A stretch of DNA of 64,000 nucleotides from Oceanicella sp. SM1341 (lineage in GTDB: Bacteria > Pseudomonadota > Alphaproteobacteria > Rhodobacterales > Rhodobacteraceae), in contig NZ_QRGC01000011.1 in the NCBI RefSeq assembly GCF_003448965.1, positions 1 through 64,000 of the forward strand, written 5' to 3'. A program made the translations under genes and the position numbers. Positions 1 to 64,000 of this stretch are shown piece after piece (position 1 is the stretch's first letter; each line of letters starts with the position of its first letter). A model generated the notes under the pieces. That model was not told the DNA's origin, did not search any database, and was given only the letters and a program-made list of their open reading frames with translations.

Positions 1-722
1 CGGCGCGCCTCCGCGAGCGGCAGGGCCAGCCCGCCGCACAGCGCGGCGGCGGCACGCACCCGCCGCGCCAGCCGGGCCGGCGCCGTGGCGGGCGGCGCAT
101 CGGTGAGCAGCGCCATGGGCGGACGGGACGGGCGACGCGACAGGGTCTCCTGCGGCAGCCAGCGGGCGCGGTAGTCCCACCAGCCGAGCGAGGAGGCGAG
201 CATGTCGTAGCCCTGCGCGGCCAGCGCCTCTGCCACGGCCTGCGGCAGTCCGGCGCTGTTGGCCACCACGCACAGCCCGGGGTGGCGCGCGCGCAGCGCG
301 GCGAAGAGGGCGGCGGCCGCCTCCGCCGGCAGGCGCTGCGGCGCATCGATCACCACGCCGGCGACACCCGCCGCGGCCGCGGCTTCCAGCCGCTCGGCGA
401 GGCCGCTGTCCACCGCATCCCGCGCGTCCGCCGCGGGCGAGAGCAGCCCGGGCGGCAGTGGCGGCAGGTTTCGCGGATCGAGCGGAGCCCCGGCGAGCGC
501 GGGCTCGGCAGAGGGGGTGGCGGGCGCCGGCGGGCGCGGGGCGCGCAGCCGCATCCAGGGCAGGATGCCGCCGGCGCGCAGGCGCGTGACGCGCTCCGCC
601 TGACCGGGCAGGGCCGCTTCGTCGAAGAGCACGCCGGAGAACCCCTCCACGGGAAGTGCCGCACCCTCTCCGAGCGCTGCGAGATCGCTCGCGCGCAGGG
701 CGAGAAGAACCGGCGGCGTCAT
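1..722 (-). CDS. Incomplete gene, possibly alpha-amylase-superfamily (GH13/GlgE-like)
   Basis: An open minus-strand frame starts with ATG at 722 (MTPPVLLALRASDLAALG) and runs off the left edge without a stop, so about 240 N-terminal residues are visible. The stretch near residues 180-200 contains SSLGWWDYRARWLPQE, which resembles the segment in GH13 and GlgE-like proteins that follows a reported-family 'N/SS.WWD.R..W..E' pattern. An earlier VVIDAPQ stretch could be a beta-strand of a TIM barrel. No complete catalytic signature is visible because the C-terminal part is missing. The first 100 residues are Ala/Pro-rich and unrecognised. The family assignment rests on one motif and is weak. The existence of a gene is better supported, because the frame is open for its full visible length. 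Confidence 0.4.
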   Translation of the reverse strand, partial: MTPPVLLALRASDLAALGEGAALPVEGFSGVLFDEAALPGQAERVTRLRAGGILPWMRLRAPRPPAPATPSAEPALAGAPLDPRNLPPLPPGLLSPAADARDAVDSGLAERLEAAAAAGVAGVVIDAPQRLPAEAAAALFAALRARHPGLCVVANSAGLPQAVAEALAAQGYDMLASSLGWWDYRARWLPQETLSRRPSRPPMALLTDAPPATAPARLARRVRAAAALCGGLALPLAEAR

Positions 723-1144
723 GCCGGAGAGCCGGGGCAGGCGGGAGCTTGGGCCGGGAAGCTGGCCGGGGCGGCAGGCGGGCAGGCGGACGTCGTCGCG
801 GGCATTCTGGAGACCCCCTTGTTGCATTCCGAGGCCCCGGTCCTCCCGACCGTGGGCCGAAACGGCCACCGACCCGGGCAGACGGGAAACGAACCCCGCC
901 CGGGCCGGCAGCCGCACACGCGATCACTGGCTACGCTACGCAATCCTGAACCGGCGACGTGACCCCACCGCCAGGACAGGGCGCCTGTCGGGCGGGTCGG
1001 GCCGCGTCGGTTCCGCTCCCTGGCCTGCCTCGCGCGGGTGGCGAGGACACGGCCGGGCCGGGCCGCGAAGCCCCGTCATCCGGGCATCAGGAAAACGCGC
1101 GGCGCGACCATTCGTTCCACGGCGGCGCGGGAGAATGCGGGGGG
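723..1144. other. Intergenic region, 422 bp, no gene recognised
   Basis: This lies between the start of the incomplete gene and the stop of the RES toxin. Frames crossing it have low-complexity Arg/Gly/Pro composition typical of G+C-rich shadow frames. I see no convincing promoter, RNA gene or repeat. It must hold the leader of the minus-strand gene that starts at 722. Confidence 0.4.
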
Positions 1145-1663
1145 TCAGCCGCCCGGGGCGGCGGGCGGCGGATTGAGCCGGGTGTCGAGCGCGAGCGGCT
1201 CCTGCCTCAGCAGCCGGTAGCGGCCGGCGGCCACCTCGGGGTCGAAGACGAGGTTCCAGCTCCTGCGCGAGACGGTGCTGGGGATCGCGATCATCCCGTG
1301 CTCGGCGAGCAGGGCGTCGCCGAAGCGCATCTGCCCGGCGCCCGGATAGCCGGGCACCAGCCAGCCGGGGTTGGGCACCTCCTCGGGGCGCACCACACGG
1401 ATCGACCGCGGCACCAGCACCTCGAGCGCGGTGAGCACGCTCGGAGTCGCGTCGAGCAGGGCGAACCCCTTGTGCACCGCCACCTCGAGGATCGCCGTGG
1501 CGGGATCGAAGGCGCAGTAGACCGCGCGGCGGCGGGGCGTGTTCCAGCGCCCGCCCACGCGAAAGGCGCCCTCGCCGCTGTCCCAGCTCGCGGCGAAACG
1601 GGCGTGGTCGATGCGCCAGGCGGTGAGCGGCCCCTGCTCGAGCGGGAAGGGCAGGGGGGTCAT
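1145..1663 (-). CDS. RES-domain toxin of a RES/Xre toxin-antitoxin pair
   Basis: This 172-residue protein starts MTPLPFPLEQGPLTAWRI and matches the RES fold. It has an early Arg (AWRI), then GGRWNTPRRRAVYCAF near residues 37-52, ATAILEVAVHK and, later, AIPSTVSRRSWNLVFDP. RES toxins of characterised systems degrade NAD+, using the conserved Arg, Tyr, Glu and Ser residues; equivalents are visible here. Length is typical of the family. Its ATG overlaps the antitoxin stop by 4 bp (ATGA), so the two are translationally coupled, with the antitoxin first. Longer upstream starts were rejected because they run through the antitoxin gene in another frame. The toxin activity is inferred from the family. 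Confidence 0.85.
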   Translation of the reverse strand: MTPLPFPLEQGPLTAWRIDHARFAASWDSGEGAFRVGGRWNTPRRRAVYCAFDPATAILEVAVHKGFALLDATPSVLTALEVLVPRSIRVVRPEEVPNPGWLVPGYPGAGQMRFGDALLAEHGMIAIPSTVSRRSWNLVFDPEVAAGRYRLLRQEPLALDTRLNPPPAAPGG

Positions 1664-2130
1664 GAGTAGACGCCGTACTCCATGCGCACGAGCAGGGTCT
1701 GGACCATCTCGGCGCCGGCGGGCGTGCCGAGCAGGTCCATCGGCGTGCGCCCGTCGAGCCCGGTGGCCGGGCTGGCGAGCCATTGTTCCGCCGCGGCCTG
1801 CGAGCCCAGCACCTCGGTCGCCCTGGCGAGCACGCTCGCAAAGGTCCAGGCGCGGGCGCTCTGCTCGACGTTCAGGCGCGGGCGGCGGGCCTTCTCCTGT
1901 CGCTCCAGCGTGCGGGCGGAGACACCCAGGGCGCGGGCGAAGCTCTGCCGGTCGCCCAGCCGGGCGAGGCGCCGGCGCAGGCTGGCCACCGCCGCCTGCG
2001 GCAGGCCGCCGGCGATCATCTCGTGCGCATCGAGCGGGGTGCGGATGATCCGGTGCAGCGTGTCCTCGCCGCCCAGGAGCGCGGCGACGGCGCCGAAATC
2101 GCTGTCATCGGCCTGAAGTGCGTTGCGCAT
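1660..2130 (-). CDS. Xre/MbcA/ParS-type antitoxin with DUF2384 C-terminal domain
   Basis: This 156-residue antitoxin starts MRNALQADDSDFGAVAALLGG. A helix-turn-helix region is visible around QSFARALGVSARTLERQEKA. The C-terminal part, with ATEVLGSQAAAEQWLASPA and LDGRTPMDLLGTPAGAEMV, is the DUF2384 toxin-binding domain typical of RES antitoxins. An AAAGGAGG ribosome site lies 9 nt upstream of ATG 2130, which decides the start. It overlaps the toxin gene by 4 bp. Such antitoxins usually repress their own operon together with the toxin. A tandem 18-bp repeat lies about 20 bp upstream, and a sigma70-like promoter further up at 2290-2318. Confidence 0.85.
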   Translation of the reverse strand: MRNALQADDSDFGAVAALLGGEDTLHRIIRTPLDAHEMIAGGLPQAAVASLRRRLARLGDRQSFARALGVSARTLERQEKARRPRLNVEQSARAWTFASVLARATEVLGSQAAAEQWLASPATGLDGRTPMDLLGTPAGAEMVQTLLVRMEYGVYS

Positions 2131-2151
2131 GGCAGGCGCCTCCTTTCGCTC

Positions 2152-2187
2152 TTCGCTCTCGTCGACCTGTTCGCTCTCGTCGTCCTG
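2152..2187. repeat. Tandem 18-bp direct repeat upstream of the antitoxin gene
   Basis: Two adjacent 18-bp units, TTCGCTCTCGTCGACCTG and TTCGCTCTCGTCGTCCTG, differ at one base. They sit in the leader of the toxin-antitoxin operon, about 20 bp upstream of the antitoxin start. They could bind the Xre antitoxin dimer, but no palindrome is visible inside a unit, so this role is only a guess. Confidence 0.5.
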
Positions 2188-2289
2188 TCCCGGACGGTCG
2201 CCATCCTGTCCCCGGATCCTGTGCCACGGGAGCTCGTCCACCGGCACGTCCGGCGGGCCAGCGCCGGGCTGCGACAGATGTCGCTTCCT

Positions 2290-2318
2290 TATATGACACT
2301 TGACGCAGACCGATTCAA
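2290..2318 (-). promoter_or_regulatory. Sigma70-like promoter for the RES/Xre operon
   Basis: Read on the minus strand, TTGAAT (2318-2313) is followed after 17 bp by CATATA (2295-2290). This is a good spacing and sequence for a housekeeping promoter. It would give a leader of about 150 nt before the antitoxin ATG at 2130. Confidence 0.45.
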
Positions 2319-2543
2319 GCCTGTCGCGCGGGGCGGTTCGCGCCCGCAGTGCGGAGGCGCGGAACGGGGCGGGTGCGGCGGAATGCCGCCACGCCCGACG
2401 GCCGCTTCCCGTCCCGCCGCCGCCGGGGGGCCCGCGCCCCGGCGGCGGAAAATTCCCGCGAATGCAGCCTGTTGCACCGCCGGGCCGGCTCCTGCGCATC
2501 CGTCGCGCGGCGAAGATAGTTGCAATTGCGCGAACATGGCGGC

Positions 2544-2571
2544 TTGCAACATCCAGTCATGTATGTATGTT
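2544..2571 (+). promoter_or_regulatory. Candidate promoter and operator of the RND efflux operon
   Basis: TTGCAA (2544-2549) and TATGTT (2566-2571) are spaced by 16 bp, about 95 bp before the adaptor start. The -10 overlaps CATGTATGTATG, a word that resembles parts of operators used by AcrR-type repressors. A TetR gene closes the operon. The promoter call is a pattern match only. Confidence 0.4.
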
Positions 2572-2666
2572 GCACCGCACAGTAGGCGGACCTTGCCTGC
2601 CGTCCGACTGTCCGACTCGTTCCGTATCCATGCCACTCCGGGCATTGCAATTTGCAGGCTTCATAC

Positions 2667-3923
2667 ATGCAAGACTTTCTCCGCTCCCGACTCGCCCTTG
2701 CGTCGCTGATGGTGCTGGTTCTCGCCGGCTGCCGTGAGGAAGAGGACGCCGCGCAGGGCGGACAGGCCCAGCGGCCGCCCTCGCAGGTGGCCATCATCAC
2801 CACCAAGGGCGAAGCCGTGCCCTTCCAGTCCGAGCTGCCGGGCCGCGTGGCCGCCACCCGCATCGCCGAGGTGCGCCCGCGCGTGGGCGGCATCGTGCTC
2901 GAGCGGGTGTTCGAGCAGGGCGCGAACGTGGAGGCGGGCGACCCGCTGTTCCGCATCGACCCCGCGACCTACCAGGTGGCGCTCGAATCCGCCAAGGCCG
3001 GCCTCGCGCGCGCCGAGGCGACCCAGCTGCAGGCCCAGCAGGACGCCGACCGCGCCAGCGCCCTCGTGGGCAGCAACGCGGTGAGCCGCTCGGCCTACGA
3101 CAACGCGGTCGCCTCACTCGCCCAGGCCAAGGCCGACGTGGCGCTGGCCCAGGCCGAGGTGCGCCAGGCGCAGCTCAACCTCGACTACACCACCGTCACT
3201 GCCCCGATCTCCGGCCGCATCGGCCGTGCGCAGGTCACCGAGGGCGCGCTGGTCTCGGCCAACAACACCGAGGCGCTGGCGACCATCCAGCAGCTCGACC
3301 CGGTCTACGCCGACTTCCAGCAGCCGGTCTCGCAGCTCATCAAGCTGCAGGAGGCGCTGCGCAACGGCGAGCTGCAGCAGGTCGAGCCCAACGCCGCCCG
3401 CGTGATGCTGGTGCGCGACGACGGCTCGGTCTACAAGCACCCGGGCAAGCTGCTGTTCTCCGAGACCACGGTGGACCCCACCTCCGGCCAGGTGCTGCTG
3501 CGCTGCGAGTTCCCCAACCCCGACCTGACGCTGCTGCCCGGCATGTACGTGCGCGTGCGCATCGAGCAGGGCATCCAGGGCAACGCCATCGCGGTGCCCA
3601 ACCAGGCGATCCAGCGCGACGCCAGCGGCCGCTCGCTGGTCTACGTGGTGGGCAATGACGACACGCTCAGCCTCCGCCCGGTCATCGCCTCGCGCGTGAT
3701 CAACGACCGCACCGTGATCGACCAGGGCCTCGAGCCCGGCGAGCGCGTCGTCGTCGACGGGTTCCAGAAGATCGGCCCGGGCGCCCCCGTTCAGACCACC
3801 GACTGGCACAACCCGCTCGAGCAGGACGGCTCCGCGCCGGCCGGCGAGGCGGGCGAGGGCGCCGGCGGTGAAGGCGGCCAGGCCACCCAGACGGCACCCG
3901 ACGGCGCCACCAGCTCGGACTGA
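2667..3923 (+). CDS. RND efflux periplasmic adaptor lipoprotein (MexA/AcrA family)
   Basis: This 418-residue membrane fusion protein links an inner-membrane RND pump to an outer-membrane channel. ATG at 2667 gives an N-terminus with a lipoprotein signal ending in the lipobox LAGC (residue about 20), so it is likely acylated and anchored in the inner membrane facing the periplasm. A TTG 15 bp upstream is a weaker start. The order is typical: beta-barrel and lipoyl start (VRPRVGGIVLERVFEQGANV), a coiled-coil hairpin rich in Ala/Gln (about 100-165), the second lipoyl half (TAPISGRIGRAQVTEGALV), then the beta-barrel and membrane-proximal domains. The last 35 residues are Gly/Glu/Ala-rich and disordered. 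The RND gene follows after 12 bp. No outer-membrane channel gene is in the window. Confidence 0.93.
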   Translation: MQDFLRSRLALASLMVLVLAGCREEEDAAQGGQAQRPPSQVAIITTKGEAVPFQSELPGRVAATRIAEVRPRVGGIVLERVFEQGANVEAGDPLFRIDPATYQVALESAKAGLARAEATQLQAQQDADRASALVGSNAVSRSAYDNAVASLAQAKADVALAQAEVRQAQLNLDYTTVTAPISGRIGRAQVTEGALVSANNTEALATIQQLDPVYADFQQPVSQLIKLQEALRNGELQQVEPNAARVMLVRDDGSVYKHPGKLLFSETTVDPTSGQVLLRCEFPNPDLTLLPGMYVRVRIEQGIQGNAIAVPNQAIQRDASGRSLVYVVGNDDTLSLRPVIASRVINDRTVIDQGLEPGERVVVDGFQKIGPGAPVQTTDWHNPLEQDGSAPAGEAGEGAGGEGGQATQTAPDGATSSD

Positions 3924-3935
3924 GGACGGATCCCG

Positions 3936-6900
3936 ATGCCACGTTTCTTTATCGACCGGCCCATCTTTGCCTGGGTCGTCGCAATCTTCATCGTCCTGGC
4001 GGGCGTCCTGGCCATCCCGATGCTGCCGATCGCGCAGTATCCGAACGTGGCACCGCCCCAGGTCACCGTCTCGACCGTCTACCCCGGCGCCTCGGCCGAG
4101 GACCTCTACCTCACGGTCACCAAGCCCATCGAGGAGGAGCTCAACGGCATCCCCGGGCTGATCTACTACGAGAGCACCTCCGACGCGACCGGCCGCGTCT
4201 CGATCACCGTCACCTTCGAGAGCGGCACCGACATCAGCCAGGCGATGGTCGACACGCAGAACCGCATCGGGCGCGTGGAGGCCTCGCTGCCATCGGTGGT
4301 CCAGCAGCAGGGCGTGCAGGTCGAGGAGGCGGGCAACGCCTTCCTCATGGTGGTCTCGCTCATCTCCGATGACGGCAGCCAGGACGCGGTGGCGCTCGGC
4401 GACTTCGTGCAGCGCAACATCGTGAACGAGATCCGCCGCGTGCCCGGCGTGGGCCGCGCGCAGGTGTTTGCCTCCGAGCGCGCGATGCGCGTGTGGATCG
4501 ACCCCGACAAGATGGTGGGCTACGACCTCTCCACCGCCGAGATCATCGCCGCCATCCAGGCGCAGAATGCCCAGGTGGCCGCAGGCTCCATCGGTGCAGC
4601 ACCCAACCCGGTCTCGCAGCAGACCACGGCGACGGTGCTCGTGACCGGCCAGCTCACCACGCCGGAGGAATTCGGCGCCATCGTGCTGCGCTCCAACCCC
4701 GACGGCAGCCTCGTGCGCCTGCGCGATGTCGCCACCACCGAGGTGGACGCGGAAAGCTACGCCTTCTCCTCCTACCTCGACGGCAAGCCCTCCGCCGCCG
4801 TGGGCGTGCAGCTCTCGCCCACGGGCAACGCGCTGGCCACCTCGCAGGCGGTGCAGGAACTGATGGCCCAGCTCGAGGGCACCTTCCCGCCGGGCGTGAG
4901 CTACCAGATCCCCTACGACACCTCGCCCTTCGTGGAGGAATCGATCACCAAAGTGATCCACACCCTCATCGAGGCCATGGTGCTCGTGTTCCTCGTGATG
5001 TTCCTGTTCCTGCAGAACTTCCGCTACACGATCATCCCCACCATCGTGGTGCCCATCGCGCTGTGCGGCACGCTGGCGATCATGCTGGTGGCGGGCTTCT
5101 CCATCAACGTGCTCACCATGTTCGCCATGGTGCTGGCCATCGGCATCCTCGTCGATGACGCGATCATCGTGGTGGAGAACGTCGAGCGCATCATGTCCGA
5201 GGAAGGGCTCCCCCCCAAGGAAGCCACCAAGAAGGCGATGACCCAGATCACCGGCGCCATCATCGGCATCACGCTGGTGCTCTGCGCGGTGTTCGTGCCG
5301 CTCGCCTTCTTCCCCGGCTCGGTGGGCATCATCTACCAGCAGTTCTCGCTCACCATGGTGGTGTCGATCCTGTTCTCGGCGCTGATGGCGCTCTCGCTCA
5401 CCCCGGCGCTCTGCGCCACCCTGCTCAAGCCGGTGGAGGCCGGGCACCACCACGCCAAGGGCGGCTTCTTCGGCTGGTTCAACCGCGGGTTCGACCGCAC
5501 GGCGCACAGCTACTCGCGCGGCGTGGGCCGGATGGCCAAGCGCACCTGGCGCTTCATGATCATCTATCTCGCGCTCGTCGCGGGGATGGGCTGGATGTTC
5601 CTCAACCTGCCCTCCGCCTTCCTGCCGCAGGAGGACCAGGGCTTCCTGATCGCCAGCTTCCAGGGCCCCTCGGACGCCACGGACAACCGCATGCGCACCG
5701 TCACCTCGGCGGCCGAGGGCATCGTTCTCGACAACGAGGCGGTGGAGACGATGATCACCATCCAGGGCTTCTCCTTCTCCGGTGCCGGGCAGAACGCCAG
5801 CCTCGCCTTCATCACCCTGAAGGACTGGGCCGAGCGCGGCGAGGGACAGGACGCGGCCTCGCTGGGCATGCAGTTCTCCATCGCCTTCAGCCAGTTCCGC
5901 GACGCGATCGCCTTCGCGCTGTCACCGCCGCCGATCCAGGGCCTCGGCACCACCGGCGGGTTCGAGTTCCGGCTGCAGCAGCGCTCGGGCGGCTCGCAGG
6001 CCGAGCTCGCGGCGGCGCGCGACCAGCTCATGGCCGCCGCCTCGCAGAGCCCGGTGCTCACCGGCATGCGCGTCGAGGGCCTGCCCGACGGCCCGCAGGT
6101 GCGCGTGCGCATCGACCGGGAGAAGGCCAACACCTTCGGCGTCACCTTCGCGGACATCAACTCGACGATCTCCACGGCGCTCGGCTCGAACTACGTGAAC
6201 GACTTCCCCAACAACGGGCGCATGCAGCAGGTGACGGTGCAGGCCCAGGACCGCTCGCGCACCAACGTGCAGGACATCCTGAACCTCAACGTCATCAACC
6301 AGAACGGCGCCTCCGTGCCGATCTCGGCCTTCGCGGACATCTCCTGGACCACCGGCACGGCACAGGCGGTGGGCTACAACGGCTATCCCGCGGTGCGCAT
6401 CTCCGGCGAGGCCGCCCCGGGCTATGCCTCGGGCGACGCCATCGCGGAGATGGAGCGGCTGGCGGGCGAGCTGCCCTCCGGCTTCGCCTTCGAGTGGACC
6501 GGCCAGTCGCTGCAGGAGATCCAGTCCGGCAGCCAGGCGCCGGCGCTGATCGGCCTGTCGATCTTCGTGGTGTTCCTGTGTCTCGCCGCGCTCTACGAGA
6601 GCTGGGCCATCCCGCTCTCGGTGATGCTGGTGGTGCCGCTGGGCGTGATCGGGGCCGTGGCCGCAGTCACCCTGCGGGGCATGACCAACGACGTGTACTT
6701 CACGGTGGGCATCATCACCATCATCGGCCTCTCGGCGAAGAACGCGATCCTGATCGTGGAGTTCGCCAAGGAGCTGCGCGAGAGCGGCAAGAGCCTGCAC
6801 GAGTCCACCATCGAGGCCTGCCGGCTGCGCTTCCGGCCCATCCTGATGACCTCGCTCGCCTTCTCCATGGGCGTGATCCCGATGGCCATCGCCACCGGCG

Positions 6901-7109
6901 CCTCGGCCGCGAGCCAGAACGCCCTCGGCACCTCGGTGCTGGGCGGGATGATCTCGGCCACGGTGCTGGCGGTGTTCCTGGTGCCGGTGTTCTTCGTCTT
7001 CGTGCTCTCCAACACGAAGGCGGACCGGGTGCTGGAGGAGCATGCCCGCAGCAACGCCGAGAAGGGCATCGTGCCCCCGGCCGCGCAGGGCCACGGGGCG
7101 GCCGAGTGA
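3936..7109 (+). CDS. RND multidrug efflux transporter (AcrB/MexB, HAE1 family)
   Basis: The protein has 1057 residues, the usual length of an HAE1-family proton-driven multidrug pump. It begins MPRFFIDRPIFAWVVAIFI, the hallmark N-terminus. The intramembrane acidic pair is present in GILVDDAIIVVENVER (about residues 402-417), and a Lys for proton relay occurs in TM10 (IGLSAKNAILIVEFAKE). Two large periplasmic loops follow TM1 and TM7. Twelve membrane helices are expected and visible as hydrophobic blocks. It lies 12 bp after the adaptor gene. It should expel amphiphilic drugs, bile-like compounds or solvents from the periplasm and inner membrane. The substrate cannot be read from sequence. Confidence 0.95.
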   Translation: MPRFFIDRPIFAWVVAIFIVLAGVLAIPMLPIAQYPNVAPPQVTVSTVYPGASAEDLYLTVTKPIEEELNGIPGLIYYESTSDATGRVSITVTFESGTDISQAMVDTQNRIGRVEASLPSVVQQQGVQVEEAGNAFLMVVSLISDDGSQDAVALGDFVQRNIVNEIRRVPGVGRAQVFASERAMRVWIDPDKMVGYDLSTAEIIAAIQAQNAQVAAGSIGAAPNPVSQQTTATVLVTGQLTTPEEFGAIVLRSNPDGSLVRLRDVATTEVDAESYAFSSYLDGKPSAAVGVQLSPTGNALATSQAVQELMAQLEGTFPPGVSYQIPYDTSPFVEESITKVIHTLIEAMVLVFLVMFLFLQNFRYTIIPTIVVPIALCGTLAIMLVAGFSINVLTMFAMVLAIGILVDDAIIVVENVERIMSEEGLPPKEATKKAMTQITGAIIGITLVLCAVFVPLAFFPGSVGIIYQQFSLTMVVSILFSALMALSLTPALCATLLKPVEAGHHHAKGGFFGWFNRGFDRTAHSYSRGVGRMAKRTWRFMIIYLALVAGMGWMFLNLPSAFLPQEDQGFLIASFQGPSDATDNRMRTVTSAAEGIVLDNEAVETMITIQGFSFSGAGQNASLAFITLKDWAERGEGQDAASLGMQFSIAFSQFRDAIAFALSPPPIQGLGTTGGFEFRLQQRSGGSQAELAAARDQLMAAASQSPVLTGMRVEGLPDGPQVRVRIDREKANTFGVTFADINSTISTALGSNYVNDFPNNGRMQQVTVQAQDRSRTNVQDILNLNVINQNGASVPISAFADISWTTGTAQAVGYNGYPAVRISGEAAPGYASGDAIAEMERLAGELPSGFAFEWTGQSLQEIQSGSQAPALIGLSIFVVFLCLAALYESWAIPLSVMLVVPLGVIGAVAAVTLRGMTNDVYFTVGIITIIGLSAKNAILIVEFAKELRESGKSLHESTIEACRLRFRPILMTSLAFSMGVIPMAIATGASAASQNALGTSVLGGMISATVLAVFLVPVFFVFVLSNTKADRVLEEHARSNAEKGIVPPAAQGHGAAE

Positions 7110-7185
7110 TAGCGTTCGGCCAGCGTCGCACCCCGGCGCGCGGGAGCTCTCCCGCGCGCCGGCGCCATCGGCGGGAGGCCGGGGC

Positions 7186-7803
7186 ATGAGACGCACGAAG
7201 GAACAGGCGGCCCGCACGCGGGCCGACATTCTCGCCGCCGCCTACAGCCTCTTCGCCGAGAAGGGCTTCGAGCAGACCTCGCTCGAGGCCATCGCCGAGG
7301 CGGCGGGCGTCACCCGCGGGGCGATCTACTGGTATTTCGCCAACAAGGCCGCCATCCTCGACGCCATCCTGGAGATGGAATGCGCGCCGATCGACGACCT
7401 GGTGACCGGCCTCACGGGGAACCTGGTGGACGACCCGGTGGGAGCGCTTTCCTCGCTCACCCGGGAAATGTTCACCCGCGTGCAGCAGGATGACCGCAAG
7501 CGCTGCATCTACAGCATCATGCGCCAGATGACCTGCGCCGCGCAGGACGCCCCGCGCCAGACGGCGCTGCAGGTGAACCGCACCCGCCTGGTGCACAAAC
7601 AGCTCGAGAAGGTCTTCGCCTATGCCCACCGGCATGGCAGGCTCAACCCGATCTGGAGCCCCGAGACCGCCGCCATGGCCTATCATGCGCTGGTCACCGG
7701 GCTGCTCGAGGAATGGTCGCGCGAGGCCGAGGCCTTCGACATCGGCGCGCGCGGCGGCGAGATCGTCGAGCTTTTCCTCGACCATCTGGCCGCGGTGTCC
7801 TAA
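7186..7803 (+). CDS. TetR/AcrR-family repressor of the efflux operon
   Basis: This 205-residue regulator starts at ATG 7186 after a GGGAGG-like ribosome site; longer starts extend into the end of the pump gene. The N-terminal helix-turn-helix is clear: TSLEAIAEAAGVTRGAIYWY at about residues 28-47. The C-terminal ligand-binding half resembles the AcrR/TtgR C-terminal domain (AcrR-type, TTG-like, with the Cys/Arg-rich DRKRCIYSIMRQ). It is the third gene of the efflux operon, 76 bp after the pump, in the same direction. In this arrangement the repressor normally binds an operator ahead of the adaptor gene and is released by pump substrates. Confidence 0.88.
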   Translation: MRRTKEQAARTRADILAAAYSLFAEKGFEQTSLEAIAEAAGVTRGAIYWYFANKAAILDAILEMECAPIDDLVTGLTGNLVDDPVGALSSLTREMFTRVQQDDRKRCIYSIMRQMTCAAQDAPRQTALQVNRTRLVHKQLEKVFAYAHRHGRLNPIWSPETAAMAYHALVTGLLEEWSREAEAFDIGARGGEIVELFLDHLAAVS

Positions 7804-7851
7804 ACCGGCGGCGGCGCCCCGCACCGCGCCTTCGCCCACGGACACCCCCGC

Positions 7852-8793
7852 ATGACCCCCGACCTGCTTCGGCCCGACTGGATCTGGCCCGACTGGATCT
7901 GGCCCGACTCGCTCTGGATCCTCTTCACCCTGGGCGCGGCCCTCTCCCAGACCTTCCGCAACGCGTTGCAGCGCGGCCTCACCGAGACGCTCGGCACCGC
8001 CGGGGCCACGCATGTGCGCTTTCTCTACGGGCTGCCCTTCGCGCTGGTGTTCTTCGGGCTGGTGCTGCTCTGGGCCGGCCGGCTGCCGCCGATGCCCGAC
8101 GGGCGCTTCGCGCTGATGCTGGCAGGCGGCGCGCTCACCCAGATCCTCGCCACGGGGCTGATGCTGGCGGCGATGCGCAGGCGCGCCTTCCTCATCGTCA
8201 CCGCCTATACCAAGAGCGAGCCGGTTCTGGTGATCCTCGTCGCCTGGGCGCTGCTGGGCGAGACGGTGAGCCTCGCGGCCATGGCCGCGGTGGCGCTGGC
8301 CACGGCGGGGGTGATGACCATGTCCTGGCCCGGGCGCGAGATGCGTGGCCAGCCCTGGGCGGCGCCGGTGGCGCTGGGGCTGATGTCGGGCGGGATGTTC
8401 GCGGTCTCGGCGGTGTGCTTTCGCGGCGCGATCGGCGGCGTGGGCTCCGGGCTGTTCCTGCTCGACGCCAGTTTCACCCTCGTCTGCGCGCTCGGCTTCC
8501 AGGTGGCGGTGCTGAGCCTCTGGCTCGGGCTGCGCCAGCCCGGCGTGCTGCGCGCCCTGCTCGCCAACCCGGGGCAGTCGCTGCCCGCGGGCTTTGCCGG
8601 CGCCTTCGCCTCGCAGCTCTGGTTCCTCGCCTTCGCGCTGCAATCCGCCTCGCTGGTGCGCACGGCGGGGCTGAGCGAGATCCTCTTCGCCCAGCTCGTG
8701 TCGCGGCGGATGAAGGCCCAGCCCCTGCGCCCGCGCGAGGTGGCGGGCATCGCGATGCTGGCCGCGGGCGTGGCCGGCGTGCTGCTGCTCTGA
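7852..8793 (+). CDS. DMT-superfamily (EamA-like) transporter
   Basis: This 313-residue integral membrane protein has about ten hydrophobic helices arranged as two repeats, typical of EamA/RhaT drug/metabolite transporters. Diagnostic pieces are YTKSEPVLVILVAWALLGE around residues 121-139 and the final SEILFAQLVSRR. The N-terminus has the odd tandem DWIWPDWIWPDSLW, encoded by a 15-bp repeat. The Met used here is 48 bp after the TetR stop. A later start is not excluded, since the family core begins around SLWILFTLGAALSQTFRNA. Substrate unknown; family members export amino acids or metabolites. Placed with the efflux operon by direction and spacing only. Confidence 0.85.
   Translation: MTPDLLRPDWIWPDWIWPDSLWILFTLGAALSQTFRNALQRGLTETLGTAGATHVRFLYGLPFALVFFGLVLLWAGRLPPMPDGRFALMLAGGALTQILATGLMLAAMRRRAFLIVTAYTKSEPVLVILVAWALLGETVSLAAMAAVALATAGVMTMSWPGREMRGQPWAAPVALGLMSGGMFAVSAVCFRGAIGGVGSGLFLLDASFTLVCALGFQVAVLSLWLGLRQPGVLRALLANPGQSLPAGFAGAFASQLWFLAFALQSASLVRTAGLSEILFAQLVSRRMKAQPLRPREVAGIAMLAAGVAGVLLL
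7871..7915 (+). repeat. Three tandem 15-bp units at the 5' end of the DMT gene
   Basis: GGCCCGACTGGATCT occurs at 7871-7885 and 7886-7900, and a third unit at 7901-7915 keeps the first nine bases then diverges to CGCTCT. The repeat is in frame and adds W-P-D-W-I-type residues before the first membrane helix. Unit number could change by slippage without shifting frame. Confidence 0.8.
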
Positions 8794-8808
8794 ACCCGCC
8801 CGCCCCGC

Positions 8809-9861
8809 TCAGGCGGCCGGGCGCTTCATCACCGCGAGGAAGGTCTCCGCCGCGCGGCGCACCGCGGCACGGGGCGCGTCGAGATGGGTGACCACGCGCA
8901 TCCGCGTCGGCCCCTCCACCCCGAGGCGCACCCCGTGGCGCTGCATCTCCGCCGACACGTCGGCCGCCGCGCGCCCGCTCTCCGAGAGGTCGAGGAACAG
9001 GATGTTGGTGCGCACCCGCTCCGGAAACACCTTCACCCCCGGGCAGTCCGCCACCAGCCCGGCGAAGAGCCGGGCGTTCTCGTGGTCCTCCACCAGCCGC
9101 TGGACGTTGTTGTCGAGCGCGTAGAGCCCGGCGGCGGCGAGGAAGCCGGATTGGCGCAGCGCCCCGCCCAGCCGGTGCTTCCAGAACCAGGCCTCCTCGA
9201 TGAACCCGCGCGCGCCTGCGAGCACGCCGCCCACCGGGCAGCCCAGCCCCTTCGAGAGGTCGATCCACGCCGAGTCGAAGCCGCGCGTGTAGTGGGAGGG
9301 GGCCACGCCCTCCTCCGCCGCGGCGTTGAGCAGCCGGGCGCCGTCGATATGCGCGGCGATGCCGCGGGCGCGGGCGCGCTTCGCGAGGGCGTTGAGCGTG
9401 GCCGCCGGCCAGATCGCGCCGCCGCCGCGGTTCGTGGTCTGCTCGGCGGTCACCACCCGGCTGCGGGGCGATCGATGCCGCGGCGCGCGCAGCGCCGCTT
9501 CGAAGGTGTCGGCATCGAAGATGCCGTCCGCTGTCTCCACGGTGCGGAACTGGGCCCCGGCCAGGGCCGCCGCCCCCGCGCCCTCCGAGCCGAAGACATG
9601 GGCGTTGGAGGCGGCGATGATCTCGTCGCCCGGCCGGCAGTGCACCAGGTAGGCGATCTGGTTGCACATGGTGCCCGAGGGCAGGAAGACCGCGGCCTCC
9701 ATGCCCAGCAGCTCCGCCACGCGCTGTTCCAGCGCGATGGTGGTGGGGTCCTCGTAGCGCTGCTCGTCGCCGGTCTCCGCCGCGGTCATCGCCGCCAGCA
9801 TGCCGGCCGAGGGGCGGGTGGACGTGTCGGAAATCAGGTCGATCTCGATATGCGTGCTCAT
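8809..9861 (-). CDS. Threonine-aldolase-family PLP enzyme
   Basis: This 350-residue fold-type I PLP enzyme belongs to the L-threonine aldolase/beta-eliminating lyase family. The start ISDTSTRPSAGMLAAMTAAE is the family N-terminus. Later signatures are GDEQRYEDPTT, the substrate loop LPSGTMCNQIAYLVH, the His stacking residue in NAHVFG, and the Schiff-base Lys in DLSKGLGCPVGG near residue 205. It would cleave a beta-hydroxy-alpha-amino acid to glycine and an aldehyde. Its ATG overlaps the aminotransferase stop by 4 bp, and it is the last gene of a coupled operon with an amino-acid ABC transporter. That context suggests the substrate is imported, but which beta-hydroxy amino acid is unknown. Confidence 0.88.
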   Translation of the reverse strand: MSTHIEIDLISDTSTRPSAGMLAAMTAAETGDEQRYEDPTTIALEQRVAELLGMEAAVFLPSGTMCNQIAYLVHCRPGDEIIAASNAHVFGSEGAGAAALAGAQFRTVETADGIFDADTFEAALRAPRHRSPRSRVVTAEQTTNRGGGAIWPAATLNALAKRARARGIAAHIDGARLLNAAAEEGVAPSHYTRGFDSAWIDLSKGLGCPVGGVLAGARGFIEEAWFWKHRLGGALRQSGFLAAAGLYALDNNVQRLVEDHENARLFAGLVADCPGVKVFPERVRTNILFLDLSESGRAAADVSAEMQRHGVRLGVEGPTRMRVVTHLDAPRAAVRRAAETFLAVMKRPAA

Positions 9862-11021
9862 CGGTGGCCCCGCCCCAGGTGGTGGAGGAGGCGCGAGGCA
9901 AAGCGCGTCACGTCCTCCTCGGTGTTGTAGAAATGCACGGCGGCGCGCAGGTGCCCGTCTTTCGCCGCAACCCGGATGCCCTCGGCGGCCAACGCTGCTT
10001 CCAGCGTCTCGGCCCGCACGCCGCCGGTCTCCATGCTCACGATGCCGCCGCGCTGCGCCCAGGGGCGGGGCGTGCGCACCGCCACCTGCCCGGCGTCGAG
10101 CTGCTCTATGAGCAGGGTGGTGAGGTCGCGCACCCTCAGCTCGATGTTGCGCAAGCCGATGCGGCCGATGAAATCGGCCGAGCGGCGCTGGATGGCGAGG
10201 CCGAGGAAATTCGGGTTGCCGTATTCGAAGCGCCGCGCGCCGGGCGCCCAGCCGGGCTCGGCCACCGCGCGGTCGAGCGTGTCGAAGGAGTATTTCGCCG
10301 CGAAGGGCGGGGTGATGCGCTCCATCGCCCGCGGCCCGAGATGCATCAGCCCCGCGCCGGTGACCGAGAGCTGGCCCTTGTGGCCGCCCGCCGCCACCAG
10401 GTCGGCGCCGAGGTCGTCGAGCCGCTGGTCGATCACCCCGAGCGCCTGGATGGCGTCGACCACGAAGAGCGCGTCCTTCGCCCGGGCGATCTGGGCCAGG
10501 GCCGCGAGGTCGGCCCGCTGCCCGGCGCCGTAGCTCAGCCAGGCCACGGTGAGCACGCGGGTGCGGCCGTCCACCGCCTCGCGCAGCGCATCGGTGCTCA
10601 CCACGCCGTCCGGCCCCTCGGGCACGATGCGCAGTTCCACGCCGCGGCGGGTGAGCGGGCGCCAGGGGAAGGTGTTGTTCTCGTGCTCGGCGGAGGAGAG
10701 CACCACGTTGTCGCCCTCCTTCCAGTCGAGCCCGGTGGCGACGATGTTCATCGCCTCGGAAGTGTTGCGGATGAGCGCGATGCTCTCCGCATCCGCGCCG
10801 AACACCCGGCCCACGGTGGCGCGGGTCTGCTCCACGCCGTCCATGGCGAATGAGGTGGCGCCGGCCTCGGGGCTCGCGATATCGGCAAACCAGTCCTGCG
10901 CCGCCTGGCCCGCGCAGCGCGGCAGCAGCGCCTTGCGCGCGGTGTCGAGGTAGACGGTGCTCTGCGTGGCCGGGAACAGTGCGCGCAGGGCGGCCCAGTC
11001 CGGGGAAGGCGTGTCGGACAT
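9858..11021 (-). CDS. Aminotransferase class V family protein (isopenicillin N epimerase/cysteine desulfurase-like)
   Basis: The protein has 387 residues with the class V PLP fold. Visible signatures are VYLDTARKALLP at the N-terminus, the cofactor-binding LIRNTSEAMNIVA, the stacking His in SSAEHENNTFPW, the Asp in FVVDAIQALGVI and the Schiff-base Lys in AAGGHKGQLSVTGAGLM (about residue 223). The C-terminal segment GHLRAAVHFYNTEEDV is typical of this family. Members act as epimerases, desulfurases, kynureninase-like hydrolases or transaminases, so the reaction cannot be fixed. It sits 1 bp after the ABC ATPase gene and overlaps the aldolase gene. Both neighbours argue for catabolism of an imported amino acid. 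Confidence 0.82.
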   Translation of the reverse strand: MSDTPSPDWAALRALFPATQSTVYLDTARKALLPRCAGQAAQDWFADIASPEAGATSFAMDGVEQTRATVGRVFGADAESIALIRNTSEAMNIVATGLDWKEGDNVVLSSAEHENNTFPWRPLTRRGVELRIVPEGPDGVVSTDALREAVDGRTRVLTVAWLSYGAGQRADLAALAQIARAKDALFVVDAIQALGVIDQRLDDLGADLVAAGGHKGQLSVTGAGLMHLGPRAMERITPPFAAKYSFDTLDRAVAEPGWAPGARRFEYGNPNFLGLAIQRRSADFIGRIGLRNIELRVRDLTTLLIEQLDAGQVAVRTPRPWAQRGGIVSMETGGVRAETLEAALAAEGIRVAAKDGHLRAAVHFYNTEEDVTRFASRLLHHLGRGHR

Positions 11022-11022
11022 C

Positions 11023-11766
11023 TCAGTCTCCGTGCGAGATCTGGGCTACGAATTCCGCCGCGCGCGGGCTGCGCGGGGCGGCGAAGAAGCTCTCGGGGTC
11101 GGTCGCCTCGACGATCTCGCCGGCGTCCATGAACACCACGAGATCGGCCACGCGCCGGGCAAAGCCCATCTCGTGGGTGACGACGATCATCGACTGGCCC
11201 TGGGCCGCGAGCTCCTCCATCACCTCGAGCACCTCGTGCACCATTTCGGGGTCGAGCGCCGAGGTGGGCTCGTCGAACAGCAGCACCCGCGGCGCGAGCA
11301 TCAGCGTGCGGGCAATGGCCACGCGCTGCGCCTGGCCGCCGGAGAGCTGGCCGGGATATTTCGCCGCCTGGTCGGAGAGCCGCACGCGGGCGAGCAGCTC
11401 GCGCGCCCGCTCCGCCGCCGCCGCCCGCGCCATGCCGCGGCCGTGCACCGGGCCGATGGTGAGGTTTTCCAGCACCGTGAGATGCGGAAAGAGGTTGAAG
11501 CTCTGGAACACCATGCCGGACATGGCCCGCACGTCGCGCAGGGCCGCCGCCGTGCCGTCGAGCCGCCGGCCGCACAGGGTGACGGAACCTTCCTGGAAGC
11601 TCTCCAGCCCGATGATGCAGCGGATCAGCGTCGACTTGCCCGAGCCCGAGGGCCCGCAGAGCACCAGCTTCTCGCCGGCGCCGAGGCCGAGGCTCACGTC
11701 GCGCAGCACGTGATGGGGGCCGAACCACTTGTTGAGCCCGGAGATCTCCACCGCCGGCGCGCTCAT
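11023..11766 (-). CDS. aapP: Polar amino-acid ABC transporter ATP-binding protein (AapP/GlnQ type)
   Basis: This 247-residue ATPase contains Walker A (GPSGSGKST, about 38-46), Q-loop (GMVFQSFNLFPHLTVLEN), signature (LSGGQ), Walker B with D-loop (VLLFDEPTSALDPE) and the switch His (VVTHEMGFARRVAD). All match the polar amino-acid uptake ATPase subfamily. The start MSAPAVEISGLNKWFGPHHV overlaps the stop of the preceding permease by 4 bp. A longer in-frame opening upstream lies entirely inside the permease gene and was rejected. It energises import through the two permeases encoded just upstream. The symbol is given by operon order and subfamily; substrate range is not shown by the sequence. Confidence 0.9.
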   Translation of the reverse strand: MSAPAVEISGLNKWFGPHHVLRDVSLGLGAGEKLVLCGPSGSGKSTLIRCIIGLESFQEGSVTLCGRRLDGTAAALRDVRAMSGMVFQSFNLFPHLTVLENLTIGPVHGRGMARAAAAERARELLARVRLSDQAAKYPGQLSGGQAQRVAIARTLMLAPRVLLFDEPTSALDPEMVHEVLEVMEELAAQGQSMIVVTHEMGFARRVADLVVFMDAGEIVEATDPESFFAAPRSPRAAEFVAQISHGD

Positions 11767-12884
11767 TCGCCCGCCCTCCGCAGGCGGCGCAGGTTGTCGC
11801 GCTCGATGGAGCGGCCGTAGAGCGACAGGCCGGTGCAGATCAGGAAGTAGAGCAGGAACACGAAAAGATAGCCCTCCAGCCCGTAGCGCACCCAGTCGGG
11901 GTCCTGCAGGGCGGCCTTGGTGGCGCCGAGCACGTCGAACAGCCCGAGGATCGAGAAGAAGGTGGTGTTCTTGAAGGCGCGGATGATGTCGTTGAAGAGC
12001 GCGGGCAGGGCGACCGCGATGGCCTGCGGCAGCACCACCTTGCGCAGGCGCAGCCAGTAGGACATCCCCAGCGCCTTGGCCGCCTCCTCCTGACCGTCGG
12101 GCAGGGCCTGCAACCCGCCGCGCACCGCCTCCGCCGCGTAGGCGGCGAAGAACACGATCATGCCGATCTCGGCGCGCAGCAGCTTGTCGATGGTAAGCTC
12201 GGGCGGCAGGAACAGCGGCAGGATGAGCGCGGCGAAGAACAGCACCACGAGGAGCGGGAAGCCGCGCACGCATTCCACGAAGGCGGCGCAGAGGAAGGAG
12301 ATCACCGGCCAGTCCGAGCGCCGGCCGAGCGCCAGCGCCACCGCGAGCGGCAGCCCCCCCGCCACCGTGCCGCCGAAGATCAGGAAGGTGAGCGGCAGGC
12401 CGCCCCAGAGGTCGGTTCCCACCGGCGCGAGGCCGAGGATGCCGCCGCGCATCAGCACCAGCGAGACGAGGAACACCACGACCCAGCCGCCGAGCCGGAC
12501 CGCGAGCGGCAGCAGCCGCGGCGCGGTGAGCAGCGCCCAGCCCAGCCAGAGCGCCACGATCACCGCGCCGCGCCATTGCTGCTCATAGGGAAAGGCACCG
12601 AAGAGGATGACGCGGTGCTTTTCCACGATCACCGCCCAGCAGGCGCCGGCGCCCTCGGCCCGGCAGGCGGCGGGGTCGGGCGCATACCACACGGCGTCGA
12701 TCACCGCCCAGCGGAGGAGGGGCCAGGCCACCGCCACCAGCACCAGCGCGATCACGAGTGTGAGCGCGCCGGAGAGCGGGCTGCGGAACAGCCGGCGCAG
12801 GGTGCCCGCGGCGCGGCCCTCGGCCTCTGGGGCAGGGCGGGGGGCGGCGCCGGTGCCGGGGGTGGCGAAGGAGGTCACGCTCAT
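11763..12884 (-). CDS. aapM: Amino-acid ABC transporter permease (AapM-like)
   Basis: The protein has 373 residues and the HisM/AapM layout: an N-terminal extension, about eight membrane helices and the EAA loop EEAAKALGMSYWLRLRKVV near residues 279-297. The segment ECVRGFPLLVVLFF is typical of polar amino-acid permeases. AapM proteins of general amino-acid systems are longer than most HisM-type permeases, as here. It starts 1 bp after the AapQ stop and overlaps the ATPase start. It should form a heterodimer with the AapQ-like permease in the inner membrane. Confidence 0.9.
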   Translation of the reverse strand: MSVTSFATPGTGAAPRPAPEAEGRAAGTLRRLFRSPLSGALTLVIALVLVAVAWPLLRWAVIDAVWYAPDPAACRAEGAGACWAVIVEKHRVILFGAFPYEQQWRGAVIVALWLGWALLTAPRLLPLAVRLGGWVVVFLVSLVLMRGGILGLAPVGTDLWGGLPLTFLIFGGTVAGGLPLAVALALGRRSDWPVISFLCAAFVECVRGFPLLVVLFFAALILPLFLPPELTIDKLLRAEIGMIVFFAAYAAEAVRGGLQALPDGQEEAAKALGMSYWLRLRKVVLPQAIAVALPALFNDIIRAFKNTTFFSILGLFDVLGATKAALQDPDWVRYGLEGYLFVFLLYFLICTGLSLYGRSIERDNLRRLRRAGE

Positions 12885-12885
12885 C

Positions 12886-14070
12886 TCAGCGTCCCGGGAT
12901 CTGCACGAGGCGGTTGAACAGGTTGGCCACCAGCCCCACCGAGACCGAGAGCGCGAGGTAGATGCAGGCCATCACCACCAGCACCTCGATGGTGCGGCCC
13001 GAGTAGGTGAGCGCGGTGTTGGAGGTGCTGAACAGGTCGGGGTAGCCCACGGCCACGCCGAGCGAGCTGTTCTTGATCAGGCTCACGTATTGCGCGGCCA
13101 GCGGCGGGATCACCACCCGGAAGGCCTGCGGCGCCACGATGCGCCGGTAGATCGAGCCCGGCGACAGGCCGATGGTGCGCGCCGCCTCCACCTGGCCCGC
13201 ATCCACGCTCTGCACCCCGCCGCGCACGATCTCGGCGATGAAGGCGGCGATGTAGAAGGAGAGGCCGAAGTAGATGGCGAGGAATTCGGGGCTGAGCGTG
13301 GCGCCGCCCGAGAAGTTGAACTTGCCCAAGGCGGGCACCGACCAGCCCAGCGGCACCCCGGCCCCGAGCCAGACCGCGAGCGGCGGGCCGAGCACCAGCA
13401 GGGCGACGAGCGGCCCGGTCCAGCGGCGCGGGCGCTGCGGGTCGGCCGGGCGGCGGCGGGCGAGGCGGCCGATGAGGAAGGCGAGCAGCAGCCCGCCGCA
13501 GAAGGCGAGGAACACGAGCGCCAGCGTCTCGCGGTCATCCGGCGCAGGCACGGTGAGGCCGCGGTTCGAGGCGAAGGCGACGTCGAGGATCGACCAGGCG
13601 TCGCGCGCCGCGGGCATCAGGGTGAAGAACGTGTACCAGAACACGATCTGCACCAGCTGCGGCGTGTTGCGGAACAGATCAATGTAGCCACGCGCGAGGC
13701 CGGCGGCGAGCGGGTTGCGCGACAGCGCCGCCACCCCGGTCACCGCGCCGATCAGCGTGGCGGTGACCATGCTGACCAGCGAGAGCATCACCGTGTTGCC
13801 CAGGCCCACGCCGAGGGCGGAGAGGTAGCTGTCGCCCGAGGAGAAGGAGAAGAACCCCTCCCCGAGCGAGAAGGGCGCCGCGGCGAAGAGGAAGTCGAGC
13901 CCCGATGTCATGCCGCGCGCCTCGAGTGCGGCGCGGGCATTGGCCACCAGCCACACCCCGAGGGCGATCACGGCGGCGAGCACCGCGAGCTGCCACAGGG
14001 CGGCCCGCGGCCCGCCCCGGCGCAGCCGCGCAAAGCGCGGCGGCCGGGCGGGGGGTGCGATATCGGTCAT
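12886..14070 (-). CDS. aapQ: Amino-acid ABC transporter permease (AapQ-like)
   Basis: This 394-residue permease pairs with the next gene. It has a basic N-terminus (PPRFARLRRG), several hydrophobic helices, the conserved IDLFRNTPQLVQIVFWYTFF region and an EAA loop, GQVEAARTIGLSPGSIYRRI, in its C-terminal half. The long insert between helices is usual for AapQ. It follows the binding-protein gene by 25 bp on the same strand. The complex AapQMP would import polar or general L-amino acids delivered by AapJ. Confidence 0.9.
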   Translation of the reverse strand: MTDIAPPARPPRFARLRRGGPRAALWQLAVLAAVIALGVWLVANARAALEARGMTSGLDFLFAAAPFSLGEGFFSFSSGDSYLSALGVGLGNTVMLSLVSMVTATLIGAVTGVAALSRNPLAAGLARGYIDLFRNTPQLVQIVFWYTFFTLMPAARDAWSILDVAFASNRGLTVPAPDDRETLALVFLAFCGGLLLAFLIGRLARRRPADPQRPRRWTGPLVALLVLGPPLAVWLGAGVPLGWSVPALGKFNFSGGATLSPEFLAIYFGLSFYIAAFIAEIVRGGVQSVDAGQVEAARTIGLSPGSIYRRIVAPQAFRVVIPPLAAQYVSLIKNSSLGVAVGYPDLFSTSNTALTYSGRTIEVLVVMACIYLALSVSVGLVANLFNRLVQIPGR

Positions 14071-14095
14071 CGTGCCGTCTCCGCCGCGAGGATGT

Positions 14096-15118
14096 TCAGA
14101 GCGGCGGCGAGTAGATCAGGCCGCCCTCGGTGTAGAGGGCGTTGATGCCGCGCGGCAGCTTGAGGGGCGAGCCCATGCCCACGTTGCGCTCGAACACCTC
14201 GGAGTAGTTCCCCACCGCCTTGATGACGTTGTAGGCCCAGTCCTTGTCGAGGCCGAGGCCCTCGCCGCCGGCATCGTCGACGCCCAGCAGGCGGCGCACG
14301 GCGGGGTCGTCGGAGGTCTCGCGCATCTCGTCGACATTGGCGGCGGTGACACCGCTCTCCTCGGCCTGGAACAGGGTGTAGATCGTCCACTGCACGATGT
14401 CGCGCCACTGGGCGTCGTCCTGGCGCACCACCGGGCCCATCGGGTCCTTGCCGAAGAGCTCGGGCAGGATCACGTAGTCATCCGGGTTCGGCGCCACCGC
14501 GGCGCGGGTGGAGGAGAGGCCGGAGGAGGACTGCACCGCCACGTCGCAGCGCCCGCCGAAGAAGGCGGTGTTGATCTCCTTCTGGTCCTCGATCACCACG
14601 AGGCTCAGCGAGATGTCGTATTTCTTCTGGATGTCGGCCACCACGCGCTCGGAGGTGGAGCCGGGGCGCACGCAGACGCTGGCGCCGTCGAGCTCGGCCA
14701 CCGAGGTCACGCCGAGCTCCTTGGCCACCATCAGCCCCTGGCCGTCGTAGAAGGTGGGGGAGATGAAATCGAGCCCGAGGTCGGTGTCGCGCGCGCGGGT
14801 CCAGGTGGTGTTGGCGGCGGTGAGGTCCACCTCGCCGGTCTGCAGCGCGGTGAGGCGGGTCTGGTTGTTGGTCTTGAGGAACTGCGCCTTCGAGGGGTCG
14901 CCGAACACGGCCGCGGCCACGGCGCGGCAGGTGTCGATGTCGATGCCGTGCCAGGCGCCATGGCTGTCGACCGAGGAAAAGCCCGGGCGGCTGCCGTTCA
15001 CGGCGCATTTCACCACGCCGTTCTGGCGCACGGTGTCGAGGGTTCCGGCGGAGGCGGCAGAGCCGAGCGCGGCGGCGGCGCCGAGGCCGGCGCAGAGAAG
15101 GGCGGCAAGCGTGTTCAC
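14096..15118 (-). CDS. aapJ: Amino-acid ABC transporter periplasmic binding protein (AapJ-like)
   Basis: This 340-residue binding protein begins with a signal peptide (MNTLAALLCAGLGAAAALGS, cleavage probably after ASAG). The mature start TLDTVRQNGVVKCAVNGSRP is typical of AapJ. The body has GFSSVDSHGAWHGIDIDTCR and DLTAANTTWTRARD, typical of the family. The end is LPRGINALYTEGGLIYSPPL, the usual AapJ C-terminus. The ATG overlaps the stop of the GntR gene (ATGA), so regulator and transporter are co-transcribed. It delivers its ligand from the periplasm to AapQM. Confidence 0.92.
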   Translation of the reverse strand: MNTLAALLCAGLGAAAALGSAASAGTLDTVRQNGVVKCAVNGSRPGFSSVDSHGAWHGIDIDTCRAVAAAVFGDPSKAQFLKTNNQTRLTALQTGEVDLTAANTTWTRARDTDLGLDFISPTFYDGQGLMVAKELGVTSVAELDGASVCVRPGSTSERVVADIQKKYDISLSLVVIEDQKEINTAFFGGRCDVAVQSSSGLSSTRAAVAPNPDDYVILPELFGKDPMGPVVRQDDAQWRDIVQWTIYTLFQAEESGVTAANVDEMRETSDDPAVRRLLGVDDAGGEGLGLDKDWAYNVIKAVGNYSEVFERNVGMGSPLKLPRGINALYTEGGLIYSPPL

Positions 15119-15828
15119 TGGGTTTTCTCCATTCCACTGTTGGACGAGGTGTCGGTGCCCTTTGCGGGTTTCCGGCCGACTCCGGTTTCGAGCTTCAGGC
15201 GCAGCTCCAGGCCGCGCGCGAGGTGGTCGACCATGCGGGCCCGGGCGGCGACGGGATCGCGCGCCTCGACGGCCTCGAGGATGGCGATGTGTTCGGCGAG
15301 GGTTTCCTGCGCGATCTCCTGGGCGAAGTAGCGCGGCAGGTGGAAGGCCAGCCGGAAGCGCATGCGGAACAGCCGCACCGCCTCGCTGAGCGGCACCGAG
15401 CCGGAGGCCTCCATCAGCAGGTTGTGGAACTCGGTGCCCGCGTCGTCGATCTCGGCGGCGGTGAAGGCGGAGGCGTCGCGCGCCATGATGCGCATGCGCG
15501 TGCCGCAGGCCGCAAGCGCCCCGGTGGTCGGGCGCCCGGCGGCAAGCTCGGCCGCCAGCCCCTCCAGCGCCTCGCGCACGCGGTAGACCTCGGCGAGATC
15601 CTCCGGCGAGACCGAGCGCACAAAGGTGCCGCGGGCGGGCCGCACCTCGACCACCCCCTCCTGCTCGAGCTGGCGCAGGGCCTCGCGCACCGGCATGCGC
15701 CCCATGTCGAGGGCCTGCGCGAGCTTGCGCTCGGACAGCGGCGTGGCGGCATCGTAGGTGCCGCCGAAGATCAGGGCGACGATGCGGTTGTAGGCGCGGT
15801 CGCGCTCGAATTCGAAACTTGCTGACAT
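15115..15828 (-). CDS. GntR-family regulator, FCD (FadR) subfamily, of the amino-acid operon
   Basis: The regulator has 237 residues from ATG 15828 (MSASFEFERDRAYNRIV); a longer upstream start was set aside because it covers the operator region. The winged helix is clear: PLSERKLAQALDMGRMPVRE with LRQLEQEGVVEVRPARGTFV. The all-helical FCD domain follows, with metal-binding positions in DDAGTEFHNLL and LAEHIAILEAVEARD. It is the first gene of the coupled operon and overlaps aapJ. A GGTATACC-centred inverted repeat 20 bp upstream fits autoregulation. The effector is probably the imported amino acid or its product. Confidence 0.88.
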   Translation of the reverse strand: MSASFEFERDRAYNRIVALIFGGTYDAATPLSERKLAQALDMGRMPVREALRQLEQEGVVEVRPARGTFVRSVSPEDLAEVYRVREALEGLAAELAAGRPTTGALAACGTRMRIMARDASAFTAAEIDDAGTEFHNLLMEASGSVPLSEAVRLFRMRFRLAFHLPRYFAQEIAQETLAEHIAILEAVEARDPVAARARMVDHLARGLELRLKLETGVGRKPAKGTDTSSNSGMEKTQ

Positions 15829-16159
15829 GCCGGGATACTGGACGACCGGTATACCAGTTGCAAGTGCGAAAGCGCGCTGCACTGCACTCCCGACGGGGCG
15901 GCGATGAGCGGATTCACGCCTATGCCGGCCCGGCGCCGCCGAGGGCTTCGGCGGAAACTTACCTATTCGGAAGTAATGTATTCAGTCATGACGTTTTTTC
16001 GCGCTCTCGTTACTTGAACCCGTTTTCCCCGGCTCTAAGACTCCAGAAATCAGCCTCGGAAAGGCTTTGAATTCACTATGAGCTCCGGCGCCTTCGCGTC
16101 TGGAAATACTTTTCTTTTGCCTCCGCGAGATCGGGGCGCCTGTCAGTCAAGGCCCGCAG
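15829..16159. other. Divergent intergenic region between the amino-acid operon and the sulfation module
   Basis: This 331-bp region separates divergent operons. It holds the GntR operator (15837-15858) and a small GC hairpin (CCGCCGA/TCGGCGG, 15936-15954). The stretch 15955-16110 is richer in A+T and includes TTACTTGAAC, possibly a -35 element for the plus-strand operon, without a good -10 at standard distance. No gene seen. Confidence 0.45.
15837..15858. promoter_or_regulatory. Operator for the FCD-type GntR regulator
   Basis: ACTGG (15837-15841) and CCAGT (15854-15858) bracket the palindrome GGTATACC (15848-15855). FCD-subfamily GntR proteins often bind sites related to TNGTATACNA. The site lies just upstream of the regulator's own start, which fits negative autoregulation of the amino-acid operon. 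Confidence 0.5.
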
Positions 16160-17608
16160 ATGACCATGAAAGCAGACAACAACAGCGACCTGCCTGCCGA
16201 AGAGAACAAGTCCCGCGGGGATACGTTCTTTGCCGCCGTTTCTCTCGTCGGTTGTGCGGTGATTCTGTTTCTTGCCGGTGCGGTGGTGACCATCGGCGGT
16301 TTCTTCCCCGGGCCGGAGATCCGCCGCGCCTATGACGGCGGGATGGCGCTCTACGAGAAGGCCACGATGACCCAGAACGTCCACACCTCGGACCTCTGGT
16401 TCCCCGAGCGCACCCCCGAAAAAGGCGTCACCATCCCCGCCACCGAGCGCTCGCAGGGCGGTGTCACGCTCTACACCACCGGCGACCAGCCCTCGGCCTA
16501 TCTCGTCGACATGGACGGGCAGGTGCTGCACCAGTGGACCAAGCCCTTCAGCCAGGTCTGGTCGGCCGACTGGGGCGGCGTGGCCGAGCCGCAGCCCGAC
16601 GAGTTCGTCTATTTCCGCCACGCGCATGTCTACCCCAACGGCGATCTCCTCGCGATCTACGAAGGCGTGGGCGACACGCCCTACGGCTATGGCCTCGTGA
16701 AGATCGACAAGGATTCCAACGTGATCTGGAGCTATCCGGGCCGGGCGCACCACCAGTTCTCCGTGGGGCCGGACGGCAATATCTACACCCTCACCCACGA
16801 GATCGTGGACGACGTGCTGCCGAGCTTCGAGCACCTGGAAAGCCCGCGGCTGGAGGATTTCCTCGTCGTGCTCTCGCCCGATGGCGAGGAGCTGAAGAAG
16901 ATCCGCCTGCTGCCGGCGATGGCGGCCTCGAAGTTCCGCCACATCCTCTACGCCACCTCCGGCTTCGCGCTGGGTGACCCGCTGCACGCGAACGCGGTGA
17001 AATACATCACCGCCGAGCAGGCCGCGAACTTCCCCTGGGCCGAGGAGGGCGACCTGCTGTTCTCCTTCCGCGAGGCGAACGGTGTCGCGATCCTGAACCC
17101 CGAGACCGAGGAGGTGCACTGGGCCACCCGCGGCCCCTGGCTGGGCCAGCACGACGCCGACCTGCTCGACAACGGTCACCTGCTGCTGTTCGACAATTAC
17201 GCCAACTACCAGGGCGAGGACGGCTCCTCCCGCGTGCTCGAAATCGACCCCGAGACCATGGGCATCGTCTGGCAGTACGCCGGCACGAAGGACCAGCCGC
17301 TGGAAAGCCGCATCCGTTCCGACCAGCAGCGCCTCGCCAATGGCAACACGATGATCACCGAGTCGAACGGCGGCCGCATCCTGGAGGTGACGCCCGAGGG
17401 CGAGATCGTCTGGGAGTTCATGAACCCCGTCCGCACCGAGTTCAACGGCCAGACCATCATCCCGATCGTGGCCTGGGCCGAGCGGCTCGACCCCACCACC
17501 CTCGACCCCTCCCTGCTGGTGCCCCCCAGCCGGCAGGCCTCCCTCGACCCCGCAGCGCTCACGCCTGCGTCCCTTCCCCTCGACGACACGACCAAGGAGA
17601 CGAACTGA
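16160..17608 (+). CDS. Arylsulfotransferase-like (ASST family) beta-propeller membrane protein
   Basis: The protein has 482 residues. One N-terminal membrane helix (about residues 24-48, TFFAAVSLVGCAVILFLAGA) anchors a large periplasmic domain. That domain shows repeated beta-propeller blades with NG-centred turns: HVYPNGDLLAIYEG, GPDGNIYTLTHE, QHDADLLDNGHLLLFDN and QQRLANGNTMITESNGGR. These match the arylsulfotransferase superfamily, in which a His takes sulfate from a phenolic donor. Several His are present (HAHVYPNG, GRAHHQF, GQHDAD), but I cannot tell which would be catalytic. The stop overlaps the next ATG by 1 bp. It heads a four-gene run ending in a PAPS sulfotransferase. The sulfotransferase role is inferred. 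Confidence 0.75.
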   Translation: MTMKADNNSDLPAEENKSRGDTFFAAVSLVGCAVILFLAGAVVTIGGFFPGPEIRRAYDGGMALYEKATMTQNVHTSDLWFPERTPEKGVTIPATERSQGGVTLYTTGDQPSAYLVDMDGQVLHQWTKPFSQVWSADWGGVAEPQPDEFVYFRHAHVYPNGDLLAIYEGVGDTPYGYGLVKIDKDSNVIWSYPGRAHHQFSVGPDGNIYTLTHEIVDDVLPSFEHLESPRLEDFLVVLSPDGEELKKIRLLPAMAASKFRHILYATSGFALGDPLHANAVKYITAEQAANFPWAEEGDLLFSFREANGVAILNPETEEVHWATRGPWLGQHDADLLDNGHLLLFDNYANYQGEDGSSRVLEIDPETMGIVWQYAGTKDQPLESRIRSDQQRLANGNTMITESNGGRILEVTPEGEIVWEFMNPVRTEFNGQTIIPIVAWAERLDPTTLDPSLLVPPSRQASLDPAALTPASLPLDDTTKETN

Positions 17609-17862
17609 TGAAGAAGACCGAAATCGCCATCTGCCTCATGGTTGCCGCCCTCACCGTTCCCGGAACCGCCATGGCCTACGTGGGCCCCGGCGCGGGGCTG
17701 AGCCTGCTCGGCGCACTCTGGGCGCTTGTCGCGGCCCTGGGCACCGCCCTCGTCTTCGTGGCCATCTGGCCGATCCGCAAGATGCTGCGCCGCCGCCGCG
17801 CGGGGCAGGCCCGGCCGGCCACCGCAACCGCTGCCTCGGCCCGCGCCGAACAGCGCGACTGA
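17608..17862 (+). CDS. Small membrane protein with PGAG motif
   Basis: This 84-residue protein has an N-terminal signal-like helix (ICLMVAALTVPGTAMA), the short motif AYVGPGAGLSLLGAL, a second membrane helix (about 40-58) and a strongly basic tail (IRKMLRRRRAG). The ATG shares one base with the preceding stop, so it is coupled to the ASST-like gene. Small proteins with a YVGPGAG motif occur next to sulfo- or phospho-transferase-like genes in related bacteria, to my recollection. No function is assigned. The basic tail would face the cytoplasm. Confidence 0.75.
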   Translation: MKKTEIAICLMVAALTVPGTAMAYVGPGAGLSLLGALWALVAALGTALVFVAIWPIRKMLRRRRAGQARPATATAASARAEQRD

Positions 17863-17872
17863 GGGCGGCGCC

Positions 17873-18592
17873 ATGGGCCTGCTCGACATACCCGCCCCGC
17901 TGTTCAGCGCCGTCGACGGCTGGCTGGCCGGGTTCCTGCCGCCGCTGGTGCGGCTGGCGGTCTGGTCGGCGCTGATCGCCATCGTCTCGATGGAGCTCTA
18001 CCGGCTGCTGTCGCCCCAGAAGCGCATCGCGGGGCTGAAGACGGCGCTGCAGGCCCAGCAGAAGCAGGTCTCGCAGTTCGACGGCGAGTTCGAGGAGGCC
18101 TGGCCGATGATCCGCCGCATGCTCGGCCTCGCGCTCCGGCGCGTGGCCATCGTGCTGCCGGCCACCATCATCGGCTCGCTGCCGGTGCTGATGCTCATCG
18201 TCTGGCTCGACGGCCGCTACGGCGGCGAATACCCCGAGCCGGGCCAGCCCGTGGCCGTGCAGGTCTCGAACGGCTACGACGGCCGCTGGGTGGACGAGGG
18301 CGCCGGCACGCCGCGCGCCGAGATCACCAACGAAACCGGCACGCCGGTGGCCGAGGTGCCGCTCGCCGCCCCGGTGCCGGTGATCCACAAGCGCGAATGG
18401 TGGAACACGCTGATCGGCAACCCGGCAGGCTACCTGCCCGACGACGCCCCGGTGGACCGCGTGGAAGTGGCCCTGCCGCGCCAGCAGCTCCTGCCCGTGG
18501 GGCCGGACTGGATGCGGGGCTGGGAAGTGTTCTTCTTCGCCGCCCTCACCCTGTTTGCCTTTTCCTTCAAATCCCTGAGGCGCATCGAATGA
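17873..18592 (+). CDS. Three-helix membrane protein, Oxa1/EMC3-like in layout
   Basis: This 239-residue protein starts MGLLDIPAPLFSAVDGW. It has TM1 (about 24-47), a charged cytoplasmic helix likely to be a coiled coil (QKRIAGLKTALQAQQKQVSQ), TM2 (about 85-107), a periplasmic domain of about 100 residues and TM3 at the C-terminus (EVFFFAALTLFAFSF). The TM1-coiled coil-TM2-loop-TM3 order resembles DUF106/EMC3-type members of the Oxa1 membrane insertase superfamily. That is a topology argument, not a proven homology. It is 10 bp after the PGAG gene and overlaps the sulfotransferase start by 4 bp. Confidence 0.7.
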   Translation: MGLLDIPAPLFSAVDGWLAGFLPPLVRLAVWSALIAIVSMELYRLLSPQKRIAGLKTALQAQQKQVSQFDGEFEEAWPMIRRMLGLALRRVAIVLPATIIGSLPVLMLIVWLDGRYGGEYPEPGQPVAVQVSNGYDGRWVDEGAGTPRAEITNETGTPVAEVPLAAPVPVIHKREWWNTLIGNPAGYLPDDAPVDRVEVALPRQQLLPVGPDWMRGWEVFFFAALTLFAFSFKSLRRIE

Positions 18593-19695
18593 CCATCGCC
18601 GGATCGGACATGAAAGTCGACTACTGGACCGACCTGCTCGGCGGCCTCGCCGAGCGCCACCCCGGCCTCTGCCGCCGCATCGCCGACCGCGAGACGCGGA
18701 TGCTCGGCGAGCGGCTGGAGGAGGCGCGGGTGGACCGGCCGGTCTACATCGCCGGGATCGCGCGCTCGGGCAGCACCATCCTGCTCGAGCTGCTCGCCCG
18801 CCACCCCGACATCGCCACCCATCGCTACCGCGACTTCCCGCTGGTGATGACGCCCTGGTCGTGGAACTGGTTCATCGACCGGGCCGGCCGCCCCGACCAG
18901 GCCCCCTCCGAGCGCGCCCACCGCGACCGCATCACCGTGACCCCCGAGAGCCCGGAGGCCTTCGAGGAGGTGCTGTGGATGGCCTTCTTCGAGGGCGCGC
19001 ACGACCCCAGCCAGAGCGCGGTGCTCACCCGCAACACCTCCAACGCCGCCTTCGAGCGCTTCTACGAGGAGCACATCCTCAAGCTGATGCTGCTGCGCGG
19101 CGGGCACCGCTACCTCGCCAAGGGCAACTACAACATCACCCGCCTCGCCTACCTGCGCCGTCTCTTCCCCGACGCGCGCTTCGTGGTGCCGGTGCGCGAT
19201 CCGCTGTGGCACGTCGCCTCGCTGATGAAGCAGCACGCGCTGTTCAGCGGCCCGGGCGAAACCGACCCGCGGGTGCGCCGCCACCTGCGCCGCGCCGGGC
19301 ATTTCGAGTTCGGCCCCGACCGGCAGACCATCAACACCGGAGACCCGGAGGTGGTGGCCGAGATCGAGGCGCTCTGGGCCGAGGGCCGCGAGGTGGAGGG
19401 CTGGGCTCTGCACTGGGCGAACGTCTACGGCCACGTGGCCGACACGCTGGCGCGCGACGCCGACCTCGCCTCCGCCACCCGCCTGGTGCGCTACGAGGAA
19501 TTCTGCGCCGACCCGGCCGCCGAAATGGCCAGCCTGCTCGACCATTGCGGCCTCTCCCACGAGGACCTGCCCGAGCAGGCCGCCGCCCGGGTGAGCGCGC
19601 CCGACTATTACGAACCTGCCTTCAGCGACACAGAGCGTGCCGCGCTCGAGGCCCGCACCGCCCCTGTGCTGGCGCGGCTCGGCACCCTTCGCTGA
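18589..19695 (+). CDS. PAPS-dependent sulfotransferase family protein
   Basis: The protein has 368 residues from ATG 18589, which overlaps the previous stop (ATGA). The 5'-phosphosulfate loop is IAGIARSGSTILLELLARHP near residues 52-71, and the 3'-phosphate region is FVVPVRDPLWHVASLMKQH (about 200). Both are hallmarks of cytoplasmic sulfotransferases that use 3'-phosphoadenosine 5'-phosphosulfate. The acceptor is unknown. It closes the four-gene run with the ASST-like propeller and two membrane proteins, so the group probably sulfates a lipid, glycan or small molecule that meets the membrane. A strong hairpin follows 6 bp after the stop. Confidence 0.87.
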   Translation: MTIAGSDMKVDYWTDLLGGLAERHPGLCRRIADRETRMLGERLEEARVDRPVYIAGIARSGSTILLELLARHPDIATHRYRDFPLVMTPWSWNWFIDRAGRPDQAPSERAHRDRITVTPESPEAFEEVLWMAFFEGAHDPSQSAVLTRNTSNAAFERFYEEHILKLMLLRGGHRYLAKGNYNITRLAYLRRLFPDARFVVPVRDPLWHVASLMKQHALFSGPGETDPRVRRHLRRAGHFEFGPDRQTINTGDPEVVAEIEALWAEGREVEGWALHWANVYGHVADTLARDADLASATRLVRYEEFCADPAAEMASLLDHCGLSHEDLPEQAAARVSAPDYYEPAFSDTERAALEARTAPVLARLGTLR

Positions 19696-19701
19696 AGACA
19701 G

Positions 19702-19743
19702 GGCCGGCGCGGCGTTCCCCTCCCGTCAGGCGCCGCGCCGGCC
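19702..19743 (+). terminator. Terminator-like hairpin after the sulfation module
   Basis: GGCCGGCGCGGCG (19702-19714) pairs perfectly with CGCCGCGCCGGCC (19731-19743) across a 16-nt loop, just after the sulfotransferase stop. There is no T-run, so Rho-independent action is uncertain. The following 250 bp up to the LysR stop hold no recognisable gene. Confidence 0.5.
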
Positions 19744-19994
19744 GAAATCCTGCCCCCGCGAGGGCGGCTGCCACCCGCTTCACGCGCAGCGAAAGACGGC
19801 GGCCGCACGGCTGGTGACGACATTCGTCCCCGGCACAATGCGCCGATCGCGTCGATTGACCGGTCGCAGGCCTGCTCTCACAAGCCGAATACCCGTCACT
19901 GCGTAGCGAAACACCAGCGCGTCGGCCTGCAGAACAGCCGGGGCATTCCAAGTTCATAACATAATCTTCCTTATAGGCCGCGTCCTTCCACACC

Positions 19995-20894
19995 TCAGCC
20001 CGCTCGCTCCGCCCCGCCTTCCAGCAGCGCCCGCTGGCCGGTGAGCGCTTCTGCCATGTGATCGAGAAAGGCGCGCACGCGCGGCGCGCGGCGCAGGTCG
20101 GGGTGGGTGAGCAGCCAGAGGTCGGCGGTGAAATCCGGGTCCGGCGCGGCGAGGCGGCGCAGGCCGGGGCGGGTGTCGGCGATGAAGCACGGCAGGTAGC
20201 CGATGCCGAGCCCCGCCTCCACCGCCTCCGCGAGGCCCAGCACGCTGTTCACCCGGTAGGCGAGGCGCTCGGCCGGCACCGTGGCCTCGACGTGCTTGAC
20301 CACCTTCATTCGCCCGCCGGGGTCTGACAGGCTCACCCAGTCGCAGCCGGCGAGCCGGTCTGCCGGCAGCTCGGCGCCGGTGGCGGCGTAGAGCGTCCAG
20401 GCCAGCCGCGCCACCCGGCGGCCCACCAGCGTCTCGGGGGGCGTATCGGTGGCGCGGATCGCCACGTCGGCGTCGCGCCGCGACAGGTTCAGCGCCGCGT
20501 TCGCCAGCACCATGTCGAGCCGCACGCCCGGGCAGGCGGCGCGGAACCGCGCGAGATGCGGCGTGAGCAGGTGCAGCAGCAGCGTGTCGGAGGTGGTGAC
20601 CCGGATCTCGCCGCTCACCGCGATCTCCTGCCCCGCGAGGCGCCGGGAAAAGCCCGCCACCCGCGCCTCCATCGCCTCCGCCACCGCCACCATCTCCTCG
20701 CCCGCCGGCGTGGGCACGTAGCCCGAGCGGTGGCGCTCGAACAGCGGCACGCCGAGCCGCTCCTCGATCTGGCCCAGCCGGCGGAACAGGGTGGAATGCG
20801 CGAGCCCCGCACGCTCCGCCGCCGCCGGCAGGCTGCCCGCCGCCGCGATCGCCCCCACCAGCCGGAAATCATCCCAGTCCGCGCCGTCGTTCAT
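19995..20894 (-). CDS. LysR-family regulator divergent from the dioxygenase/esterase pair
   Basis: This 299-residue regulator has the LysR winged helix at the N-terminus (LPAAAERAGLAHSTLFRRLG with LGVPLFERHRSGYVPTPAGE) and a two-lobed effector domain. GLAEAVEAGLGIGYLPCF is typical of LysR effector domains. It is read away from the plus-strand VOC dioxygenase and esterase, with 114 bp between starts. A perfect 8-bp palindrome lies there. By context it probably responds to quinones or catechols, as MhqR-type systems do, but the protein family is different and the effector is a guess. Confidence 0.87.
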   Translation of the reverse strand: MNDGADWDDFRLVGAIAAAGSLPAAAERAGLAHSTLFRRLGQIEERLGVPLFERHRSGYVPTPAGEEMVAVAEAMEARVAGFSRRLAGQEIAVSGEIRVTTSDTLLLHLLTPHLARFRAACPGVRLDMVLANAALNLSRRDADVAIRATDTPPETLVGRRVARLAWTLYAATGAELPADRLAGCDWVSLSDPGGRMKVVKHVEATVPAERLAYRVNSVLGLAEAVEAGLGIGYLPCFIADTRPGLRRLAAPDPDFTADLWLLTHPDLRRAPRVRAFLDHMAEALTGQRALLEGGAERAG

Positions 20895-20913
20895 CCCCGC
20901 CTCGCAAATCCTT

Positions 20914-20931
20914 CATTGCAAACTTGCAATG
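20914..20931. promoter_or_regulatory. Palindromic operator between LysR gene and dioxygenase gene
   Basis: CATTGCAA and TTGCAATG are perfect 8-bp inverted arms around AC. LysR proteins bind inverted repeats of T-N11-A form, which this contains. It lies 20 bp upstream of the LysR ATG and 78 bp upstream of the dioxygenase ATG, suiting control of both. Confidence 0.5.
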
Positions 20932-21008
20932 CCTCCTGCCTCGCATCCGTAGTTATATTGCCCATATGAGAGCGACAGGGCAATCCCGCCCCGCGACGGA
21001 GAGAGACA

Positions 21009-21938
21009 ATGCACATCAACGGCATTCATCACGTGACGGCCATCGCCGGCCCCGCGCGTCGGAACCTGGAGTTCTACTCCGGGGTGCTGGGACTGCGCCT
21101 GGTCAAGAAGACCGTGAACTTCGACGACCCCGGCACCTATCACTTCTATTACGGCGACGAGGCCGGCCAGCCCGGCACCATCCTCACCTTCTTCCCTTGG
21201 GAGCATGCGGCCCCCGGCCGGGGCGGGATCGGCGAGGCGCAGCAGACCGTGTTCCGCGTGCCGGCGGCCTCGATGGGCTTCTGGCTCCACCGCCTGCTGG
21301 AGAAGGGCGTCGCCCACGAGATGCCGGTGCAGCGCTTCGGCGAGAGCTTCCTCGCCTTCCGCGACCCCGACGGCCTGCGCCTCGCCTTTGCCGGCGTGCC
21401 CGGCATCGAGGCCGAACCCGGCTGGAGTGACGGCAGCGTGCCCGCCGAACACGCGATCCGCGGCTTCCACAGCGTGAACCTGCTGCTGGCCGACGCGGGT
21501 GCCACGGCCGAGGTGCTCACCGATGTCTTCGGCTTCGCCGAGATCGGGCAGGAAGGCAGCCTGCGCCGCTTCGCCGTGCCGGGCACCACCATCGGCGGCA
21601 TCGTCGACCTGCATGCCGCGGGCGAGTTCCTCAAGGCCCGGCAGGGCGCGGGCTCGGTGCATCATGTCGCCTTCCGCGCCGACGAGGCCGGCCAGGCGGA
21701 GATGGTGGAGAAGCTCGCCCGCAACCACGGGCTGCGCACCACCGAGCAGAAGGACCGCAACTACTTCCGATCGGTCTACTTCCGCGAGCCCGGCGGCGTG
21801 CTGTTCGAGATCGCGACGGACGACCCCGGCTTTGCGGTCGACGAGCCCGCCGCCAGCCTCGGCACCGCGCTGAAGCTGCCGCCGCAATACGAGGCGCATC
21901 GCGAGATGATCGAGGCCACGCTGCCCGCGCTCGCCTGA
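21009..21938 (+). CDS. mhqO: Ring-cleaving dioxygenase, VOC superfamily (MhqO-like)
   Basis: This 309-residue protein is a duplicated vicinal-oxygen-chelate enzyme. Each half has the beta-alpha-beta-beta-beta module. Metal ligands are likely His in GIHHVTAIAG, His in SVHHVAFRAD and Glu in LFEIATDDPGF. The phrase FYSGVLGLRLVKKTVNFDDP and GTYHFYYGDEAGQPGTILTF are typical of the MhqO/CatE-type glyoxalase-like dioxygenases that act in hydroquinone and catechol detoxification. A GAGAGA ribosome site precedes the ATG. The esterase gene follows after 59 bp. Substrate is inferred from the family. Confidence 0.85.
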   Translation: MHINGIHHVTAIAGPARRNLEFYSGVLGLRLVKKTVNFDDPGTYHFYYGDEAGQPGTILTFFPWEHAAPGRGGIGEAQQTVFRVPAASMGFWLHRLLEKGVAHEMPVQRFGESFLAFRDPDGLRLAFAGVPGIEAEPGWSDGSVPAEHAIRGFHSVNLLLADAGATAEVLTDVFGFAEIGQEGSLRRFAVPGTTIGGIVDLHAAGEFLKARQGAGSVHHVAFRADEAGQAEMVEKLARNHGLRTTEQKDRNYFRSVYFREPGGVLFEIATDDPGFAVDEPAASLGTALKLPPQYEAHREMIEATLPALA

Positions 21939-21997
21939 CACGCCGCGGCCCCCGGACCTCCCCGGGGGCTGCCCCTCATCCGCCCGGGAGACCCGCC

Positions 21998-22654
21998 ATG
22001 ACCACGACGACCGACATCCTCGCCCGCCCGCACCGTTTCGAACCGGCCACGGCCCCGGGCCGGCCGCCGCTCCTGCTGCTGCACGGCACCGGCGGCGACG
22101 AGACCGACCTGCTGCCGCTGGGCCGCACCCTCGCGCCCGAGGCGGCGCTGCTCTCGCCGCGCGGCAGCGTGCTGGAGAACGGCATGCCGCGCTTCTTCCG
22201 CCGCCTGCGCGAAGGCGTGTTCGACGAGGCCGACCTCGCCCGCCGCACCGACGAGCTGGCGGAATTCATCGCCGCGGCGCGGGCGGAATACGGGCTCGCC
22301 GCCCCGGTGGCGGTGGGCTTCTCCAACGGCGCGAACATCGCCGCGGCGCTGCTGCTGCGCCACCCCGGCGTGCTCGCAGGCGGGGTGCTGCTGCGCGCGA
22401 TGCGGCCCTTCGCGGCGGCCCCTGCCCCGGCCCGCTCCGGCACGCCGGTGCTGCTGCTCTCGGGCGCGATGGACCCGATCGTGCCGGCGGCGAATTCCGA
22501 AGGGCTCGCCACCGATCTCGAGCGCGTCGGCGCCCGGGTCACCCGGCAGGTGCTGCCGGCCTCGCACGGGCTCACCCAGTCCGACCTGCGGATCACCGCC
22601 GAGTGGCTGGCGGCGGAGGCTCAGGCCTTCAGCGGCTCGAGCACCGAGACGTAG
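21998..22654 (+). CDS. mhqD: Alpha/beta-hydrolase carboxylesterase (MhqD/YpfH family)
   Basis: This 218-residue esterase has the oxyanion-region LLLLHGTGGDETDLLPL, the nucleophile elbow GFSNG (Ser about 109), the acid in GAMDPIVPA and the catalytic His in ASHGLT. It matches the phospholipase/carboxylesterase family that includes MhqD, usually encoded next to MhqO-like dioxygenases. A GGGAGA ribosome site lies upstream of the ATG. Its last 34 bp overlap the 3' end of the convergent thiolase gene, so the two transcripts are complementary at their ends. Confidence 0.85.
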   Translation: MTTTTDILARPHRFEPATAPGRPPLLLLHGTGGDETDLLPLGRTLAPEAALLSPRGSVLENGMPRFFRRLREGVFDEADLARRTDELAEFIAAARAEYGLAAPVAVGFSNGANIAAALLLRHPGVLAGGVLLRAMRPFAAAPAPARSGTPVLLLSGAMDPIVPAANSEGLATDLERVGARVTRQVLPASHGLTQSDLRITAEWLAAEAQAFSGSSTET

Positions 22655-23784
22655 TTCGCCACGGCACCGCCGCCCATGTTGAAGCACAGGCCCAGGGCAG
22701 CGCCCGGGGACTGCATGCCGCCCGCCTCGCCGGTGAGCTGGCGGGCGGCGAGCACGTGCATCGACACGCCGGTCGCCCCCACCGGGTGGCCCTTGGCCTT
22801 CAGCCCGCCCGAGAGGTTGACAGGCAGCCGGCCGCCCGGCGCGGTCTGCCCCTCGATCACCACCTCGCGCCCGCTGCCGGCGGGGGCGAGGCCGAGCGCC
22901 TCGGTGGCGAGCAGCTCGGCGATGGTGAAGCAATCGTGCACCTCGGCGAAATCGAGGTCGTCCACCCCGATTCCGGCGGTCTCGTAGGCGCGGCGCACCG
23001 CCTCGCGCGGGCCCTCGAAGGCGGCGGGGTCCTTGGCGGAGATCGGCAGGTAGTCGTTCACCTGCACCGCGGCGCGGAAGCCCACGGCGCGGCGGAAATC
23101 CCCCAGCATGTCGGTGCGCGCCACCACCACGGCCGCGGCGCCGTCCGAGACCAGCGAACAGTCGGTCACCTTCAGCGGGGCCGCGATCATCGGGTTCTTC
23201 TCCGAGACATTCCGGCAGAAATCGAGCTCCAGCGGCCGGTGCATCTGCGCCAGCGGATTGTGCATCGCGTTGGCGTGGTTCTTCACAGCGATGCGGGCCA
23301 TGGCCTCGGTCGGGTCGCCGTACCGCTCCGCGTAGGCGGAGGCGAAATCGGCGAAGATCTGCGGGAAGCTCTTGCCGGCCTCCTCCTTCTGGTAGCTCGC
23401 GCAGCCGAGGGCGGCGGTGACGGAGGCGGTGTCGAGATGGGTCATCTTCTCCGCCCCAACCACCAGGGCCACGCGGATGCGGCCCGCGCGCACCGCGTCG
23501 ATGGCGGCGTAGAGCGCGGCCGAGCCGGAGGCGCAGGCGTTCTCGCAGCGCGTGGCCGGCTTGAAGCGCATGCCATCGTCCGCCCCGAGCACCATGGAGG
23601 CGGCGAAGCCGTCCTTCACCAGCCCGGCGTTGAAATGCCCCAGCCAGACCGCGTCCACGTCCGCCCCGGTGAGCCCGGCATCGCCGAGCGCCTCCGCCGC
23701 GGCCATGGTGATGAGCTCCTCGAGGCTCAGCGCGTCCATGCGCCCGAATTTCGTGTGTCCCCAGCCGACGATTGCCGCGTCCAT
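22621..23784 (-). CDS. Thiolase-family acetyl-CoA acetyltransferase (SCP2/SCPx type)
   Basis: The 387-residue enzyme starts MDAAIVGWGHTKFGRMDALS. The nucleophilic Cys lies in TRCENACASGSAALY (about 88), the catalytic His in VHDCFTIAEL and the second active-site His in KAKGHPVGATGVSMH. This spacing fits the SCPx-like thiolases common in Proteobacteria, which either condense acetyl-CoA units or cleave 3-ketoacyl-CoA. The usual DUF35-type OB-fold partner is not next to it. A GGGAGG ribosome site supports ATG 23784. The stop lies inside the convergent esterase gene. It is the only obvious acyl-CoA gene in the window. Confidence 0.9.
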   Translation of the reverse strand: MDAAIVGWGHTKFGRMDALSLEELITMAAAEALGDAGLTGADVDAVWLGHFNAGLVKDGFAASMVLGADDGMRFKPATRCENACASGSAALYAAIDAVRAGRIRVALVVGAEKMTHLDTASVTAALGCASYQKEEAGKSFPQIFADFASAYAERYGDPTEAMARIAVKNHANAMHNPLAQMHRPLELDFCRNVSEKNPMIAAPLKVTDCSLVSDGAAAVVVARTDMLGDFRRAVGFRAAVQVNDYLPISAKDPAAFEGPREAVRRAYETAGIGVDDLDFAEVHDCFTIAELLATEALGLAPAGSGREVVIEGQTAPGGRLPVNLSGGLKAKGHPVGATGVSMHVLAARQLTGEAGGMQSPGAALGLCFNMGGGAVANYVSVLEPLKA

Positions 23785-23804
23785 GCCTTTCCTCCCGCAC
23801 TGGC

Positions 23805-23832
23805 GGGCGCGCGGGGGGCGCGCGCCCTTTTT
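23805..23832 (+). terminator. Rho-independent terminator reading on the plus strand
   Basis: GGGCGCGCG (23805-23813) and CGCGCGCCC (23819-23827) form a perfect 9-bp stem with a GGGGG loop, followed directly by TTTTT (23828-23832). The T-run makes it a plus-strand terminator, yet the nearest plus-strand gene ended more than 1.1 kb earlier. On the minus strand it lies between the GGDEF-EAL stop and the thiolase start without a T-run. Confidence 0.55.
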
Positions 23833-23895
23833 CCAAGAGCTAGCGCCCGGAGGGGGGGCGCGTCGAGCCCAATTGCGCGGCGCGGGCGCCGCCGA

Positions 23896-26196
23896 TCAGC
23901 CCGGCCCGGCGAGATTGTCGGCCTCTCTGGCTGCCCTGCTGTCCGTCGCGCCGGGCTCGGGCCCCGCGCCGCGGGTTCCGGCGGCAACCAGCGCGTCCGC
24001 GTCCCGGTGCGAGAGCGCCTCGGAAAACAGGAAGCCCTGCAGGCTGTCGCAGCCGAGTGCGCGGATGCGGGCACGCTGCTCCTCGGTCTCGACCCCCTCG
24101 GCGGTGGTCTCGAGAATCGTGGCATGGGCGAGGTCGATGATCGCGCGCACGATCGCCTCGTCGCTCGAGGAGCGGCCGAGGGCGTGGATGAAGCTGCGGT
24201 CGATCTTGATGCGGTCCACCTCCAGGCTCTGCAACCGGCCGAGACAGGAGAAGCCGGTGCCGAAATCGTCGATCACCAGCCGCACGCCCATGCCGCGCAG
24301 GCTGCGCAGGTTCTGCATGTGGGCGCCAGGAGCCTCGATCATCGTGCTCTCGGTGAGCTCGAGCTCCAGCCGCTCCGGCGCCAGCCCGGTTTCGCGCAGC
24401 AGGTCGGCGAGGCGGCCGGCATAGTCCGGGTCGCGCAGTTCGATGGCCGAGACGTTCACCGAGATCACCAGATCCGGCCAGCCGCCCGCGGCGGTGCAGG
24501 CTTCGCGCATCACCCAGGCGCCGAGAGGCTCGATCAGCCCGGTTTCCTCGGCGATGGGGATGAAGACCTCGGGCGATATCGGGCCCAGTTCGGGGTGCTG
24601 CCAGCGCAGCAGCGCCTCGAAGCCGGTGAGCGCGCCGTTGCGCGCGGCATAGATCGGCTGGTAGCACACCTGCAGCTGCCCCCCCTCTCGCAGGGCGATG
24701 CGCAGGTCGGCCTCGGTGCGGCGGCGCTCCTGCAGCAGCGCGTCCATGTCCTTCTCGTAGACCACGTGGCGGCTGCGGCCGAGGGATTTGGCCCGGTAGA
24801 GCGCCACGTCGGCCCGGCGTACCAGCTCGTTGAGCCCCGGCCCGTCCGCCCCGGCCATGGCATAGCCGATGCTCATGCCCATGAAGATCTGGTTGCCCTC
24901 GATGTCGAAGGGGATGCGGGCGGAATCGCCGATACGGTCGCACAGCCGCTCGACATGGGCCTGCTCCGTGACGCCGGTCATCACGATGGCGAACTCGTCG
25001 CCCCCCACGCGGGCCACGGTGTCCGTGTCGCGGGTGAGGCCCTGCAGGCGGCGGCCGGCCTCCTGGATGAGCTGGTCCCCGGCCGGGTGGCCGAGGGTGT
25101 CGTTCACCTGCTTGAAGTGATCGAGGTCGATGTAGAGCAGCGCGGTGCCCCCGCGCCCCGCGGCGCTGCGGGTGAGCGCGCTCTCCACCCGCTCGACGAA
25201 CATCGCCCGGTTGGGCAGGCCGGTGAGGGCGTCGTGCAGGGCCATGTAATGCATCCGGGCCTCCGTGGCGCCCAGGGCCACGGATCTCCGCCAGAGCAGC
25301 CACAGGAACAGGCCGAGCCCGGCGAAGGCGAGCATGCAGAGCACGGCGAGAGCCGGCAGGATGCGCCGGCTCACCCCCGCGCCCGGCAGCACCGGCCGCC
25401 AGGTGAAATACCCCAGCGTGGCATCGGAGCCATCGAACAGCGGGTAGAGCTGCAGCGCGCCCGGCGCGTTGGCGACATCGGCGTCGAACTGCAGGTCGTT
25501 GAACAGGTAGCGCTCCTGCACCTCGGCAAGGAAACTGCCGTCGAGGTAGCGCACCGCGACGTGCACGTACTGCTCCCCCGGGGTCTGGACGATGTCGCCC
25601 GTGTCGCTCACCACCGGCTTCGCGCTCACGATCGCGGGATGGCCACGCACCATCGCGAGGTCGGTGACCCCGGCGCTGTCCATCCTGTCGGGAACGTCCG
25701 CGGGATCGTCGCGGCGCAGCACGGCGCGCAGCCGGTCGACCCGCGGGAGCACGGCGGCCGCCACGCCGGCGAAGACTTCCGGTGTCAGCAGGCGGCCCTG
25801 CTCGGAGGCAAAGATCGCCCGGTCATCGGGGTCGAGCAGGTAGGAGGCGTCGATGCCGAAGTAGCTGTAGAGCCAGCTGCCCATGTTGGCGTCGAGCCAC
25901 TCCTGGTCGCGCGGTTCCTCCTGCAGATGCAGCACCGAGTCGTCCCAGACCGTCACGCTCTCCTGCTGGTGGGCGATGTTCTCGGTCATATCCATGACCG
26001 CGAGGCTGAACAACCGCCTCTGCCGCTCGAGCGACAGGCGATCGGCCTCGCGCGCGCTCCACTCCAGCAGCAGGAAGGCCGCCCCGCTCACCGCGAGCGC
26101 GATGAGGATCGTCGGAAGGACCCTCCACAGCAGGAAGGCGCGCTTGTTGAACTCGCTGGGCCCGACGTTGCGGGTTGGCTGGCTACCGAACGACAC
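23896..26196 (-). CDS. Membrane CHASE4-GGDEF-EAL cyclic-di-GMP protein
   Basis: This 766-residue protein starts at GTG 26196, preceded by AAAGGAG; an ATG 66 bp further up lacks such a site. Order: TM1 (about 24-46), a periplasmic CHASE4-like sensor with VTVWDDSVLHLQEE, TM2 (about 283-308), GGDEF domain (RVGGDEFAIV near 398) and EAL domain (EALLRW near 527, later VIDDFGTGFSCLG and TTAEGVETEEQ). Both signature motifs are intact, so it may make or break c-di-GMP. The DHDLT-type pieces ALHDALTGLPNR and YIDLDHFKQVND are complete. It is monocistronic. Confidence 0.92.
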   Translation of the reverse strand: MSFGSQPTRNVGPSEFNKRAFLLWRVLPTILIALAVSGAAFLLLEWSAREADRLSLERQRRLFSLAVMDMTENIAHQQESVTVWDDSVLHLQEEPRDQEWLDANMGSWLYSYFGIDASYLLDPDDRAIFASEQGRLLTPEVFAGVAAAVLPRVDRLRAVLRRDDPADVPDRMDSAGVTDLAMVRGHPAIVSAKPVVSDTGDIVQTPGEQYVHVAVRYLDGSFLAEVQERYLFNDLQFDADVANAPGALQLYPLFDGSDATLGYFTWRPVLPGAGVSRRILPALAVLCMLAFAGLGLFLWLLWRRSVALGATEARMHYMALHDALTGLPNRAMFVERVESALTRSAAGRGGTALLYIDLDHFKQVNDTLGHPAGDQLIQEAGRRLQGLTRDTDTVARVGGDEFAIVMTGVTEQAHVERLCDRIGDSARIPFDIEGNQIFMGMSIGYAMAGADGPGLNELVRRADVALYRAKSLGRSRHVVYEKDMDALLQERRRTEADLRIALREGGQLQVCYQPIYAARNGALTGFEALLRWQHPELGPISPEVFIPIAEETGLIEPLGAWVMREACTAAGGWPDLVISVNVSAIELRDPDYAGRLADLLRETGLAPERLELELTESTMIEAPGAHMQNLRSLRGMGVRLVIDDFGTGFSCLGRLQSLEVDRIKIDRSFIHALGRSSSDEAIVRAIIDLAHATILETTAEGVETEEQRARIRALGCDSLQGFLFSEALSHRDADALVAAGTRGAGPEPGATDSRAAREADNLAGPG

Positions 26197-26547
26197 TCCT
26201 GCTCCTTTCAGCGGGCGGCCGGGGGGAGGCCGCGGCGCCCGGCCACGTCTAGCACAAACCACGCACGAGAACCGTCATTGTGGCAATTTGGTGAATATAT
26301 CCTGATCATCGGGGCAGAGTGTTGCAATTGCGGCATCAAGCAGCATCCGGCTTTCCTTGAGCAGTGCGGCGCCGGCGGCACCGCCTTCATGGGCTGCACG
26401 ACCGTGCCCGACTTCGGGGCAGACATCCTCACCTTTTCCGGTTATGCGGGACCATTCTCGCACATCTGCCGGACAGCGCCCCGTCACCGTCGCGTGGCCT
26501 CGCCTCCTGCCCGCTCTCCCGCGCCGTTCCGCTTCAAGGTACCGTCC
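26197..26547. other. Divergent intergenic region, 351 bp
   Basis: This separates the GGDEF-EAL gene from the isochorismatase-fold gene. It includes an A+T-richer patch (GGTGAATATATCCTGATC at 26291-26308) that could hold promoters in either direction, and repeated TTGCAA-type words. The frames crossing it are short and show no family features. Nothing else recognised. Confidence 0.4.
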
Positions 26548-27120
26548 ATGACCCGTCTGCTCCCCGCCGCCGCCGCCCTCGTGCTCATCGACCTGCAGGA
26601 GGGCATCCTGTCGATGCCGCTCGCGCCGCGGTCCGGCTCCGAGGTGCTGGCGGCGGCGCGGCCGGTGGCGGAGCGGTTCCGCGCCGCGGGAGCGCCGGTG
26701 GTTCTGGTGCGGGTGGGCTGGGCGGCGGATTTTGCCGACGCGCCGCCGCAGGCGGTCGACCAGCCGCTGCCCCGGCCGGAGGGCGGCCTGCCCGAGGGCT
26801 GGGGCCGTCTCGCCCCGGGGCTCGAGCGACCCGGCGACCTGGTGATCACCAAGCGCCACTGGGGCGCCTTCCACGGCACCGAGCTCGACCTGCAGCTCCG
26901 CCGCCGCGGGGTGCGCAGCATCGTCCTGGGCGGGATCGCGACGAATTTCGGTGTCGAGTCCACCGCCCGCGCCGCCTGGGAGCACGGCTACGATGTGGTG
27001 CTGGCGGAAGACCTGTGCACCAGCGTCTCGGCCGAACTGCACGAGATGAGCCTGCGCGCGGTGATGCCGCGCATCTCGCGGGTGCGCCTGTCGGGTGACA
27101 TCCTGCTGGCGGCGGAGTGA
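26548..27120 (+). CDS. Isochorismatase-fold hydrolase lacking the catalytic Cys
   Basis: The 190-residue protein has the cysteine-hydrolase fold. The first Asp is in ALVLIDLQEGIL and the Lys in VITKRHWGAFHGTELD. In the usual third motif (T..CV..TAR) the Cys is replaced by Gly: GGIATNFGVESTARAAWEHG. Members lacking the Cys exist, for example PhzD-type isochorismatases use Asp and Lys without it. The start at 26548 was chosen because upstream residues in the same frame are shadow sequence of the GGDEF gene. It is followed immediately by a permease gene, so the two probably share a substrate. Confidence 0.82.
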   Translation: MTRLLPAAAALVLIDLQEGILSMPLAPRSGSEVLAAARPVAERFRAAGAPVVLVRVGWAADFADAPPQAVDQPLPRPEGGLPEGWGRLAPGLERPGDLVITKRHWGAFHGTELDLQLRRRGVRSIVLGGIATNFGVESTARAAWEHGYDVVLAEDLCTSVSAELHEMSLRAVMPRISRVRLSGDILLAAE

Positions 27121-27125
27121 GCACA

Positions 27126-28232
27126 ATGGCCTGCAGCGACACGTCTCCCGCCCCGCAAGGCCGCCTCGCGCGCCAGCCGCTGCCGGCGCAGTTCCTGCTC
27201 CTCGTGCTGCTCTCGGTGGTGATGGTCGCGCTGCTGGAGCTGTTGCGACTGCCCGCGGCGCTGCTGCTCGGCCCGATGGTGGCCGCGATCATCCTCGCAT
27301 CGGCGGAGGTGCGGGTGCGGGTGCCGCGCCTGCCCTTCCAGCTCGCCCAGGCGGTGATCGGCTGCATGATCGCCCGGGTGATCACCCCCGCCACGCTCGC
27401 GGAAGTGGCGGCGGACTGGCCGATCTTCCTCGCCGGCGTGCTCTCGGTGGTCGCGGCAAGCGCGTTGCTGGGCTGGTTGCTCGCCCGTGCCCAGGTGCTG
27501 CCGGGCACCACGGCGGTCTGGGGCTCGTCGCCCGGGGCGGCCGCGGCGATGGTGTTCATGGCCGAGGCGCATGGCGCCGACGTGCGCCTCGTCGCCTTCA
27601 TGCAATACGTGCGCGTGGTGCTGGTGGCCGTCGCGGCCTCCGCGGTGGCGCGCATCTGGGTGGGGGCGGGCGGCGGCGCGCCGGCGCCGGTCTGGTTCCC
27701 CGAGACCGACTGGGCGGGCCTCGCGATGACGCTGGCGCTGGCCTGGGGCTGCGTGGGGCTCTCGATGGCGCTGCGCTTCCGCTCCGGGCCCTTCCTGCTG
27801 CCGCTGGTGCTCGGCGTGGCGCTGGAGGGGGCCGGGCTGATCCGCATCGAGCTGCCGCTGTGGCTGCTGGCGCTGAGCTACGCCATGGTGGGCTGGAGCA
27901 TCGGGCTGCGCTTCACCCGGTCGATCCTGCGCCACGCGATGCGCGCCCTGCCCCGGCTCGTGGCCTCCATCCTGCTGCTGATGGCGATCTGCGGCGCCTT
28001 CGCGGCGGCACTGGTGGCCTTCGCGGGGGTGGACCCGCTCACCGCCTACCTGGCCACCAGCCCCGGCGGCGCGGATTCGGTGGCGATCATCGCCGCGTCG
28101 AGCGATGTCGACGTCTCCTTCGTGATGGCGATGCAGACATCCCGCTTCCTCGTGGTGCTGGTCACCGGCCCTGCCCTGGCCCGGCTGATCGCGAGGCTGG
28201 TACGCAGGCGCCTCGCCGGCGGCACGCCCTGA
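27126..28232 (+). CDS. AbrB-family membrane transporter
   Basis: This integral membrane protein of 368 residues is made of two hydrophobic repeats, as in the AbrB duplication family (often mislabelled ammonia monooxygenase). Signatures include LRLPAALLLGPMVAAIILA early, the half-repeat ATTAVWGSSPGAA-like TTAVWGSSPGAAAAMVFMAE and the later LATSPGGADSVAIIAASS. ATG 27126 has GGAG 9 nt upstream; a GTG at 27117 overlapping the previous stop is the alternative. It follows the isochorismatase-fold gene by 5 bp. Substrate unknown. Confidence 0.85.
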   Translation: MACSDTSPAPQGRLARQPLPAQFLLLVLLSVVMVALLELLRLPAALLLGPMVAAIILASAEVRVRVPRLPFQLAQAVIGCMIARVITPATLAEVAADWPIFLAGVLSVVAASALLGWLLARAQVLPGTTAVWGSSPGAAAAMVFMAEAHGADVRLVAFMQYVRVVLVAVAASAVARIWVGAGGGAPAPVWFPETDWAGLAMTLALAWGCVGLSMALRFRSGPFLLPLVLGVALEGAGLIRIELPLWLLALSYAMVGWSIGLRFTRSILRHAMRALPRLVASILLLMAICGAFAAALVAFAGVDPLTAYLATSPGGADSVAIIAASSDVDVSFVMAMQTSRFLVVLVTGPALARLIARLVRRRLAGGTP

Positions 28233-28260
28233 GGACCGGGAAAGCGGCCGGGGCTGGCGC

Positions 28261-28282
28261 CGCCCCGCCCCCGGGCGGGGCG
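28261..28282 (+). terminator. Hairpin after the AbrB-type gene
   Basis: CGCCCCGCCC (28261-28270) and GGGCGGGGCG (28273-28282) are perfect inverted arms 28 bp after the plus-strand stop. No T-run follows. Confidence 0.4.
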
Positions 28283-28295
28283 AGGCCCGACGAAC

Positions 28296-28318
28296 TCCCC
28301 TCCCGCCCCGGGAGGGGA
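28296..28318. terminator. Middle hairpin of a convergent intergenic region
   Basis: TCCCCTCCC (28296-28304) pairs with GGGAGGGGA (28310-28318) over a 5-nt loop. It is the second of three hairpins between convergent operons and may work in both directions. Confidence 0.4.
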
Positions 28319-28324
28319 TGAGGA

Positions 28325-28347
28325 GGGCCTTCCCCGCGGGAAGGCCC
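28325..28347 (-). terminator. Hairpin after the TRAP transporter operon
   Basis: GGGCCTTCCC (28325-28334) and GGGAAGGCCC (28338-28347) form a 10-bp stem with a 3-nt loop, 8 bp after the minus-strand dctM stop. No T-run is present. Confidence 0.45.
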
Positions 28348-28355
28348 GCGGCGGC

Positions 28356-29627
28356 TCACACGAAGGCGAGCGAGAGCGCCGGCACCAGCGTCACCAGCAG
28401 CAGCGCCAGGATCAGCGCCGCGAAGAACGGCCAGCCGCGCTTCACGAACTCCGGGATCGACACCTTCGTGAGGCTGCACACCAGCAGCATCACCGTGCCC
28501 ACCGGCGGCGTGAGCGTGCCCACCGAGAGGTTGAGGATCATCACGATGCCGAAATGCACCGGGTCGATGCCGAGCTGCTTGACCACCGGCAGCAGCAGCG
28601 GCACCAGGATGATCATCAGCGCCGTGCCCTCGATGAACATGCCCAGCACCAGCAGCAGCACGTTCACGATGAGCAGGAACACCACCGGGTTGTCGGTGAG
28701 GCCGGTGACGAATTCCGCCATGCCGATGCCGGCGCGCTCCATGGAGAAGATCCAGGCGAGCGCCGAGCTGGTCATGATCACCAGCAGCACGGCGGAGGTC
28801 TGCCGCGCCGTCTCCGAGAGGGCGGAGCCCACGTCGGCGAGGTTCATGCGCCGGTAGAGGAAGAAGCCGATCAGCAGCGTCACCACCACGGCCACGGCGC
28901 CCGCCTCTGTCGGCGTGAACACAGAGAAGCGGATGCCGCCGATCACCACCACCACCAGGAACAGCGCCGGCCAGGCCAGCAGCAGGGTGCGGCCGGTCTC
29001 GGCCATGGTGGGGCGGGCGGTGCGGGTGGGCTTGTAGCCCTCGCGCTTCGCCACGAAATAGGTGGTGAACAGCAGCAGCGCCGCGCAGAGCAGCCCGGGC
29101 AGGATGCCGGCCACGAACATCGAGCCGATCGAGACATTGGCGATCAGCCCGTAGATGATCAGCGCGATGCCCGGCGGGATGATCGGGGTGATCAGCGAGG
29201 AGGCCGCAGTGAGCGCCGCCGCCACGCCACGGTTGTAGCCCTCCTTCTCCATCTCCGGCACGATCATCCGGCACATCATGCCGGCATCCGCCAGGTTGGA
29301 GGCCGAGAGCCCGCCCATCAGGGTGGAGAGCATCACGTTGGTCAGGCCGAGCCCGCCGGTGAAGCGCCCCACCAGCAGGTCCGCCACCTTCAGCAGCCGC
29401 TCGGCGATGCCGGTGGAGCCCAGCAGCGTGCCCAGCAGCACGAAGAAGGGAATGGCCAGCAGCGAGGCGTTCTGCGTCGGCGCGATGATGCGCTGCACGG
29501 CGATCTGCAGCGGCATGGAGGCGAAGAACAGGAAGTAGAGCAGGACCGCCGCGAACATCGCGAGGTAGAGCCGCATGTTCAGCGCGAACAGGCCGAACAT
29601 GATCGGGATGATGATGAACCAGGTCAT
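28356..29627 (-). CDS. dctM: TRAP transporter large permease (DctM)
   Basis: This 423-residue permease starts MTWFIIIPIMFGLFALNMRL; ATG 29627 overlaps the DctQ stop by 4 bp, and longer frames run inside dctQ. About twelve helices are visible, with conserved LTNVMLSTLMGGLSASNLAD, IPPGIALIIYGLIANVSIGS, FTPTEAGAVAVV and the final NLSVGTLTPPVGTVMLLVC, all standard for DctM. It is the ion-coupled transport subunit of a TRAP system. The binding protein and small permease are encoded upstream. Neighbouring hexonate genes suggest a sugar acid substrate, which DctM sequence alone cannot show. Confidence 0.95.
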   Translation of the reverse strand: MTWFIIIPIMFGLFALNMRLYLAMFAAVLLYFLFFASMPLQIAVQRIIAPTQNASLLAIPFFVLLGTLLGSTGIAERLLKVADLLVGRFTGGLGLTNVMLSTLMGGLSASNLADAGMMCRMIVPEMEKEGYNRGVAAALTAASSLITPIIPPGIALIIYGLIANVSIGSMFVAGILPGLLCAALLLFTTYFVAKREGYKPTRTARPTMAETGRTLLLAWPALFLVVVVIGGIRFSVFTPTEAGAVAVVVTLLIGFFLYRRMNLADVGSALSETARQTSAVLLVIMTSSALAWIFSMERAGIGMAEFVTGLTDNPVVFLLIVNVLLLVLGMFIEGTALMIILVPLLLPVVKQLGIDPVHFGIVMILNLSVGTLTPPVGTVMLLVCSLTKVSIPEFVKRGWPFFAALILALLLVTLVPALSLAFV

Positions 29628-30097
29628 TCGGTGTCGTCCCCTCCGGCGACGATGCGGGCCTTGCGCACCAGCGAGGCGATCACGAAGAGCGCGATGCCGG
29701 CGGCGCCCACGGTGAGCGCGATGTCGAGCCAGAACCAGGAGATGCGCAGGATCTGCGTGGACTTGAACTGCGCGGTCTGCGCCAGCTCCCAGGACAGCCA
29801 GCCCATGGCGGCGAGCAGCCCCAGCGAGGCCAGCCCCACCACGATGCCGACCAGCGCCCCGGCCCGGCGTGGCAGCAGCGCCACGATGAAATCGATGGTG
29901 AGGTGCTGTTTCTCGCGCTCGCAGGCGATGGCGCCGATCATCACGATCCAGACCATCAGCAGGCCCGAGATCTCCTCGGTCCACTGCAGCGGCGCGCCGG
30001 CGATGTAGCGCATGCCCACCGAGGCGACCGTGATGCCCACCAGGACGACGAGCAGCAGCGAGGCGACGAGAACCGCCAGCTGTCCGATATACTTCAT
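29624..30097 (-). CDS. dctQ: TRAP transporter small permease (DctQ)
   Basis: The 157-residue protein has four membrane helices and the DctQ core PLQWTEEISGLLMVWIVMIG and REKQHLTIDFIVALLP. It binds DctM in the inner membrane. It starts 72 bp after the dctP stop, and that gap holds a strong hairpin. Its stop overlaps the dctM start. Confidence 0.93.
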   Translation of the reverse strand: MKYIGQLAVLVASLLLVVLVGITVASVGMRYIAGAPLQWTEEISGLLMVWIVMIGAIACEREKQHLTIDFIVALLPRRAGALVGIVVGLASLGLLAAMGWLSWELAQTAQFKSTQILRISWFWLDIALTVGAAGIALFVIASLVRKARIVAGGDDTE

Positions 30098-30123
30098 GGA
30101 ATTATCCGATCGTTGAAGGAAAA

Positions 30124-30149
30124 CGGGCAGGCCCGGAGGGGCCCGCCCG
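30124..30149 (-). terminator. Intra-operon attenuator between dctP and dctQM
   Basis: CGGGCAGGCCC (30124-30134) pairs with GGGCCCGCCCG (30139-30149) with one mismatch and a 4-nt loop. On the transcribed minus strand it is followed by TTTTCC. Partial termination here would make more binding protein than permease. Confidence 0.5.
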
Positions 30150-30169
30150 ACGCGGTGTCACTGCGTGGC

Positions 30170-31144
30170 TCAGTCCTTGAGCTGGGCCTGGATTTCCTCG
30201 TAGAGGCCCTCGGACCACTCGGGGAATTCCTTGTAGACGGCCATGGCCTTCTCGCGGAACGGCGCGATGTCGGGGGTGACGACGGTCACGCCCTGGGCCT
30301 TCATGTCCGCGATGATCTCCTCGTCCTGCGAGGCGGCGAGCTCCTGGCTGTAGAGGCCGGCCTGGTAGCCGGTGTCATGCAGCATCTGCACCACTTCGGG
30401 GTCGAGGGTGGAGAAGAAGGCCTCGCCACCCAGCCAGAGCGAGGTGTTGTTGAGGTAGGAGATCATCGAGAGGTACTTCGCCTGCTCGTGCAGCTTCTGG
30501 CCGTAGAGCACCGGCAGCGGGTTTTCCACGCCGTCGATCACGCCCTGGGTGAGGGCGGGGTAGACATCGCCCAGCGGCATCGGGGTGGGCGTGCCGCCCA
30601 TCGCCTCGATGGCGCGGATCTGCATGATGTTGTTGGGGGTGCGGATCTTCATCCCCTCCAGGTCGGCCGGGGTCTCGACCGGCTTGTTCGCCAGCAGCTG
30701 GCGCGTGCCGTAGAGGTAGTTGTTGATGACGATGTGCACGCCCTTCTCACGCAGCTCCTCGTCCTTCTGCTTGAACCAGTCGCTCTCGTAGATCTTGAAG
30801 AGCTGCTGGGGGTTGTCGGTCAGGTAGGGGCCGAAGAGGATGCCGAGATCGGGGTCGTAATCGGTGAGGAAACCCACGTCGGCGAGGGTGATCACGTTCA
30901 CGCCGAGCAGGCCCTGCTCGATCACGTCCTGCTTGGCGCCGAGCTGCGAGGACGGGTAGAGCTCGAGCTCCACGTCGCCGCCGGAGGCCTCGTGCACGAG
31001 GTCCTTCCAGCGGTTCATCACCATGTCGACCGGCTCGCCGGGGTTGTTCTCATAGGCGACCTTGACCGTGACGCTCTGCGCGAAGGCCGGGGCGGCAAGC
31101 ACGGCAAGCGCCGCGGTGGCGAGGCCGAAAGCAAAAGACTTCAT
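30170..31144 (-). CDS. dctP: TRAP transporter periplasmic binding protein (DctP)
   Basis: This 324-residue protein starts with a signal peptide (MKSFAFGLATAALAVLAAPA, cleavage after FAQ). ATG 31144 follows a GGGAGG site; the longer frame upstream is not coding. Conserved elements of carboxylate-binding DctP proteins are visible: YPSSQLGAKQDVIEQ, the Arg that salt-bridges the ligand carboxylate in GMKIRTPNN, PMPLGDVYPALTQGVIDG and the helix after VENPL. The ligand is an organic acid. Given the divergent hexonate operon 2 kb away, a hexuronate or hexonate is likely. Confidence 0.93.
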   Translation of the reverse strand: MKSFAFGLATAALAVLAAPAFAQSVTVKVAYENNPGEPVDMVMNRWKDLVHEASGGDVELELYPSSQLGAKQDVIEQGLLGVNVITLADVGFLTDYDPDLGILFGPYLTDNPQQLFKIYESDWFKQKDEELREKGVHIVINNYLYGTRQLLANKPVETPADLEGMKIRTPNNIMQIRAIEAMGGTPTPMPLGDVYPALTQGVIDGVENPLPVLYGQKLHEQAKYLSMISYLNNTSLWLGGEAFFSTLDPEVVQMLHDTGYQAGLYSQELAASQDEEIIADMKAQGVTVVTPDIAPFREKAMAVYKEFPEWSEGLYEEIQAQLKD

Positions 31145-31346
31145 CAGTTTCCTCCCGAAAGGATCGTCGTGCGATGGCTCGGGGCCGGAGCGTTTCTCCG
31201 GCCGGCCGCCGGGGCGCCTGCACGCGGGCCCTCCCGGCGGATCTGTGGCGCGCGGGCGGCGGGCCCGGTCGCGGTGGCGGGCCGACAGGCCCCGGCGCGG
31301 AGGCCGGGGCGCCGGAGCGCAGGGTGGCAGGGGGCGGGCGACAGGC

Positions 31347-32051
31347 TCATGCGCGCCCTGCCCCGCCGGTGCTGTCGGCGACGGGTTCCTGTGTCGCCAG
31401 CACCGCGCCGGAATGGCTGAAATGGCTGTGCAGCGCCTCGGTGAGCGCCGCGGCGTCGCGCGCCCGGGCGGCAGCGATGATGCGGGCATGCTGCTCATGC
31501 GCGCGCTCGGTGTCCGGCCTCCGGGTCTTGCCCACTTCGAGGTAGAATTTCAGCGGCATGGACATCACCTGGTACATGCGCTGCACCACGGCGTTGCGCG
31601 CGCCCAGCACCAGGCCGAGGTGGAAGGCGTAATCGGCCTCCGCCGCGTCATGGGCGGTGAGGGCCGAGGCCATGCGGTCGTTGTGCGCCTCGAGCGCCGC
31701 GAGCTCGGCATCGGTGATGCCGGCGGCCACGGCCGGCGCCGCCCCGGTCTCGACGATGCGGCGGAACTCCAGAACCTCGCGGTAGGCGGAGAGCGAGCGG
31801 TCGAAATGCTGGGTGAAGGCCTCGAACATCGGCTCGAACCCCGGGGTGCGCACGCGCGCGCCGCGCTGGGTCTTCTCGATCAGGCTGTAGGCTTCGAGGT
31901 AGATCATCGTCTCGCGCATCGTGTTGCGCGCCACGCCGTAGCGTTCGGCGAGCTCGCGCTCGGTGGGGAGCATGTCGCCCGGGGCGTAATGCTCGGCGAT
32001 GTCGCGCCTGAGCAGCTCCAGAACATGGCCCACGGCCGTTTTTCGACTCAT
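31347..32051 (-). CDS. GntR-family regulator, FCD subfamily, next to the TRAP operon
   Basis: The 234-residue protein starts at ATG 32051 (MSRKTAVGHVLELLRRDIA) after a GGGAGG site. The winged helix is MLPTERELAERYGVARNTMR with IEKTQRGARVRTP. The FCD domain follows with metal-ligand positions around AEADYAFHLGLV and HEQHARIIAAARARD. It lies 202 bp upstream of dctP on the same strand, and an inverted repeat sits 45 bp upstream of its start. It probably controls itself and the TRAP operon in response to a sugar acid. Confidence 0.88.
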   Translation of the reverse strand: MSRKTAVGHVLELLRRDIAEHYAPGDMLPTERELAERYGVARNTMRETMIYLEAYSLIEKTQRGARVRTPGFEPMFEAFTQHFDRSLSAYREVLEFRRIVETGAAPAVAAGITDAELAALEAHNDRMASALTAHDAAEADYAFHLGLVLGARNAVVQRMYQVMSMPLKFYLEVGKTRRPDTERAHEQHARIIAAARARDAAALTEALHSHFSHSGAVLATQEPVADSTGGAGRA

Positions 32052-32095
32052 GTCTGAGGTTCCTCCCGCAGCGTTCGAGGGCACTTTGCGTGCCT

Positions 32096-32116
32096 CTGGT
32101 CCTATTGTTGGACCAG
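32096..32116. promoter_or_regulatory. GntR operator: perfect 7-bp inverted repeat
   Basis: CTGGTCC (32096-32102) and GGACCAG (32110-32116) flank 7 bp. TGGTC/GACCA half-sites are typical of FadR-subfamily GntR regulators. The site is 45 bp upstream of the regulator gene that starts at 32051. Confidence 0.6.
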
Positions 32117-32188
32117 TGACTAGCCGCGATTCGACCTATCGTCAAGTTTCAGCGGCGCGGTGCGGGGGGACAGAATCTTGCTAAATGG

Positions 32189-33109
32189 TTAACAGGCCGC
32201 GGCCGCGGGCGAATCCTCCTCGCCCCATTTCACCGAGGCGAGCAGGGTCTGCCGCGCGGTGCGCAGATGCGCCCCGAGGGTCTGGGCCACGGCCCCGGCA
32301 TCGCGGGCCTCCAGCGCGGCGATCACCGCCATGTGCTCGCGCGCGGCCGTGTGGTTGCGCTCGGCCTCGTCGCGCTTGTTCCAGCGGTAGTGGTAATGCA
32401 CCACCACCGAGATCATCCGGTTGAAATCGTCGATGAAACGGTTGCCGGCGGCGGTGCAGACCAGACGGTGGAAGCGCTCGTCGAGCCGGGGGAAATCGAG
32501 CACGTCGCTGCGCCCGGCGATCAGCCGCTCATGGTCCTCGGCGATGCGCGCCAGCCGGTCCCAGTGGGCATGGCCGGGCGGCAGGGCGAGGAAGGCGGCG
32601 GCGGCCCGGGTTTCGTACATCTCGCGGATGTCGAACATCTCCTGGGCGAAATCCAGCGTGAACCCCTCCAGCACCCAGTGCCGGTTCGGCCGCTTCGAGA
32701 TCAGCCCGAAGCGCGCGAAGCGGATGAGGAACTCCCGGAGCGCCGCGGCGGACACGGAGAATCGCCGCGCGAGATCGGCCTCGTTGAGCGTGGTGCCGGG
32801 CGCGAGATCGCCCTTCAGGATCCACTCCATGAAGGCGGCCTCGATGCGGCCTGCCACCGATTCCGTCTCCTCCGTGCCGAAGCGGTCGGCGCGGGAGGGG
32901 CGGCGCAGCAGGGTCTTGCGGCGGCCGTCCCAGGCGAGGATCCCGCGCTCGGAGAGCCGTGCGAGCACCGCGCGCACCGTGGTGCGGCTCACGCCCAGCA
33001 TGGCGGCGATCTGGGTCTCCGAGCCCAGCGGCGTGCCGGGGCTCATGCGGTCGAGATCTTCGAGGCAACGGTTGAAGACGTCCTTGAAGACCTTGTTGTG
33101 TCTGGCCAT
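32189..33109 (-). CDS. GntR-type regulator with two tandem winged-helix regions and an FCD domain
   Basis: The 306-residue protein is longer than usual for FCD regulators (about 220-250). Residues about 10-70 contain a first helix-turn-helix (PLGSETQIAAMLGVSRTTVR with RGILAWDGRRKTLLRR). A second occurs at about 85-150 (TTLNEADLARRFSVSAAALR with LISKRPNRHWVLEG). The FCD domain follows, with metal-site candidates in RLDERFHRLVC and REHMAVIAALEARD. It is divergent from the hexonate operon with 157 bp between, so it is the most likely regulator of that operon. Confidence 0.85.
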   Translation of the reverse strand: MARHNKVFKDVFNRCLEDLDRMSPGTPLGSETQIAAMLGVSRTTVRAVLARLSERGILAWDGRRKTLLRRPSRADRFGTEETESVAGRIEAAFMEWILKGDLAPGTTLNEADLARRFSVSAAALREFLIRFARFGLISKRPNRHWVLEGFTLDFAQEMFDIREMYETRAAAAFLALPPGHAHWDRLARIAEDHERLIAGRSDVLDFPRLDERFHRLVCTAAGNRFIDDFNRMISVVVHYHYRWNKRDEAERNHTAAREHMAVIAALEARDAGAVAQTLGAHLRTARQTLLASVKWGEEDSPAAAAC

Positions 33110-33185
33110 GGGCCACGGCTCCGGCAGGCTCGGGGGAAGGGTTCGTTGACAGGTTCGGGCCCGCGCTTCCTCTCATAAAAAACAA

Positions 33186-33215
33186 TTGACGGAAAGGGTT
33201 TTTAATAAATAAAAG
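33186..33215 (+). promoter_or_regulatory. Promoter candidate of the hexonate operon
   Basis: TTGACG (33186-33191) lies in an unusually A+T-rich patch (33170-33220) of this G+C-rich window. TAAAAG at 33210-33215 is at an 18-bp spacing; TAATAA closer in is too near. The patch separates the divergent GntR gene and the operon start at 33267. Confidence 0.4.
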
Positions 33216-33266
33216 ACCGAAATCGCGGCGCGCCCCGCGTCCCTGCCACACGAAGGAAGATCCGAC

Positions 33267-34268
33267 ATGTCGATGAAAGCGCTCCTGTGCGAGCAGCCTG
33301 GCACGCTCACCCTCACCGAACGCCCCCGCCCCGAGGCGGCGCCCGGCAAGGTGCGGGTGAAGATCGAGTACATCGGCATCTGCGGCACCGACTACCACAT
33401 CTACGGCGGCCAGCAGCCCTTCCTGCAGTACCCGCGCGTGATGGGCCACGAGCTGTCCGGCCGCGCGCTGGAGGCCTCGGCCGACGGGCGCATCAGGGAA
33501 GGTGACCTCGTGGTGGTGAACCCCTACCTCGTCTGCGGCACCTGCCATGCCTGCGAGATCGGCAAGCCCAACTGCTGCCAGAACATCGCCGTGCTCGGCG
33601 TGCACACCGACGGCGGCATGTGCGAGGAGATCGTTGTGCCCGAGGGCAACCTCTACCCGGTCGAGGGCATGGAGGCGAAGGCGGCGGCGATGGTGGAATT
33701 CCTCGCCATCGGCGCGCATGGCGTGCGGCGCTCGAAGCTCGCGAAGGGCTCGAAGGCGCTGGTGGTGGGCGCGGGCCCGATCGGCATCGGCGCAGCGCTC
33801 TTCGCCGCCATCGACGGCGCCGAGATCACCCTGAAGGACACGTCCGAGGCGCGCCTCGCCCTCGCCGCGAAGGTGCTGCCCAACGCGAAGACCGAGCTCG
33901 CGAAGCCGGCCGACCAGTCCGACGACCTGCTGTCCTACGACACGGTGTTCGACGCCACCGGCAACATCCACGCGATGAACGCCGGGCTCAACTACCTCGC
34001 CCACGGCGGCTCCTACGTGCTGCTCTCGGTGGTCAAGGGCGACCTCTCCTTCGCCGATCCCGAGTTCCACAAGCGCGAGACCACGCTTATCGGCAGCCGC
34101 AACGCGCTGAAGGCGGATTTCGACCACGTGCTCGCCTGCATCCGCGACGGCCTGGTGCCGATCGACGCGCTCGCCACCCACGAGACCTCCTTCGAGGACG
34201 CGGTGACCAACCTGCCCGAGTGGGCGAACGACCGCGGCACGCTGATCAAGGCGCTGATCCGCGTCTGA
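33267..34268 (+). CDS. Zinc-dependent sugar-acid dehydrogenase (L-galactonate/L-gulonate 5-dehydrogenase-like)
   Basis: The 333-residue medium-chain dehydrogenase has the catalytic zinc region GICGTDYHIYGGQ (Cys about 38) and MGHELSG (His-Glu), the structural zinc Cys pattern CGTCHACEIGKPNC and the nucleotide-binding GAGPIGIGAALFAA. The overall sequence resembles LgoD/YjjN, which oxidises L-galactonate to tagaturonate, or the related L-gulonate enzymes that make fructuronate. Because a tagaturonate-reductase-like and an altronate dehydratase gene follow, L-galactonate to tagaturonate is the better fit. First gene of the operon, GAAGGA site before ATG. Confidence 0.83.
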   Translation: MSMKALLCEQPGTLTLTERPRPEAAPGKVRVKIEYIGICGTDYHIYGGQQPFLQYPRVMGHELSGRALEASADGRIREGDLVVVNPYLVCGTCHACEIGKPNCCQNIAVLGVHTDGGMCEEIVVPEGNLYPVEGMEAKAAAMVEFLAIGAHGVRRSKLAKGSKALVVGAGPIGIGAALFAAIDGAEITLKDTSEARLALAAKVLPNAKTELAKPADQSDDLLSYDTVFDATGNIHAMNAGLNYLAHGGSYVLLSVVKGDLSFADPEFHKRETTLIGSRNALKADFDHVLACIRDGLVPIDALATHETSFEDAVTNLPEWANDRGTLIKALIRV

Positions 34269-34305
34269 TCTCCCGCTCCTCCAGCGACACGAAGAGGCCA
34301 GAGGC

Positions 34306-35409
34306 TTGACCACTCCCGTACTCCAGTTCGGCACCAGCCGGTTCCTGCAGGCGCATGCCGACCTGTTCTTCGCCGAGGCCGAGAGCCCGCTCGCGGTCAC
34401 GGTGGTGCAATCCTCCGGCGACGCGTCGCGCGCAAAGCGCCTCGGCGCCCTCGCCGCCCCGGAAGGCTACCCGGTCCGCATCCGCGGGCTGGAGGCCGGC
34501 ACGGTGATCGACGAGGAGCGCCGCGTCACCTCGGTGAAGCGCACCCTCTCCACCGCGACCGACTGGGCGGAGGTCACCCGCGTGTTCTGCGAGGAAGCCG
34601 AGGTGGTGATCTCCAACACCGGCGACGCGGGCTATGCCCCGCGCCCCGATGACACCGCGCCCGATTTCGCGCAGGGCATGAGCTTCCCCGCGAAGCTCTA
34701 CCACCTGCTCGCCGCCCGCTTTGCCGCCGGCGCCGAGCCCCTCACCGTGATGCCGATGGAACTGGTGCCCGAGAACGGCCGCGTGCTGCGCGCCCGCGTG
34801 CTCGAGATCGCCGCCGCCAATGCCGCCGCGCCCGCGCTGGTCGACTGGATCGGCCAGCAGGTGGTCTGGGCCTCGAGCCTGGTCGACCGCATCGTCTCCG
34901 AGCCGCTGGAGCCCGCCGGCGCGGTGGCCGAGCCCTACGCGCTCTGGGCCATCGAGGCGGCGCCGGGTGTCACCGCGCCCTGCGTGCATCCCTGCGTGCA
35001 GCTGGTGCCCGATCTCGAGGAGATCGAGCGGCTGAAGTTGCATATCCTCAACCTCGGACATACGTCTCTCGTGGACATGTGGCAGCGCCGGGGGGCGGAC
35101 CCATCCGCCGTGGTGCGCGACTTCATCGCCATCCCGGAGGTGCGCGCCGAGCTCGATGCGATCTTCGCCGAGGAGGTGCTTCCCGCCTTCGCCGCGGCGG
35201 GCCGTGGCACCGAGGCGGAGGCCTATCTCGCCACCACGCTGGAGCGTTTCGCGAACCCGTTCCTCGACCACCGCATTTCCGACATCGCCCAGAACCATGC
35301 CCAGAAGGTCGCCCGCCGCATCGTGGCCTTCATGGACTGGGCAAAAGCCAATGGCGGCCCCGCCGGAATGCCCCGGCTGGAGGCCATCACAGCAAGGTCA
35401 GGCCAATGA
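34306..35409 (+). CDS. uxaB: Tagaturonate reductase-like enzyme (mannitol dehydrogenase family)
   Basis: The 367-residue protein starts with TTG at 34306, with GAAGAGG 8 nt upstream; no in-frame ATG lies near. The N-terminus VLQFGTSRFLQAHADLFFAE holds the nucleotide-binding FG.S.FLRAH-type motif of long-chain mannitol dehydrogenases. EVVISNTGDAGY, LTVMPMELVPENG and LNLGHTSLVDMW are matching family blocks, the last near the catalytic Lys/His region. It is shorter than E. coli UxaB (about 480). It should reduce tagaturonate to altronate with NADH. Its stop overlaps the uxaA start by 4 bp. Fructuronate reductase is the alternative. Confidence 0.78.
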   Translation: MTTPVLQFGTSRFLQAHADLFFAEAESPLAVTVVQSSGDASRAKRLGALAAPEGYPVRIRGLEAGTVIDEERRVTSVKRTLSTATDWAEVTRVFCEEAEVVISNTGDAGYAPRPDDTAPDFAQGMSFPAKLYHLLAARFAAGAEPLTVMPMELVPENGRVLRARVLEIAAANAAAPALVDWIGQQVVWASSLVDRIVSEPLEPAGAVAEPYALWAIEAAPGVTAPCVHPCVQLVPDLEEIERLKLHILNLGHTSLVDMWQRRGADPSAVVRDFIAIPEVRAELDAIFAEEVLPAFAAAGRGTEAEAYLATTLERFANPFLDHRISDIAQNHAQKVARRIVAFMDWAKANGGPAGMPRLEAITARSGQ

Positions 35410-36908
35410 CAACCCTCGTGCGCGACAGCATGCATCTCAATACCGCCGACAACGTGGCCGTGGCGCTCCGTGCGCTCAAGGCCGGCGAGACGGTGGACGG
35501 AACCACCCTCCTCACCGACGTGCCCATGGGCCACAAGTTTGCCGTGATGCCGGTGGCCAAGGGCAGCCCGGTGGTGAAATACGGCCAGGTGATGGCCACC
35601 GCCACCGCCGACATCGCCGCGGGCGAGCATGTCCACGTGCAGAACTGCGCCATGGCCGAGGAGCATTCCACCGAGTCCGAGCAGCGCGGGCAGGTCCACG
35701 CGAAGCCCGAGCGCACCACCTTCGAGGGCTTCCTGCGCCCCGACGGCCGCGCCGGCACGCGCAACTACATCGGCATCCTCGCCTCGGTGAACTGCTCCTC
35801 GACCGTCTGCGGCGCCATCGCGGCGGAGGCGAACCGGGTGCTGAAGCCGAAATACCCCGGGGTGGACGGCTTCGCCCCCATCGTGCACGACCAGGGCTGC
35901 GGCATGGCCGGCTCGGGCGAGGGCTTCGACACGCTGGTGCGCACCCTCAAGGGCTACCGCGACCACCCGAATTTCGCCGGCGTGCTCATCGTCGGCCTCG
36001 GCTGCGAGGTGAACCAGCTCACGCTCTACAAGCGCGATGACTGGACCCGCGAGCGCTTCCAGACCTTCAACATCCAGGAAGTGGGCGGCTCCGCCTCCGC
36101 CGTGCGCCGCGCGGTGGAACTGCTCGAGCCCATCGCCGAGGCGGCGAACCGCGACGTGCGCGAGACGCTGCCGGTCTCGCTGCTCACGCTGGGCATGCAG
36201 TGCGGCGGCTCGGACGGCTTCTCCGGCATCTCGGCGAACCCCGCACTCGGTGTCGCCTCGGACATGCTGGTGGCCGCGGGCGGTACCTCGATCCTGTCGG
36301 AAACCCCGGAGATCTTCGGCGCCGAGCACCTGCTCATCGCCCGGGCCGACCCCGAGACCGGCGCGAAGATCGAGGCGATGATCGACTGGTGGCGCGCCTA
36401 TGCCGATCGCAACGGCGCCTCGCTCGACAACAACCCCTCGCCGGGCAACAAGCGCGGCGGCCTCACCACCATCCTCGAGAAATCCCTCGGCGCGGTGGCC
36501 AAGGGCGGCCTCTCGCCGCTCTCGGGCGCCTATGCCTATGCCGAGCGCATCGACCGGCCCGGCTTCGTCTACATGGACAGCCCGGGCTACGACCCGGTTG
36601 CGGCCACCGGCCAGGTGGCGAGCGGGGCGAACATCATCGCCTTCACCACCGGGCGCGGCTCGTGCTTCGGCGCCAAGCCCGCGCCCTCGGTGAAGCTCGC
36701 CTCCAACGGCGCGCTGTTCCGCTCGATGCCCGAGGACATGGACATCAACTGCGGCACCATCCTCGAGGAGGGCGCGAGCCTGGAGGAGGTCGGCCGGCAG
36801 ATCTACGACTTCCTGCTCGACACGGCCTCGGGAAAGAAGACACGCTCCGAGGAATTCGGCTACGGTGACAACGAGTTCGTTCCCTGGAAGATCGGAGCCG
36901 TCCTGTGA
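35406..36908 (+). CDS. uxaA: Altronate dehydratase
   Basis: This 500-residue enzyme has both UxaA parts: an N-terminal SAF domain (LRALKAGETVDG, residues 1-90) and the large C-terminal dehydratase domain. Signatures are RPDGRAGTRNYIGILASVNC, HDQGCGMAGSGEGFDTL, VGLGCEVNQL, LGMQCGGSDGFSGISANPAL, FTTGRGSCFGAKPAPSVKLA and DMDINCGTILEEG. Conserved Cys and His suit the iron-dependent catalytic site. It converts altronate to 2-keto-3-deoxygluconate. ATG 35406 overlaps the reductase stop. The next gene starts at a GTG overlapping its stop. Confidence 0.95.
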   Translation: MTTLVRDSMHLNTADNVAVALRALKAGETVDGTTLLTDVPMGHKFAVMPVAKGSPVVKYGQVMATATADIAAGEHVHVQNCAMAEEHSTESEQRGQVHAKPERTTFEGFLRPDGRAGTRNYIGILASVNCSSTVCGAIAAEANRVLKPKYPGVDGFAPIVHDQGCGMAGSGEGFDTLVRTLKGYRDHPNFAGVLIVGLGCEVNQLTLYKRDDWTRERFQTFNIQEVGGSASAVRRAVELLEPIAEAANRDVRETLPVSLLTLGMQCGGSDGFSGISANPALGVASDMLVAAGGTSILSETPEIFGAEHLLIARADPETGAKIEAMIDWWRAYADRNGASLDNNPSPGNKRGGLTTILEKSLGAVAKGGLSPLSGAYAYAERIDRPGFVYMDSPGYDPVAATGQVASGANIIAFTTGRGSCFGAKPAPSVKLASNGALFRSMPEDMDINCGTILEEGASLEEVGRQIYDFLLDTASGKKTRSEEFGYGDNEFVPWKIGAVL

Positions 36909-37828
36909 CCAATACCACCGTCGCCTGCATCGGCGAGGCCATGCTCGAGCTGTCCGGCGAGACCGGCGCCGAGCCGCTGCGCCTCAGCAATGCCTTTGCC
37001 GGCGACACGCTGAACACCGCTGTCTACCTCGCCCGGCTCGGCCTGCCGGAGGTGGCCTATGTCACCCTGCTGGGCCAGGACGCGGTGTCCGATTCGATGC
37101 TGCGCTACATGGCCTCCGAGGGGCTGTCGACCGAGCATGTCGGCCGCCACCCGGAGCGCCTGCCGGGCATCTACCTCATTGAGAACGACCCCGACGGCGA
37201 GCGGCATTTCCGCTACTGGCGCGAATCCGCCGCCGCCCGGCGCCTGTTCACCGGCGAGGCCGGGCCGGCGCCGGAGGCGCTCGCGGGCTACGGGCTGATC
37301 TACCTCTCCGGCATCTCGGTGGCGATCCTGTCGGAGGAGGCGCGCGCGGCGCTGCTCGCCTTCCTGCCCGGCTACCGCGCTGCCGGCGGCCGCTTTGCCT
37401 TCGACAGCAACTACCGCCCCCGCCTGTGGTCCTCGCCCGAGGAGGCCCGCACGGTGCTGGCCCGCTTCTGGGCGCAGGCCGACATCGCCCTGCCCTCGAT
37501 CGATGACGAGATCGCCCTGCACGGCGGCGGCGAGGCCGAGACCGTGGCGCGCTTCGCCGCCCTGAACGCCGAGGTGCTGATCAAGCGCGGCGCGGCCGGC
37601 CCGCTCGCCATCACCGGCGGCACGGTGCAGGAACTCGCCGCCTTCCCGCGCGCCGAGCGCGTGGTCGACACCACCGGGGCCGGCGACAGTTTCAACGCCG
37701 GCTACTTCGCCGCCCGCCTGCAGGGCGCAAGCATCCCCGAAGCGGCCGTGCGCGCGCATGCGCTGTCGATGGAAGTCATCGGCCACCGCGGCGCCATCCT
37801 GCCGCGCAAGGCCCCCCAGCCCGCCTGA
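36905..37828 (+). CDS. kdgK: 2-keto-3-deoxygluconate kinase (PfkB family)
   Basis: The 307-residue sugar kinase begins at GTG 36905, overlapping the UxaA stop (GTGA). It has the PfkB N-terminal region CIGEAMLELSGETG, NAFAGDTLNTAVYLARLGLP and the C-terminal signature DTTGAGDSFNAGYFAA with the catalytic Asp. YRPRLWSSPEEA resembles KDG kinases. It phosphorylates KDG to KDPG, the Entner-Doudoroff intermediate. No KDPG aldolase is in the window, so the last step must be encoded elsewhere. Last gene of the operon. Confidence 0.9.
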   Translation: MTNTTVACIGEAMLELSGETGAEPLRLSNAFAGDTLNTAVYLARLGLPEVAYVTLLGQDAVSDSMLRYMASEGLSTEHVGRHPERLPGIYLIENDPDGERHFRYWRESAAARRLFTGEAGPAPEALAGYGLIYLSGISVAILSEEARAALLAFLPGYRAAGGRFAFDSNYRPRLWSSPEEARTVLARFWAQADIALPSIDDEIALHGGGEAETVARFAALNAEVLIKRGAAGPLAITGGTVQELAAFPRAERVVDTTGAGDSFNAGYFAARLQGASIPEAAVRAHALSMEVIGHRGAILPRKAPQPA

Positions 37829-37835
37829 CGGCGGG
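37820..37835 (+). terminator. Hairpin enclosing the kdgK stop codon
   Basis: CCCGCC (37820-37825) and GGCGGG (37830-37835) form a 6-bp stem whose loop is TGAC, including the TGA stop. Only two T follow. Possible weak terminator for the hexonate operon. Confidence 0.35.
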
Positions 37836-37884
37836 TTCCCCGCATCCCGACATTGCCAGCCCTGCCCCTCACCGGGGCGGGGTG

Positions 37885-38019
37885 TCAGCTGTTGAAGGCC
37901 GCCAGCAGCAGGAGCAGCACGAACACCAGCCCCACCACCCACTGCGTGATGCGCAGGAAGCCGTGGAACGTGTGCTGCTGCTGTTCGATGTTCATGTGAC
38001 CGTGTTCATGATGGGCCAT
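37885..38019 (-). CDS. aa3-type cytochrome c oxidase subunit IV peptide (44 aa)
   Basis: A short frame encodes MAHHEHGHMNIEQQQHTFHG followed by one membrane helix (WVVGLVFVLLLLLAAFNS). The pattern HGxMxIxxQxxTFxGF plus a single helix is the bacterial aa3-type subunit IV family, a small subunit of about 45 residues. A GGGAG ribosome site lies upstream of ATG 38019. No aa3 catalytic subunits are in the window, and the terminal oxidase encoded 3.6 kb away is a cyo-type quinol oxidase. It lies alone between the hexonate operon and a LysR gene. Confidence 0.8.
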   Translation of the reverse strand: MAHHEHGHMNIEQQQHTFHGFLRITQWVVGLVFVLLLLLAAFNS

Positions 38020-38124
38020 GGCCCGTCTCCCGACTGTCGCGGGGCGCGGAAGTCACACCGCAACGGGTGAACGCCGCGTTGTGCCTGCAGGTTCCACAGG
38101 TTTTCAATCGATTTTTTCGGTCAT

Positions 38125-38139
38125 ATTGATCAGATCAAT
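38125..38139. promoter_or_regulatory. Palindrome upstream of the LysR/TDT operon
   Basis: ATTGATC and GATCAAT flank a single A, a perfect 15-bp palindrome in an A+T-rich stretch. It is 57 bp upstream of the LysR start at 38197 and fits a LysR autoregulatory box (T-N11-A). Confidence 0.5.
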
Positions 38140-38196
38140 TCGTTTGAACGATTGGTTCGCGCTGCCTATCTCTGTGGCACGGCCAAGGAGCCTATG

Positions 38197-39081
38197 ATGA
38201 CCCTCGAACAACTCCGCATCTTCGTCGCCGTCGCCGAGCTCGAGCACATGACCCGGGCCGCCGAGGTGCTGCACCTGTCGCAATCGGCGGTGAGTGCGGC
38301 GATCGCTGCGCTGGAGGACCGCCACGGCGTGGCGCTGTTCCACCGCGTGGGGCGGCGCATCGAGCTCACCGAGATCGGCGAGACCTTCCTTGCCGAGGCG
38401 CGCGCCGTGCTGGCCCGGGCCGAGGCGGCCGAGCAGGTGCTGGGCGAGTTCGGCGGGCTGGTGCGCGGCCGGCTGCGGCTGGTGGCGAGCCAGACCATCG
38501 CCGACCACTGGCTGCCGCCGGTGCTCGCCGCCTTCCGGGCCCGCCACCCGAGCATCGACCTCAGCCTCGCCATCGCCAACACCGAGGGCGCCGCGGCGCA
38601 GGTTGAGAGCGGAGCCGCCGAGCTGGGCTTCGTGGAGGGCACGGTGCGCGCGCCCGCCCTGCGCCAGGAGCTGGTGGCCGAGGACCCGCTTGTGCTGGTC
38701 GCCCCCCCGGGGCTGCCGGCCCCCGACGGCCCGGCGGATGACGACTGGCTGCGCGCAGCACCCTGGATCCTGCGCGAGCAGGGCTCGGGCACGCGCTCCA
38801 GCCTCGAGGAGATCCTCACCGCCCGCGGCATCGACCCCGCGGGCCTCACCGTGGCGCTCACCCTGCCCTCCAACGCCGGGGTTCTCTCGGCGGTGGAGGC
38901 CGGGGCGGGGGTGGCGGTGCTCTCGGAACGGGTGGTGGCCCGGGCGGTGGCGGGCGGCTCGGTCCGCGCGCTGCCCGCCGGACTGCCGGCCCGCGCCTTC
39001 CACGCGCTGCGCCACGGTGCGCGCGCCCGCAGCCGCGCCACGGGGGCGCTGCTCGCCCTCATCAGGAGCCTCGAGCCATGA
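38197..39081 (+). CDS. LysR-family regulator of the TDT transporter
   Basis: The 294-residue regulator starts MTLEQLRIFVAVAELEHMTR; AAGGAG ends 6 nt before ATG 38197, which is preferred over an adjacent ATG and a longer frame. The helix-turn-helix is MTRAAEVLHLSQSAVSAAIA with HGVALFHRVGRRIELTEIGE. The effector domain starts near residue 90 (GRLRLVASQTIADHWLPPVL). Its stop overlaps the transporter ATG, so the regulator and transporter are one transcript. CbbR/CysB-like members respond to sulfur or carbon metabolites. A sulfite-related signal is possible, given the transporter family. Confidence 0.88.
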   Translation: MTLEQLRIFVAVAELEHMTRAAEVLHLSQSAVSAAIAALEDRHGVALFHRVGRRIELTEIGETFLAEARAVLARAEAAEQVLGEFGGLVRGRLRLVASQTIADHWLPPVLAAFRARHPSIDLSLAIANTEGAAAQVESGAAELGFVEGTVRAPALRQELVAEDPLVLVAPPGLPAPDGPADDDWLRAAPWILREQGSGTRSSLEEILTARGIDPAGLTVALTLPSNAGVLSAVEAGAGVAVLSERVVARAVAGGSVRALPAGLPARAFHALRHGARARSRATGALLALIRSLEP

Positions 39082-40262
39082 CCAGATTGGCCCTTGCAGC
39101 CATGCGGCTGCGCCCCTTCTCCGCGCTGGAGACCCCGCTCGAGGTGATCCGCCAGTTCACCCCGAACTGGTTCGCCGTCACCATGGGCACCGGCGTGGTC
39201 TCGCTCATCCTGCCGCAGGTGCCCGGCGCGGGGCCGGTGCTGGCGCCGGTGGGAGAGGCGCTCTGGATGCTCAACATCGGGCTCTTCGCCCTGTTCAGCC
39301 TGCTCTACGCCCTGCGCTGGATCCTGTTCGCGCGCGAGGCGCGGCGGATCTTCGACCATGGCGTGGTGTCGATGTTCTTCGGCACCATCCCGATGGGCCT
39401 CGCCACGCTGATCAACGGGCTCATCCTCTACGGGTTGCCGCGCTGGGGGGCGGGCGTGGTGCCGGTTGCCGAGGCGCTGTGGTGGGCCGATGCGGCGATG
39501 GCGCTGGCCTGCGGCGTGGGCGTGCCCTTCCTGATGTTCTCGCGCCAGGAGCACCGGTTCGAGGCGATGACGGCGGTCTGGCTGCTGCCGGTGGTGGCGG
39601 CGGAGGTGGCGGCGGCGAGCGGCGGGCTCATCGCGCCGCATCTCGCCGAGCCGGGCGCGCGCTTCGGCATGCTCATCGCCTCCTACGCGCTCTGGGCCTG
39701 CTCGGTGCCCGTGGCCTTCGCGATGATCGGCATCCTGATGCTGCGCATGGCACTGCACAAGCTGCCCGAGCAGGGCATGGCCTCGACGAGCTGGCTCGCG
39801 CTCGGGCCGATCGGCACCGGGGCGCTGGGGATGCTGGTGCTGGGCGGCGAGGCGCCGGCGATCTTCGCCGCGCACGGGCTGGAGGCGGCGGGCCATGTCG
39901 CCGCCGGGCTGGGGCTGGTGGCGGGGCTGGTGCTCTGGGGCTTCGGCGCCTGGTGGTTCCTGCTCGCCACGCTGATCACCGCGCACCACCTGCGCCGGGG
40001 CATCCCGTTCAACCTCGGCGTCTGGGGCTATACCTTCCCCATCGGGGTCTACACGCTGGCCACCTTCCGGCTGGGCGCCGAGCTGAACCTCGCGGCTTTC
40101 GAGGGGCTGGGCACCGTGCTCGCCGCCGGGCTGGTGCTGCTCTGGGCGGCGGTGAGCCTGCGCACCCTGAAGGGCTGCTGGAGCGGGGCGCTGTTCTTCT
40201 CGCCCTGCATCGCCGGGCTGCCCCGCGGCGGCGCGGAACTTCAGCCCGGCGGTCCCTCCTGA
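39078..40262 (+). CDS. TDT-family (TehA/SLAC1-like) transporter
   Basis: This 394-residue protein has about ten membrane helices. Its start FTPNWFAVTMGTGVVSLILP is the family signature of telluride-resistance/dicarboxylate transporters, which include TehA, plant SLAC1 and fungal sulfite pump SSU1. A conserved Phe-rich pore helix and WWFLLATLITAHHLRRGIPF, FNLGVWGYTFPIGVYTLAT in the C-terminal half match. It is coupled to a LysR regulator. Likely an anion channel or sulfite/dicarboxylate exporter; the exact anion is unknown. Its 3' end overlaps the convergent GFA gene by 22 bp. Confidence 0.85.
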   Translation: MTRLALAAMRLRPFSALETPLEVIRQFTPNWFAVTMGTGVVSLILPQVPGAGPVLAPVGEALWMLNIGLFALFSLLYALRWILFAREARRIFDHGVVSMFFGTIPMGLATLINGLILYGLPRWGAGVVPVAEALWWADAAMALACGVGVPFLMFSRQEHRFEAMTAVWLLPVVAAEVAAASGGLIAPHLAEPGARFGMLIASYALWACSVPVAFAMIGILMLRMALHKLPEQGMASTSWLALGPIGTGALGMLVLGGEAPAIFAAHGLEAAGHVAAGLGLVAGLVLWGFGAWWFLLATLITAHHLRRGIPFNLGVWGYTFPIGVYTLATFRLGAELNLAAFEGLGTVLAAGLVLLWAAVSLRTLKGCWSGALFFSPCIAGLPRGGAELQPGGPS

Positions 40263-40660
40263 AACGCGGCGAGGCCGGGGCCCGGCCTGTCCCAGGCGAG
40301 GCCCCGCGCCGCGAAGGTGACGAGCGTGGGGCGGAAGGCCTCCGGCGCATCGAGGCTGCCGGCGTGGATGGCGGTGAGCCCGGGGTTTGCGGCGAAGCCG
40401 AGATGGGTGGGCGTGCCGCAGGTGGGGCAGAAGGCGTGGATCTTCTCCGCCCCGCTCTCCCCCGCCACGCGCCAGGTGGCCGGCGCGCCGGTGACCTGAA
40501 CCGCCCCCTCCCCCGCGAAGACGAGATAGGAGGAATGCCCGGTGCCGCTGCGCATCCGGCAGTGGCGGCACTGGCAGTGGAGCTGCGCCACCGGCGCGCC
40601 CCCGGCCAGGTAGCGGATGGCGCCGCAGGCGCAACCGCCGCTGAAGGATGTGTCGCTCAT
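40241..40660 (-). CDS. GFA family (glutathione-dependent formaldehyde-activating-like) zinc protein
   Basis: The 139-residue protein carries the Cys pattern of the GFA/Mss4-like fold: FSGGCACGAIRY, LHCQCRHCRMRSG, AFCPTCGTPTHLG. These six or seven Cys bind zinc. Family members are annotated as glutathione-dependent formaldehyde-activating enzymes but most have unknown roles. ATG 40660 has GGGAG 7 nt upstream; an adjacent ATG at 40663 is equally possible. The following gene cluster (ArsR, AHSA1) is on the same strand just upstream, with 20 bp between, so co-transcription is likely. It is convergent with the TDT gene. Confidence 0.87.
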   Translation of the reverse strand: MSDTSFSGGCACGAIRYLAGGAPVAQLHCQCRHCRMRSGTGHSSYLVFAGEGAVQVTGAPATWRVAGESGAEKIHAFCPTCGTPTHLGFAANPGLTAIHAGSLDAPEAFRPTLVTFAARGLAWDRPGPGLAAFQEGPPG

Positions 40661-40680
40661 CATGTCTCTCCCGCAGGGGC

Positions 40681-41127
40681 TCAGAGCTCCATGCCCCGGC
40701 CGGTTTCGAGGAAGGATTTCAGGCTGGAGAGCACCAGCGGCCAGCCCTTCGAGATGCCGTTGAACATGCCGCTGCCGGGCTGCAGCTCCTCGTGGGTCAC
40801 GGTGAGCTTCACCGTCTCGCCCTGGGGCTCGATGTCGAAGGTGACCCGGCTGTAGGCCTCGGGGTCGGCGCGGGCGCTTTCGTTGGCCCAGCTCAGCACG
40901 AGGCGGCGGGGCGGCGCGCTCTCCAGCACCTCGCCCACCAGGTCGACCGTGCGCGCGGCATCGGTGCGCACGTGGCACCAGGCGCTGCCGGGGGTCCAGG
41001 CTTCGGCGAGGTTCTCGTGGCCCCAGTAGCGCCGCGCGAGCTCGGGCCGGGTGATGGCCTCGAACACCTTCTCCGGCGTGGTGCGGATGTAGGTGACATA
41101 GACGAAGCTTGCTGATCTGTCGGTCAT
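40681..41127 (-). CDS. SRPBCC/AHSA1-like domain protein
   Basis: This 148-residue START/SRPBCC-fold protein begins MTDRSASFVYVTYIRTTPEK. The family pattern VFEAITRPELARRYWG, LVGEVLESAPPRRLVLSW and LTVTHEELQPG is clear, ending with WPLVLSSLKSFLETG. Proteins of this type next to ArsR regulators are common in Proteobacteria and may bind hydrophobic ligands. ATG 41127 overlaps the ArsR stop by 4 bp. Longer in-frame sequence is shadow of the ArsR gene. Confidence 0.88.
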   Translation of the reverse strand: MTDRSASFVYVTYIRTTPEKVFEAITRPELARRYWGHENLAEAWTPGSAWCHVRTDAARTVDLVGEVLESAPPRRLVLSWANESARADPEAYSRVTFDIEPQGETVKLTVTHEELQPGSGMFNGISKGWPLVLSSLKSFLETGRGMEL

Positions 41128-41444
41128 TCCTGCTTCCTTTCGAGCTCGGTCCTGAGGTCGTGCAGAAGGTCCAGGCGGCCTTCCTCGAACTTCCGCACCC
41201 AGCGCCCGTAGACCTCGTGCAGCGGCACCGGGTTGATGAAATGCAGCTTCTCGCGGCCGCGGCGCACCGTGCTCACCAGGTTGGCCTGCTCCAGCAGCGC
41301 AAGGTGCTGGGTGACCGATTGCCGGGTCATCCCCATCTCCTCGCAAAGCTGGCCGAGCGTCTGGCCATTGCGCGCGCAGAGCCGGTCGAGCAACTGCCTC
41401 CGCGCCCTGTCGGCCAGGGCCTTGAACACCTTGTCGTCGTCCAT
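41124..41444 (-). CDS. ArsR-family transcriptional regulator
   Basis: The 106-residue regulator has the ArsR winged helix: DKVFKALADRARRQLLDRL, QTLGQLCEEMGMTRQSVTQH and LVSTVRRGREKLHF. No Cys pair of the metal-sensing type is present in the recognition helix region, so it is probably not a classical arsenic sensor. It starts the AHSA1/GFA operon. A large inverted repeat 30 bp upstream likely holds its operators. ArsR/AHSA1 pairs are frequent, but their ligands are mostly unknown. Confidence 0.9.
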   Translation of the reverse strand: MDDDKVFKALADRARRQLLDRLCARNGQTLGQLCEEMGMTRQSVTQHLALLEQANLVSTVRRGREKLHFINPVPLHEVYGRWVRKFEEGRLDLLHDLRTELERKQE

Positions 41445-41473
41445 CCGTCACTCCGCTGCCTGTCCTGAAATAT

Positions 41474-41517
41474 GCAGGTATTTGCCTGCACGTCAAGACA
41501 TGCAGGCAAATACCTGC
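41474..41517. promoter_or_regulatory. Two nested operators forming a perfect 17-bp inverted repeat
   Basis: GCAGGTATTTGCCTGCA (41474-41490) and TGCAGGCAAATACCTGC (41501-41517) are exact reverse complements with 10 bp between. Each arm is itself a TGCAGG-N6-CCTGC(A) palindrome. Two ArsR dimers could bind side by side, so this is a strong candidate for the autoregulatory operator of the ArsR operon. Confidence 0.7.
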
Positions 41518-41534
41518 GTTTTTATCCGGGCATG

Positions 41535-41567
41535 AAAAAGGGCGGCCCCCCGGGGGGAGCCGCCCTT
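41535..41567 (-). terminator. Rho-independent terminator of the cyo operon
   Basis: On the minus strand AAGGGCGGC (41567-41559) pairs with GCCGCCCTT (41546-41538), the stem continuing through C/G runs, and is followed by TTTTT (41539-41535). It lies 41 bp after the cyoD stop. Confidence 0.75.
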
Positions 41568-41607
41568 GCGTATCGGAAACCGGGGCGGGAGGGCCCGCCC
41601 CCGCGCC

Positions 41608-41970
41608 TCAGCGCATGTTTTCCTTCAGCATGTGGTCCACCATCATGTCGGGCGGCATCATGTTCGTGTTCAGGTGATACATGATCCACAGCGACCCGCC
41701 CACGAACAGCACGACGATCGTGACGGTGAACACGAAGGACAGCAGCGTCCAGCCGCCCTTCTTCGTGAAGTCCATGTGCAGGAAATACACCAGGTGGACG
41801 ACGATCTGGATCACCGCCAGCAGGGCGATGGCGAAAAGCGTCGTCTCCGTGCTGAACATGCCCGTCGTCACGATGAGGAACGGGATGACGGTGAGGCCGA
41901 AGGCCAGCCCGAGACCGGTGAACAGGATCTGCGGGGTGCCGTGGCTTCCGTGCGAGGACGAACCGGACAT
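41608..41970 (-). CDS. cyoD: Cytochrome o ubiquinol oxidase subunit IV
   Basis: This 120-residue protein has three membrane helices and the CyoD pattern FGLTVIPFLIVTTG, AVIQIVVHLVYFLHMD and WTLLSFVFTVTIVVLFVGGS. It is a small structural subunit. ATG 41970 shares its A with the cyoC stop (TGATG), so they are coupled. A longer frame upstream lies in cyoC. A terminator follows. Confidence 0.93.
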   Translation of the reverse strand: MSGSSSHGSHGTPQILFTGLGLAFGLTVIPFLIVTTGMFSTETTLFAIALLAVIQIVVHLVYFLHMDFTKKGGWTLLSFVFTVTIVVLFVGGSLWIMYHLNTNMMPPDMMVDHMLKENMR

Positions 41971-42599
41971 CACATCGCTCCTTTCAGGTAGACGAGCGTG
42001 AACACGCAGATCCACACCACGTCGAGGAAATGCCAGAACATGCTGAACGTGGCCAGGCGACGGGTCATGAAGCCGCCCACGCCGAAGCGCTTGATCTGGA
42101 ACATCAGCACGCCCATCCAGACCAGGCCGGCGGTGACATGCAGGCCATGCGTGCCCACCAGGGTGAAGAACGCCGAGAGGAAGGCACTGCGCTGCGGGCT
42201 GGCGCCCTCGTGGATGAGGTGCTGGAACTCGTAGACCTCCATCGCGATGAAGCAGGCGCCGAGCACAAAGGTGATCTTCAGCCAGAACGACACCTTGTCG
42301 GCGTCGCCCCTGTCGGAGGCGAGCATGGCCAGCCCGCAGGTGCCGGAGGAGGCGAGCAGGAACATCGTCTCGATGAAGACGAAGCCCAGCTCGAAGAGCT
42401 CCCGGCCGGTGGGGCCGCCGTCGGTGGCGCCCGCCAGCACGGCGTAGGTGGCGAAGAGCGTCGCGAAGATGATGCAATCGCTCATGAGGTAGATCCAGAA
42501 GCCGAGCTGGGTGGTCCCGTCGACGTCGTGGTGGTGATCATCCTCGTGGTGGACCGCGGCGCCGTGGGCGCCGTGGTTTGCCAGGGTAGAAGAGCTCAT
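41970..42599 (-). CDS. cyoC: Cytochrome o ubiquinol oxidase subunit III
   Basis: The 209-residue subunit has a His-rich N-terminus (HHEDDHHHDVDG) and five helices. Family blocks are LGFWIYLMSDCIIFATLFAT, LGFVFIETMFLLASSGTCG, AFLSAFFTLVGTHGLHVTAG and the end WHFLDVVWICVFTLVYLKGA. It is part of the CyoABCD quinol oxidase. Two bp separate it from the cyoB stop. Confidence 0.95.
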   Translation of the reverse strand: MSSSTLANHGAHGAAVHHEDDHHHDVDGTTQLGFWIYLMSDCIIFATLFATYAVLAGATDGGPTGRELFELGFVFIETMFLLASSGTCGLAMLASDRGDADKVSFWLKITFVLGACFIAMEVYEFQHLIHEGASPQRSAFLSAFFTLVGTHGLHVTAGLVWMGVLMFQIKRFGVGGFMTRRLATFSMFWHFLDVVWICVFTLVYLKGAM

Positions 42600-42601
42600 T
42601 T

Positions 42602-44575
42602 TCAGGCCTCCATCATCGGACGCGGAGCGGTAAGGGCCTCGATCCGGGCCACTTCCTCGGCCGGCACGTCATAGTCGCGGTCGGTCGAGAAGGTATGGGT
42701 GATGATCCCGACCACGGTGATCGCGAAGCCCGCGATGGCCAGCCACCAGATGTGCCAGACCAGGGCGAAGCCGACCACCAGCCCGAGCATGGCCAGCACG
42801 AAGCCCGCGCCGGTGCTCTTGGGCATGTGGATCGGGCCGTAGGGCTTTGCGGGGCCCTTGCGGTTGCGCTGCTTGGTATCCCAGTAGGCGTCGAGCTCGG
42901 TCACCTCGGGCTCCTCCGCGAAGTTGTAGAACGGCGGGGGCGAGGACACCGACCACTCCAGGGTGCGGCCGTCCCAGGGGTCGCCCGTGGTGTCGGCCAG
43001 TGCCTTGCGGTCGCGGATGCTGACCACCAGCTGGATGAGCTGGCAGGCGATGCCCGCAGCGATCACCACCGCGCCACAGGCCGCGAAGATGAGCCAGGGC
43101 TGCCAGTCGGGGTTGTCGTAGTGGTTGATGCGACGGGTCATGCCCATGAAGCCCAGCACGTAGAGCGGCATGAAGGCCATGTAGAAGCCGACGATCCAGC
43201 AGAAGAAGGACGCCTTGCCCCACCGCTCGTTCAGCTTGAACCCGAACACCTTCGGGAACCAGTAGGCGAAGCCCGCCAGGTAGCCGAACAGCACGCCGCC
43301 GATGATCACGTTGTGGAAGTGGGCGATCAGGAACAGCGAGTTGTGCAGCTGGAAGTCCGCGCCGGGCACCGCGAGCAGAACGCCGGTCATGCCACCGATG
43401 GTGAAGGTGATCATGAAGCCGATGGTCCAGAGCACGGGCGGGGTGAGCCGCACCTTGCCGCGGTACATGGTGAACAGCCAGTTGAAGATCTTCACGCCCG
43501 TGGGGATGGAGATGATCATCGTGGTGATGCCGAAGACGGCGTTCACGTCGGCGCCGGCACCCATGGTGAAGAAGTGGTGCACCCAGACGAGGAAGGAGAG
43601 CACGCCGATGCACACCGTGGCATAGACCATCGACTTGTAGCCGAACAGCGGCTTGCCCGAGAAGGTGGAGATCACCTCCGAGAAGATGCCGAAGGCCGGC
43701 AGGATGAGGATGTAGACCTCCGGATGGCCCCAGGCCCAGATGAGGTTGATGTACATCATCGGGTTGCCGCCGCCGTCCACGGTGAAGAAGTGGAAGCCGA
43801 GGTAGCGGTCGAGGGTGAGCAGCACCAGGGTGGCGGTGAGGATCGGGAAGGAGGCCACGATCAGCACGTTGGCGACCAGCGTGGTCCAGGTGAAGACCGG
43901 GACGCGCATCATGTTCATGCCGCGCGCGCGCATCTTCATGATCGTCGTGATCAGGTTGACACCTGACAACGTCGTGCCGATGCCCGAGAGCTGCAGCGCC
44001 CAGATGTAGTAGTCCACCCCGACATCCGGGCTGTAGCCGAGCTCGGAGAGCGGCGGATAGGCCAGCCAGCCGGTCTTGGCGAATTCGCCGACGACGAGCG
44101 AGATGTTGATGAGGATGGCGCCGCCCGCGGTGAGCCAGAAGCTCAGCGAGTTCACGAAGGGGAAGGCCACGTCGCGCGCGCCGATCTGCAGCGGCATGAC
44201 GATGTTCATGAGCCCGATCGCGAAGGGCATGGCCATGAAGAAGATCATGATCACGCCATGCGCGGTGAACACCTGGTCGTAGTGGTGCGGCGGCAGGTAG
44301 CCGGCGGCGTCATTGGCCGCGATGGCCTGCTGGCCGCGCATCATGATGGCGTCCGAGAAGCCGCGCAGCAGCATGATGAACGCGAGGATCACGTACATGA
44401 CGCCGATGCGCTTGTGGTCCACCGAGGTGAGCCACTCGTCCCAGAGGTAGCGCCACTTGCCGAACCAGGTGATCAGCGACAGGACGGCGAGACCGCCGAT
44501 GACGATCCCGGCGAACACGACCATGATGATCGGCTCGTGCCAGGGGACCGAATTGAGTGTGAGTTTTCCGAACAT
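42602..44575 (-). CDS. cyoB: Cytochrome o ubiquinol oxidase subunit I (haem-copper catalytic subunit)
   Basis: The 657-residue subunit is the proton-pumping core. Haem and copper ligands are visible: [15 protein letters not shown] (low-spin haem His), [17 protein letters not shown] (CuB His and cross-linked Tyr), [10 protein letters not shown] (two CuB His) and [12 protein letters not shown] (haem His pair). The quinol-site residues Arg and Asp ([15 protein letters not shown]) and His/Gln (HHYDQV) match the E. coli CyoB pattern. It reduces oxygen to water with ubiquinol electrons. Haem O synthase (CyoE) is not in the window. Confidence 0.97.
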
Positions 44576-44590
44576 GTCAGAGCTCCGTGT

Positions 44591-45454
44591 TCACGAGCGC
44601 GGCTCGACATGGTGTCCGAGCACCATGTACTTGTTGCGGACGATGTCGTCGAAGAGCCCGGGCTGGACCTGGGCGTAGAACATCGGCTCCACGTTCGTGC
44701 TCGGCCGGGCGAGATCCTGATAGCTGTCGCCGTTCAGGGTGTTGTGCCCGGCATGGACGGTATCGATCCAGGCGTCGTAGGCCTGGTCGGTGACGGCCCG
44801 CATCTTGAACTGCATGTCCGAGAAGCCGTGGCCGGAGTAGTTGGCCGACAGGCCGTCATAGACGCCCTCGTGATCGGCGATGAGGTGGAGCTTCGTCTCC
44901 ATGCCCGCCATCGCGTAGATCTGGCCGCCCAGTTCCGGGATCCAGAAGGAATTCATCAGCGCGGAGGAAGAGATCGAGAAGTTCACCGGGCGGTTCGCCG
45001 GAACGACGATCTCGTTCACCGTGGCGATGCCCTCTTCGGGGTAGATGAACAGCCATTTCCAGTCGAGCGAGACGACCTGGATGTTCACCGGCTCCTCGGC
45101 ATGGTCGAGCGGCTTGTAGGGGTCGAGGTCGTGGGAGGAGTTCCAGGTGATGACGGCCAGGATGGCGATAATCACGCAGGGCACGGCCCAGACCACGAAC
45201 TCGATCTTGCCGGAATGCGACCAGTTCGGGAGGTAGCCGCTGTGGCCCTCGCGGTCGCGGTAGCGCCAGGCGAAGAGAAGGGTCATCACGATCACCGGGA
45301 TCACGACGATCAGCATCAGCAGCGTGGCGGTCACGATGAGGTTGCGCTCCTCGATGCCCACCTGGCCCTTGGGGTCCAGGACGGGAAAGCGGCAGGCCGC
45401 CAGCAGCGGCAGGAGCGAGAGCAGGAAGAGGCGGCGCAGGGTTTTGGCGATCAT
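44591..45454 (-). CDS. cyoA: Cytochrome o ubiquinol oxidase subunit II (lipoprotein)
   Basis: This 287-residue subunit has a lipobox at LLPLLAACRF (Cys about 20), two membrane helices and a periplasmic cupredoxin domain (VVSLDWKWLFIYPEEGIATV, FWIPELGGQIYAMAGMETKL, NYSGHGFSDMQFKM). The two CuA Cys of cytochrome c oxidases are absent, which confirms a quinol oxidase. ATG 45454 with a GGGGAGGA site was chosen over longer frames. It is the first gene of cyoABCD, with 700 bp of non-coding sequence upstream. Confidence 0.95.
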   Translation of the reverse strand: MIAKTLRRLFLLSLLPLLAACRFPVLDPKGQVGIEERNLIVTATLLMLIVVIPVIVMTLLFAWRYRDREGHSGYLPNWSHSGKIEFVVWAVPCVIIAILAVITWNSSHDLDPYKPLDHAEEPVNIQVVSLDWKWLFIYPEEGIATVNEIVVPANRPVNFSISSSALMNSFWIPELGGQIYAMAGMETKLHLIADHEGVYDGLSANYSGHGFSDMQFKMRAVTDQAYDAWIDTVHAGHNTLNGDSYQDLARPSTNVEPMFYAQVQPGLFDDIVRNKYMVLGHHVEPRS

Positions 45455-46161
45455 CCCTTCCTCCCCTTGCCCGACGCGCGCCGACCAAGCGGGAGCTGGG
45501 CGCGGAAGATAGAATGGACTGGCATGTAACATGGCTCCGTCAGACTCGTGGGTCGCCGACGGCGTGACGATCGGGAGGCATTTGGAAGCGCGTGCGAAAC
45601 GCGCAGGCAAATACGCGGCAAGAGCGTATCAAGGGCACAATCAGAACGATTGTGTCGGAAGTGATGCGGCTGTCTTGTCGTCCGAACGCGGACCAGTTCT
45701 GCGACTGCGCCTGAGCTACGCCCATCTCGCGGTCGCCGCAACGCCTACCTTGGATTATGCGGCGGATTGTCGCGATATTTTATTCGAGGGACTCATCTAA
45801 TCGGCGAGACTCCCCCTGCACCTTTCCCGGAAAAGCCGCAATAGGGTATTCTGGTTCACTTTTTCGGGAGAGACGCCGATGCGCCAGGAAAGTTCGGCGC
45901 GACTCGGCCTGGCTTCCTGTTTTTTGTGCATCGCAACATTGCGGGTGAAAAGAACCGTTTCACCCAGGCTTCCGCGCGGCCGAATTGCGAACCGACATAA
46001 CGCGGCGCCCGAATATTGTATCAATGCGAGATCTCGCAATTGTACATTGTATCCGGATTTTTCAGTACAATCGGAATGTTCAGGCGTTACGTCAATCGCG
46101 CGGATTTCAATTGCGCCCGGGCCCGGAACGGACAGACTGATCGAAAATCGAACAGGATCGC
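45455..46161. other. Long divergent intergenic region between cyoA and a LacI regulator
   Basis: This 707-bp non-coding stretch is clearly richer in A+T than its neighbours, especially 45850-46160. It must hold the cyo promoter and that of the LacI gene. It contains the inverted repeat at 45634-45652. No protein with a family signature or clear ribosome site was found. The region could also encode a small RNA, but no diagnostic feature shows that. Confidence 0.5.
45634..45652. promoter_or_regulatory. 7-bp inverted repeat upstream of cyoA
   Basis: CACAATC (45634-45640) and GATTGTG (45646-45652) flank AGAAC. The perfect arms and location 180 bp upstream of cyoA suggest an operator for the oxidase operon. 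The binding protein is unknown. Confidence 0.4.
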
Positions 46162-47187
46162 ATGCCAAGCAAAGCCGCCCGCATCCAGGACGTCGCCCTG
46201 CTCGCCGGGGTCTCGACAGCCACCGTCAGCCGCACCCTGTCGAGACCGGATCTCGTGTCGGAGGCCACGCGGCGGGCGGTTCACGCCGCCATCGAGGCCT
46301 CCGGCTACCGCGCGCCGAGGGGGCCGCACGGCGGCTCGTCCGGCGGGGTGGTGGCGCTGGTGCCCGGCCTCTCGAACCCGTTCTTCACACGGATCCTTTC
46401 GGGCATGGCCTCGGTGCTGACCCCGGCGGGATACGCGCTGCTGGTGGCCGACACCTCCGCCCGGCTTTCCGAGGCGCGCACCCTGCTCGACTACATCGAC
46501 CGCGGCCGCGCCGACGGCATCATCCTGCTGGACGGCACGCTCGACCCCGGCCTTTTCGCCCCGGCGGCCGGCGGGCGCGGCCTGCCGCCGCTCGTCCAGG
46601 CCTGCGAGTGGATCGAGGGGCTCTCCGCGCCGCGCGTGCGCGCGGACAACTGCGACGGCGCCGGGCTGGCGGTGCGCCATCTCGCCCGGCTCGGCCACCG
46701 GCGCATCGGCCATGTGACCGGCCCGGCGGGAAACGTGCTCACCCGCGCCCGGGCCCGCGGGGTGCAGGACGCGCTCTCCGCCCTCGGGCTGCCGCGGAGC
46801 GCGGACTGGGTGCTGCCCGGCGATTTCACCCTGGATGCGGGCCGCCGGGCGGCCCGGGCCTGGCGCACCCTGCCGGACCGGCCCACCGCAATGGTCTTCG
46901 CGAATGACGAGATGGCCCTGGGATTCGTGCTCGAGCTGCACGCGGCCGGGCTGGACGTGCCGCGCGACGTCTCCGTCGTCGGCTTCGACGACATCGAGCT
47001 CTGCGGCCTGCTCAGCCCCGCGCTCACCACCCTGCGCCAGCCGCGCGCCGAGCTGGGCGCACAGGCCGCCCGGGCCCTGCTCGACCAGATCGGCCAGGGC
47101 CCCGCCACCGCCGCGACCGCCCTCGACATCCTGCTGCCGGTGCAGCTTCTCGAGCGCGAGAGCACCGCCCCTCCGCCACCGGGCTGA
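46162..47187 (+). CDS. LacI-family transcriptional regulator
   Basis: The 341-residue protein has the LacI headpiece RIQDVALLAGVSTATVSRTL followed by the hinge region and a periplasmic-binding-fold core. Core landmarks are VVALVPGLSNPFFTRILSGM, the RLGHRRIGHVTGPAG block and VVGFDDIELCGLLSPALTTL. It normally binds a sugar or nucleoside ligand. No sugar operon is next to it: a mechanosensitive channel gene follows 161 bp later. It is therefore an orphan regulator in this window. psuKG lies 5 kb away but has no shown link. Confidence 0.9.
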   Translation: MPSKAARIQDVALLAGVSTATVSRTLSRPDLVSEATRRAVHAAIEASGYRAPRGPHGGSSGGVVALVPGLSNPFFTRILSGMASVLTPAGYALLVADTSARLSEARTLLDYIDRGRADGIILLDGTLDPGLFAPAAGGRGLPPLVQACEWIEGLSAPRVRADNCDGAGLAVRHLARLGHRRIGHVTGPAGNVLTRARARGVQDALSALGLPRSADWVLPGDFTLDAGRRAARAWRTLPDRPTAMVFANDEMALGFVLELHAAGLDVPRDVSVVGFDDIELCGLLSPALTTLRQPRAELGAQAARALLDQIGQGPATAATALDILLPVQLLERESTAPPPPG

Positions 47188-47348
47188 GGCGCCGCTTCGT
47201 GCGGCAGCTTGCCCTTCCGGGGTTTTCGCGGCGCAAAATCGGGATAGACTCTCTCCCGGACCGGCCCGGCCCCCGCCCCGCCGGCCCGCGAGGCGCCACC
47301 CGCACAGGCGGCGCACGGCACATCCCCCGCCGCAGGACAGGGAGACGC

Positions 47349-48512
47349 ATGATCACGCAAGCCAAGCTCTGGATAAGCCAATGGGTGCCCTCCTGGGCGC
47401 TGGAAGTCGGCCTCGTGCTGCTCGCCCTCGCCATCGCCTGGGTGCTGCACACGCTGGTGATGCGGCTGCTGCTGAACGTGATCGAGGGCCATAACGGCTT
47501 CGTTTCACACTCGCTTCGCCGGTTGCGCAGCCCCTCGCGGCTGGCGGTGCTGTTTCTCACCATCGTGCTCATCCTGCCCGCGGCGAACCTGCCGCGGGAC
47601 TGGCGCCTGCTCTTCCAGCACGCCGCGCTGGTGATGCTGATCATCCTCATCGGCTGGTCGCTGCACATCATCGTGACCGTGATCGCCGACCGGGCCTCGC
47701 GGCGCTACCGGCTCGACGACGAGGAGAACCTGATCGCGCGCAAGTTCCACACCCAGATCCGGGTTCTGGTGCAGTGCACGCGCATCATGATCTTCCTCAT
47801 CACCGCCGCCGCGGTGCTGGTGACCTTCGACGAGGTCCGCGAATGGGGCGTGAGCCTGCTCGCCTCCGCCGGTGCCGCCGGTATCGTGCTCGGCCTCGCG
47901 GCGCGGCCGGTCTTCGCCAACCTGATCGCCGGCATCCAGATCGCCCTCACCCAGCCGATCCGGCTGGAGGACGTGGTGATCGTGGAAGGCGAGTGGGGCT
48001 GGATCGAGGAGATCACCTCCACCTATGTCGTGGTGCGCATCTGGGACTGGCGGCGCATGGTGGTGCCGCTGTCCTATTTCATCGAGAAGCCCTTCCAGAA
48101 CTGGACGCGGCGCAGCTCCAACATCATCGGCGCCGTGGTCTGGGAGGTGGACTACACCCTGCCGGTCGAGGAGATGCGCTCCAAGCTCGACGAGTTCGCC
48201 CGCGAGAGCAAGCTCTGGGACGGCAACGTGCTGAACCTGCAGGTGATCGAGGCGAATTCCACCACCATGACGGTGCGGGCGCTGATGTCGGCGCGCAATT
48301 CGCCCCGGGTGTGGGACCTGCGCTGCGAGATCCGCGAGAAGATGATCGCCTGGCTGCAGGCGACCTACCCCCAGTCGCTGCCGCGCCAGCGCACCGGCCT
48401 GCAGATGATGGAGAACTGGACCGGCCCCGTGCCCCCCCTGCCCGGCCGCGACTTCGCCGGCATGGAAGCGCCCGAGGCCCCCGGCGGACGGGCCGCCGCC
48501 GGACCGGGCTGA
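47349..48512 (+). CDS. MscS-family mechanosensitive channel
   Basis: The 387-residue channel starts MITQAKLWISQWVPSWALEV after an AGGGAGA site. It has about four membrane helices, then the pore-lining TM3 with small residues (SAGAAGIVLGLAARPVFANL), the beta domain IRLEDVVIVEGEWGWIEEI and the alpha-beta domain YTLPVEEMRSKLDEFARE. It would release osmolytes on membrane stretch. The C-terminal 30 residues are Gly/Pro/Ala-rich. The stop is 71 bp before the next gene. Confidence 0.92.
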   Translation: MITQAKLWISQWVPSWALEVGLVLLALAIAWVLHTLVMRLLLNVIEGHNGFVSHSLRRLRSPSRLAVLFLTIVLILPAANLPRDWRLLFQHAALVMLIILIGWSLHIIVTVIADRASRRYRLDDEENLIARKFHTQIRVLVQCTRIMIFLITAAAVLVTFDEVREWGVSLLASAGAAGIVLGLAARPVFANLIAGIQIALTQPIRLEDVVIVEGEWGWIEEITSTYVVVRIWDWRRMVVPLSYFIEKPFQNWTRRSSNIIGAVVWEVDYTLPVEEMRSKLDEFARESKLWDGNVLNLQVIEANSTTMTVRALMSARNSPRVWDLRCEIREKMIAWLQATYPQSLPRQRTGLQMMENWTGPVPPLPGRDFAGMEAPEAPGGRAAAGPG

Positions 48513-48557
48513 GCGCCGACGCGCTAACCCTTTCTACACGCGAGGGGAGTAGTTGCT

Positions 48558-48584
48558 TGCTCGTTCACAGGAAAGGAACGAGCA
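48558..48584 (+). promoter_or_regulatory. Hairpin presenting the ribosome site of the sensor gene
   Basis: TGCTCGTTC (48558-48566) pairs perfectly with GAACGAGCA (48576-48584). The loop ACAGGAAAG contains most of the Shine-Dalgarno AGGAAAGG, and the right arm ends on the A of the ATG at 48584. Folding could limit access of ribosomes to the start. Confidence 0.45.
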
Positions 48585-49225
48585 TGGGGCTGAGACTTAC
48601 ACCGGCGTTGGCCGCCCTCGCGCTCCTGGCGTACTCGGGCTTCGCGGCCTCGCAGACGTCGGGGCCCGAGCAACCTCCCGTGTCCGAGGCACCGGACATC
48701 GGAAACCTGATGGAATCCGGGCTGTCGGACAGCCTGCAGCAGATCATCCGCGAAGAGATCGTGCTGCTCGCCATCTCCTCGCAGAACCGCCACTACGGCA
48801 ATCTCAGCCAGGACGAGATCACCCGGCTTGACGAGCAATGGGCGCGCGAGCGCGATTCGAGCCTCAAGCCGCTCATCGCGATGACCCTCTCGAACCCGCT
48901 GTCGAGCTATCTCATCCGCCTCCAGGCCGGGTCGGAAGGCCTGTTCCGCAAGATCTGGGCCACCGACCAGAACGGCCTGAACGTGGGCCAGACCCTGCCC
49001 ACCAACGATTTCTGGCAGGGCGACGAGGACGAGTTCCGCCTCGCCTTCGACAAGGGGCCCGGCGGCATGGCGGTCTTCGGGCCGAAGTGGAACGCCGAGT
49101 ACCACTACTGGTACGTCACCGTCACGCTCACGGTCTCGGACGCGGACAGGAAAGCCATCGGTGCGGTCACCTTCGTCGTGAATCTCGATGAACTGGCCCG
49201 CCGGGCCGAGCTGGGGATCATCTGA
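48584..49225 (+). CDS. Periplasmic sensor-like protein encoded with a chemoreceptor
   Basis: This 213-residue protein begins with a signal peptide (MGLRLTPALAALALLAYSGF, cleavage near AASQ). The mature part contains DSLQQIIREEIVLLAISSQN, LDEQWARERDS, FRKIWATDQNGLNVGQTLPT and VTVTLTVSDADRKAIGAVTF. The second half has the look of a PAS/Cache-like extracytoplasmic sensor. No membrane anchor follows, so it is free or loosely bound in the periplasm. It ends 2 bp before the chemoreceptor ATG. The likely role is ligand detection for that receptor; this is inferred from context and fold impression. Confidence 0.7.
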   Translation: MGLRLTPALAALALLAYSGFAASQTSGPEQPPVSEAPDIGNLMESGLSDSLQQIIREEIVLLAISSQNRHYGNLSQDEITRLDEQWARERDSSLKPLIAMTLSNPLSSYLIRLQAGSEGLFRKIWATDQNGLNVGQTLPTNDFWQGDEDEFRLAFDKGPGGMAVFGPKWNAEYHYWYVTVTLTVSDADRKAIGAVTFVVNLDELARRAELGII

Positions 49226-49227
49226 CC

Positions 49228-51129
49228 ATGCTGAACAGTCTCACGATGAAGCAGAAGTCGCTGATGGCCTTCCTGGTCATCGGCATCGTCACGCTCTCTG
49301 CTGGCGGGATGAGCGTCTTCCAGGCTCTCGAGGTGCGCAAGAGCGTGCAGCTCAACCTCGACGCCCAGCGGGTGAACAACAGCACCCGGACGCTGAGCGA
49401 GAATGCCCAGGACCTGGCCTCGACACTGAAATCCTTCGTGCTGTCGGGCGACAGGAGCGACCTTGCGGAGTTCACCTCGGCGCGCGACAGCGTCGAGCGC
49501 GACTACAATGACTTCGTGACCGTGCTGGAGGACATAGACGCCGAGCGGCTGCGCCCGGCGCTGGACGAGATCGAGGAGAGTGTCCAGGTCTGGCTCACCA
49601 GCCACGCCGACATGATCCTGCGCCTCATGTCGGATCCCGGCACCGTCGACATGGCCCGCGCGGTGGAGGTCTCCGGCCAGGGCGATCGGCTCGCCGAGCA
49701 GATCAGGACGGGCACGGACGGGCTGCTCGCCACGGTGCAGGAGTTCGTTGCCGAACAGCGCGTGCACCAGAGCGCTGCGGTGGAATCGCTCATCATCGTC
49801 TCGATCGCGAGTGCCCTGGTCGTGGCCGCCATCGCCATCAGCTTCGGCATGGTGAACGCGCGGCTGCTCGGCCAGATGACCCGGCGCATGTCCTCGATGG
49901 CCGATGGCGACGTCGACATCGCCGAGGCCGAGCTGGCCCGGCGCGACGAGATCGGCGCCATGGCGCGCGCCGCCCAGGCCTTCCGGGAGAAGGCCCGCTC
50001 CGCCGAGGAGGCCGCCGAGGCGCAGCGCCAGGCCGAGGCCCGCAGCGAGGCCGAGCGCGAGGCGATCATGAACCGGCTCGACCGCAGCTTCGGCGACATC
50101 GTCTCCGCCGCGGTGGAGGGGGATTTCTCCCACCGGATCGAGGAGAATTTCGCCGACCCGGTGCTCGACAGGCTCGCCACCCGGATGAACGAGATGCTGC
50201 GCACCGTAGGAAGCGGCATCGGCGAGACGGCCGAGATGCTCCAGGCCCTCGCCGAGGCAGACCTCACCCGCCGGATGAAGGGCGACTACCGCGGCGCCTT
50301 CGCCGAACTGCGCGACAACGCCAACGAAACCGCGAACCGGCTGACCGAGCTGGTGACAGGCATCCTCGAGGCCTCCCGCGCAGCGAAATCGGCCAGCGAG
50401 CGCATCTCCTCGGCGATGACCCAGCTCTCCGACCGGACCGTCACCCAGGCCGCCTCGCTGGAGGAGACCGCGGCCACCACCGAGGAGCTGTCCTCCACCG
50501 TGCGCAGCAATGCCGAATCGCTCTCGGACGCCGAGGGGCTCGCCGTGGAGGTGACCCGCAAGTCCGAACAGGGCGGGCGTACGGTGAAGGCCGCCACGGA
50601 TGCCGTGCACCAGATCCAGCAGAGCTCGGAAAAGATCAACGAGATCATCACGGTGATCGACTCGATCGCGTTCCAGACCAACCTGCTGGCGCTCAACGCC
50701 GCCGTCGAGGCTGCACGGGCTGGTGATGCCGGCCGCGGCTTCGCCGTGGTGGCCTCCGAGGTGCGCACGCTCGCGCAGCGCTCCTCCGAGGCGGCGCGGG
50801 AGATCAACACGCTGATCGCCGAGAGCACCGCGAAAGTGAACGAGGGCGTGCGCATGGTGGGTGAGACCAACTCCGCGCTCGACGAGATCACCCGCGCCAT
50901 CAGCAGCCTCACCGAGACGGTGAAGGCAGTGAGCTTCGCGGGCAAGGAGCAGGCCTCCGGCATCGAGGAGATCAACCGCGCCGTGAGTCACATGGACCAG
51001 CTCACGCAGGAGAACTCGGCGATGTCCGAGCAATCCGCAACCGCCGCCGGCGGCCTGCTCGAGCAGATGCGCGAGCTCGAGACCCTGGTGTCGCGCTTCC
51101 GTCTCGAGGGCCTGCGCGCCGCGGCCTGA
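49228..51129 (+). CDS. Methyl-accepting chemotaxis protein with multiple HAMP domains
   Basis: The 633-residue receptor has TM1 (about 10-30), a periplasmic helical bundle, TM2 (about 190-210) and a series of HAMP-like units: MSSMADGDVDIAEAELARRD, VEGDFSHRIEENFADPVLDR and LAEADLTRRMKGDYRGAFAE. The signalling domain has the highly conserved hairpin tip IAFQTNLLALNAAVEAARAG with DAGRGFAVVASEVRTLAQRS. Two methylation-region helices flank it. No CheR-tethering pentapeptide is visible at the C-terminus (RLEGLRAAA). It is paired with the sensor-like protein upstream. Confidence 0.93.
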   Translation: MLNSLTMKQKSLMAFLVIGIVTLSAGGMSVFQALEVRKSVQLNLDAQRVNNSTRTLSENAQDLASTLKSFVLSGDRSDLAEFTSARDSVERDYNDFVTVLEDIDAERLRPALDEIEESVQVWLTSHADMILRLMSDPGTVDMARAVEVSGQGDRLAEQIRTGTDGLLATVQEFVAEQRVHQSAAVESLIIVSIASALVVAAIAISFGMVNARLLGQMTRRMSSMADGDVDIAEAELARRDEIGAMARAAQAFREKARSAEEAAEAQRQAEARSEAEREAIMNRLDRSFGDIVSAAVEGDFSHRIEENFADPVLDRLATRMNEMLRTVGSGIGETAEMLQALAEADLTRRMKGDYRGAFAELRDNANETANRLTELVTGILEASRAAKSASERISSAMTQLSDRTVTQAASLEETAATTEELSSTVRSNAESLSDAEGLAVEVTRKSEQGGRTVKAATDAVHQIQQSSEKINEIITVIDSIAFQTNLLALNAAVEAARAGDAGRGFAVVASEVRTLAQRSSEAAREINTLIAESTAKVNEGVRMVGETNSALDEITRAISSLTETVKAVSFAGKEQASGIEEINRAVSHMDQLTQENSAMSEQSATAAGGLLEQMRELETLVSRFRLEGLRAAA

Positions 51130-51143
51130 TGCGGTCCGTGATC

Positions 51144-51182
51144 CGCCCCCCGGAAGCCGGCTTGCCGCCGCTTCCGGGGGCG
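51144..51182 (+). terminator. Hairpin after the chemoreceptor gene
   Basis: CGCCCCCCGGAAGC (51144-51157) pairs with GCTTCCGGGGGCG (51170-51182) with one bulged base, 15 bp after the stop. There is no T-run. Confidence 0.4.
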
Positions 51183-51292
51183 CGGAGTCGCCACCGGGGC
51201 TTGACCCCGATGGTGGTTTCGGGCCAGCAGGAATGGCTGCCCTGCCCCGGGATACGCCCGGACAGCGAGGGCCGAGCTTCGGAGGCGGAGAC

Positions 51293-52537
51293 TTGATACG
51301 CGCACTGACCCCGGTCATCCCCCTTCTTCTCGGCATCACGCTCCTGATGTTCGGCAGCAGTCTCCAGGGGCTCCTGCTGCCCCTGCGCGCCCAGATGGAG
51401 AATTTCGACCAGCCGGAAATCGGTCTGCTCGGATCGGCCTATTTCGTCGGCTTCACGCTCGGCTGCTTCCGCGGGCCCCGAATCGTGCAGAATGTCGGGC
51501 ACATTCGCGCCTTCGCCGCTGTGGTCGCGATCGCCTCCTGCGTCATTCTGGCACACTCGCTCTTCGTGCTGCCATCGGTCTGGTGGGTGCTGCGCGGCGC
51601 CACGGGCTTCTGCTTCGCCATCCTGTTCATGATCATCGAGAGCTGGCTGAACGAGAAGTCGGACAACAGCACCCGCGGGGCCGTCTTCTCCACCTACGCG
51701 ATGATCGTGAACGGCGTCGGCACGCTGGGCCAGCTTTCGGTCGCCACCGCCGACCCGGAGAGCTTCGAGATGTTCGCCTTCGGCTCCATCCTGATCTCGC
51801 TCGCCGCCGTGCCCGTCGCGCTGTCGCGGCGCGAGGCCCCCGCGCCGATCGCGGAGGTGCACATCCGGCCGCTGCGCATCTTCCGCTTCTCGCCGGTGGG
51901 TTTCGTCGGCTGCCTGGTCACCGGGCTGGCGAACGGCGCCTTCGGCGCGCTGCTCGCCGTCTATGCCCTGCGCATGGGGTTCGACACGCTCGACATCGCA
52001 CTGCTCGCCGCGACCCCCGCGCTTGCCGCTGCCGTGGTGCAATGGCCGATGGGCTGGCTGTCGGACCGGATCGACCGGCGCATCGTCATCATCGGAGCTG
52101 CCGCGGCGGCCGGGCTGGCCGGGCTGTTCCTGAGCCTGCAGGACGGCGGCTCCCCCACCGCGGTCTTCGTCGGGGTCATCGCCTTCGGCTGCTTCAGCTT
52201 CCCGCTCTACGCGCTCGCGGTGGCGCATTCGAACGACTTCGCCGCCCCCGGCGAGATGGTGGAGACCGCGAGCGGGCTGCTGTTGATCTGGTCGCTCGGC
52301 GGCGTCGCGGGCCCGATCATCGCCTCCGTGGCCATGGCCCAGGCCGGCGCACCGGCGCTGTTCCTGTTCACCGCGCTCACCCATGTGGCGCTCGCCGGCT
52401 ATGCCGGCTGGCGAATCACCCGCCGCGCCGCCCCCACCGCGGAGGAGCGCGGCAGCTTCAACGAGGCGGTCGTCGTGTCGCAGACCATCGGCCCGGTCGA
52501 GATGGTCGAGGACGGGCGCGACGCGGAGGAGGCCTGA
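51293..52537 (+). CDS. MFS permease (YcaD-like)
   Basis: The permease has 414 residues with twelve hydrophobic helices. TTG 51293 is preferred because GGCGGAG lies just upstream; an ATG 60 bp earlier would add Arg/Gly-rich residues before the first helix. Blocks are PEIGLLGSAYFVGFTLGC, RGATGFCFAILFMIIESWLN and AVVQWPMGWLSDRIDRRIVI, the last matching the MFS A-like motif. The family exports or imports small molecules; substrate is unknown. It is convergent with psuG, with 7 bp between stops. Confidence 0.85.
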   Translation: MIRALTPVIPLLLGITLLMFGSSLQGLLLPLRAQMENFDQPEIGLLGSAYFVGFTLGCFRGPRIVQNVGHIRAFAAVVAIASCVILAHSLFVLPSVWWVLRGATGFCFAILFMIIESWLNEKSDNSTRGAVFSTYAMIVNGVGTLGQLSVATADPESFEMFAFGSILISLAAVPVALSRREAPAPIAEVHIRPLRIFRFSPVGFVGCLVTGLANGAFGALLAVYALRMGFDTLDIALLAATPALAAAVVQWPMGWLSDRIDRRIVIIGAAAAAGLAGLFLSLQDGGSPTAVFVGVIAFGCFSFPLYALAVAHSNDFAAPGEMVETASGLLLIWSLGGVAGPIIASVAMAQAGAPALFLFTALTHVALAGYAGWRITRRAAPTAEERGSFNEAVVVSQTIGPVEMVEDGRDAEEA

Positions 52538-52544
52538 CCCGGCC

Positions 52545-53474
52545 TCAACCGGCGGACAGCGCCACCGCGATCCCGGCGGCGAGCCGGGCGTTGTTGCGCA
52601 CGAGGCTGATGTTGGCGGCGAGGCTGCGGCCGCCGGACACCTCGTTGATCCGTGCCAGCAGGAACGGCGTCACCGCCTTGCCGACCACGCCGCGCGCCGC
52701 AGCCTCGCCGACCGCCCGGGCGATGATCGTGTCGATGTACTCGGGCTCGAGCGCGTCCTCGCGCGGCACCGGGTTCGCGATCAGCAGGCCGGTGCCCGAG
52801 CCCATCCGCCGGTGCAGCGCGATGGCTGCCGCGATCTCGCCCGGCGTGTCGAGGCGATGATCGGCCCGCGCCCCGCTCTCGCGGCAGAAGAAGGCGGGAA
52901 AGGCGTCGGTGCCGTAGGCGATCACCGGCACCCGCGCCGTCTCGAGATATTCCAGCGTCTTGGGGATATCGAGGATAGACTTCACCCCGGCACAGACCAC
53001 GGCCACCGGCGTGGCGCCCAGCTCTCCGAGATCGGCGGAGATGTCGAAGCTTTCCTCCGCACCGCGGTGCACCCCGCCGATGCCGCCGGTGGCAAACACG
53101 CCGATGCCGGCCAGCGCCGCGATACGCATGGTCGCCGATACGGTGGTGCCGGCAGTGGCGCCGCCGACCATGAGTGCGGCGAGATCGCGCCCCGATGCCT
53201 TGGCCACCTGCCCGGCGCGGGCCAGCGCCTCCAGCTCGCCCGGCGCGAGGCCGGCCTTCAGCCGCCCCCCGATGAGCGCGATGGTGGCCGGCACCGCACC
53301 CGCGGCACGCACCACGTCCTCGACGGCGCGGGCAGTCTCGAGGTTTTCCGGCCAGGGCATGCCATGGGTGATGATGGTCGATTCGAGCGCCACCACGGCG
53401 CGCCCCTGCGCGAGCGCCGCGGCAACCTCCTCGCCGAGGTCGGGGGTGAGCAGGGTGGATGGTCGGGATGCCAT
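52545..53474 (-). CDS. psuG: Pseudouridine-5'-phosphate glycosidase
   Basis: The 309-residue enzyme splits pseudouridine 5'-phosphate to uracil and ribose 5-phosphate. Catalytic Glu and Lys sit in VVALESTIITHGMPWPEN, GGRLKAGLAPGEL and VVCAGVKSILDIPKTLEYLE, all matching PsuG. ATG 53474 is preceded by GAGG; an ATG at 53489 right after the psuK stop is the alternative. It follows psuK by 1-16 bp on the same strand, completing the two-step pseudouridine catabolic operon. Manganese binding is expected in the family. Confidence 0.95.
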   Translation of the reverse strand: MASRPSTLLTPDLGEEVAAALAQGRAVVALESTIITHGMPWPENLETARAVEDVVRAAGAVPATIALIGGRLKAGLAPGELEALARAGQVAKASGRDLAALMVGGATAGTTVSATMRIAALAGIGVFATGGIGGVHRGAEESFDISADLGELGATPVAVVCAGVKSILDIPKTLEYLETARVPVIAYGTDAFPAFFCRESGARADHRLDTPGEIAAAIALHRRMGSGTGLLIANPVPREDALEPEYIDTIIARAVGEAAARGVVGKAVTPFLLARINEVSGGRSLAANISLVRNNARLAAGIAVALSAG

Positions 53475-53490
53475 GACGGGACCTCGCATG

Positions 53491-54594
53491 TCAGGAAGCG
53501 GCGGCAGGAAGGCGGTGGGACCGGGCGGCGAGCCAGGAGGCGGTGAGTTCGGGGATCACGCTGCCGTGGCTCTCGGTGGCGAGGGCGCCGAGCAGCGCCC
53601 CCACCCGCGCCGCCTCGGCAAGCGGCTCTCCGGCGAGCAGGCGGCAGAGCGTGCCGGCGATCATCGCGTCGCCCGCCCCGGTGATGTCGACGGGATGCGC
53701 CGGCACGGCGGCCAGCATGCGCGCGCCGCCGGCATCGGCGACGGCGAGGCCGCGCGGCCCGTCCGAGACGAGCGCGCCCGCCGCGCCGCGCGCCACGATG
53801 GCGCGCGCCGCCTCGCGCGGCGTGGCCGGGTCGGCGTCGAGCAGGGCGCGGGCTTCGTCGAAATTGAGCAGCATCAGGTCGACCCCCTCCAGCGAGGCGG
53901 GCAGGCGCGTGACCTTGTGGCTCGAGACCGCGTCGACCGCGAGGCGGAAGCGCGCGCCGCGGGCCCGGGCGATCAGCGCCTCCAGGGTCGCGGCCGGCAG
54001 GTTGCAGTCGCAGAACACCCGGTCGGCCCCGGCGAGATGGGGCCAGGCCCGGTCGAGCATGTCCGGCGTGAGACTGTCGAAGATCGCCATGTCGGCGATG
54101 CCGAGCACCAGGTCGCCCTTGCGGTCGAGGATGGCGGCATACTCGGCCGTCGCCCCCCCTGCCCCGCGCAGCACCTGGCTCACGTCGACGCCACGCGCCT
54201 GGAGATGGTCAAGGATCAGGCGGCCGCCCTCGTCCTCGCCCACGGCGGAGACGAAGGCGGTCTCCACCCCCAGTGCGGCGAGGGTCTCGGCCACGTTTCG
54301 CGCCACGCCGCCGAAGCTGCGATGGCCCTCCACCGGGTTCGAGGTGCCCCGCACCACCTCGCCCAGGGCGCGGTACTTGCGGTCGAGCACCGCGCCGCCG
54401 AGGCAGACCACGCGACGCGAGCCTGCAAGCACGTAGCCGCGGCCGAGGATATAGCCCTTGCGGGTGAGCGCCGCGACATGTGCGGCCACGGTGGAGCGGG
54501 CCAGGCCGAGCATGTCCGCCAGCTCCTGCTGGCCCGCGAACGGATTGCGGGCGATGCAGTCCAGCACCGCGGTTTCCTGGTGTCCGAGTTCCAC
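53491..54594 (-). CDS. psuK: Pseudouridine kinase with N-terminal winged helix
   Basis: The 367-residue protein starts with GTG 54594, preceded by GGAGGA with a 6-bp gap; an ATG 51 bp earlier lacks a site. Residues 1-60 form a winged helix-turn-helix (FAGQQELADMLGLARSTVAA with GYILGRGYVL). The rest is a PfkB kinase: VVCLGGAVLDRKYRAL, the SFGGVARNVAETLAALG block and the catalytic signature DITGAGDAMIAGTLCRLLA. It phosphorylates pseudouridine for PsuG. The DNA-binding part suggests it also senses or regulates its own operon. Confidence 0.9.
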   Translation of the reverse strand: MELGHQETAVLDCIARNPFAGQQELADMLGLARSTVAAHVAALTRKGYILGRGYVLAGSRRVVCLGGAVLDRKYRALGEVVRGTSNPVEGHRSFGGVARNVAETLAALGVETAFVSAVGEDEGGRLILDHLQARGVDVSQVLRGAGGATAEYAAILDRKGDLVLGIADMAIFDSLTPDMLDRAWPHLAGADRVFCDCNLPAATLEALIARARGARFRLAVDAVSSHKVTRLPASLEGVDLMLLNFDEARALLDADPATPREAARAIVARGAAGALVSDGPRGLAVADAGGARMLAAVPAHPVDITGAGDAMIAGTLCRLLAGEPLAEAARVGALLGALATESHGSVIPELTASWLAARSHRLPAAAS

Positions 54595-54657
54595 GCCATG
54601 TCCTCCGCTGGCCGGGATGGCCGCGGCGGCCCTGATGCCAGACAAGTGTTGTACTGG

Positions 54658-56274
54658 TCAACAGATGTTATCGGGGGCGCCGGGCGTTCCGGGCAGCGCC
54701 GGCCGGCCGAGGAGATAGCCCTGCATCTCGTCGCAGCCTTCGGCGCGCACCACCGCGAGCTCGGCCTCGGTCTCGATCCCCTCCGCCAGCACGCTGAGCC
54801 CCAGGCTGTGGCCGAGGGCCACCATGGCGCGCAGCACGGCCCGGGCCGGCTCGCCGCCATCGACGCCGGCGATGAAGCTGCGGTCGATCTTCAGCTTGCC
54901 GAAGACGAAGGACCGCAGCGTGCCGAAGGAAGAGAAGCCCTTGCCGAAATCGTCCAGCACGAAGGTGACCCCCATGCGCGAGATCGCCTCCATCTGCGCG
55001 ATGGCGGTGCGGCGCTCGGCGATGAGCGCGCTCTCGGTGATCTCGAGCTCCAGCCGCCCGGGGGCGAGGCCGGTCTCGCGCAGCACGCGGGCGACCACCG
55101 CCGGCAGGCCGCCGCTGTTGAACTGCAGGGGCGAGAGATTCACCGCCACGCGCAGGCCGTCGGCCCAGCCGGTCGCGGCACGGCAGGCGCGCTCCAGCAC
55201 CAGGGTGCCGAGCCGGTCGATTTCGCCGGTCTGTTCGGCCAGCGGGATGAACTCGCCCGGCGAGATCGGGCCCAGCACCGGGTGGGTCCAGCGTGCCAGC
55301 GCCTCGAAGCCCACCGGCGCGCCGCTGCGCACGCAGGCCTGGAGCTGGTAGGCGATGTCGATGCCGCCCGCCCCGAGCGCGGTGCCCAGGTCGCGGCCGA
55401 GGGCGCGGCGCGCGCGTTCCGCCTCGTCCATCTGCGGATCGTACCGGCAGAGGACCGGCGAGCCGGGGTCCTTGGCCCGCCGCATCGCGAGCTCGGCGTT
55501 GTTGAAGAGCTGGTCCGGCGTCTCGCCGTGCTCGGGCGCGCAGGCCACCCCGATGCTCACCCTGGGGCGCAGCTCCATGTCGCCGATCGGCACCGGCCGC
55601 GCGAAGATCCCGCGCAGGCGCTCCAGCTCGGCCGCCAGCGCCTCCGGGTCGGAATGGCGGCAGGTTATGGCGAACTCGTCCGCCCCGATGCGCGACGCCA
55701 CCCTGCCCTCCGGCCCGCTGGTGCCGAGGCGCCGGGCATAGGTGGCGAGCAGATGGTCGCCCGCACTGTGCCCGTGGAGATCGTTGATCTCGCGAAAACG
55801 GTCGATGTCGATGGCGATGACCGCGAGCCGCGCGCCGTCGCGCCGGGCGCGCTCCACCTCCTCGCGCAGATGGTCGGCATGTGCGGCGCGGTTGGGCAGG
55901 CCGGTGAGCACGTCGTGGCGCAGCACGTAGTCGACATGTTCCCTGATGCGGCGCTGCTCGGAGAGGTTCTCGTAGATCGAGATCCACGAGCAGTCGGGCA
56001 GCACGGTGCGGGCGAGGCGCAGGCCCTCGCCGATGCTGAGGGCCTGCTCCACCAGCCCGCCATGGGACCGTCCGTCCTCGACCAGGCCGCGGTGCCTCTC
56101 GTAGACCTGTTCCAGCCAGTCGGCGTCCTCGCGGCCGTTGACCTGCCGGCCGACCGAGGCCAGCAACTCGCGCACATGCATGCCCGGCCAGAGCGCCTCG
56201 GCGGGCAGCCGGAACAGCAGGCGGAAGGCGTCGTTGGCCAGGAGCAGCCGCTCCTGCGCATCGAACACCGTCAC
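54658..56274 (-). CDS. Degenerate-GGDEF/EAL protein piece downstream of an amber codon
   Basis: This frame of 538 residues starts at GTG 56274 without a ribosome site. It holds a PAS-like region (VFDAQERLLLANDAFRLLF), a GGDEF domain whose signature is changed to RIGADEFAI (near 197) and an EAL domain with FEALARW, LELEITESAL, DDFGKGFSSFG and AEGIETEAEL intact. It should be a c-di-GMP phosphodiesterase with a silent cyclase domain. It is in the same frame as the upstream PAS piece, separated only by TAG at 56289-56287 and four codons. So it is probably the 3' part of one broken gene. Confidence 0.85.
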   Translation of the reverse strand: MTVFDAQERLLLANDAFRLLFRLPAEALWPGMHVRELLASVGRQVNGREDADWLEQVYERHRGLVEDGRSHGGLVEQALSIGEGLRLARTVLPDCSWISIYENLSEQRRIREHVDYVLRHDVLTGLPNRAAHADHLREEVERARRDGARLAVIAIDIDRFREINDLHGHSAGDHLLATYARRLGTSGPEGRVASRIGADEFAITCRHSDPEALAAELERLRGIFARPVPIGDMELRPRVSIGVACAPEHGETPDQLFNNAELAMRRAKDPGSPVLCRYDPQMDEAERARRALGRDLGTALGAGGIDIAYQLQACVRSGAPVGFEALARWTHPVLGPISPGEFIPLAEQTGEIDRLGTLVLERACRAATGWADGLRVAVNLSPLQFNSGGLPAVVARVLRETGLAPGRLELEITESALIAERRTAIAQMEAISRMGVTFVLDDFGKGFSSFGTLRSFVFGKLKIDRSFIAGVDGGEPARAVLRAMVALGHSLGLSVLAEGIETEAELAVVRAEGCDEMQGYLLGRPALPGTPGAPDNIC

Positions 56275-56286
56275 CGGCTGGCGGAT

Positions 56287-56730
56287 CTAGGTGACGGCGA
56301 AGCCCAGCCGGCGGCCGAGGCCGGCGAGGGCCTCGCCCTCGGCTCCGCCCCGGCCGGCATCCCGCGCGATCTTGGAAAACCCCACCAGCGTGCCGTCGAC
56401 CAGCACCGCCCCGAGCGAGGCGAGCACGCGGATGCGGCTGCCGTTCTTGTGCAGCCGCCAGCCCTCGACCGTGTAGCGCCCGTGGCGCCGTGCCGCCTGC
56501 AGCGCGCGCTCGGGCGCCCCGGCGGCGCGGTCCTCCTCGGTGAACAGGCAGGCATAGTGCCGGCCGAGCATCTCGTTGCGGTCGTATCCCTTGAGCTGCT
56601 CCGCGCCGGTGTTCCAGCGCAGGAAGCGTCCTTCCGCGTCGAGCATGGCGATGGAGTAGTCGTGGATCGAGTCGATCAGCAGCTGGTCGATCCGGTCGCC
56701 GGGGAGAGTGGTGCTGCGGGAAGGGGGCAT
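56287..56730 (-). CDS. PAS-domain piece upstream of an amber codon
   Basis: This 147-residue frame starts MPPSRSTTLPGDRIDQLLID. A complete PAS domain is visible: YSIAMLDAEGRFLRWNTGAE, QLKGYDRNEMLGRHYACLFT, then EGWRLHKNGSRIRVLASLGA. It ends with FAVT and a TAG codon. Downstream, in the same frame, the PAS-GGDEF-EAL sequence continues. The sum (about 690 residues) is a typical PAS-PAS-GGDEF-EAL length. It is either a broken gene, a sequencing error or a readthrough case. Alone it would be a single PAS protein with no output domain. Confidence 0.75.
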   Translation of the reverse strand: MPPSRSTTLPGDRIDQLLIDSIHDYSIAMLDAEGRFLRWNTGAEQLKGYDRNEMLGRHYACLFTEEDRAAGAPERALQAARRHGRYTVEGWRLHKNGSRIRVLASLGAVLVDGTLVGFSKIARDAGRGGAEGEALAGLGRRLGFAVT

Positions 56731-56959
56731 CTTGGGGGGTCGGGCTCCGGAACGCTCGGATCACGCGCGGGGGGAGGGAAACTTGCGCCGCCGCGGTTGA
56801 AACACATCAATTGGTCAAATGGCTACAGGATCGGAATCATACGTCTGAAAGCGACCGGGGGAGGCATTTCGACCCGGCCGTGCCGGGCACCCGTTTCGGA
56901 CGCCCGGCACAATTTTCGACAATAGATGCGCTGGCAGTGCAGTCAATCGCGCAATTCCG

Positions 56960-56977
56960 GCCCGGACATTTCCGGGC
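56960..56977 (-). terminator. Hairpin after the replicase gene
   Basis: GCCCGGA (56960-56966) and TCCGGGC (56971-56977) form a 7-bp stem with a 4-nt loop, 3 bp after the minus-strand replicase stop at 56981. No strong T-run on that strand. Confidence 0.35.
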
Positions 56978-56980
56978 GCC

Positions 56981-57688
56981 TCATGCCCCCTGTTCCGGGG
57001 CGCTCACCCTGAGCCGGGTGATCCCGGGATCCAGCCTGCGCACCACGGCGAGGATCTGCGCGGAGAGCTGTGCCTCCACATAGCCGGCCACGAAACCGTT
57101 CGGCGCCTGCAGCATCAGCAGGTCGCCCGCCTGTCCCGCCCCGGTGAGGCGCCCGTACCAGGCGCGGCTGCGCGCGGGGTCGATCTCGGCCAGCCTGGCG
57201 CGCGCCTCCGCCCAGAGCCCCGGGGGCTCGGGCCGGAGCACCGCTGCACCGCGATCGGGAAAGGGCACCACTGTGGGCGCCTCTTCGGCCATGGTCTCCG
57301 GCGCGCCGGTGAGCCGCTCGACGAGGTCCGGGCCCACCGCTTCCCAGGCCGGCCGGGTTGCGGCGAGGATGGCCTCGATTCCGAGACCATAGACCGTCAC
57401 CCTCCCCCGCACCGCCGGCAGGTGCACCACGATCCAGCCCATGGCGCGCAGCTTCGCCATCTCGCGCTTCACCGTGCGCTCGTCGACATGCCAGAGCCGG
57501 GCGATGTCGGCCCGGCCGATGCTGAGCCGGTCCGTCGCCCAGTTGTAGCGCGCGGTCACGAGAGCGATGAGCCTCAGGGCAAGGCGCTGCTGCGAAGACG
57601 GGCCCGAGAGCGCATGGCTGGAGAGCGCGCTCAGCAGGTCGTACTTCCGGGACGCGGCACCGCGTCCGACTGCGCGTCCGGCAATCAT
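56981..57688 (-). CDS. DnaA-like plasmid replication initiator
   Basis: The 235-residue protein starts at ATG 57688 (MIAGRAVGRGAASRKYDLLS) after GGGGAG; a longer frame upstream has no such site. The central winged helix is visible: RLSIGRADIARLWHVDERTV with KREMAKLRAMGWIVVHLP. The C-terminal part, WAEARARLAEIDPARSRAW and LLMLQAPNGFVAGYVEAQLS, resembles the N-terminal domain of DnaA (the W.....L..N.F...W pattern). This is the architecture of the DnaA-like replicase known from Rhodobacterales plasmids. It lacks an AAA+ ATPase. It is divergent from parAB over a 580-bp putative origin. Confidence 0.87.
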   Translation of the reverse strand: MIAGRAVGRGAASRKYDLLSALSSHALSGPSSQQRLALRLIALVTARYNWATDRLSIGRADIARLWHVDERTVKREMAKLRAMGWIVVHLPAVRGRVTVYGLGIEAILAATRPAWEAVGPDLVERLTGAPETMAEEAPTVVPFPDRGAAVLRPEPPGLWAEARARLAEIDPARSRAWYGRLTGAGQAGDLLMLQAPNGFVAGYVEAQLSAQILAVVRRLDPGITRLRVSAPEQGA

Positions 57689-57902
57689 GCGCGGCGCTCC
57701 CCGGGTGGTCCCGGTCCTGCCTCCGGGATATGCTGCTCGGTGCCCTGGCTCAGGGCTGTTTATCGGTCCGTCGGCTGGTGCAGGCAACGCTTTTCTCCGG
57801 ACGCTGTCAATTTACGTCCGGTTGCCCCGGTGCTGTCAAGCCCCGGCCCGGCACCGCCAGCCTTCCAGCCTGATCTGATAAGAAAAAAACGGTGAATATG
57901 GT

Positions 57903-57984
57903 TATGGGGGACATGCCATGTGACCCCCATATGGGCCATCATGTCCCCCTAACTCTGGTGGCGCCGCAGTTTCCGTCCCCCATA
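57903..57984. repeat. Four iteron-like TATGGGGGAC repeats
   Basis: TATGGGGGAC at 57903-57912 (plus), TATGGGGGTC at 57922-57931 (minus), TTAGGGGGAC at 57943-57952 (minus) and TATGGGGGAC at 57975-57984 (minus) lie within 82 bp. The first and third form an inverted pair with longer flanks (GTTA.GGGGGACATG). They are likely binding sites of the divergent replicase. Confidence 0.6.
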
Positions 57985-58230
57985 TCCGAGCGCGTCGGGG
58001 CGCGGGTTCCGCCGGATGGCGCCGAATCGGCCGGGCGTGAACTCTCCGGTGCAACAGCCTGCCCGCGCTGGGTTTTGGCGGGCCGCGGCTGGCGGTATCC
58101 GGATGTTATTCGGTTTTGCAATCCGGCGCAAATCAACGTAGTTTCGGGAACGGCAGGAATTTGCGTCCCGCAAGGTGCGCGAAACAACGAGACCGACAGG
58201 CAAGAGCATCACAGAGCACCGGAGGCGCAT

Positions 58231-58246
58231 CTTCCCCGCGGGGAAG
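58231..58246. repeat. parS-like palindrome, copy 1 (upstream of parA)
   Basis: CTTCCCCGCGGGGAAG is a perfect 16-bp palindrome, 24 bp before the parA start, flanked by GCGCAT on the left as is copy 5. Likely a ParB centromere site. Confidence 0.7.
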
Positions 58247-58247
58247 G

Positions 58248-58260
58248 TTCCCCCGGGGAA
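58248..58260. repeat. Degenerate parS-like palindrome overlapping the parA ribosome site
   Basis: TTCCCC-C-GGGGAA is a shortened form of the same palindrome, one base after copy 1. Its right half GGGGAA continues into GGAGAG, the parA ribosome site, so ParB binding could block parA translation signals or transcription. Confidence 0.45.
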
Positions 58261-58269
58261 GGAGAGCGG

Positions 58270-59586
58270 ATGTACACCCATGAAGACCTGGCCGCGCTGC
58301 AGGCGCAATCGCTGCGGATGCAGACCTGGATCCGCAAGCAGACCTTCTCGCCGGAGATGGAGAAGACGCTGCGGCGCTTCTCCTCCTGGGAGGTGGCGGA
58401 GCTGATCCTGAAGGTGAACCAGTCCACCTTCCGCGGCCGGCTGGCGGCCGACCCCTCGCTGCCCGACGGCGAGGTGGAGGAGGAGGGCCGGCAGCGCTGG
58501 TATTCCCTCGACGAGATCAACGAGCTGCGCCGCCGCATGAAGGTGAACCGCCGCTCGCTGCTGCCCTACCGCCCGGCCGGCAAGCGCGCCATCCGCGCCG
58601 CCATCGCCAACTTCAAGGGCGGGGCCGGCAAGTCGACCGTGGCGCTGCACTTCGCCCATGCCGCAGCACTCGACGGCTACCGCGTGCTGCTGATCGACTT
58701 CGACCCCCAGGCCACCCTCTCCCACGCCATGGGCATGACCGACGTCGACGAGGACCACACCGTCTGGGGCATCATGGCCCGCGACCTGGTGCGCGAGACC
58801 GACCGGATGAACGCGGCCTCGGTGGGGGCCGAGAGCGGCACCGCCCTGCCCCGCCGCCAGCTTCCCGCCTCGATCCGCGACCTCGGCCTCTCGGGCCTGC
58901 GGGCGACCGATTTCATCAAGCCCACTTCCTGGCCCACGATCGACATCATCCCGTCCTGCGCCAACGCGGCCTTCGTGGAGTTCGCCTCCGCGCAGTACCG
59001 GCACCTGAACCCGGACTGGTCGTTCTTCGCCTGCGTGGCGCGCTACCTCGAGGGCATCCCGGACGATGCCTACGACCTCATCCTGTTCGACTGCCCGCCG
59101 GCCATCGGCTACCAGTCGATGAACGCGGTCTTCGCGGCCGACATGCTCTACATCCCCTCCGGCCCCGGCTACTGGGAATACGATTCCACCACCAGTTTCA
59201 TCGGCCAGCTCGCCGAGGCGCTGGAGGACCTCGCCGCCGGGTTCGAGACCTTCCCCGCGGGGAAGGTGGCGCTGCCCAAGGCCTTTCTCGAGCTGCGCTT
59301 CCTGCTCACCCGCTACGAGCCCGGCAACGAGCTGCACCGGGCGATGCGCGACGCCTTCCGCAAGGTGTTCGGCGCGCATGTCACCGAGCACCCGATCGAG
59401 CTCACCCGGGCGGTGGAGCAGTCCGGCCGCTTCCTGTGCTCGGTCTACGAGATCGACTACCGGGACATGACCCGCGAGACATGGCGGCGCGCCCGCGCCA
59501 CCTTCGACCAGGCCTATGACGAGTTTCGCGCCTCCTTCTGCTCGGCCTGGGACAAGGTCGATGCCGGCCGGGAGGACGCGGCATGA
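58270..59586 (+). CDS. parA: ParA-type partition ATPase
   Basis: The 438-residue ATPase starts at ATG 58270; the longer open frame before it covers the origin. Residues 1-105 form an extended N-terminal region with a helix-turn-helix (SSWEVAELILKVNQSTFRGR, then RWYSLDEINELRRRM). The deviant Walker A is KGGAGKST (116-123), motif DFDPQATLS follows, and Walker B is LILFDCPP (about 270-277). It drives plasmid segregation with ParB and probably represses its own operon. At residues 328-333 the gene contains the palindrome that encodes FPAGKV. Stop and parB start overlap (ATGA). Confidence 0.94.
   Translation: MYTHEDLAALQAQSLRMQTWIRKQTFSPEMEKTLRRFSSWEVAELILKVNQSTFRGRLAADPSLPDGEVEEEGRQRWYSLDEINELRRRMKVNRRSLLPYRPAGKRAIRAAIANFKGGAGKSTVALHFAHAAALDGYRVLLIDFDPQATLSHAMGMTDVDEDHTVWGIMARDLVRETDRMNAASVGAESGTALPRRQLPASIRDLGLSGLRATDFIKPTSWPTIDIIPSCANAAFVEFASAQYRHLNPDWSFFACVARYLEGIPDDAYDLILFDCPPAIGYQSMNAVFAADMLYIPSGPGYWEYDSTTSFIGQLAEALEDLAAGFETFPAGKVALPKAFLELRFLLTRYEPGNELHRAMRDAFRKVFGAHVTEHPIELTRAVEQSGRFLCSVYEIDYRDMTRETWRRARATFDQAYDEFRASFCSAWDKVDAGREDAA
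59248..59267. repeat. parS-like palindrome, copy 2 (inside parA)
   Basis: ACCTTCCCCGCGGGGAAGGT is a perfect 20-bp palindrome inside parA. In frame it reads (T)FPAGKV, residues 328-333. ParA relatives do not need this peptide, which suggests the DNA sequence is what is selected. Confidence 0.7.
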
Positions 59587-60734
59587 GCCGGAAGCGCAGG
59601 GTATTCCACATCGACCTTCCCGACGAGCCGGAGGAGACCTTCCCCGCGGGGAAGGTCGAGCCCGAGGCTCCGCCGCCGCCCGCGCCGGAGCCCGAGCCCG
59701 AACCGGAAGCGCCCGCCGCCCCGCGCCGCGGCCCGATGGCAAGTGCGGTGCGCGAGACCGCCGAGGCCCTCGCCGAGCGCCGCGGCCAGGAAGCGAAGAT
59801 CCGCGCCGAAAACGATGCGCTCGCCGCCGAGCACGTGCGGCTCAAGCGCGCCGGGCTGATCACCGATCTCGTGCCGCTGGAGGCGATCCGCGTCTCCAAG
59901 TTGATGCGTGACCGCCGCGCCGGTGCGGACCCGGAACTGGAGGAGCTAAAGGAGAGCATCCGCGCCGTCGGCCTGTCGAACCCGATCCGGGTGGAGCAGG
60001 GCGAGGACGGCAGCTTCGAGCTCATCCAGGGCTTCCGCCGCCTCTCCGCCTACAAGGCGCTGCTGGAGGAGACCGGCGACGCGGCCTGGGCGCGCATCCC
60101 CGCCGGCTTCGTGCCGCGCGGTGAGGACCTGCCGGCGCTCTACCGCCGGATGGTCGACGAGAACATGGTGCGCAAGGACATCTCCTTCGCCGAGATGGCC
60201 GAGCTCGCCCGCGTCTATGCCGCCGACCCGCGCAACGGGGTGGAGGATGTCGACGCCGCGGTGCCGGTGCTGTTCCGCTCCGCCTCCTACCAGAAGCGCA
60301 GCTACATCCGCGCCTTCGCCCAGCTGCTCGACCTGCTGGGCGACGCGCTGCACCACCCGGAGGCGATCCCGCGCAGCCTCGGCCTCGCGCTGCGCAAGCG
60401 GATCGAGGAGGTGGAGGGCGTGGTCGGCGCCCTGCGGCGTGAGCTCGGCCGGCTCGGAGACTGCACGGCGGAGGAGGAGCTCGCCGTGCTGCGCCGCTAC
60501 GCCGCCGGCGGTGCCGAGCCGCAGGAGAGCTTCCCCGCGGGGAAGGTGGCCAAGGGCGGCGCCGTGCCGCGCCCGGCGCGCACCACCTTCCGGCTGGAGC
60601 TGCCCGAGGGCGAGGCGCGCTGCACCGCCTCGCGCGGGCGGCTGGAGCTGCGGCTCGACCGCGATTTCTCCGAGGTCGAGCGCCGGCGGCTGGAGGCTGC
60701 CGTCGCCGCCTTCTTCCGCACGCTCGACGCCTGA
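59583..60734 (+). CDS. parB: ParB-type partition protein
   Basis: The 383-residue protein has a Pro/Glu-rich N-terminus with palindrome-encoded FPAGKV at 20-25, then the ParB/Srx-like domain: ELEELKESIRAVGLSNPIRV and the CTP-binding-type box LIQGFRRLSAYKALLEE. The helical DNA-binding domain follows (MVRKDISFAEMAELARVYAA, then FRSASYQKRSYIRAFAQLLD). A second FPAGKV lies at 317-322, before a C-terminal domain likely to dimerise. It binds parS-like sites and stimulates ParA. Gene overlaps parA by 4 bp. Confidence 0.93.
   Translation: MSRKRRVFHIDLPDEPEETFPAGKVEPEAPPPPAPEPEPEPEAPAAPRRGPMASAVRETAEALAERRGQEAKIRAENDALAAEHVRLKRAGLITDLVPLEAIRVSKLMRDRRAGADPELEELKESIRAVGLSNPIRVEQGEDGSFELIQGFRRLSAYKALLEETGDAAWARIPAGFVPRGEDLPALYRRMVDENMVRKDISFAEMAELARVYAADPRNGVEDVDAAVPVLFRSASYQKRSYIRAFAQLLDLLGDALHHPEAIPRSLGLALRKRIEEVEGVVGALRRELGRLGDCTAEEELAVLRRYAAGGAEPQESFPAGKVAKGGAVPRPARTTFRLELPEGEARCTASRGRLELRLDRDFSEVERRRLEAAVAAFFRTLDA
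59637..59656. repeat. parS-like palindrome, copy 3 (start of parB)
   Basis: The same 20-bp palindrome as copy 2, coding for FPAGKV at ParB residues 20-25, in a disordered stretch where a peptide insertion would be harmless. Confidence 0.7.
60530..60545. repeat. parS-like palindrome, copy 4 (end of parB)
   Basis: The 16-bp core CTTCCCCGCGGGGAAG, coding for FPAGKV at ParB residues 317-322 in a linker before the C-terminal domain. Confidence 0.7.
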
Positions 60735-60746
60735 GTGTGCGCGCAT

Positions 60747-60762
60747 CTTCCCCGCGGGGAAG
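60747..60762. repeat. parS-like palindrome, copy 5 (after parB)
   Basis: The 16-bp core lies 12 bp after the parB stop, with the same GCGCAT left flank as copy 1. It may double as a transcription-terminating hairpin. Confidence 0.7.
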
Positions 60763-60826
60763 GTGCGCCCGCGGGCGATTTCGCGCTGGCGGGGCAGGGC
60801 GTTTTGGCATAGAGATCGGGAAGCCC

Positions 60827-60855
60827 TTGAGTGCCGCGCAAAATGCCCTCATAAT
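60827..60855 (+). promoter_or_regulatory. Promoter candidate for the DUF1612-like gene
   Basis: TTGAGT (60827-60832) and CATAAT (60850-60855) are spaced by 17 bp, about 40 bp before the ATG at 60894. A TATAAT at 60862-60867 is closer but lacks a well-placed -35. Confidence 0.45.
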
Positions 60856-60893
60856 GCGCGTTATAATCCTGCCGATTCTGGGACACCGCCGCT

Positions 60894-61976
60894 ATGCCCA
60901 AGCCCGAAGATCCGTTCCGCTCCCCCTATGATACCGAGCCGGAGGAGCAGGACCTGTGGTTTCTCCCCGCCACGGAGGAGGAAGAGGGCGGGCCGCGGCC
61001 GCGCGGGGCCGCCGCGCTGCCGTGGGAGACGGCGGACCGCCGGCCGCTGCTCGACCCCGAGGACTGGCTGAAGGCGGAGCGCGCGCAGGGCAGGGCGCTC
61101 ACCGCCGCCGCCGTTGCCTTCGCCCGGCTCGACGAGCGGCTGCGCGCCGGGCCCGAGGGGCTGGTGCGCCGGCTCGCGCTCATGGATGTCTCCGACCTGC
61201 TCTGGTCCGAGGGCGTGCGCATCGCGCCCGAGCGGCTGGCGCTCTACGTGAACCTGCGCGCCGGCGCCCCGGCGGAGGGCGACCGGGAGCTCGCCCTCGC
61301 CGGCTGGGCGTTCCGCCGGCTGCTCGGCGGGCCGGGGCCGCTGGAGGGGCTGCACGATTTCCTCGGCCGCAGGCCCGCCCCGGCCGACGGGCTGCTCGAT
61401 TTCAGCCAGCGCCCGGTGGGCCCTGCCTTCGACGGGCTGGCGGAGGACTGGCGCGCGGTGCTGGAGCGCGGCGAGGCGCTGCACCCGATCAGCCGCGCCG
61501 GCTGCGCCTTCGCCGCCTGGCGCAGCTTCGGGCTGTCCGGCGCGGGCGCGGTGCTGGAGCCCGCGGTGGTGGCGGCGCGGCTCGGCGGCGGCGAGGGCCG
61601 GGCCCTCACCTTCCTGCCGCTCGCCATCGGTGAGCGCAACGCGCTGCGTGCCGGCGGCGGCAGCCCGGAGGAGCGGCTCGCCGGCTGGTATCGCGGCATC
61701 GAGACCGCCTGCCTGCGCGGCTACATGGAGCTCGACCGGCTCACCGAGTGGCAGCGCCGCGCCTCCGAAACCCTCTCCGACCTCTCCGGCCGCACGCCGC
61801 CGGCGCTGGTGGCGGCCCTGCTCGCCGCCCCGGTGCTTTCGGCCGAGATGGCGGCGGCCACGGTGGGGGTGTCCTTCTCCGCCGCGGCGCGCAACCTCGC
61901 GCTCTTCGAGGAGCGCGGGCTGGTGCGCGAGGTGACCGGGCAGGAGCGCTTCCGCTTCTGGACCGTGCGGGCCTGA
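60894..61976 (+). CDS. DUF1612/helix-turn-helix domain protein next to parAB
   Basis: The 360-residue protein begins MPKPEDPFRSPYDTEPEEQD. The N-terminal acidic part (EEQDLWFLPATEEEEGG) is followed by an alpha-helical region (AVAFARLDERLRAGPEG, RLALMDVSDLLWSEGVRIAP) and a C-terminal winged helix (LSAEMAAATVGVSFSAAARN with FEERGLVREVTGQERFRFW). This matches DUF1612/HTH proteins (RHE_PE00001-like) of alphaproteobacterial plasmids, as far as I can recall. Its job is unknown; a DNA-binding accessory of the replicon is plausible. It has its own promoter region after parB. Confidence 0.7.
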   Translation: MPKPEDPFRSPYDTEPEEQDLWFLPATEEEEGGPRPRGAAALPWETADRRPLLDPEDWLKAERAQGRALTAAAVAFARLDERLRAGPEGLVRRLALMDVSDLLWSEGVRIAPERLALYVNLRAGAPAEGDRELALAGWAFRRLLGGPGPLEGLHDFLGRRPAPADGLLDFSQRPVGPAFDGLAEDWRAVLERGEALHPISRAGCAFAAWRSFGLSGAGAVLEPAVVAARLGGGEGRALTFLPLAIGERNALRAGGGSPEERLAGWYRGIETACLRGYMELDRLTEWQRRASETLSDLSGRTPPALVAALLAAPVLSAEMAAATVGVSFSAAARNLALFEERGLVREVTGQERFRFWTVRA

Positions 61977-62406
61977 GGCGGCCGCGCCTGCGCGGTCGCA
62001 CCGCCAGCGCCCCGGGAACCGCGGTCTCCCGGGGGGGGGCACGCCGACCCCTTGTGCCCGGGCTGAGGGGCTTCGACGCCGGGTGCGAGCGCGCATGCCG
62101 GGCAGGGCCGTCATCGCGGGGGCGCTGATCGGCAGCACGGGCACCTGCCTGCGCCGGTACGGGCCGATGTTCCGCTCACGGCACCGGGCCGGTGCGGCGG
62201 CGGACGAGCGCTCCGGTGCCTCTGCCGCCGGCGCCCTCGCCACGGTGCGCGGGCGTCGTGCCGGGGCGCGGGCGGCGCCGGGGCGGGTGCGGCCAGATGT
62301 CCTTCGGAAAACTGTTCAAACCACGGCCAGGGGGTGTAGTTTCGTACCCGACCACCCGAGTCGCGGGACCGGATCTCCGGCCCGGCCGGGGAAGGGCAGC
62401 AGTGCA
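61977..62406. other. Intergenic region, 430 bp, upstream of the chaperone genes
   Basis: Very G+C-rich, with a run of nine G near 62030. No family-like protein was found in frames crossing it. The promoter of the cbpA operon should be here; I could not assign a heat-shock type promoter. The stretch 62295-62345 is slightly A+T-richer. Confidence 0.4.
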
Positions 62407-63327
62407 ATGGCCAGGACCGAGACGACAGATCCCTACAAGCTCCTCGGCGTGGCGCGTGGCGCCTCGCAGGAGGAGATCCGCAAGGCCTACCGCCGCAAGG
62501 TGAAGGAAAATCACCCGGACCTGCACCCGGGCGATGCCGACGCCGCCGAGCGGTTCAAGGCCATCTCCGCCGCCAACGACATCCTCTCCGACCCCGAGAA
62601 GCGCGTGCGCTTCGACCGTGGCGAGCTCGACGCCGAGGGCCACGAGACCGGCCGCTCGGGCTTCTGGCGCGACCACGCGGAAGGGGCGGACGCCGGGGCC
62701 TACCGCTCCTCCGCCGGGTTCGACGATTTCGCCGATGCTTCCGAGTTCTTCGCCGACATGTTCGGCCGGCGCGCCGGTGCGCGGGGAGGCAGCGGCATGA
62801 AGATGCGCGGCGCGGACATGCATTACCGCGTGGAGGTGGATTTCCGCACCGCCGCGCGCGGCGGCAAGGTGCGGCTCTCCAATGCCGAGGGCGCGGGCTT
62901 CGACCTCTCCGTGCCGGAGGGCTGCGAGGAGGGGCAGGTGATCCGCCTCGCCGGGCTCGGCCGGCCGGGCGCGGGCGGCGGCCCCTCGGGCGACGCGCTG
63001 GTGGAGATCGCCATCCGCCCCGACCCGCTGTTCCGCCGCGAGGGCCGCGACATCCTCATCGAGGTGCCGGTGTCGATCGACGAGGTGGTGACCGGCGCGC
63101 GCATCGACGTACCCACGCTCGACGGCACGGTGAAGCTCACCATCCCGCGGGGCGCGGGCGCCAAGGTGCTGCGCCTGCGCGGCAAGGGCATCCGCCCGGG
63201 CGGCGACCAGCTCGTGCGCCTGCGCATCGCCGCGCCGGAGGCGGTGGATGACGAACTCGTCGAGGCGCTGGAGGCCTGGCGCAAGCGCGCCCGCCCCGAT
63301 CCGCGCCGCAACTGGGGAGGCGCGTGA
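62407..63327 (+). CDS. cbpA: CbpA-like DnaJ co-chaperone
   Basis: The 306-residue protein has an N-terminal J domain (DPYKLLGVARGASQEEIRKA, HPD in KENHPDLHPGD), a Gly-rich linker (RRAGARGGSG) and the two C-terminal substrate-binding beta domains (GKVRLSNAEGAGFDLSVPEG, RGKGIRPGGDQLVRL). The zinc finger of DnaJ is absent, as in CbpA. It would stimulate DnaK ATPase. ATG 62407 was chosen over a long upstream extension of low-complexity residues. Stop overlaps the next start (TGATG). Confidence 0.92.
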   Translation: MARTETTDPYKLLGVARGASQEEIRKAYRRKVKENHPDLHPGDADAAERFKAISAANDILSDPEKRVRFDRGELDAEGHETGRSGFWRDHAEGADAGAYRSSAGFDDFADASEFFADMFGRRAGARGGSGMKMRGADMHYRVEVDFRTAARGGKVRLSNAEGAGFDLSVPEGCEEGQVIRLAGLGRPGAGGGPSGDALVEIAIRPDPLFRREGRDILIEVPVSIDEVVTGARIDVPTLDGTVKLTIPRGAGAKVLRLRGKGIRPGGDQLVRLRIAAPEAVDDELVEALEAWRKRARPDPRRNWGGA

Positions 63328-63665
63328 TGCCCACGATCACCCGTCGCCAGCTCTGCGAGGAGCTGCATGTCGAGACCGCCCGCATCGATGTCTGGATCTC
63401 CGCCGGCTGGATCCGGCCGGTGGTGGCGGAGGGGGAGGGCGCGCCGCGCTTCACCGCCGCCGATGCCGCCCGCGCCGCCTTCCTGCTCAGCCTCGAGCGG
63501 GACATGGCGCTGGACGCGGAGACGATGGGCACCATGCTCTCGCTGGTCGACCAGATCCACGGGCTGCGCGCCGAGCTGATGCGGCTGGGCCGCGCTGTCG
63601 AGGCCCAGCCCGAGCCGGTGCGCCGGCAGATCCTCGAGCGTTATTCCGGGCCGGGCGGGCGCTGA
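63327..63665 (+). CDS. cbpM: CbpM-like chaperone modulator
   Basis: The 112-residue protein starts MPTITRRQLCEELHVETARI, with the MerR/CbpM-type helix-turn-helix (LHVETARIDVWISAGWIRPV) and helical tail (VDQIHGLRAELMRLGRAVEA). CbpM binds the J domain of CbpA and inhibits it. The ATG shares its A with the cbpA TGA, so translation is coupled. A GTG one codon earlier is an alternative start. Confidence 0.85.
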   Translation: MPTITRRQLCEELHVETARIDVWISAGWIRPVVAEGEGAPRFTAADAARAAFLLSLERDMALDAETMGTMLSLVDQIHGLRAELMRLGRAVEAQPEPVRRQILERYSGPGGR

Positions 63666-63744
63666 AGCGGCGCCCCCAGCCCCACCCTGTCGCCGCCGGG
63701 CGCGGCAGGGGCAGGACCGGGCCCGGCAGGAGGGGGAGAAACCC

Positions 63745-64000
63745 ATGAGCTACAAGACCATCCTGAGTGCCTGCGCCGAGGCGGGGCCGGTGTCTGCCGA
63801 ATACGAGCTCGCCGTGGCGCTGGCCGGGCGGTTCGACGCGCACCTGGAGCTGATCGCCTGCGGGCTGGAGCCCGAGCTCACGCTCTACGCCTATGACGGG
63901 GTGGATGCGGGGCTGATCGCGGAGATGAGCGAGAAGGCGAAGGGCCGGGCGCATGCGCTGGCCACCGCCGCGTCGGCCGAGCTCGACAAGACCGGCCTGC
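63745..64000 (+). CDS. Universal stress protein (incomplete at the window edge)
   Basis: The frame starts at ATG 63745 after AGGGGGAG and runs off the right edge, giving 85 residues. MSYKTILSACAEAGPVSAEY, the following VALAGRFDAHLELIACGLEP and the Ala-rich helix match the N-terminal half of a UspA-type fold. The nucleotide-binding G-2X-G-9X-G motif would lie beyond the edge. It is 79 bp after cbpM in the same direction, a stress-related context. Confidence 0.75.
   Translation, partial: MSYKTILSACAEAGPVSAEYELAVALAGRFDAHLELIACGLEPELTLYAYDGVDAGLIAEMSEKAKGRAHALATAASAELDKTGL

Follow-up and report, generated by a model that had tools for sequence, protein, structure and literature searches.

Candidate parS sites within the parA and parB genes of a DnaA-like-I type plasmid locus from Oceanicella sp. 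SM1341

A parAB operon and its repeated palindrome

The window analyzed here, a 64,000-nucleotide stretch of the 5,739,010-bp (5.74 Mb), 113-contig genome of Oceanicella sp. SM1341, contains a partition gene pair encoding a ParA ATPase and a ParB protein, whose Pfam domains AAA_31 (1.2e-24) and ParB_N (2.9e-6) both score above their cut-offs. The start of parB overlaps the end of parA by 4 bp; ParA is 75–98% identical to 15 homologues and ParB 47–92% identical to 16. Divergent from this pair lies a gene for a DnaA-like replication initiator, whose product shares 43% identity (104 of 242 positions, E 2e-45) with a Marinovum pMaD5 protein annotated as "plasmid replication protein DnaA-like-I," and the layout is common to both replicons; an NCBIfam profile search assigned no family to the initiator. 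The gene following parB encodes a DUF1612/HTH protein. A promoter scan returned a single promoter-like site, at 60827, and none upstream of parA.

56981..57787, minus strand: DnaA-like plasmid replication initiator, divergent from parAB
58231..58246, no strand: predicted parS copy 1, intergenic, exact match, first base 39 bp before the parA ATG
58248..58260, no strand: degenerate copy, half-site gap of 1 bp instead of 2
58270..59586, plus strand: parA, ParA ATPase, 438 aa
59248..59267, no strand: predicted parS copy 2, in parA, codons 328–333 (FPAGKV), 20-bp form
59583..60734, plus strand: parB, 383 aa
59637..59656, no strand: predicted parS copy 3, in parB, codons 20–25 (FPAGKV), 20-bp form
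60288..60347, plus strand: ParB residues 236–255, predicted recognition helix
60530..60545, no strand: predicted parS copy 4, in parB, codons 317–322 (FPAGKV), exact match
60747..60762, no strand: predicted parS copy 5, exact match, 13 bp downstream of parB

Among Rhodobacterales plasmids, this parAB operon belongs to the DnaA-like-I type, and Paroceanicella profunda pD4M1B is the best named match. It resembles the DnaA-like-I plasmids of that order, a name used by annotations and by work citing the founding paper (Petersen et al. 2011, Mol Biol Evol 28:1229), in pairing parAB with a divergent DnaA-like initiator, and no difference from them was found in the features tested. The repABC equivalog models score below their thresholds (TIGR03453 RepA, 202.8 of 348.45 bits; TIGR03454, 31.3 of 201.5 bits), the operon lacks repC, and the repABC consensus GTTNNCNGCNGNNAAC, as given in the part of PMC9040568 consulted, does not fit the palindrome described below.

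A sequence-only reading of the window had placed the 16-mer CTTCCCCGCGGGGAAG at 58231, 59250, 59639, 60530, and 60747, and the match is exact at all five places. The three coding copies use frame 0, as it stated, and encode FPAGKV at ParA 328–333, ParB 20–25, and ParB 317–322; two copies (59248 and 59637) extend to the 20-bp form. The 16-mer is followed immediately by GT in 5/5 copies and preceded by AC in only 2/5. To call the palindrome perfect would be too strict: the two center bases vary. The degenerate copy reported at 58248 is indeed palindrome-like (TTCCCC-C-GGGGAA), but its half-sites are one base too close and it is absent from the nearest relative (L006), so it is probably incidental rather than functional. 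Copy 1 adjoins the likely ribosome-binding region of parA, and an upstream copy is also present in pD4M1B, at -34.

Within the window, CTTCCCCGCGGGGAAG with up to three mismatches has seven matches, against an expectation of 1.21 and a maximum of 5 in 100 shuffles, the two non-exact ones lying at 28329 (two mismatches) and 8827 (three mismatches). A count over the whole genome had been proposed beforehand, with similar density everywhere speaking against a centromere; instead, the 16-mer occurs five times in all 5,739,010 bp, every copy at the par locus, and the 12-mer TCCCCGCGGGGA and TTCCCCNNGGGGAA likewise occur only at these five places, where about 0.65 occurrences of TTCCCCNNGGGGAA would be expected for a genome of that size at the base composition of the window. 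The palindrome is thus repeated at parAB and confined to it. Elsewhere in this genome, other palindromes, with TAACCC, TTGACA, or TTGCCA half-sites, lie at three of five further par-like loci (the TAACCC half-sites at a par paralogue, downstream of its parB), and on the evidence of those three, replicons sharing a cell have different candidate sites; at the other two loci (C37 and C103) no convincing repeated palindrome was found.

Conservation and half-site classes across related loci

We assembled 210 candidate loci (the window, L006–L105, and L131–L239), from which four outgroups (L021–L024) and 19 rows repeating a ParB sequence were excluded, leaving 187. One search for related loci supplied the best 80 of at least 419, many of them from Paracoccus. 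Searching the whole order gave matches in 129 of 390 genomes, at 130 places, of which, besides the window's own, 109 were used (29 plus 80 loci) and the other 20, many of one genus, were left out. The half-site list was settled once the palindromes had been catalogued, and class tables cover the 185 loci with a listed half-site.

Across the 187 loci with distinct ParB, the motif consists of a 6-bp half-site, two free bases, and the half-site's complement; an exact site of any listed class is absent from only two. The position near codon 328 of ParA is occupied in 159/185 typed loci, and an exact half-site palindrome stands at the aligned position in 161/187 loci, with none in the remaining 26. 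The DNA site is conserved at the same codons across many genera, and most relatives examined keep it in place even where its sequence, and with it a few amino acids, has changed. A site of the locus's own class lies in the N-terminal codons of parB, in frame 0, in 96/185 loci and within 100 bp downstream of parB in 120/185. The place of copy 4, which in the ParB model falls in a probable interdomain linker, had a site binned to it in only 7/185, more being found at a differently aligned linker position.

An array serving primarily as operators, through which ParB or ParA would repress parAB with partition secondary, is improbable, though the least so of the alternatives. One copy begins just upstream of parA, and the related repABC operons are known to be repressed by their own RepA and RepB, according to the portion of PMC4492784 consulted, where full repression of p42d involves parS and removal of parS from pTiR10 raises expression about fourfold. 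The upstream copy, however, is found in only 71/185 typed loci (18/96 among loci holding at least 400 bp upstream), well below the ParA-328 copy, and the same portion of PMC4492784 describes strong repression without parS in that study's own plasmids. Autoregulation of parAB by ParB through these sites is a possible accompaniment of the centromere function that we favor.

Five half-site classes occur among the typed loci, and the half-site at ParA-328 was found again in its own locus in 156 of 161 cases (shuffles: mean 77.6, largest 94 of 2000), a test independent of the half-site list. With the fixed list, which chooses among half-sites occurring at ParA-328, agreement was 155/158 (mean 77.7, largest 99 of 10000). 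Sites within a locus thus agree with one another. On a quick FastTree tree, the half-site class switches at least eight times. In one locus (L235), ParA-328 carries GTCCCC, yet the locus holds four TTCCCC sites. Complete plasmids show the same clustering: 36 of 38 TTCCCCNNGGGGAA sites on nine TTCCCC-class plasmids lie within about 1.5 kb of parAB, as do 20 of 22 GTCCCCNNGGGGAC sites on four GTCCCC-class plasmids (21 of 22 should pPGA2_239, whose record is linear, in fact be circular). The nine TT-class plasmids contain no GT site, and the four GT-class plasmids no TT site.

This within-locus agreement is expected of protein-binding sites and not of RNA hairpins serving as attenuators or as processing signals in parAB mRNA, a reading that we consider distinctly unlikely. 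All five copies can fold with a CGCG loop, for which free center bases are also suited, and folding is strongest for the copy that follows parB (z -4.06, 0/200 shuffles as good), followed by the ParB-20 copy (z -2.32). The remaining three copies, on the other hand, have z-scores of only -0.41 to -1.73, the innermost half-site pair is conserved although it would lie inside the predicted loop, and sites are also found ahead of parA and over 1 kb beyond parB.

Selection on DNA or on the encoded peptide

That one peptide appears three times, in one frame and in both proteins, could suggest that FPAGKV itself is selected, as an interaction or localization motif shared by ParA and ParB, with the palindrome an accident of codon use. 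The sequence-only reading had proposed the opposite, a centromere spread over its own operon with the peptide a by-product, and had held that homologues keeping FPAGKV in different codons would tell against it. The homologues keep the DNA: exact half-sites are present in 104 of 110 ParA sites encoding FPAGK, FPAGN, or FPTGK, and in 161 of 175 when all peptide variants at the ParA site are counted. The codon for ParA Gly331 is GGG in 159/177 loci, compared with a background of 27% in these genes; among the 367 ParA columns tested, only the codon overlapping the parB start ranks higher. The peptide, by contrast, varies by locus (FPAGK, FPTGK, VPAGT, LSADK, FSAEK) while the symmetry of the DNA stays, and FPAGK, VPAGT, LSADK, and FSAEK track the half-site class. 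Some copies are intergenic, and 17 loci have copies in parB in frame +1. Because the peptide tracks the class and Gly331 is nearly always GGG, selection appears to act on the DNA rather than on the peptide, and FPAGKV would be the translation of the site. Together with the confinement of the copies to the locus, these data support the by-product view, and peptide selection is very unlikely.

Structure predictions agree. The ParB model has pLDDT below 50 at residues 17–20 and 22–26 (the copy-3 peptide) and 311–327 (the copy-4 peptide), and the stretches carrying the two sites are probably disordered. Confidence in the ParA model is low (mean pLDDT 63.9), with residues 321–336 below 50; the site there corresponds to a variable loop, at which relatives show several different short peptides.

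Rickettsia palindromic elements are mobile palindromes that lie in frame inside genes. Our sites recall them, and one family genome (G034) holds 33 copies of the 14-mer TTCCCCGCGGGGAA, scattered over contig 1 among the matches listed, so the motif is not par-linked everywhere; TTCCCCGCGGGGAA is absent from 49 of 61 family genomes. A mobile repeat inserting in frame into genes is nevertheless scarcely credible here, given that TTCCCCNNGGGGAA has no copies elsewhere in the window's genome, that positions are constant across genera, and that the sequence agrees within each locus.

ParB recognition and relation to known centromeres

On these comparative grounds there is a high probability that the palindromes serve a DnaA-like-I type plasmid as its parS centromere, and they are very probably bound by the ParB of their own locus; from the sequence comparisons we infer both this binding and a need for the sites in partition. 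In the proposed mechanism, each 14-bp TTCCCC-NN-GGGGAA site would be recognized by the helix-turn-helix of ParB dimers, one half-site per monomer. A partition complex would nucleate from bound ParB, spanning the parAB genes, and ParA would move this complex, passing the plasmid to both daughter cells.

The ParB model resembles ParB/Noc/KorB structures, with a best VIA-align Z of 11.8 (7ol9_A, 169 aligned, rmsd 12.3); this fold comparison gives aligned ranges only. The predicted recognition helix spans residues 236–255 in the model. A sequence search of solved ParB structures aligned the N-terminal part only, with the best stretches within profile positions 80–193. The identity of residues 236 and 237 varies between half-site classes, and residue 236, at the predicted helix start, is the ParB column most informative on TTCCCC versus GTCCCC class: it is Arg in 44/44 GT loci and in 2/123 TT loci (L235 and L236), with only two changes on the tree. 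At residue 237 the class was the same in about four of six independent pairs, and pair tests of both residues comprise too few events for significance. Residues 236 and 237 may contact half-site bases. In the ParB/Noc specificity switch, residues contacting the half-site change with its bases, and Arg173 contacts guanine 1, as the part of PMC7383237 consulted describes; in the present loci it is residue 236, at the start of the predicted helix, that varies with base 1.

The sequence-only reading erred in taking genes to be normally free of parS: intragenic sites, within parB too, have been published (PMC4368675, PMC4409726, PMC4492784, and PMC9040568, each consulted in part, as throughout this comparison). 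In Pseudomonas aeruginosa, 9 of 10 predicted chromosomal parS sites lie inside coding sequences, but they are spread over the chromosome and, unlike ours, not repeated in parA or parB (PMC4368675). The Thermus thermophilus HB27 megaplasmid parABSm has a 14-bp palindrome in parB that is ParB-bound by gel shift; it is one site, in parB only, and the text consulted describes no family-wide codon conservation or class switching (PMC4409726). The rhizobial repABC systems have parS sites that are, like ours, replicon-specific palindromes in or near the operon, some inside repB; the portions consulted mention no site within repA (PMC9040568; PMC4492784), whereas the present locus has one in parA. The passages of text consulted yielded no description of the palindromes of DnaA-like plasmids, and of the 15 papers listed, out of 3,744, in a text search for the palindrome strings, none bears a title on plasmid partition. 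PMC6052148 mentions neither palindromes nor ParB, and Figure 2 of PMC9044938 concerns palindromes of a strain that also carries a DnaA-like plasmid. Relative to this partly consulted literature, the codon-fixed sites in parA and parB throughout the family and the concerted class changes appear to be new.

There is an even chance, in our judgment, that this plasmid family has tied its centromere to the partition genes themselves. Sites at set codons of parA and parB would then be inseparable from these genes by recombination, the at least eight changes of specificity would have rewritten the embedded sites together, with the centromere dictating stretches of ParA and ParB, and ParB residues 236 and 237 would read half-site bases 1 and 3. 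Conserved FPAGK-type peptides in ParA and ParB should be called protein motifs only with caution. The 185 typed loci in five classes form a natural data set on a multi-site centromere that seems to have changed specificity in step with its binding protein, despite the coding constraint on several of the sites. The half-sites offer a sequence-based classing of DnaA-like plasmids, and the splitting of plasmid compatibility groups becomes directly testable.

Palindromes of the par locus and plasmid type

The sequence-only reading had placed five copies of a 16-bp palindrome in and around parA and parB, and all five are exact matches in the window (58231, 59250, 59639, 60530 and 60747). The three copies in frame 0 encode FPAGKV, as it had described (ParA 328–333, ParB 20–25 and ParB 317–322). 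Over the genome (5.74 Mb, 113 contigs), the 16-mer, the 12-mer TCCCCGCGGGGA and TTCCCCNNGGGGAA were all confined to these five par-locus copies, with no others found. The genes of the locus are as follows.

56981–57787, minus strand: divergent DnaA-like gene, 43% identity to a Marinovum pMaD5 protein annotated as a DnaA-like-I replication protein
58270–59586: parA, 4-bp overlap with parB
59583–60734: parB, 4-bp overlap with parA

The window lies in a 154,934-bp contig. ParB matched 602 plasmid records, the best being Paroceanicella profunda pD4M1B (90.9% identity), and the commonest genera among these matches were Phaeobacter, Pseudosulfitobacter, Paracoccus and Leisingera, all Rhodobacterales. 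The window proteins score below the cut-offs of the repABC RepA and RepB equivalog models. The palindromes are very probably the parS, as predicted from sequence, of a DnaA-like-I plasmid, lying inside parA and parB at codons that are conserved in much of the family.

The region between the dnaA-like gene and parA (window 57788–58230) shares blocks with another compared locus (L006), among them inverted GGGGGACA/TGTCCCCC stretches and, in addition, CAAATCAACGTAGTTTCGGGA; these are a candidate origin or operator. Elsewhere in the genome, contig 48 carries ten perfect TTGACAGCTGTCAA copies within 1 kb (C48:26116–27076, locus L129) that match the repABC parS consensus and adjoin a RepA-like gene (C48:28071–29201) in which one TGA was counted. 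For Dinoroseobacter shibae pDSHI02 (L008, 2720–4004), the gene table, which omits pseudogenes, has a 285-bp DnaA N-terminal gene but lacks parA, and the open parA frame is only 337 aa; this locus is possibly a decayed DnaA-like module.

Half-site classes and their concerted change

We compared the window with 20 named-plasmid loci, 80 loci from titled genome records (the best 80 of at least 419) and 109 from Rhodobacterales genomes, keeping 187 after removal of four outgroups and 19 rows with a ParB identical to another. The motif in these loci consists of a 6-bp half-site and its complement, separated by two free bases, with half-site classes TTCCCC (TT, 123 loci), GTCCCC (GT, 44), TTACCC (11), TTATCC (5) and TTTTCC (2); two of the 187 lack any listed half-site. 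At ParA codon 328, 99 loci have GC as the centre bases and 60 have AC. Among the 185 typed loci, an own-class site occurs at ParA ∼328 in 159. In 120 there is one no more than 100 bp downstream of parB, 96 carry one in the N-terminal codons of parB, 71 have one upstream of parA, and in 17 one lies in frame +1 near ParB codon 165. An extra site at ParA codon 64, mostly TTCCCCTCGGGGAA in parA frame +1, was seen in 48 loci of the TTCCCC class (L007, L009 and L010 among them) and was not picked up by a search for perfect palindromes; the centre bases at this position are TC in 45/51, and in the FPTGK group Leu64 CTT (50/53) and Gly67 GGG (51/53) are nearly fixed.

The ParA-328 half-site was found again elsewhere in its own locus in 156 of 161 cases, versus a mean of 77.6 and a maximum of 94 when exchanged between loci (2000 shuffles), and with a fixed half-site list the agreement was 155/158. 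On a tree inferred after removing the columns of the sites and the recognition helix, at least eight class changes are required; independent events are therefore few, but more than one. No GTCCCCNNGGGGAC occurs in nine complete TT-class plasmids, no TTCCCCNNGGGGAA in four GT-class plasmids, and neither in Marinovum pMaD5 (TTATCC class). Within ∼1.5 kb of parAB lie 36 of the 38 TT sites of the nine plasmids, the other two being on the Marivivens plasmid, and 20 of the 22 GT sites of the four (or 21 if pPGA2_239, which is listed as linear, is circular). The earlier proposal of a centromere spread over its own parAB operon is borne out at the sequence level, with sites class-matched within loci and kept at parA and parB codons across much of the family.

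The related par locus on contig 50 of the window's genome has TAACCC half-sites 3′ of parB, none within its genes, and a ParA loop without FPAGK. Leisingera sp. NJS201 (L018, 4101–5234) has nine GTCCCCGCGGGGAC copies downstream of parB, and the twelve in the locus are the twelve on the whole plasmid. One 4.4-Mb family genome (G034) holds 33 TTCCCCGCGGGGAA copies, those listed being scattered, nearly all of them over contig 1.

Conservation of DNA versus peptide

The ParA-328 peptide tracks the class (FPAGK/FPAGN/FPTGK, VPAGT, LPTGK, LSADK or FSAEK), while homologues keep the DNA palindrome beneath it: half-sites are exactly symmetric behind 161 of 175 ParA-site peptides of these kinds, and 13 of the 14 inexact ones differ by one base. 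At the ParB N-terminal position they are exact in 93/108. ParA Gly331 is GGG in 159/177 loci, compared to 27% in these genes (rank 2 of 367 tested ParA columns; rank 1 is the codon overlapping the parB start, which serves as an internal positive control), and ParB Gly23 is GGG in 112/118 (rank 3 of 225 tested ParB columns), although relatedness among the loci means that these codon and peptide counts are not independent. As judged from these sequences, selection at the palindromes is on the DNA and not on the peptide, which agrees with the suggestion that the peptide is a by-product. ParA codon 293 (CTC 140/186) and ParB codon 240 (AGC 155/166) are also unusually uniform over the set of 187; neither coincides with a recognised site.

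Predicted ParB recognition and known precedents

ParB residue 236, the first of the predicted recognition helix, is the column that best separates TT from GT: Arg236 occurs in 44/44 GT loci versus 2/123 TT loci. At residue 237, 162/167 TTCCCC/GTCCCC loci have Gln, whereas the 18 loci of the other classes all have Thr, Ser or Val. In Caulobacter ParB, an Arg contacts guanine at the first half-site base (PMC7383237, in part). The tree shows only two changes of residue 236, and about four of six independent pairs at residue 237 have the same class, so this residue–base pairing is a lead, not proof. Two TT loci, L235 and L236, are exceptions: they pair Arg236 with TTCCCC sites, and their ParA-328 site resembles the GT form (an exact match in L235, with one mismatched base in L236), which may be what is left of a class switch.

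The ParB model (mean pLDDT 81.0, pTM 0.48) falls below pLDDT 50 at residues 17–20, 22–26 and 311–327, stretches that hold the two embedded ParB sites. Residues 88–312 match ParB, Noc and KorB structures, with a best VIA-align Z of 11.8 (169 aligned) and an rmsd of 12.3, a value implying that the domains are placed differently. With just the N-terminal domain, sulfiredoxins score up to Z 11.1, and the DNA-binding domain taken by itself matches SopB-DNA (3mkw_B) with Z 6.9 (110 aligned, rmsd 4.7). The ParA model is poor, with pLDDT <50 at 321–336, a stretch also gapped and variable in the alignment.

The assumption that parS normally lies outside genes does not hold. Published accounts, in the portions available, place nine of ten predicted P. 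aeruginosa parS within genes (PMC4368675), one Thermus megaplasmid parS inside parB, with gel shifts (PMC4409726), and repABC parS within repB and in genes that follow repC (PMC4492784, PMC9040568). Class-specific palindromes are likewise established as compatibility marks for the repABC plasmids of Rhodobacteraceae (PMC5613091, in part). In papers that mention DnaA-like plasmids (PMC9426580, PMC9025767, PMC3832669, PMC6209633, PMC3910702 and PMC9044938), the available portions contain no description of the palindromes reported here. The system is useful in that a multi-site centromere can be traced through its changes in many species.
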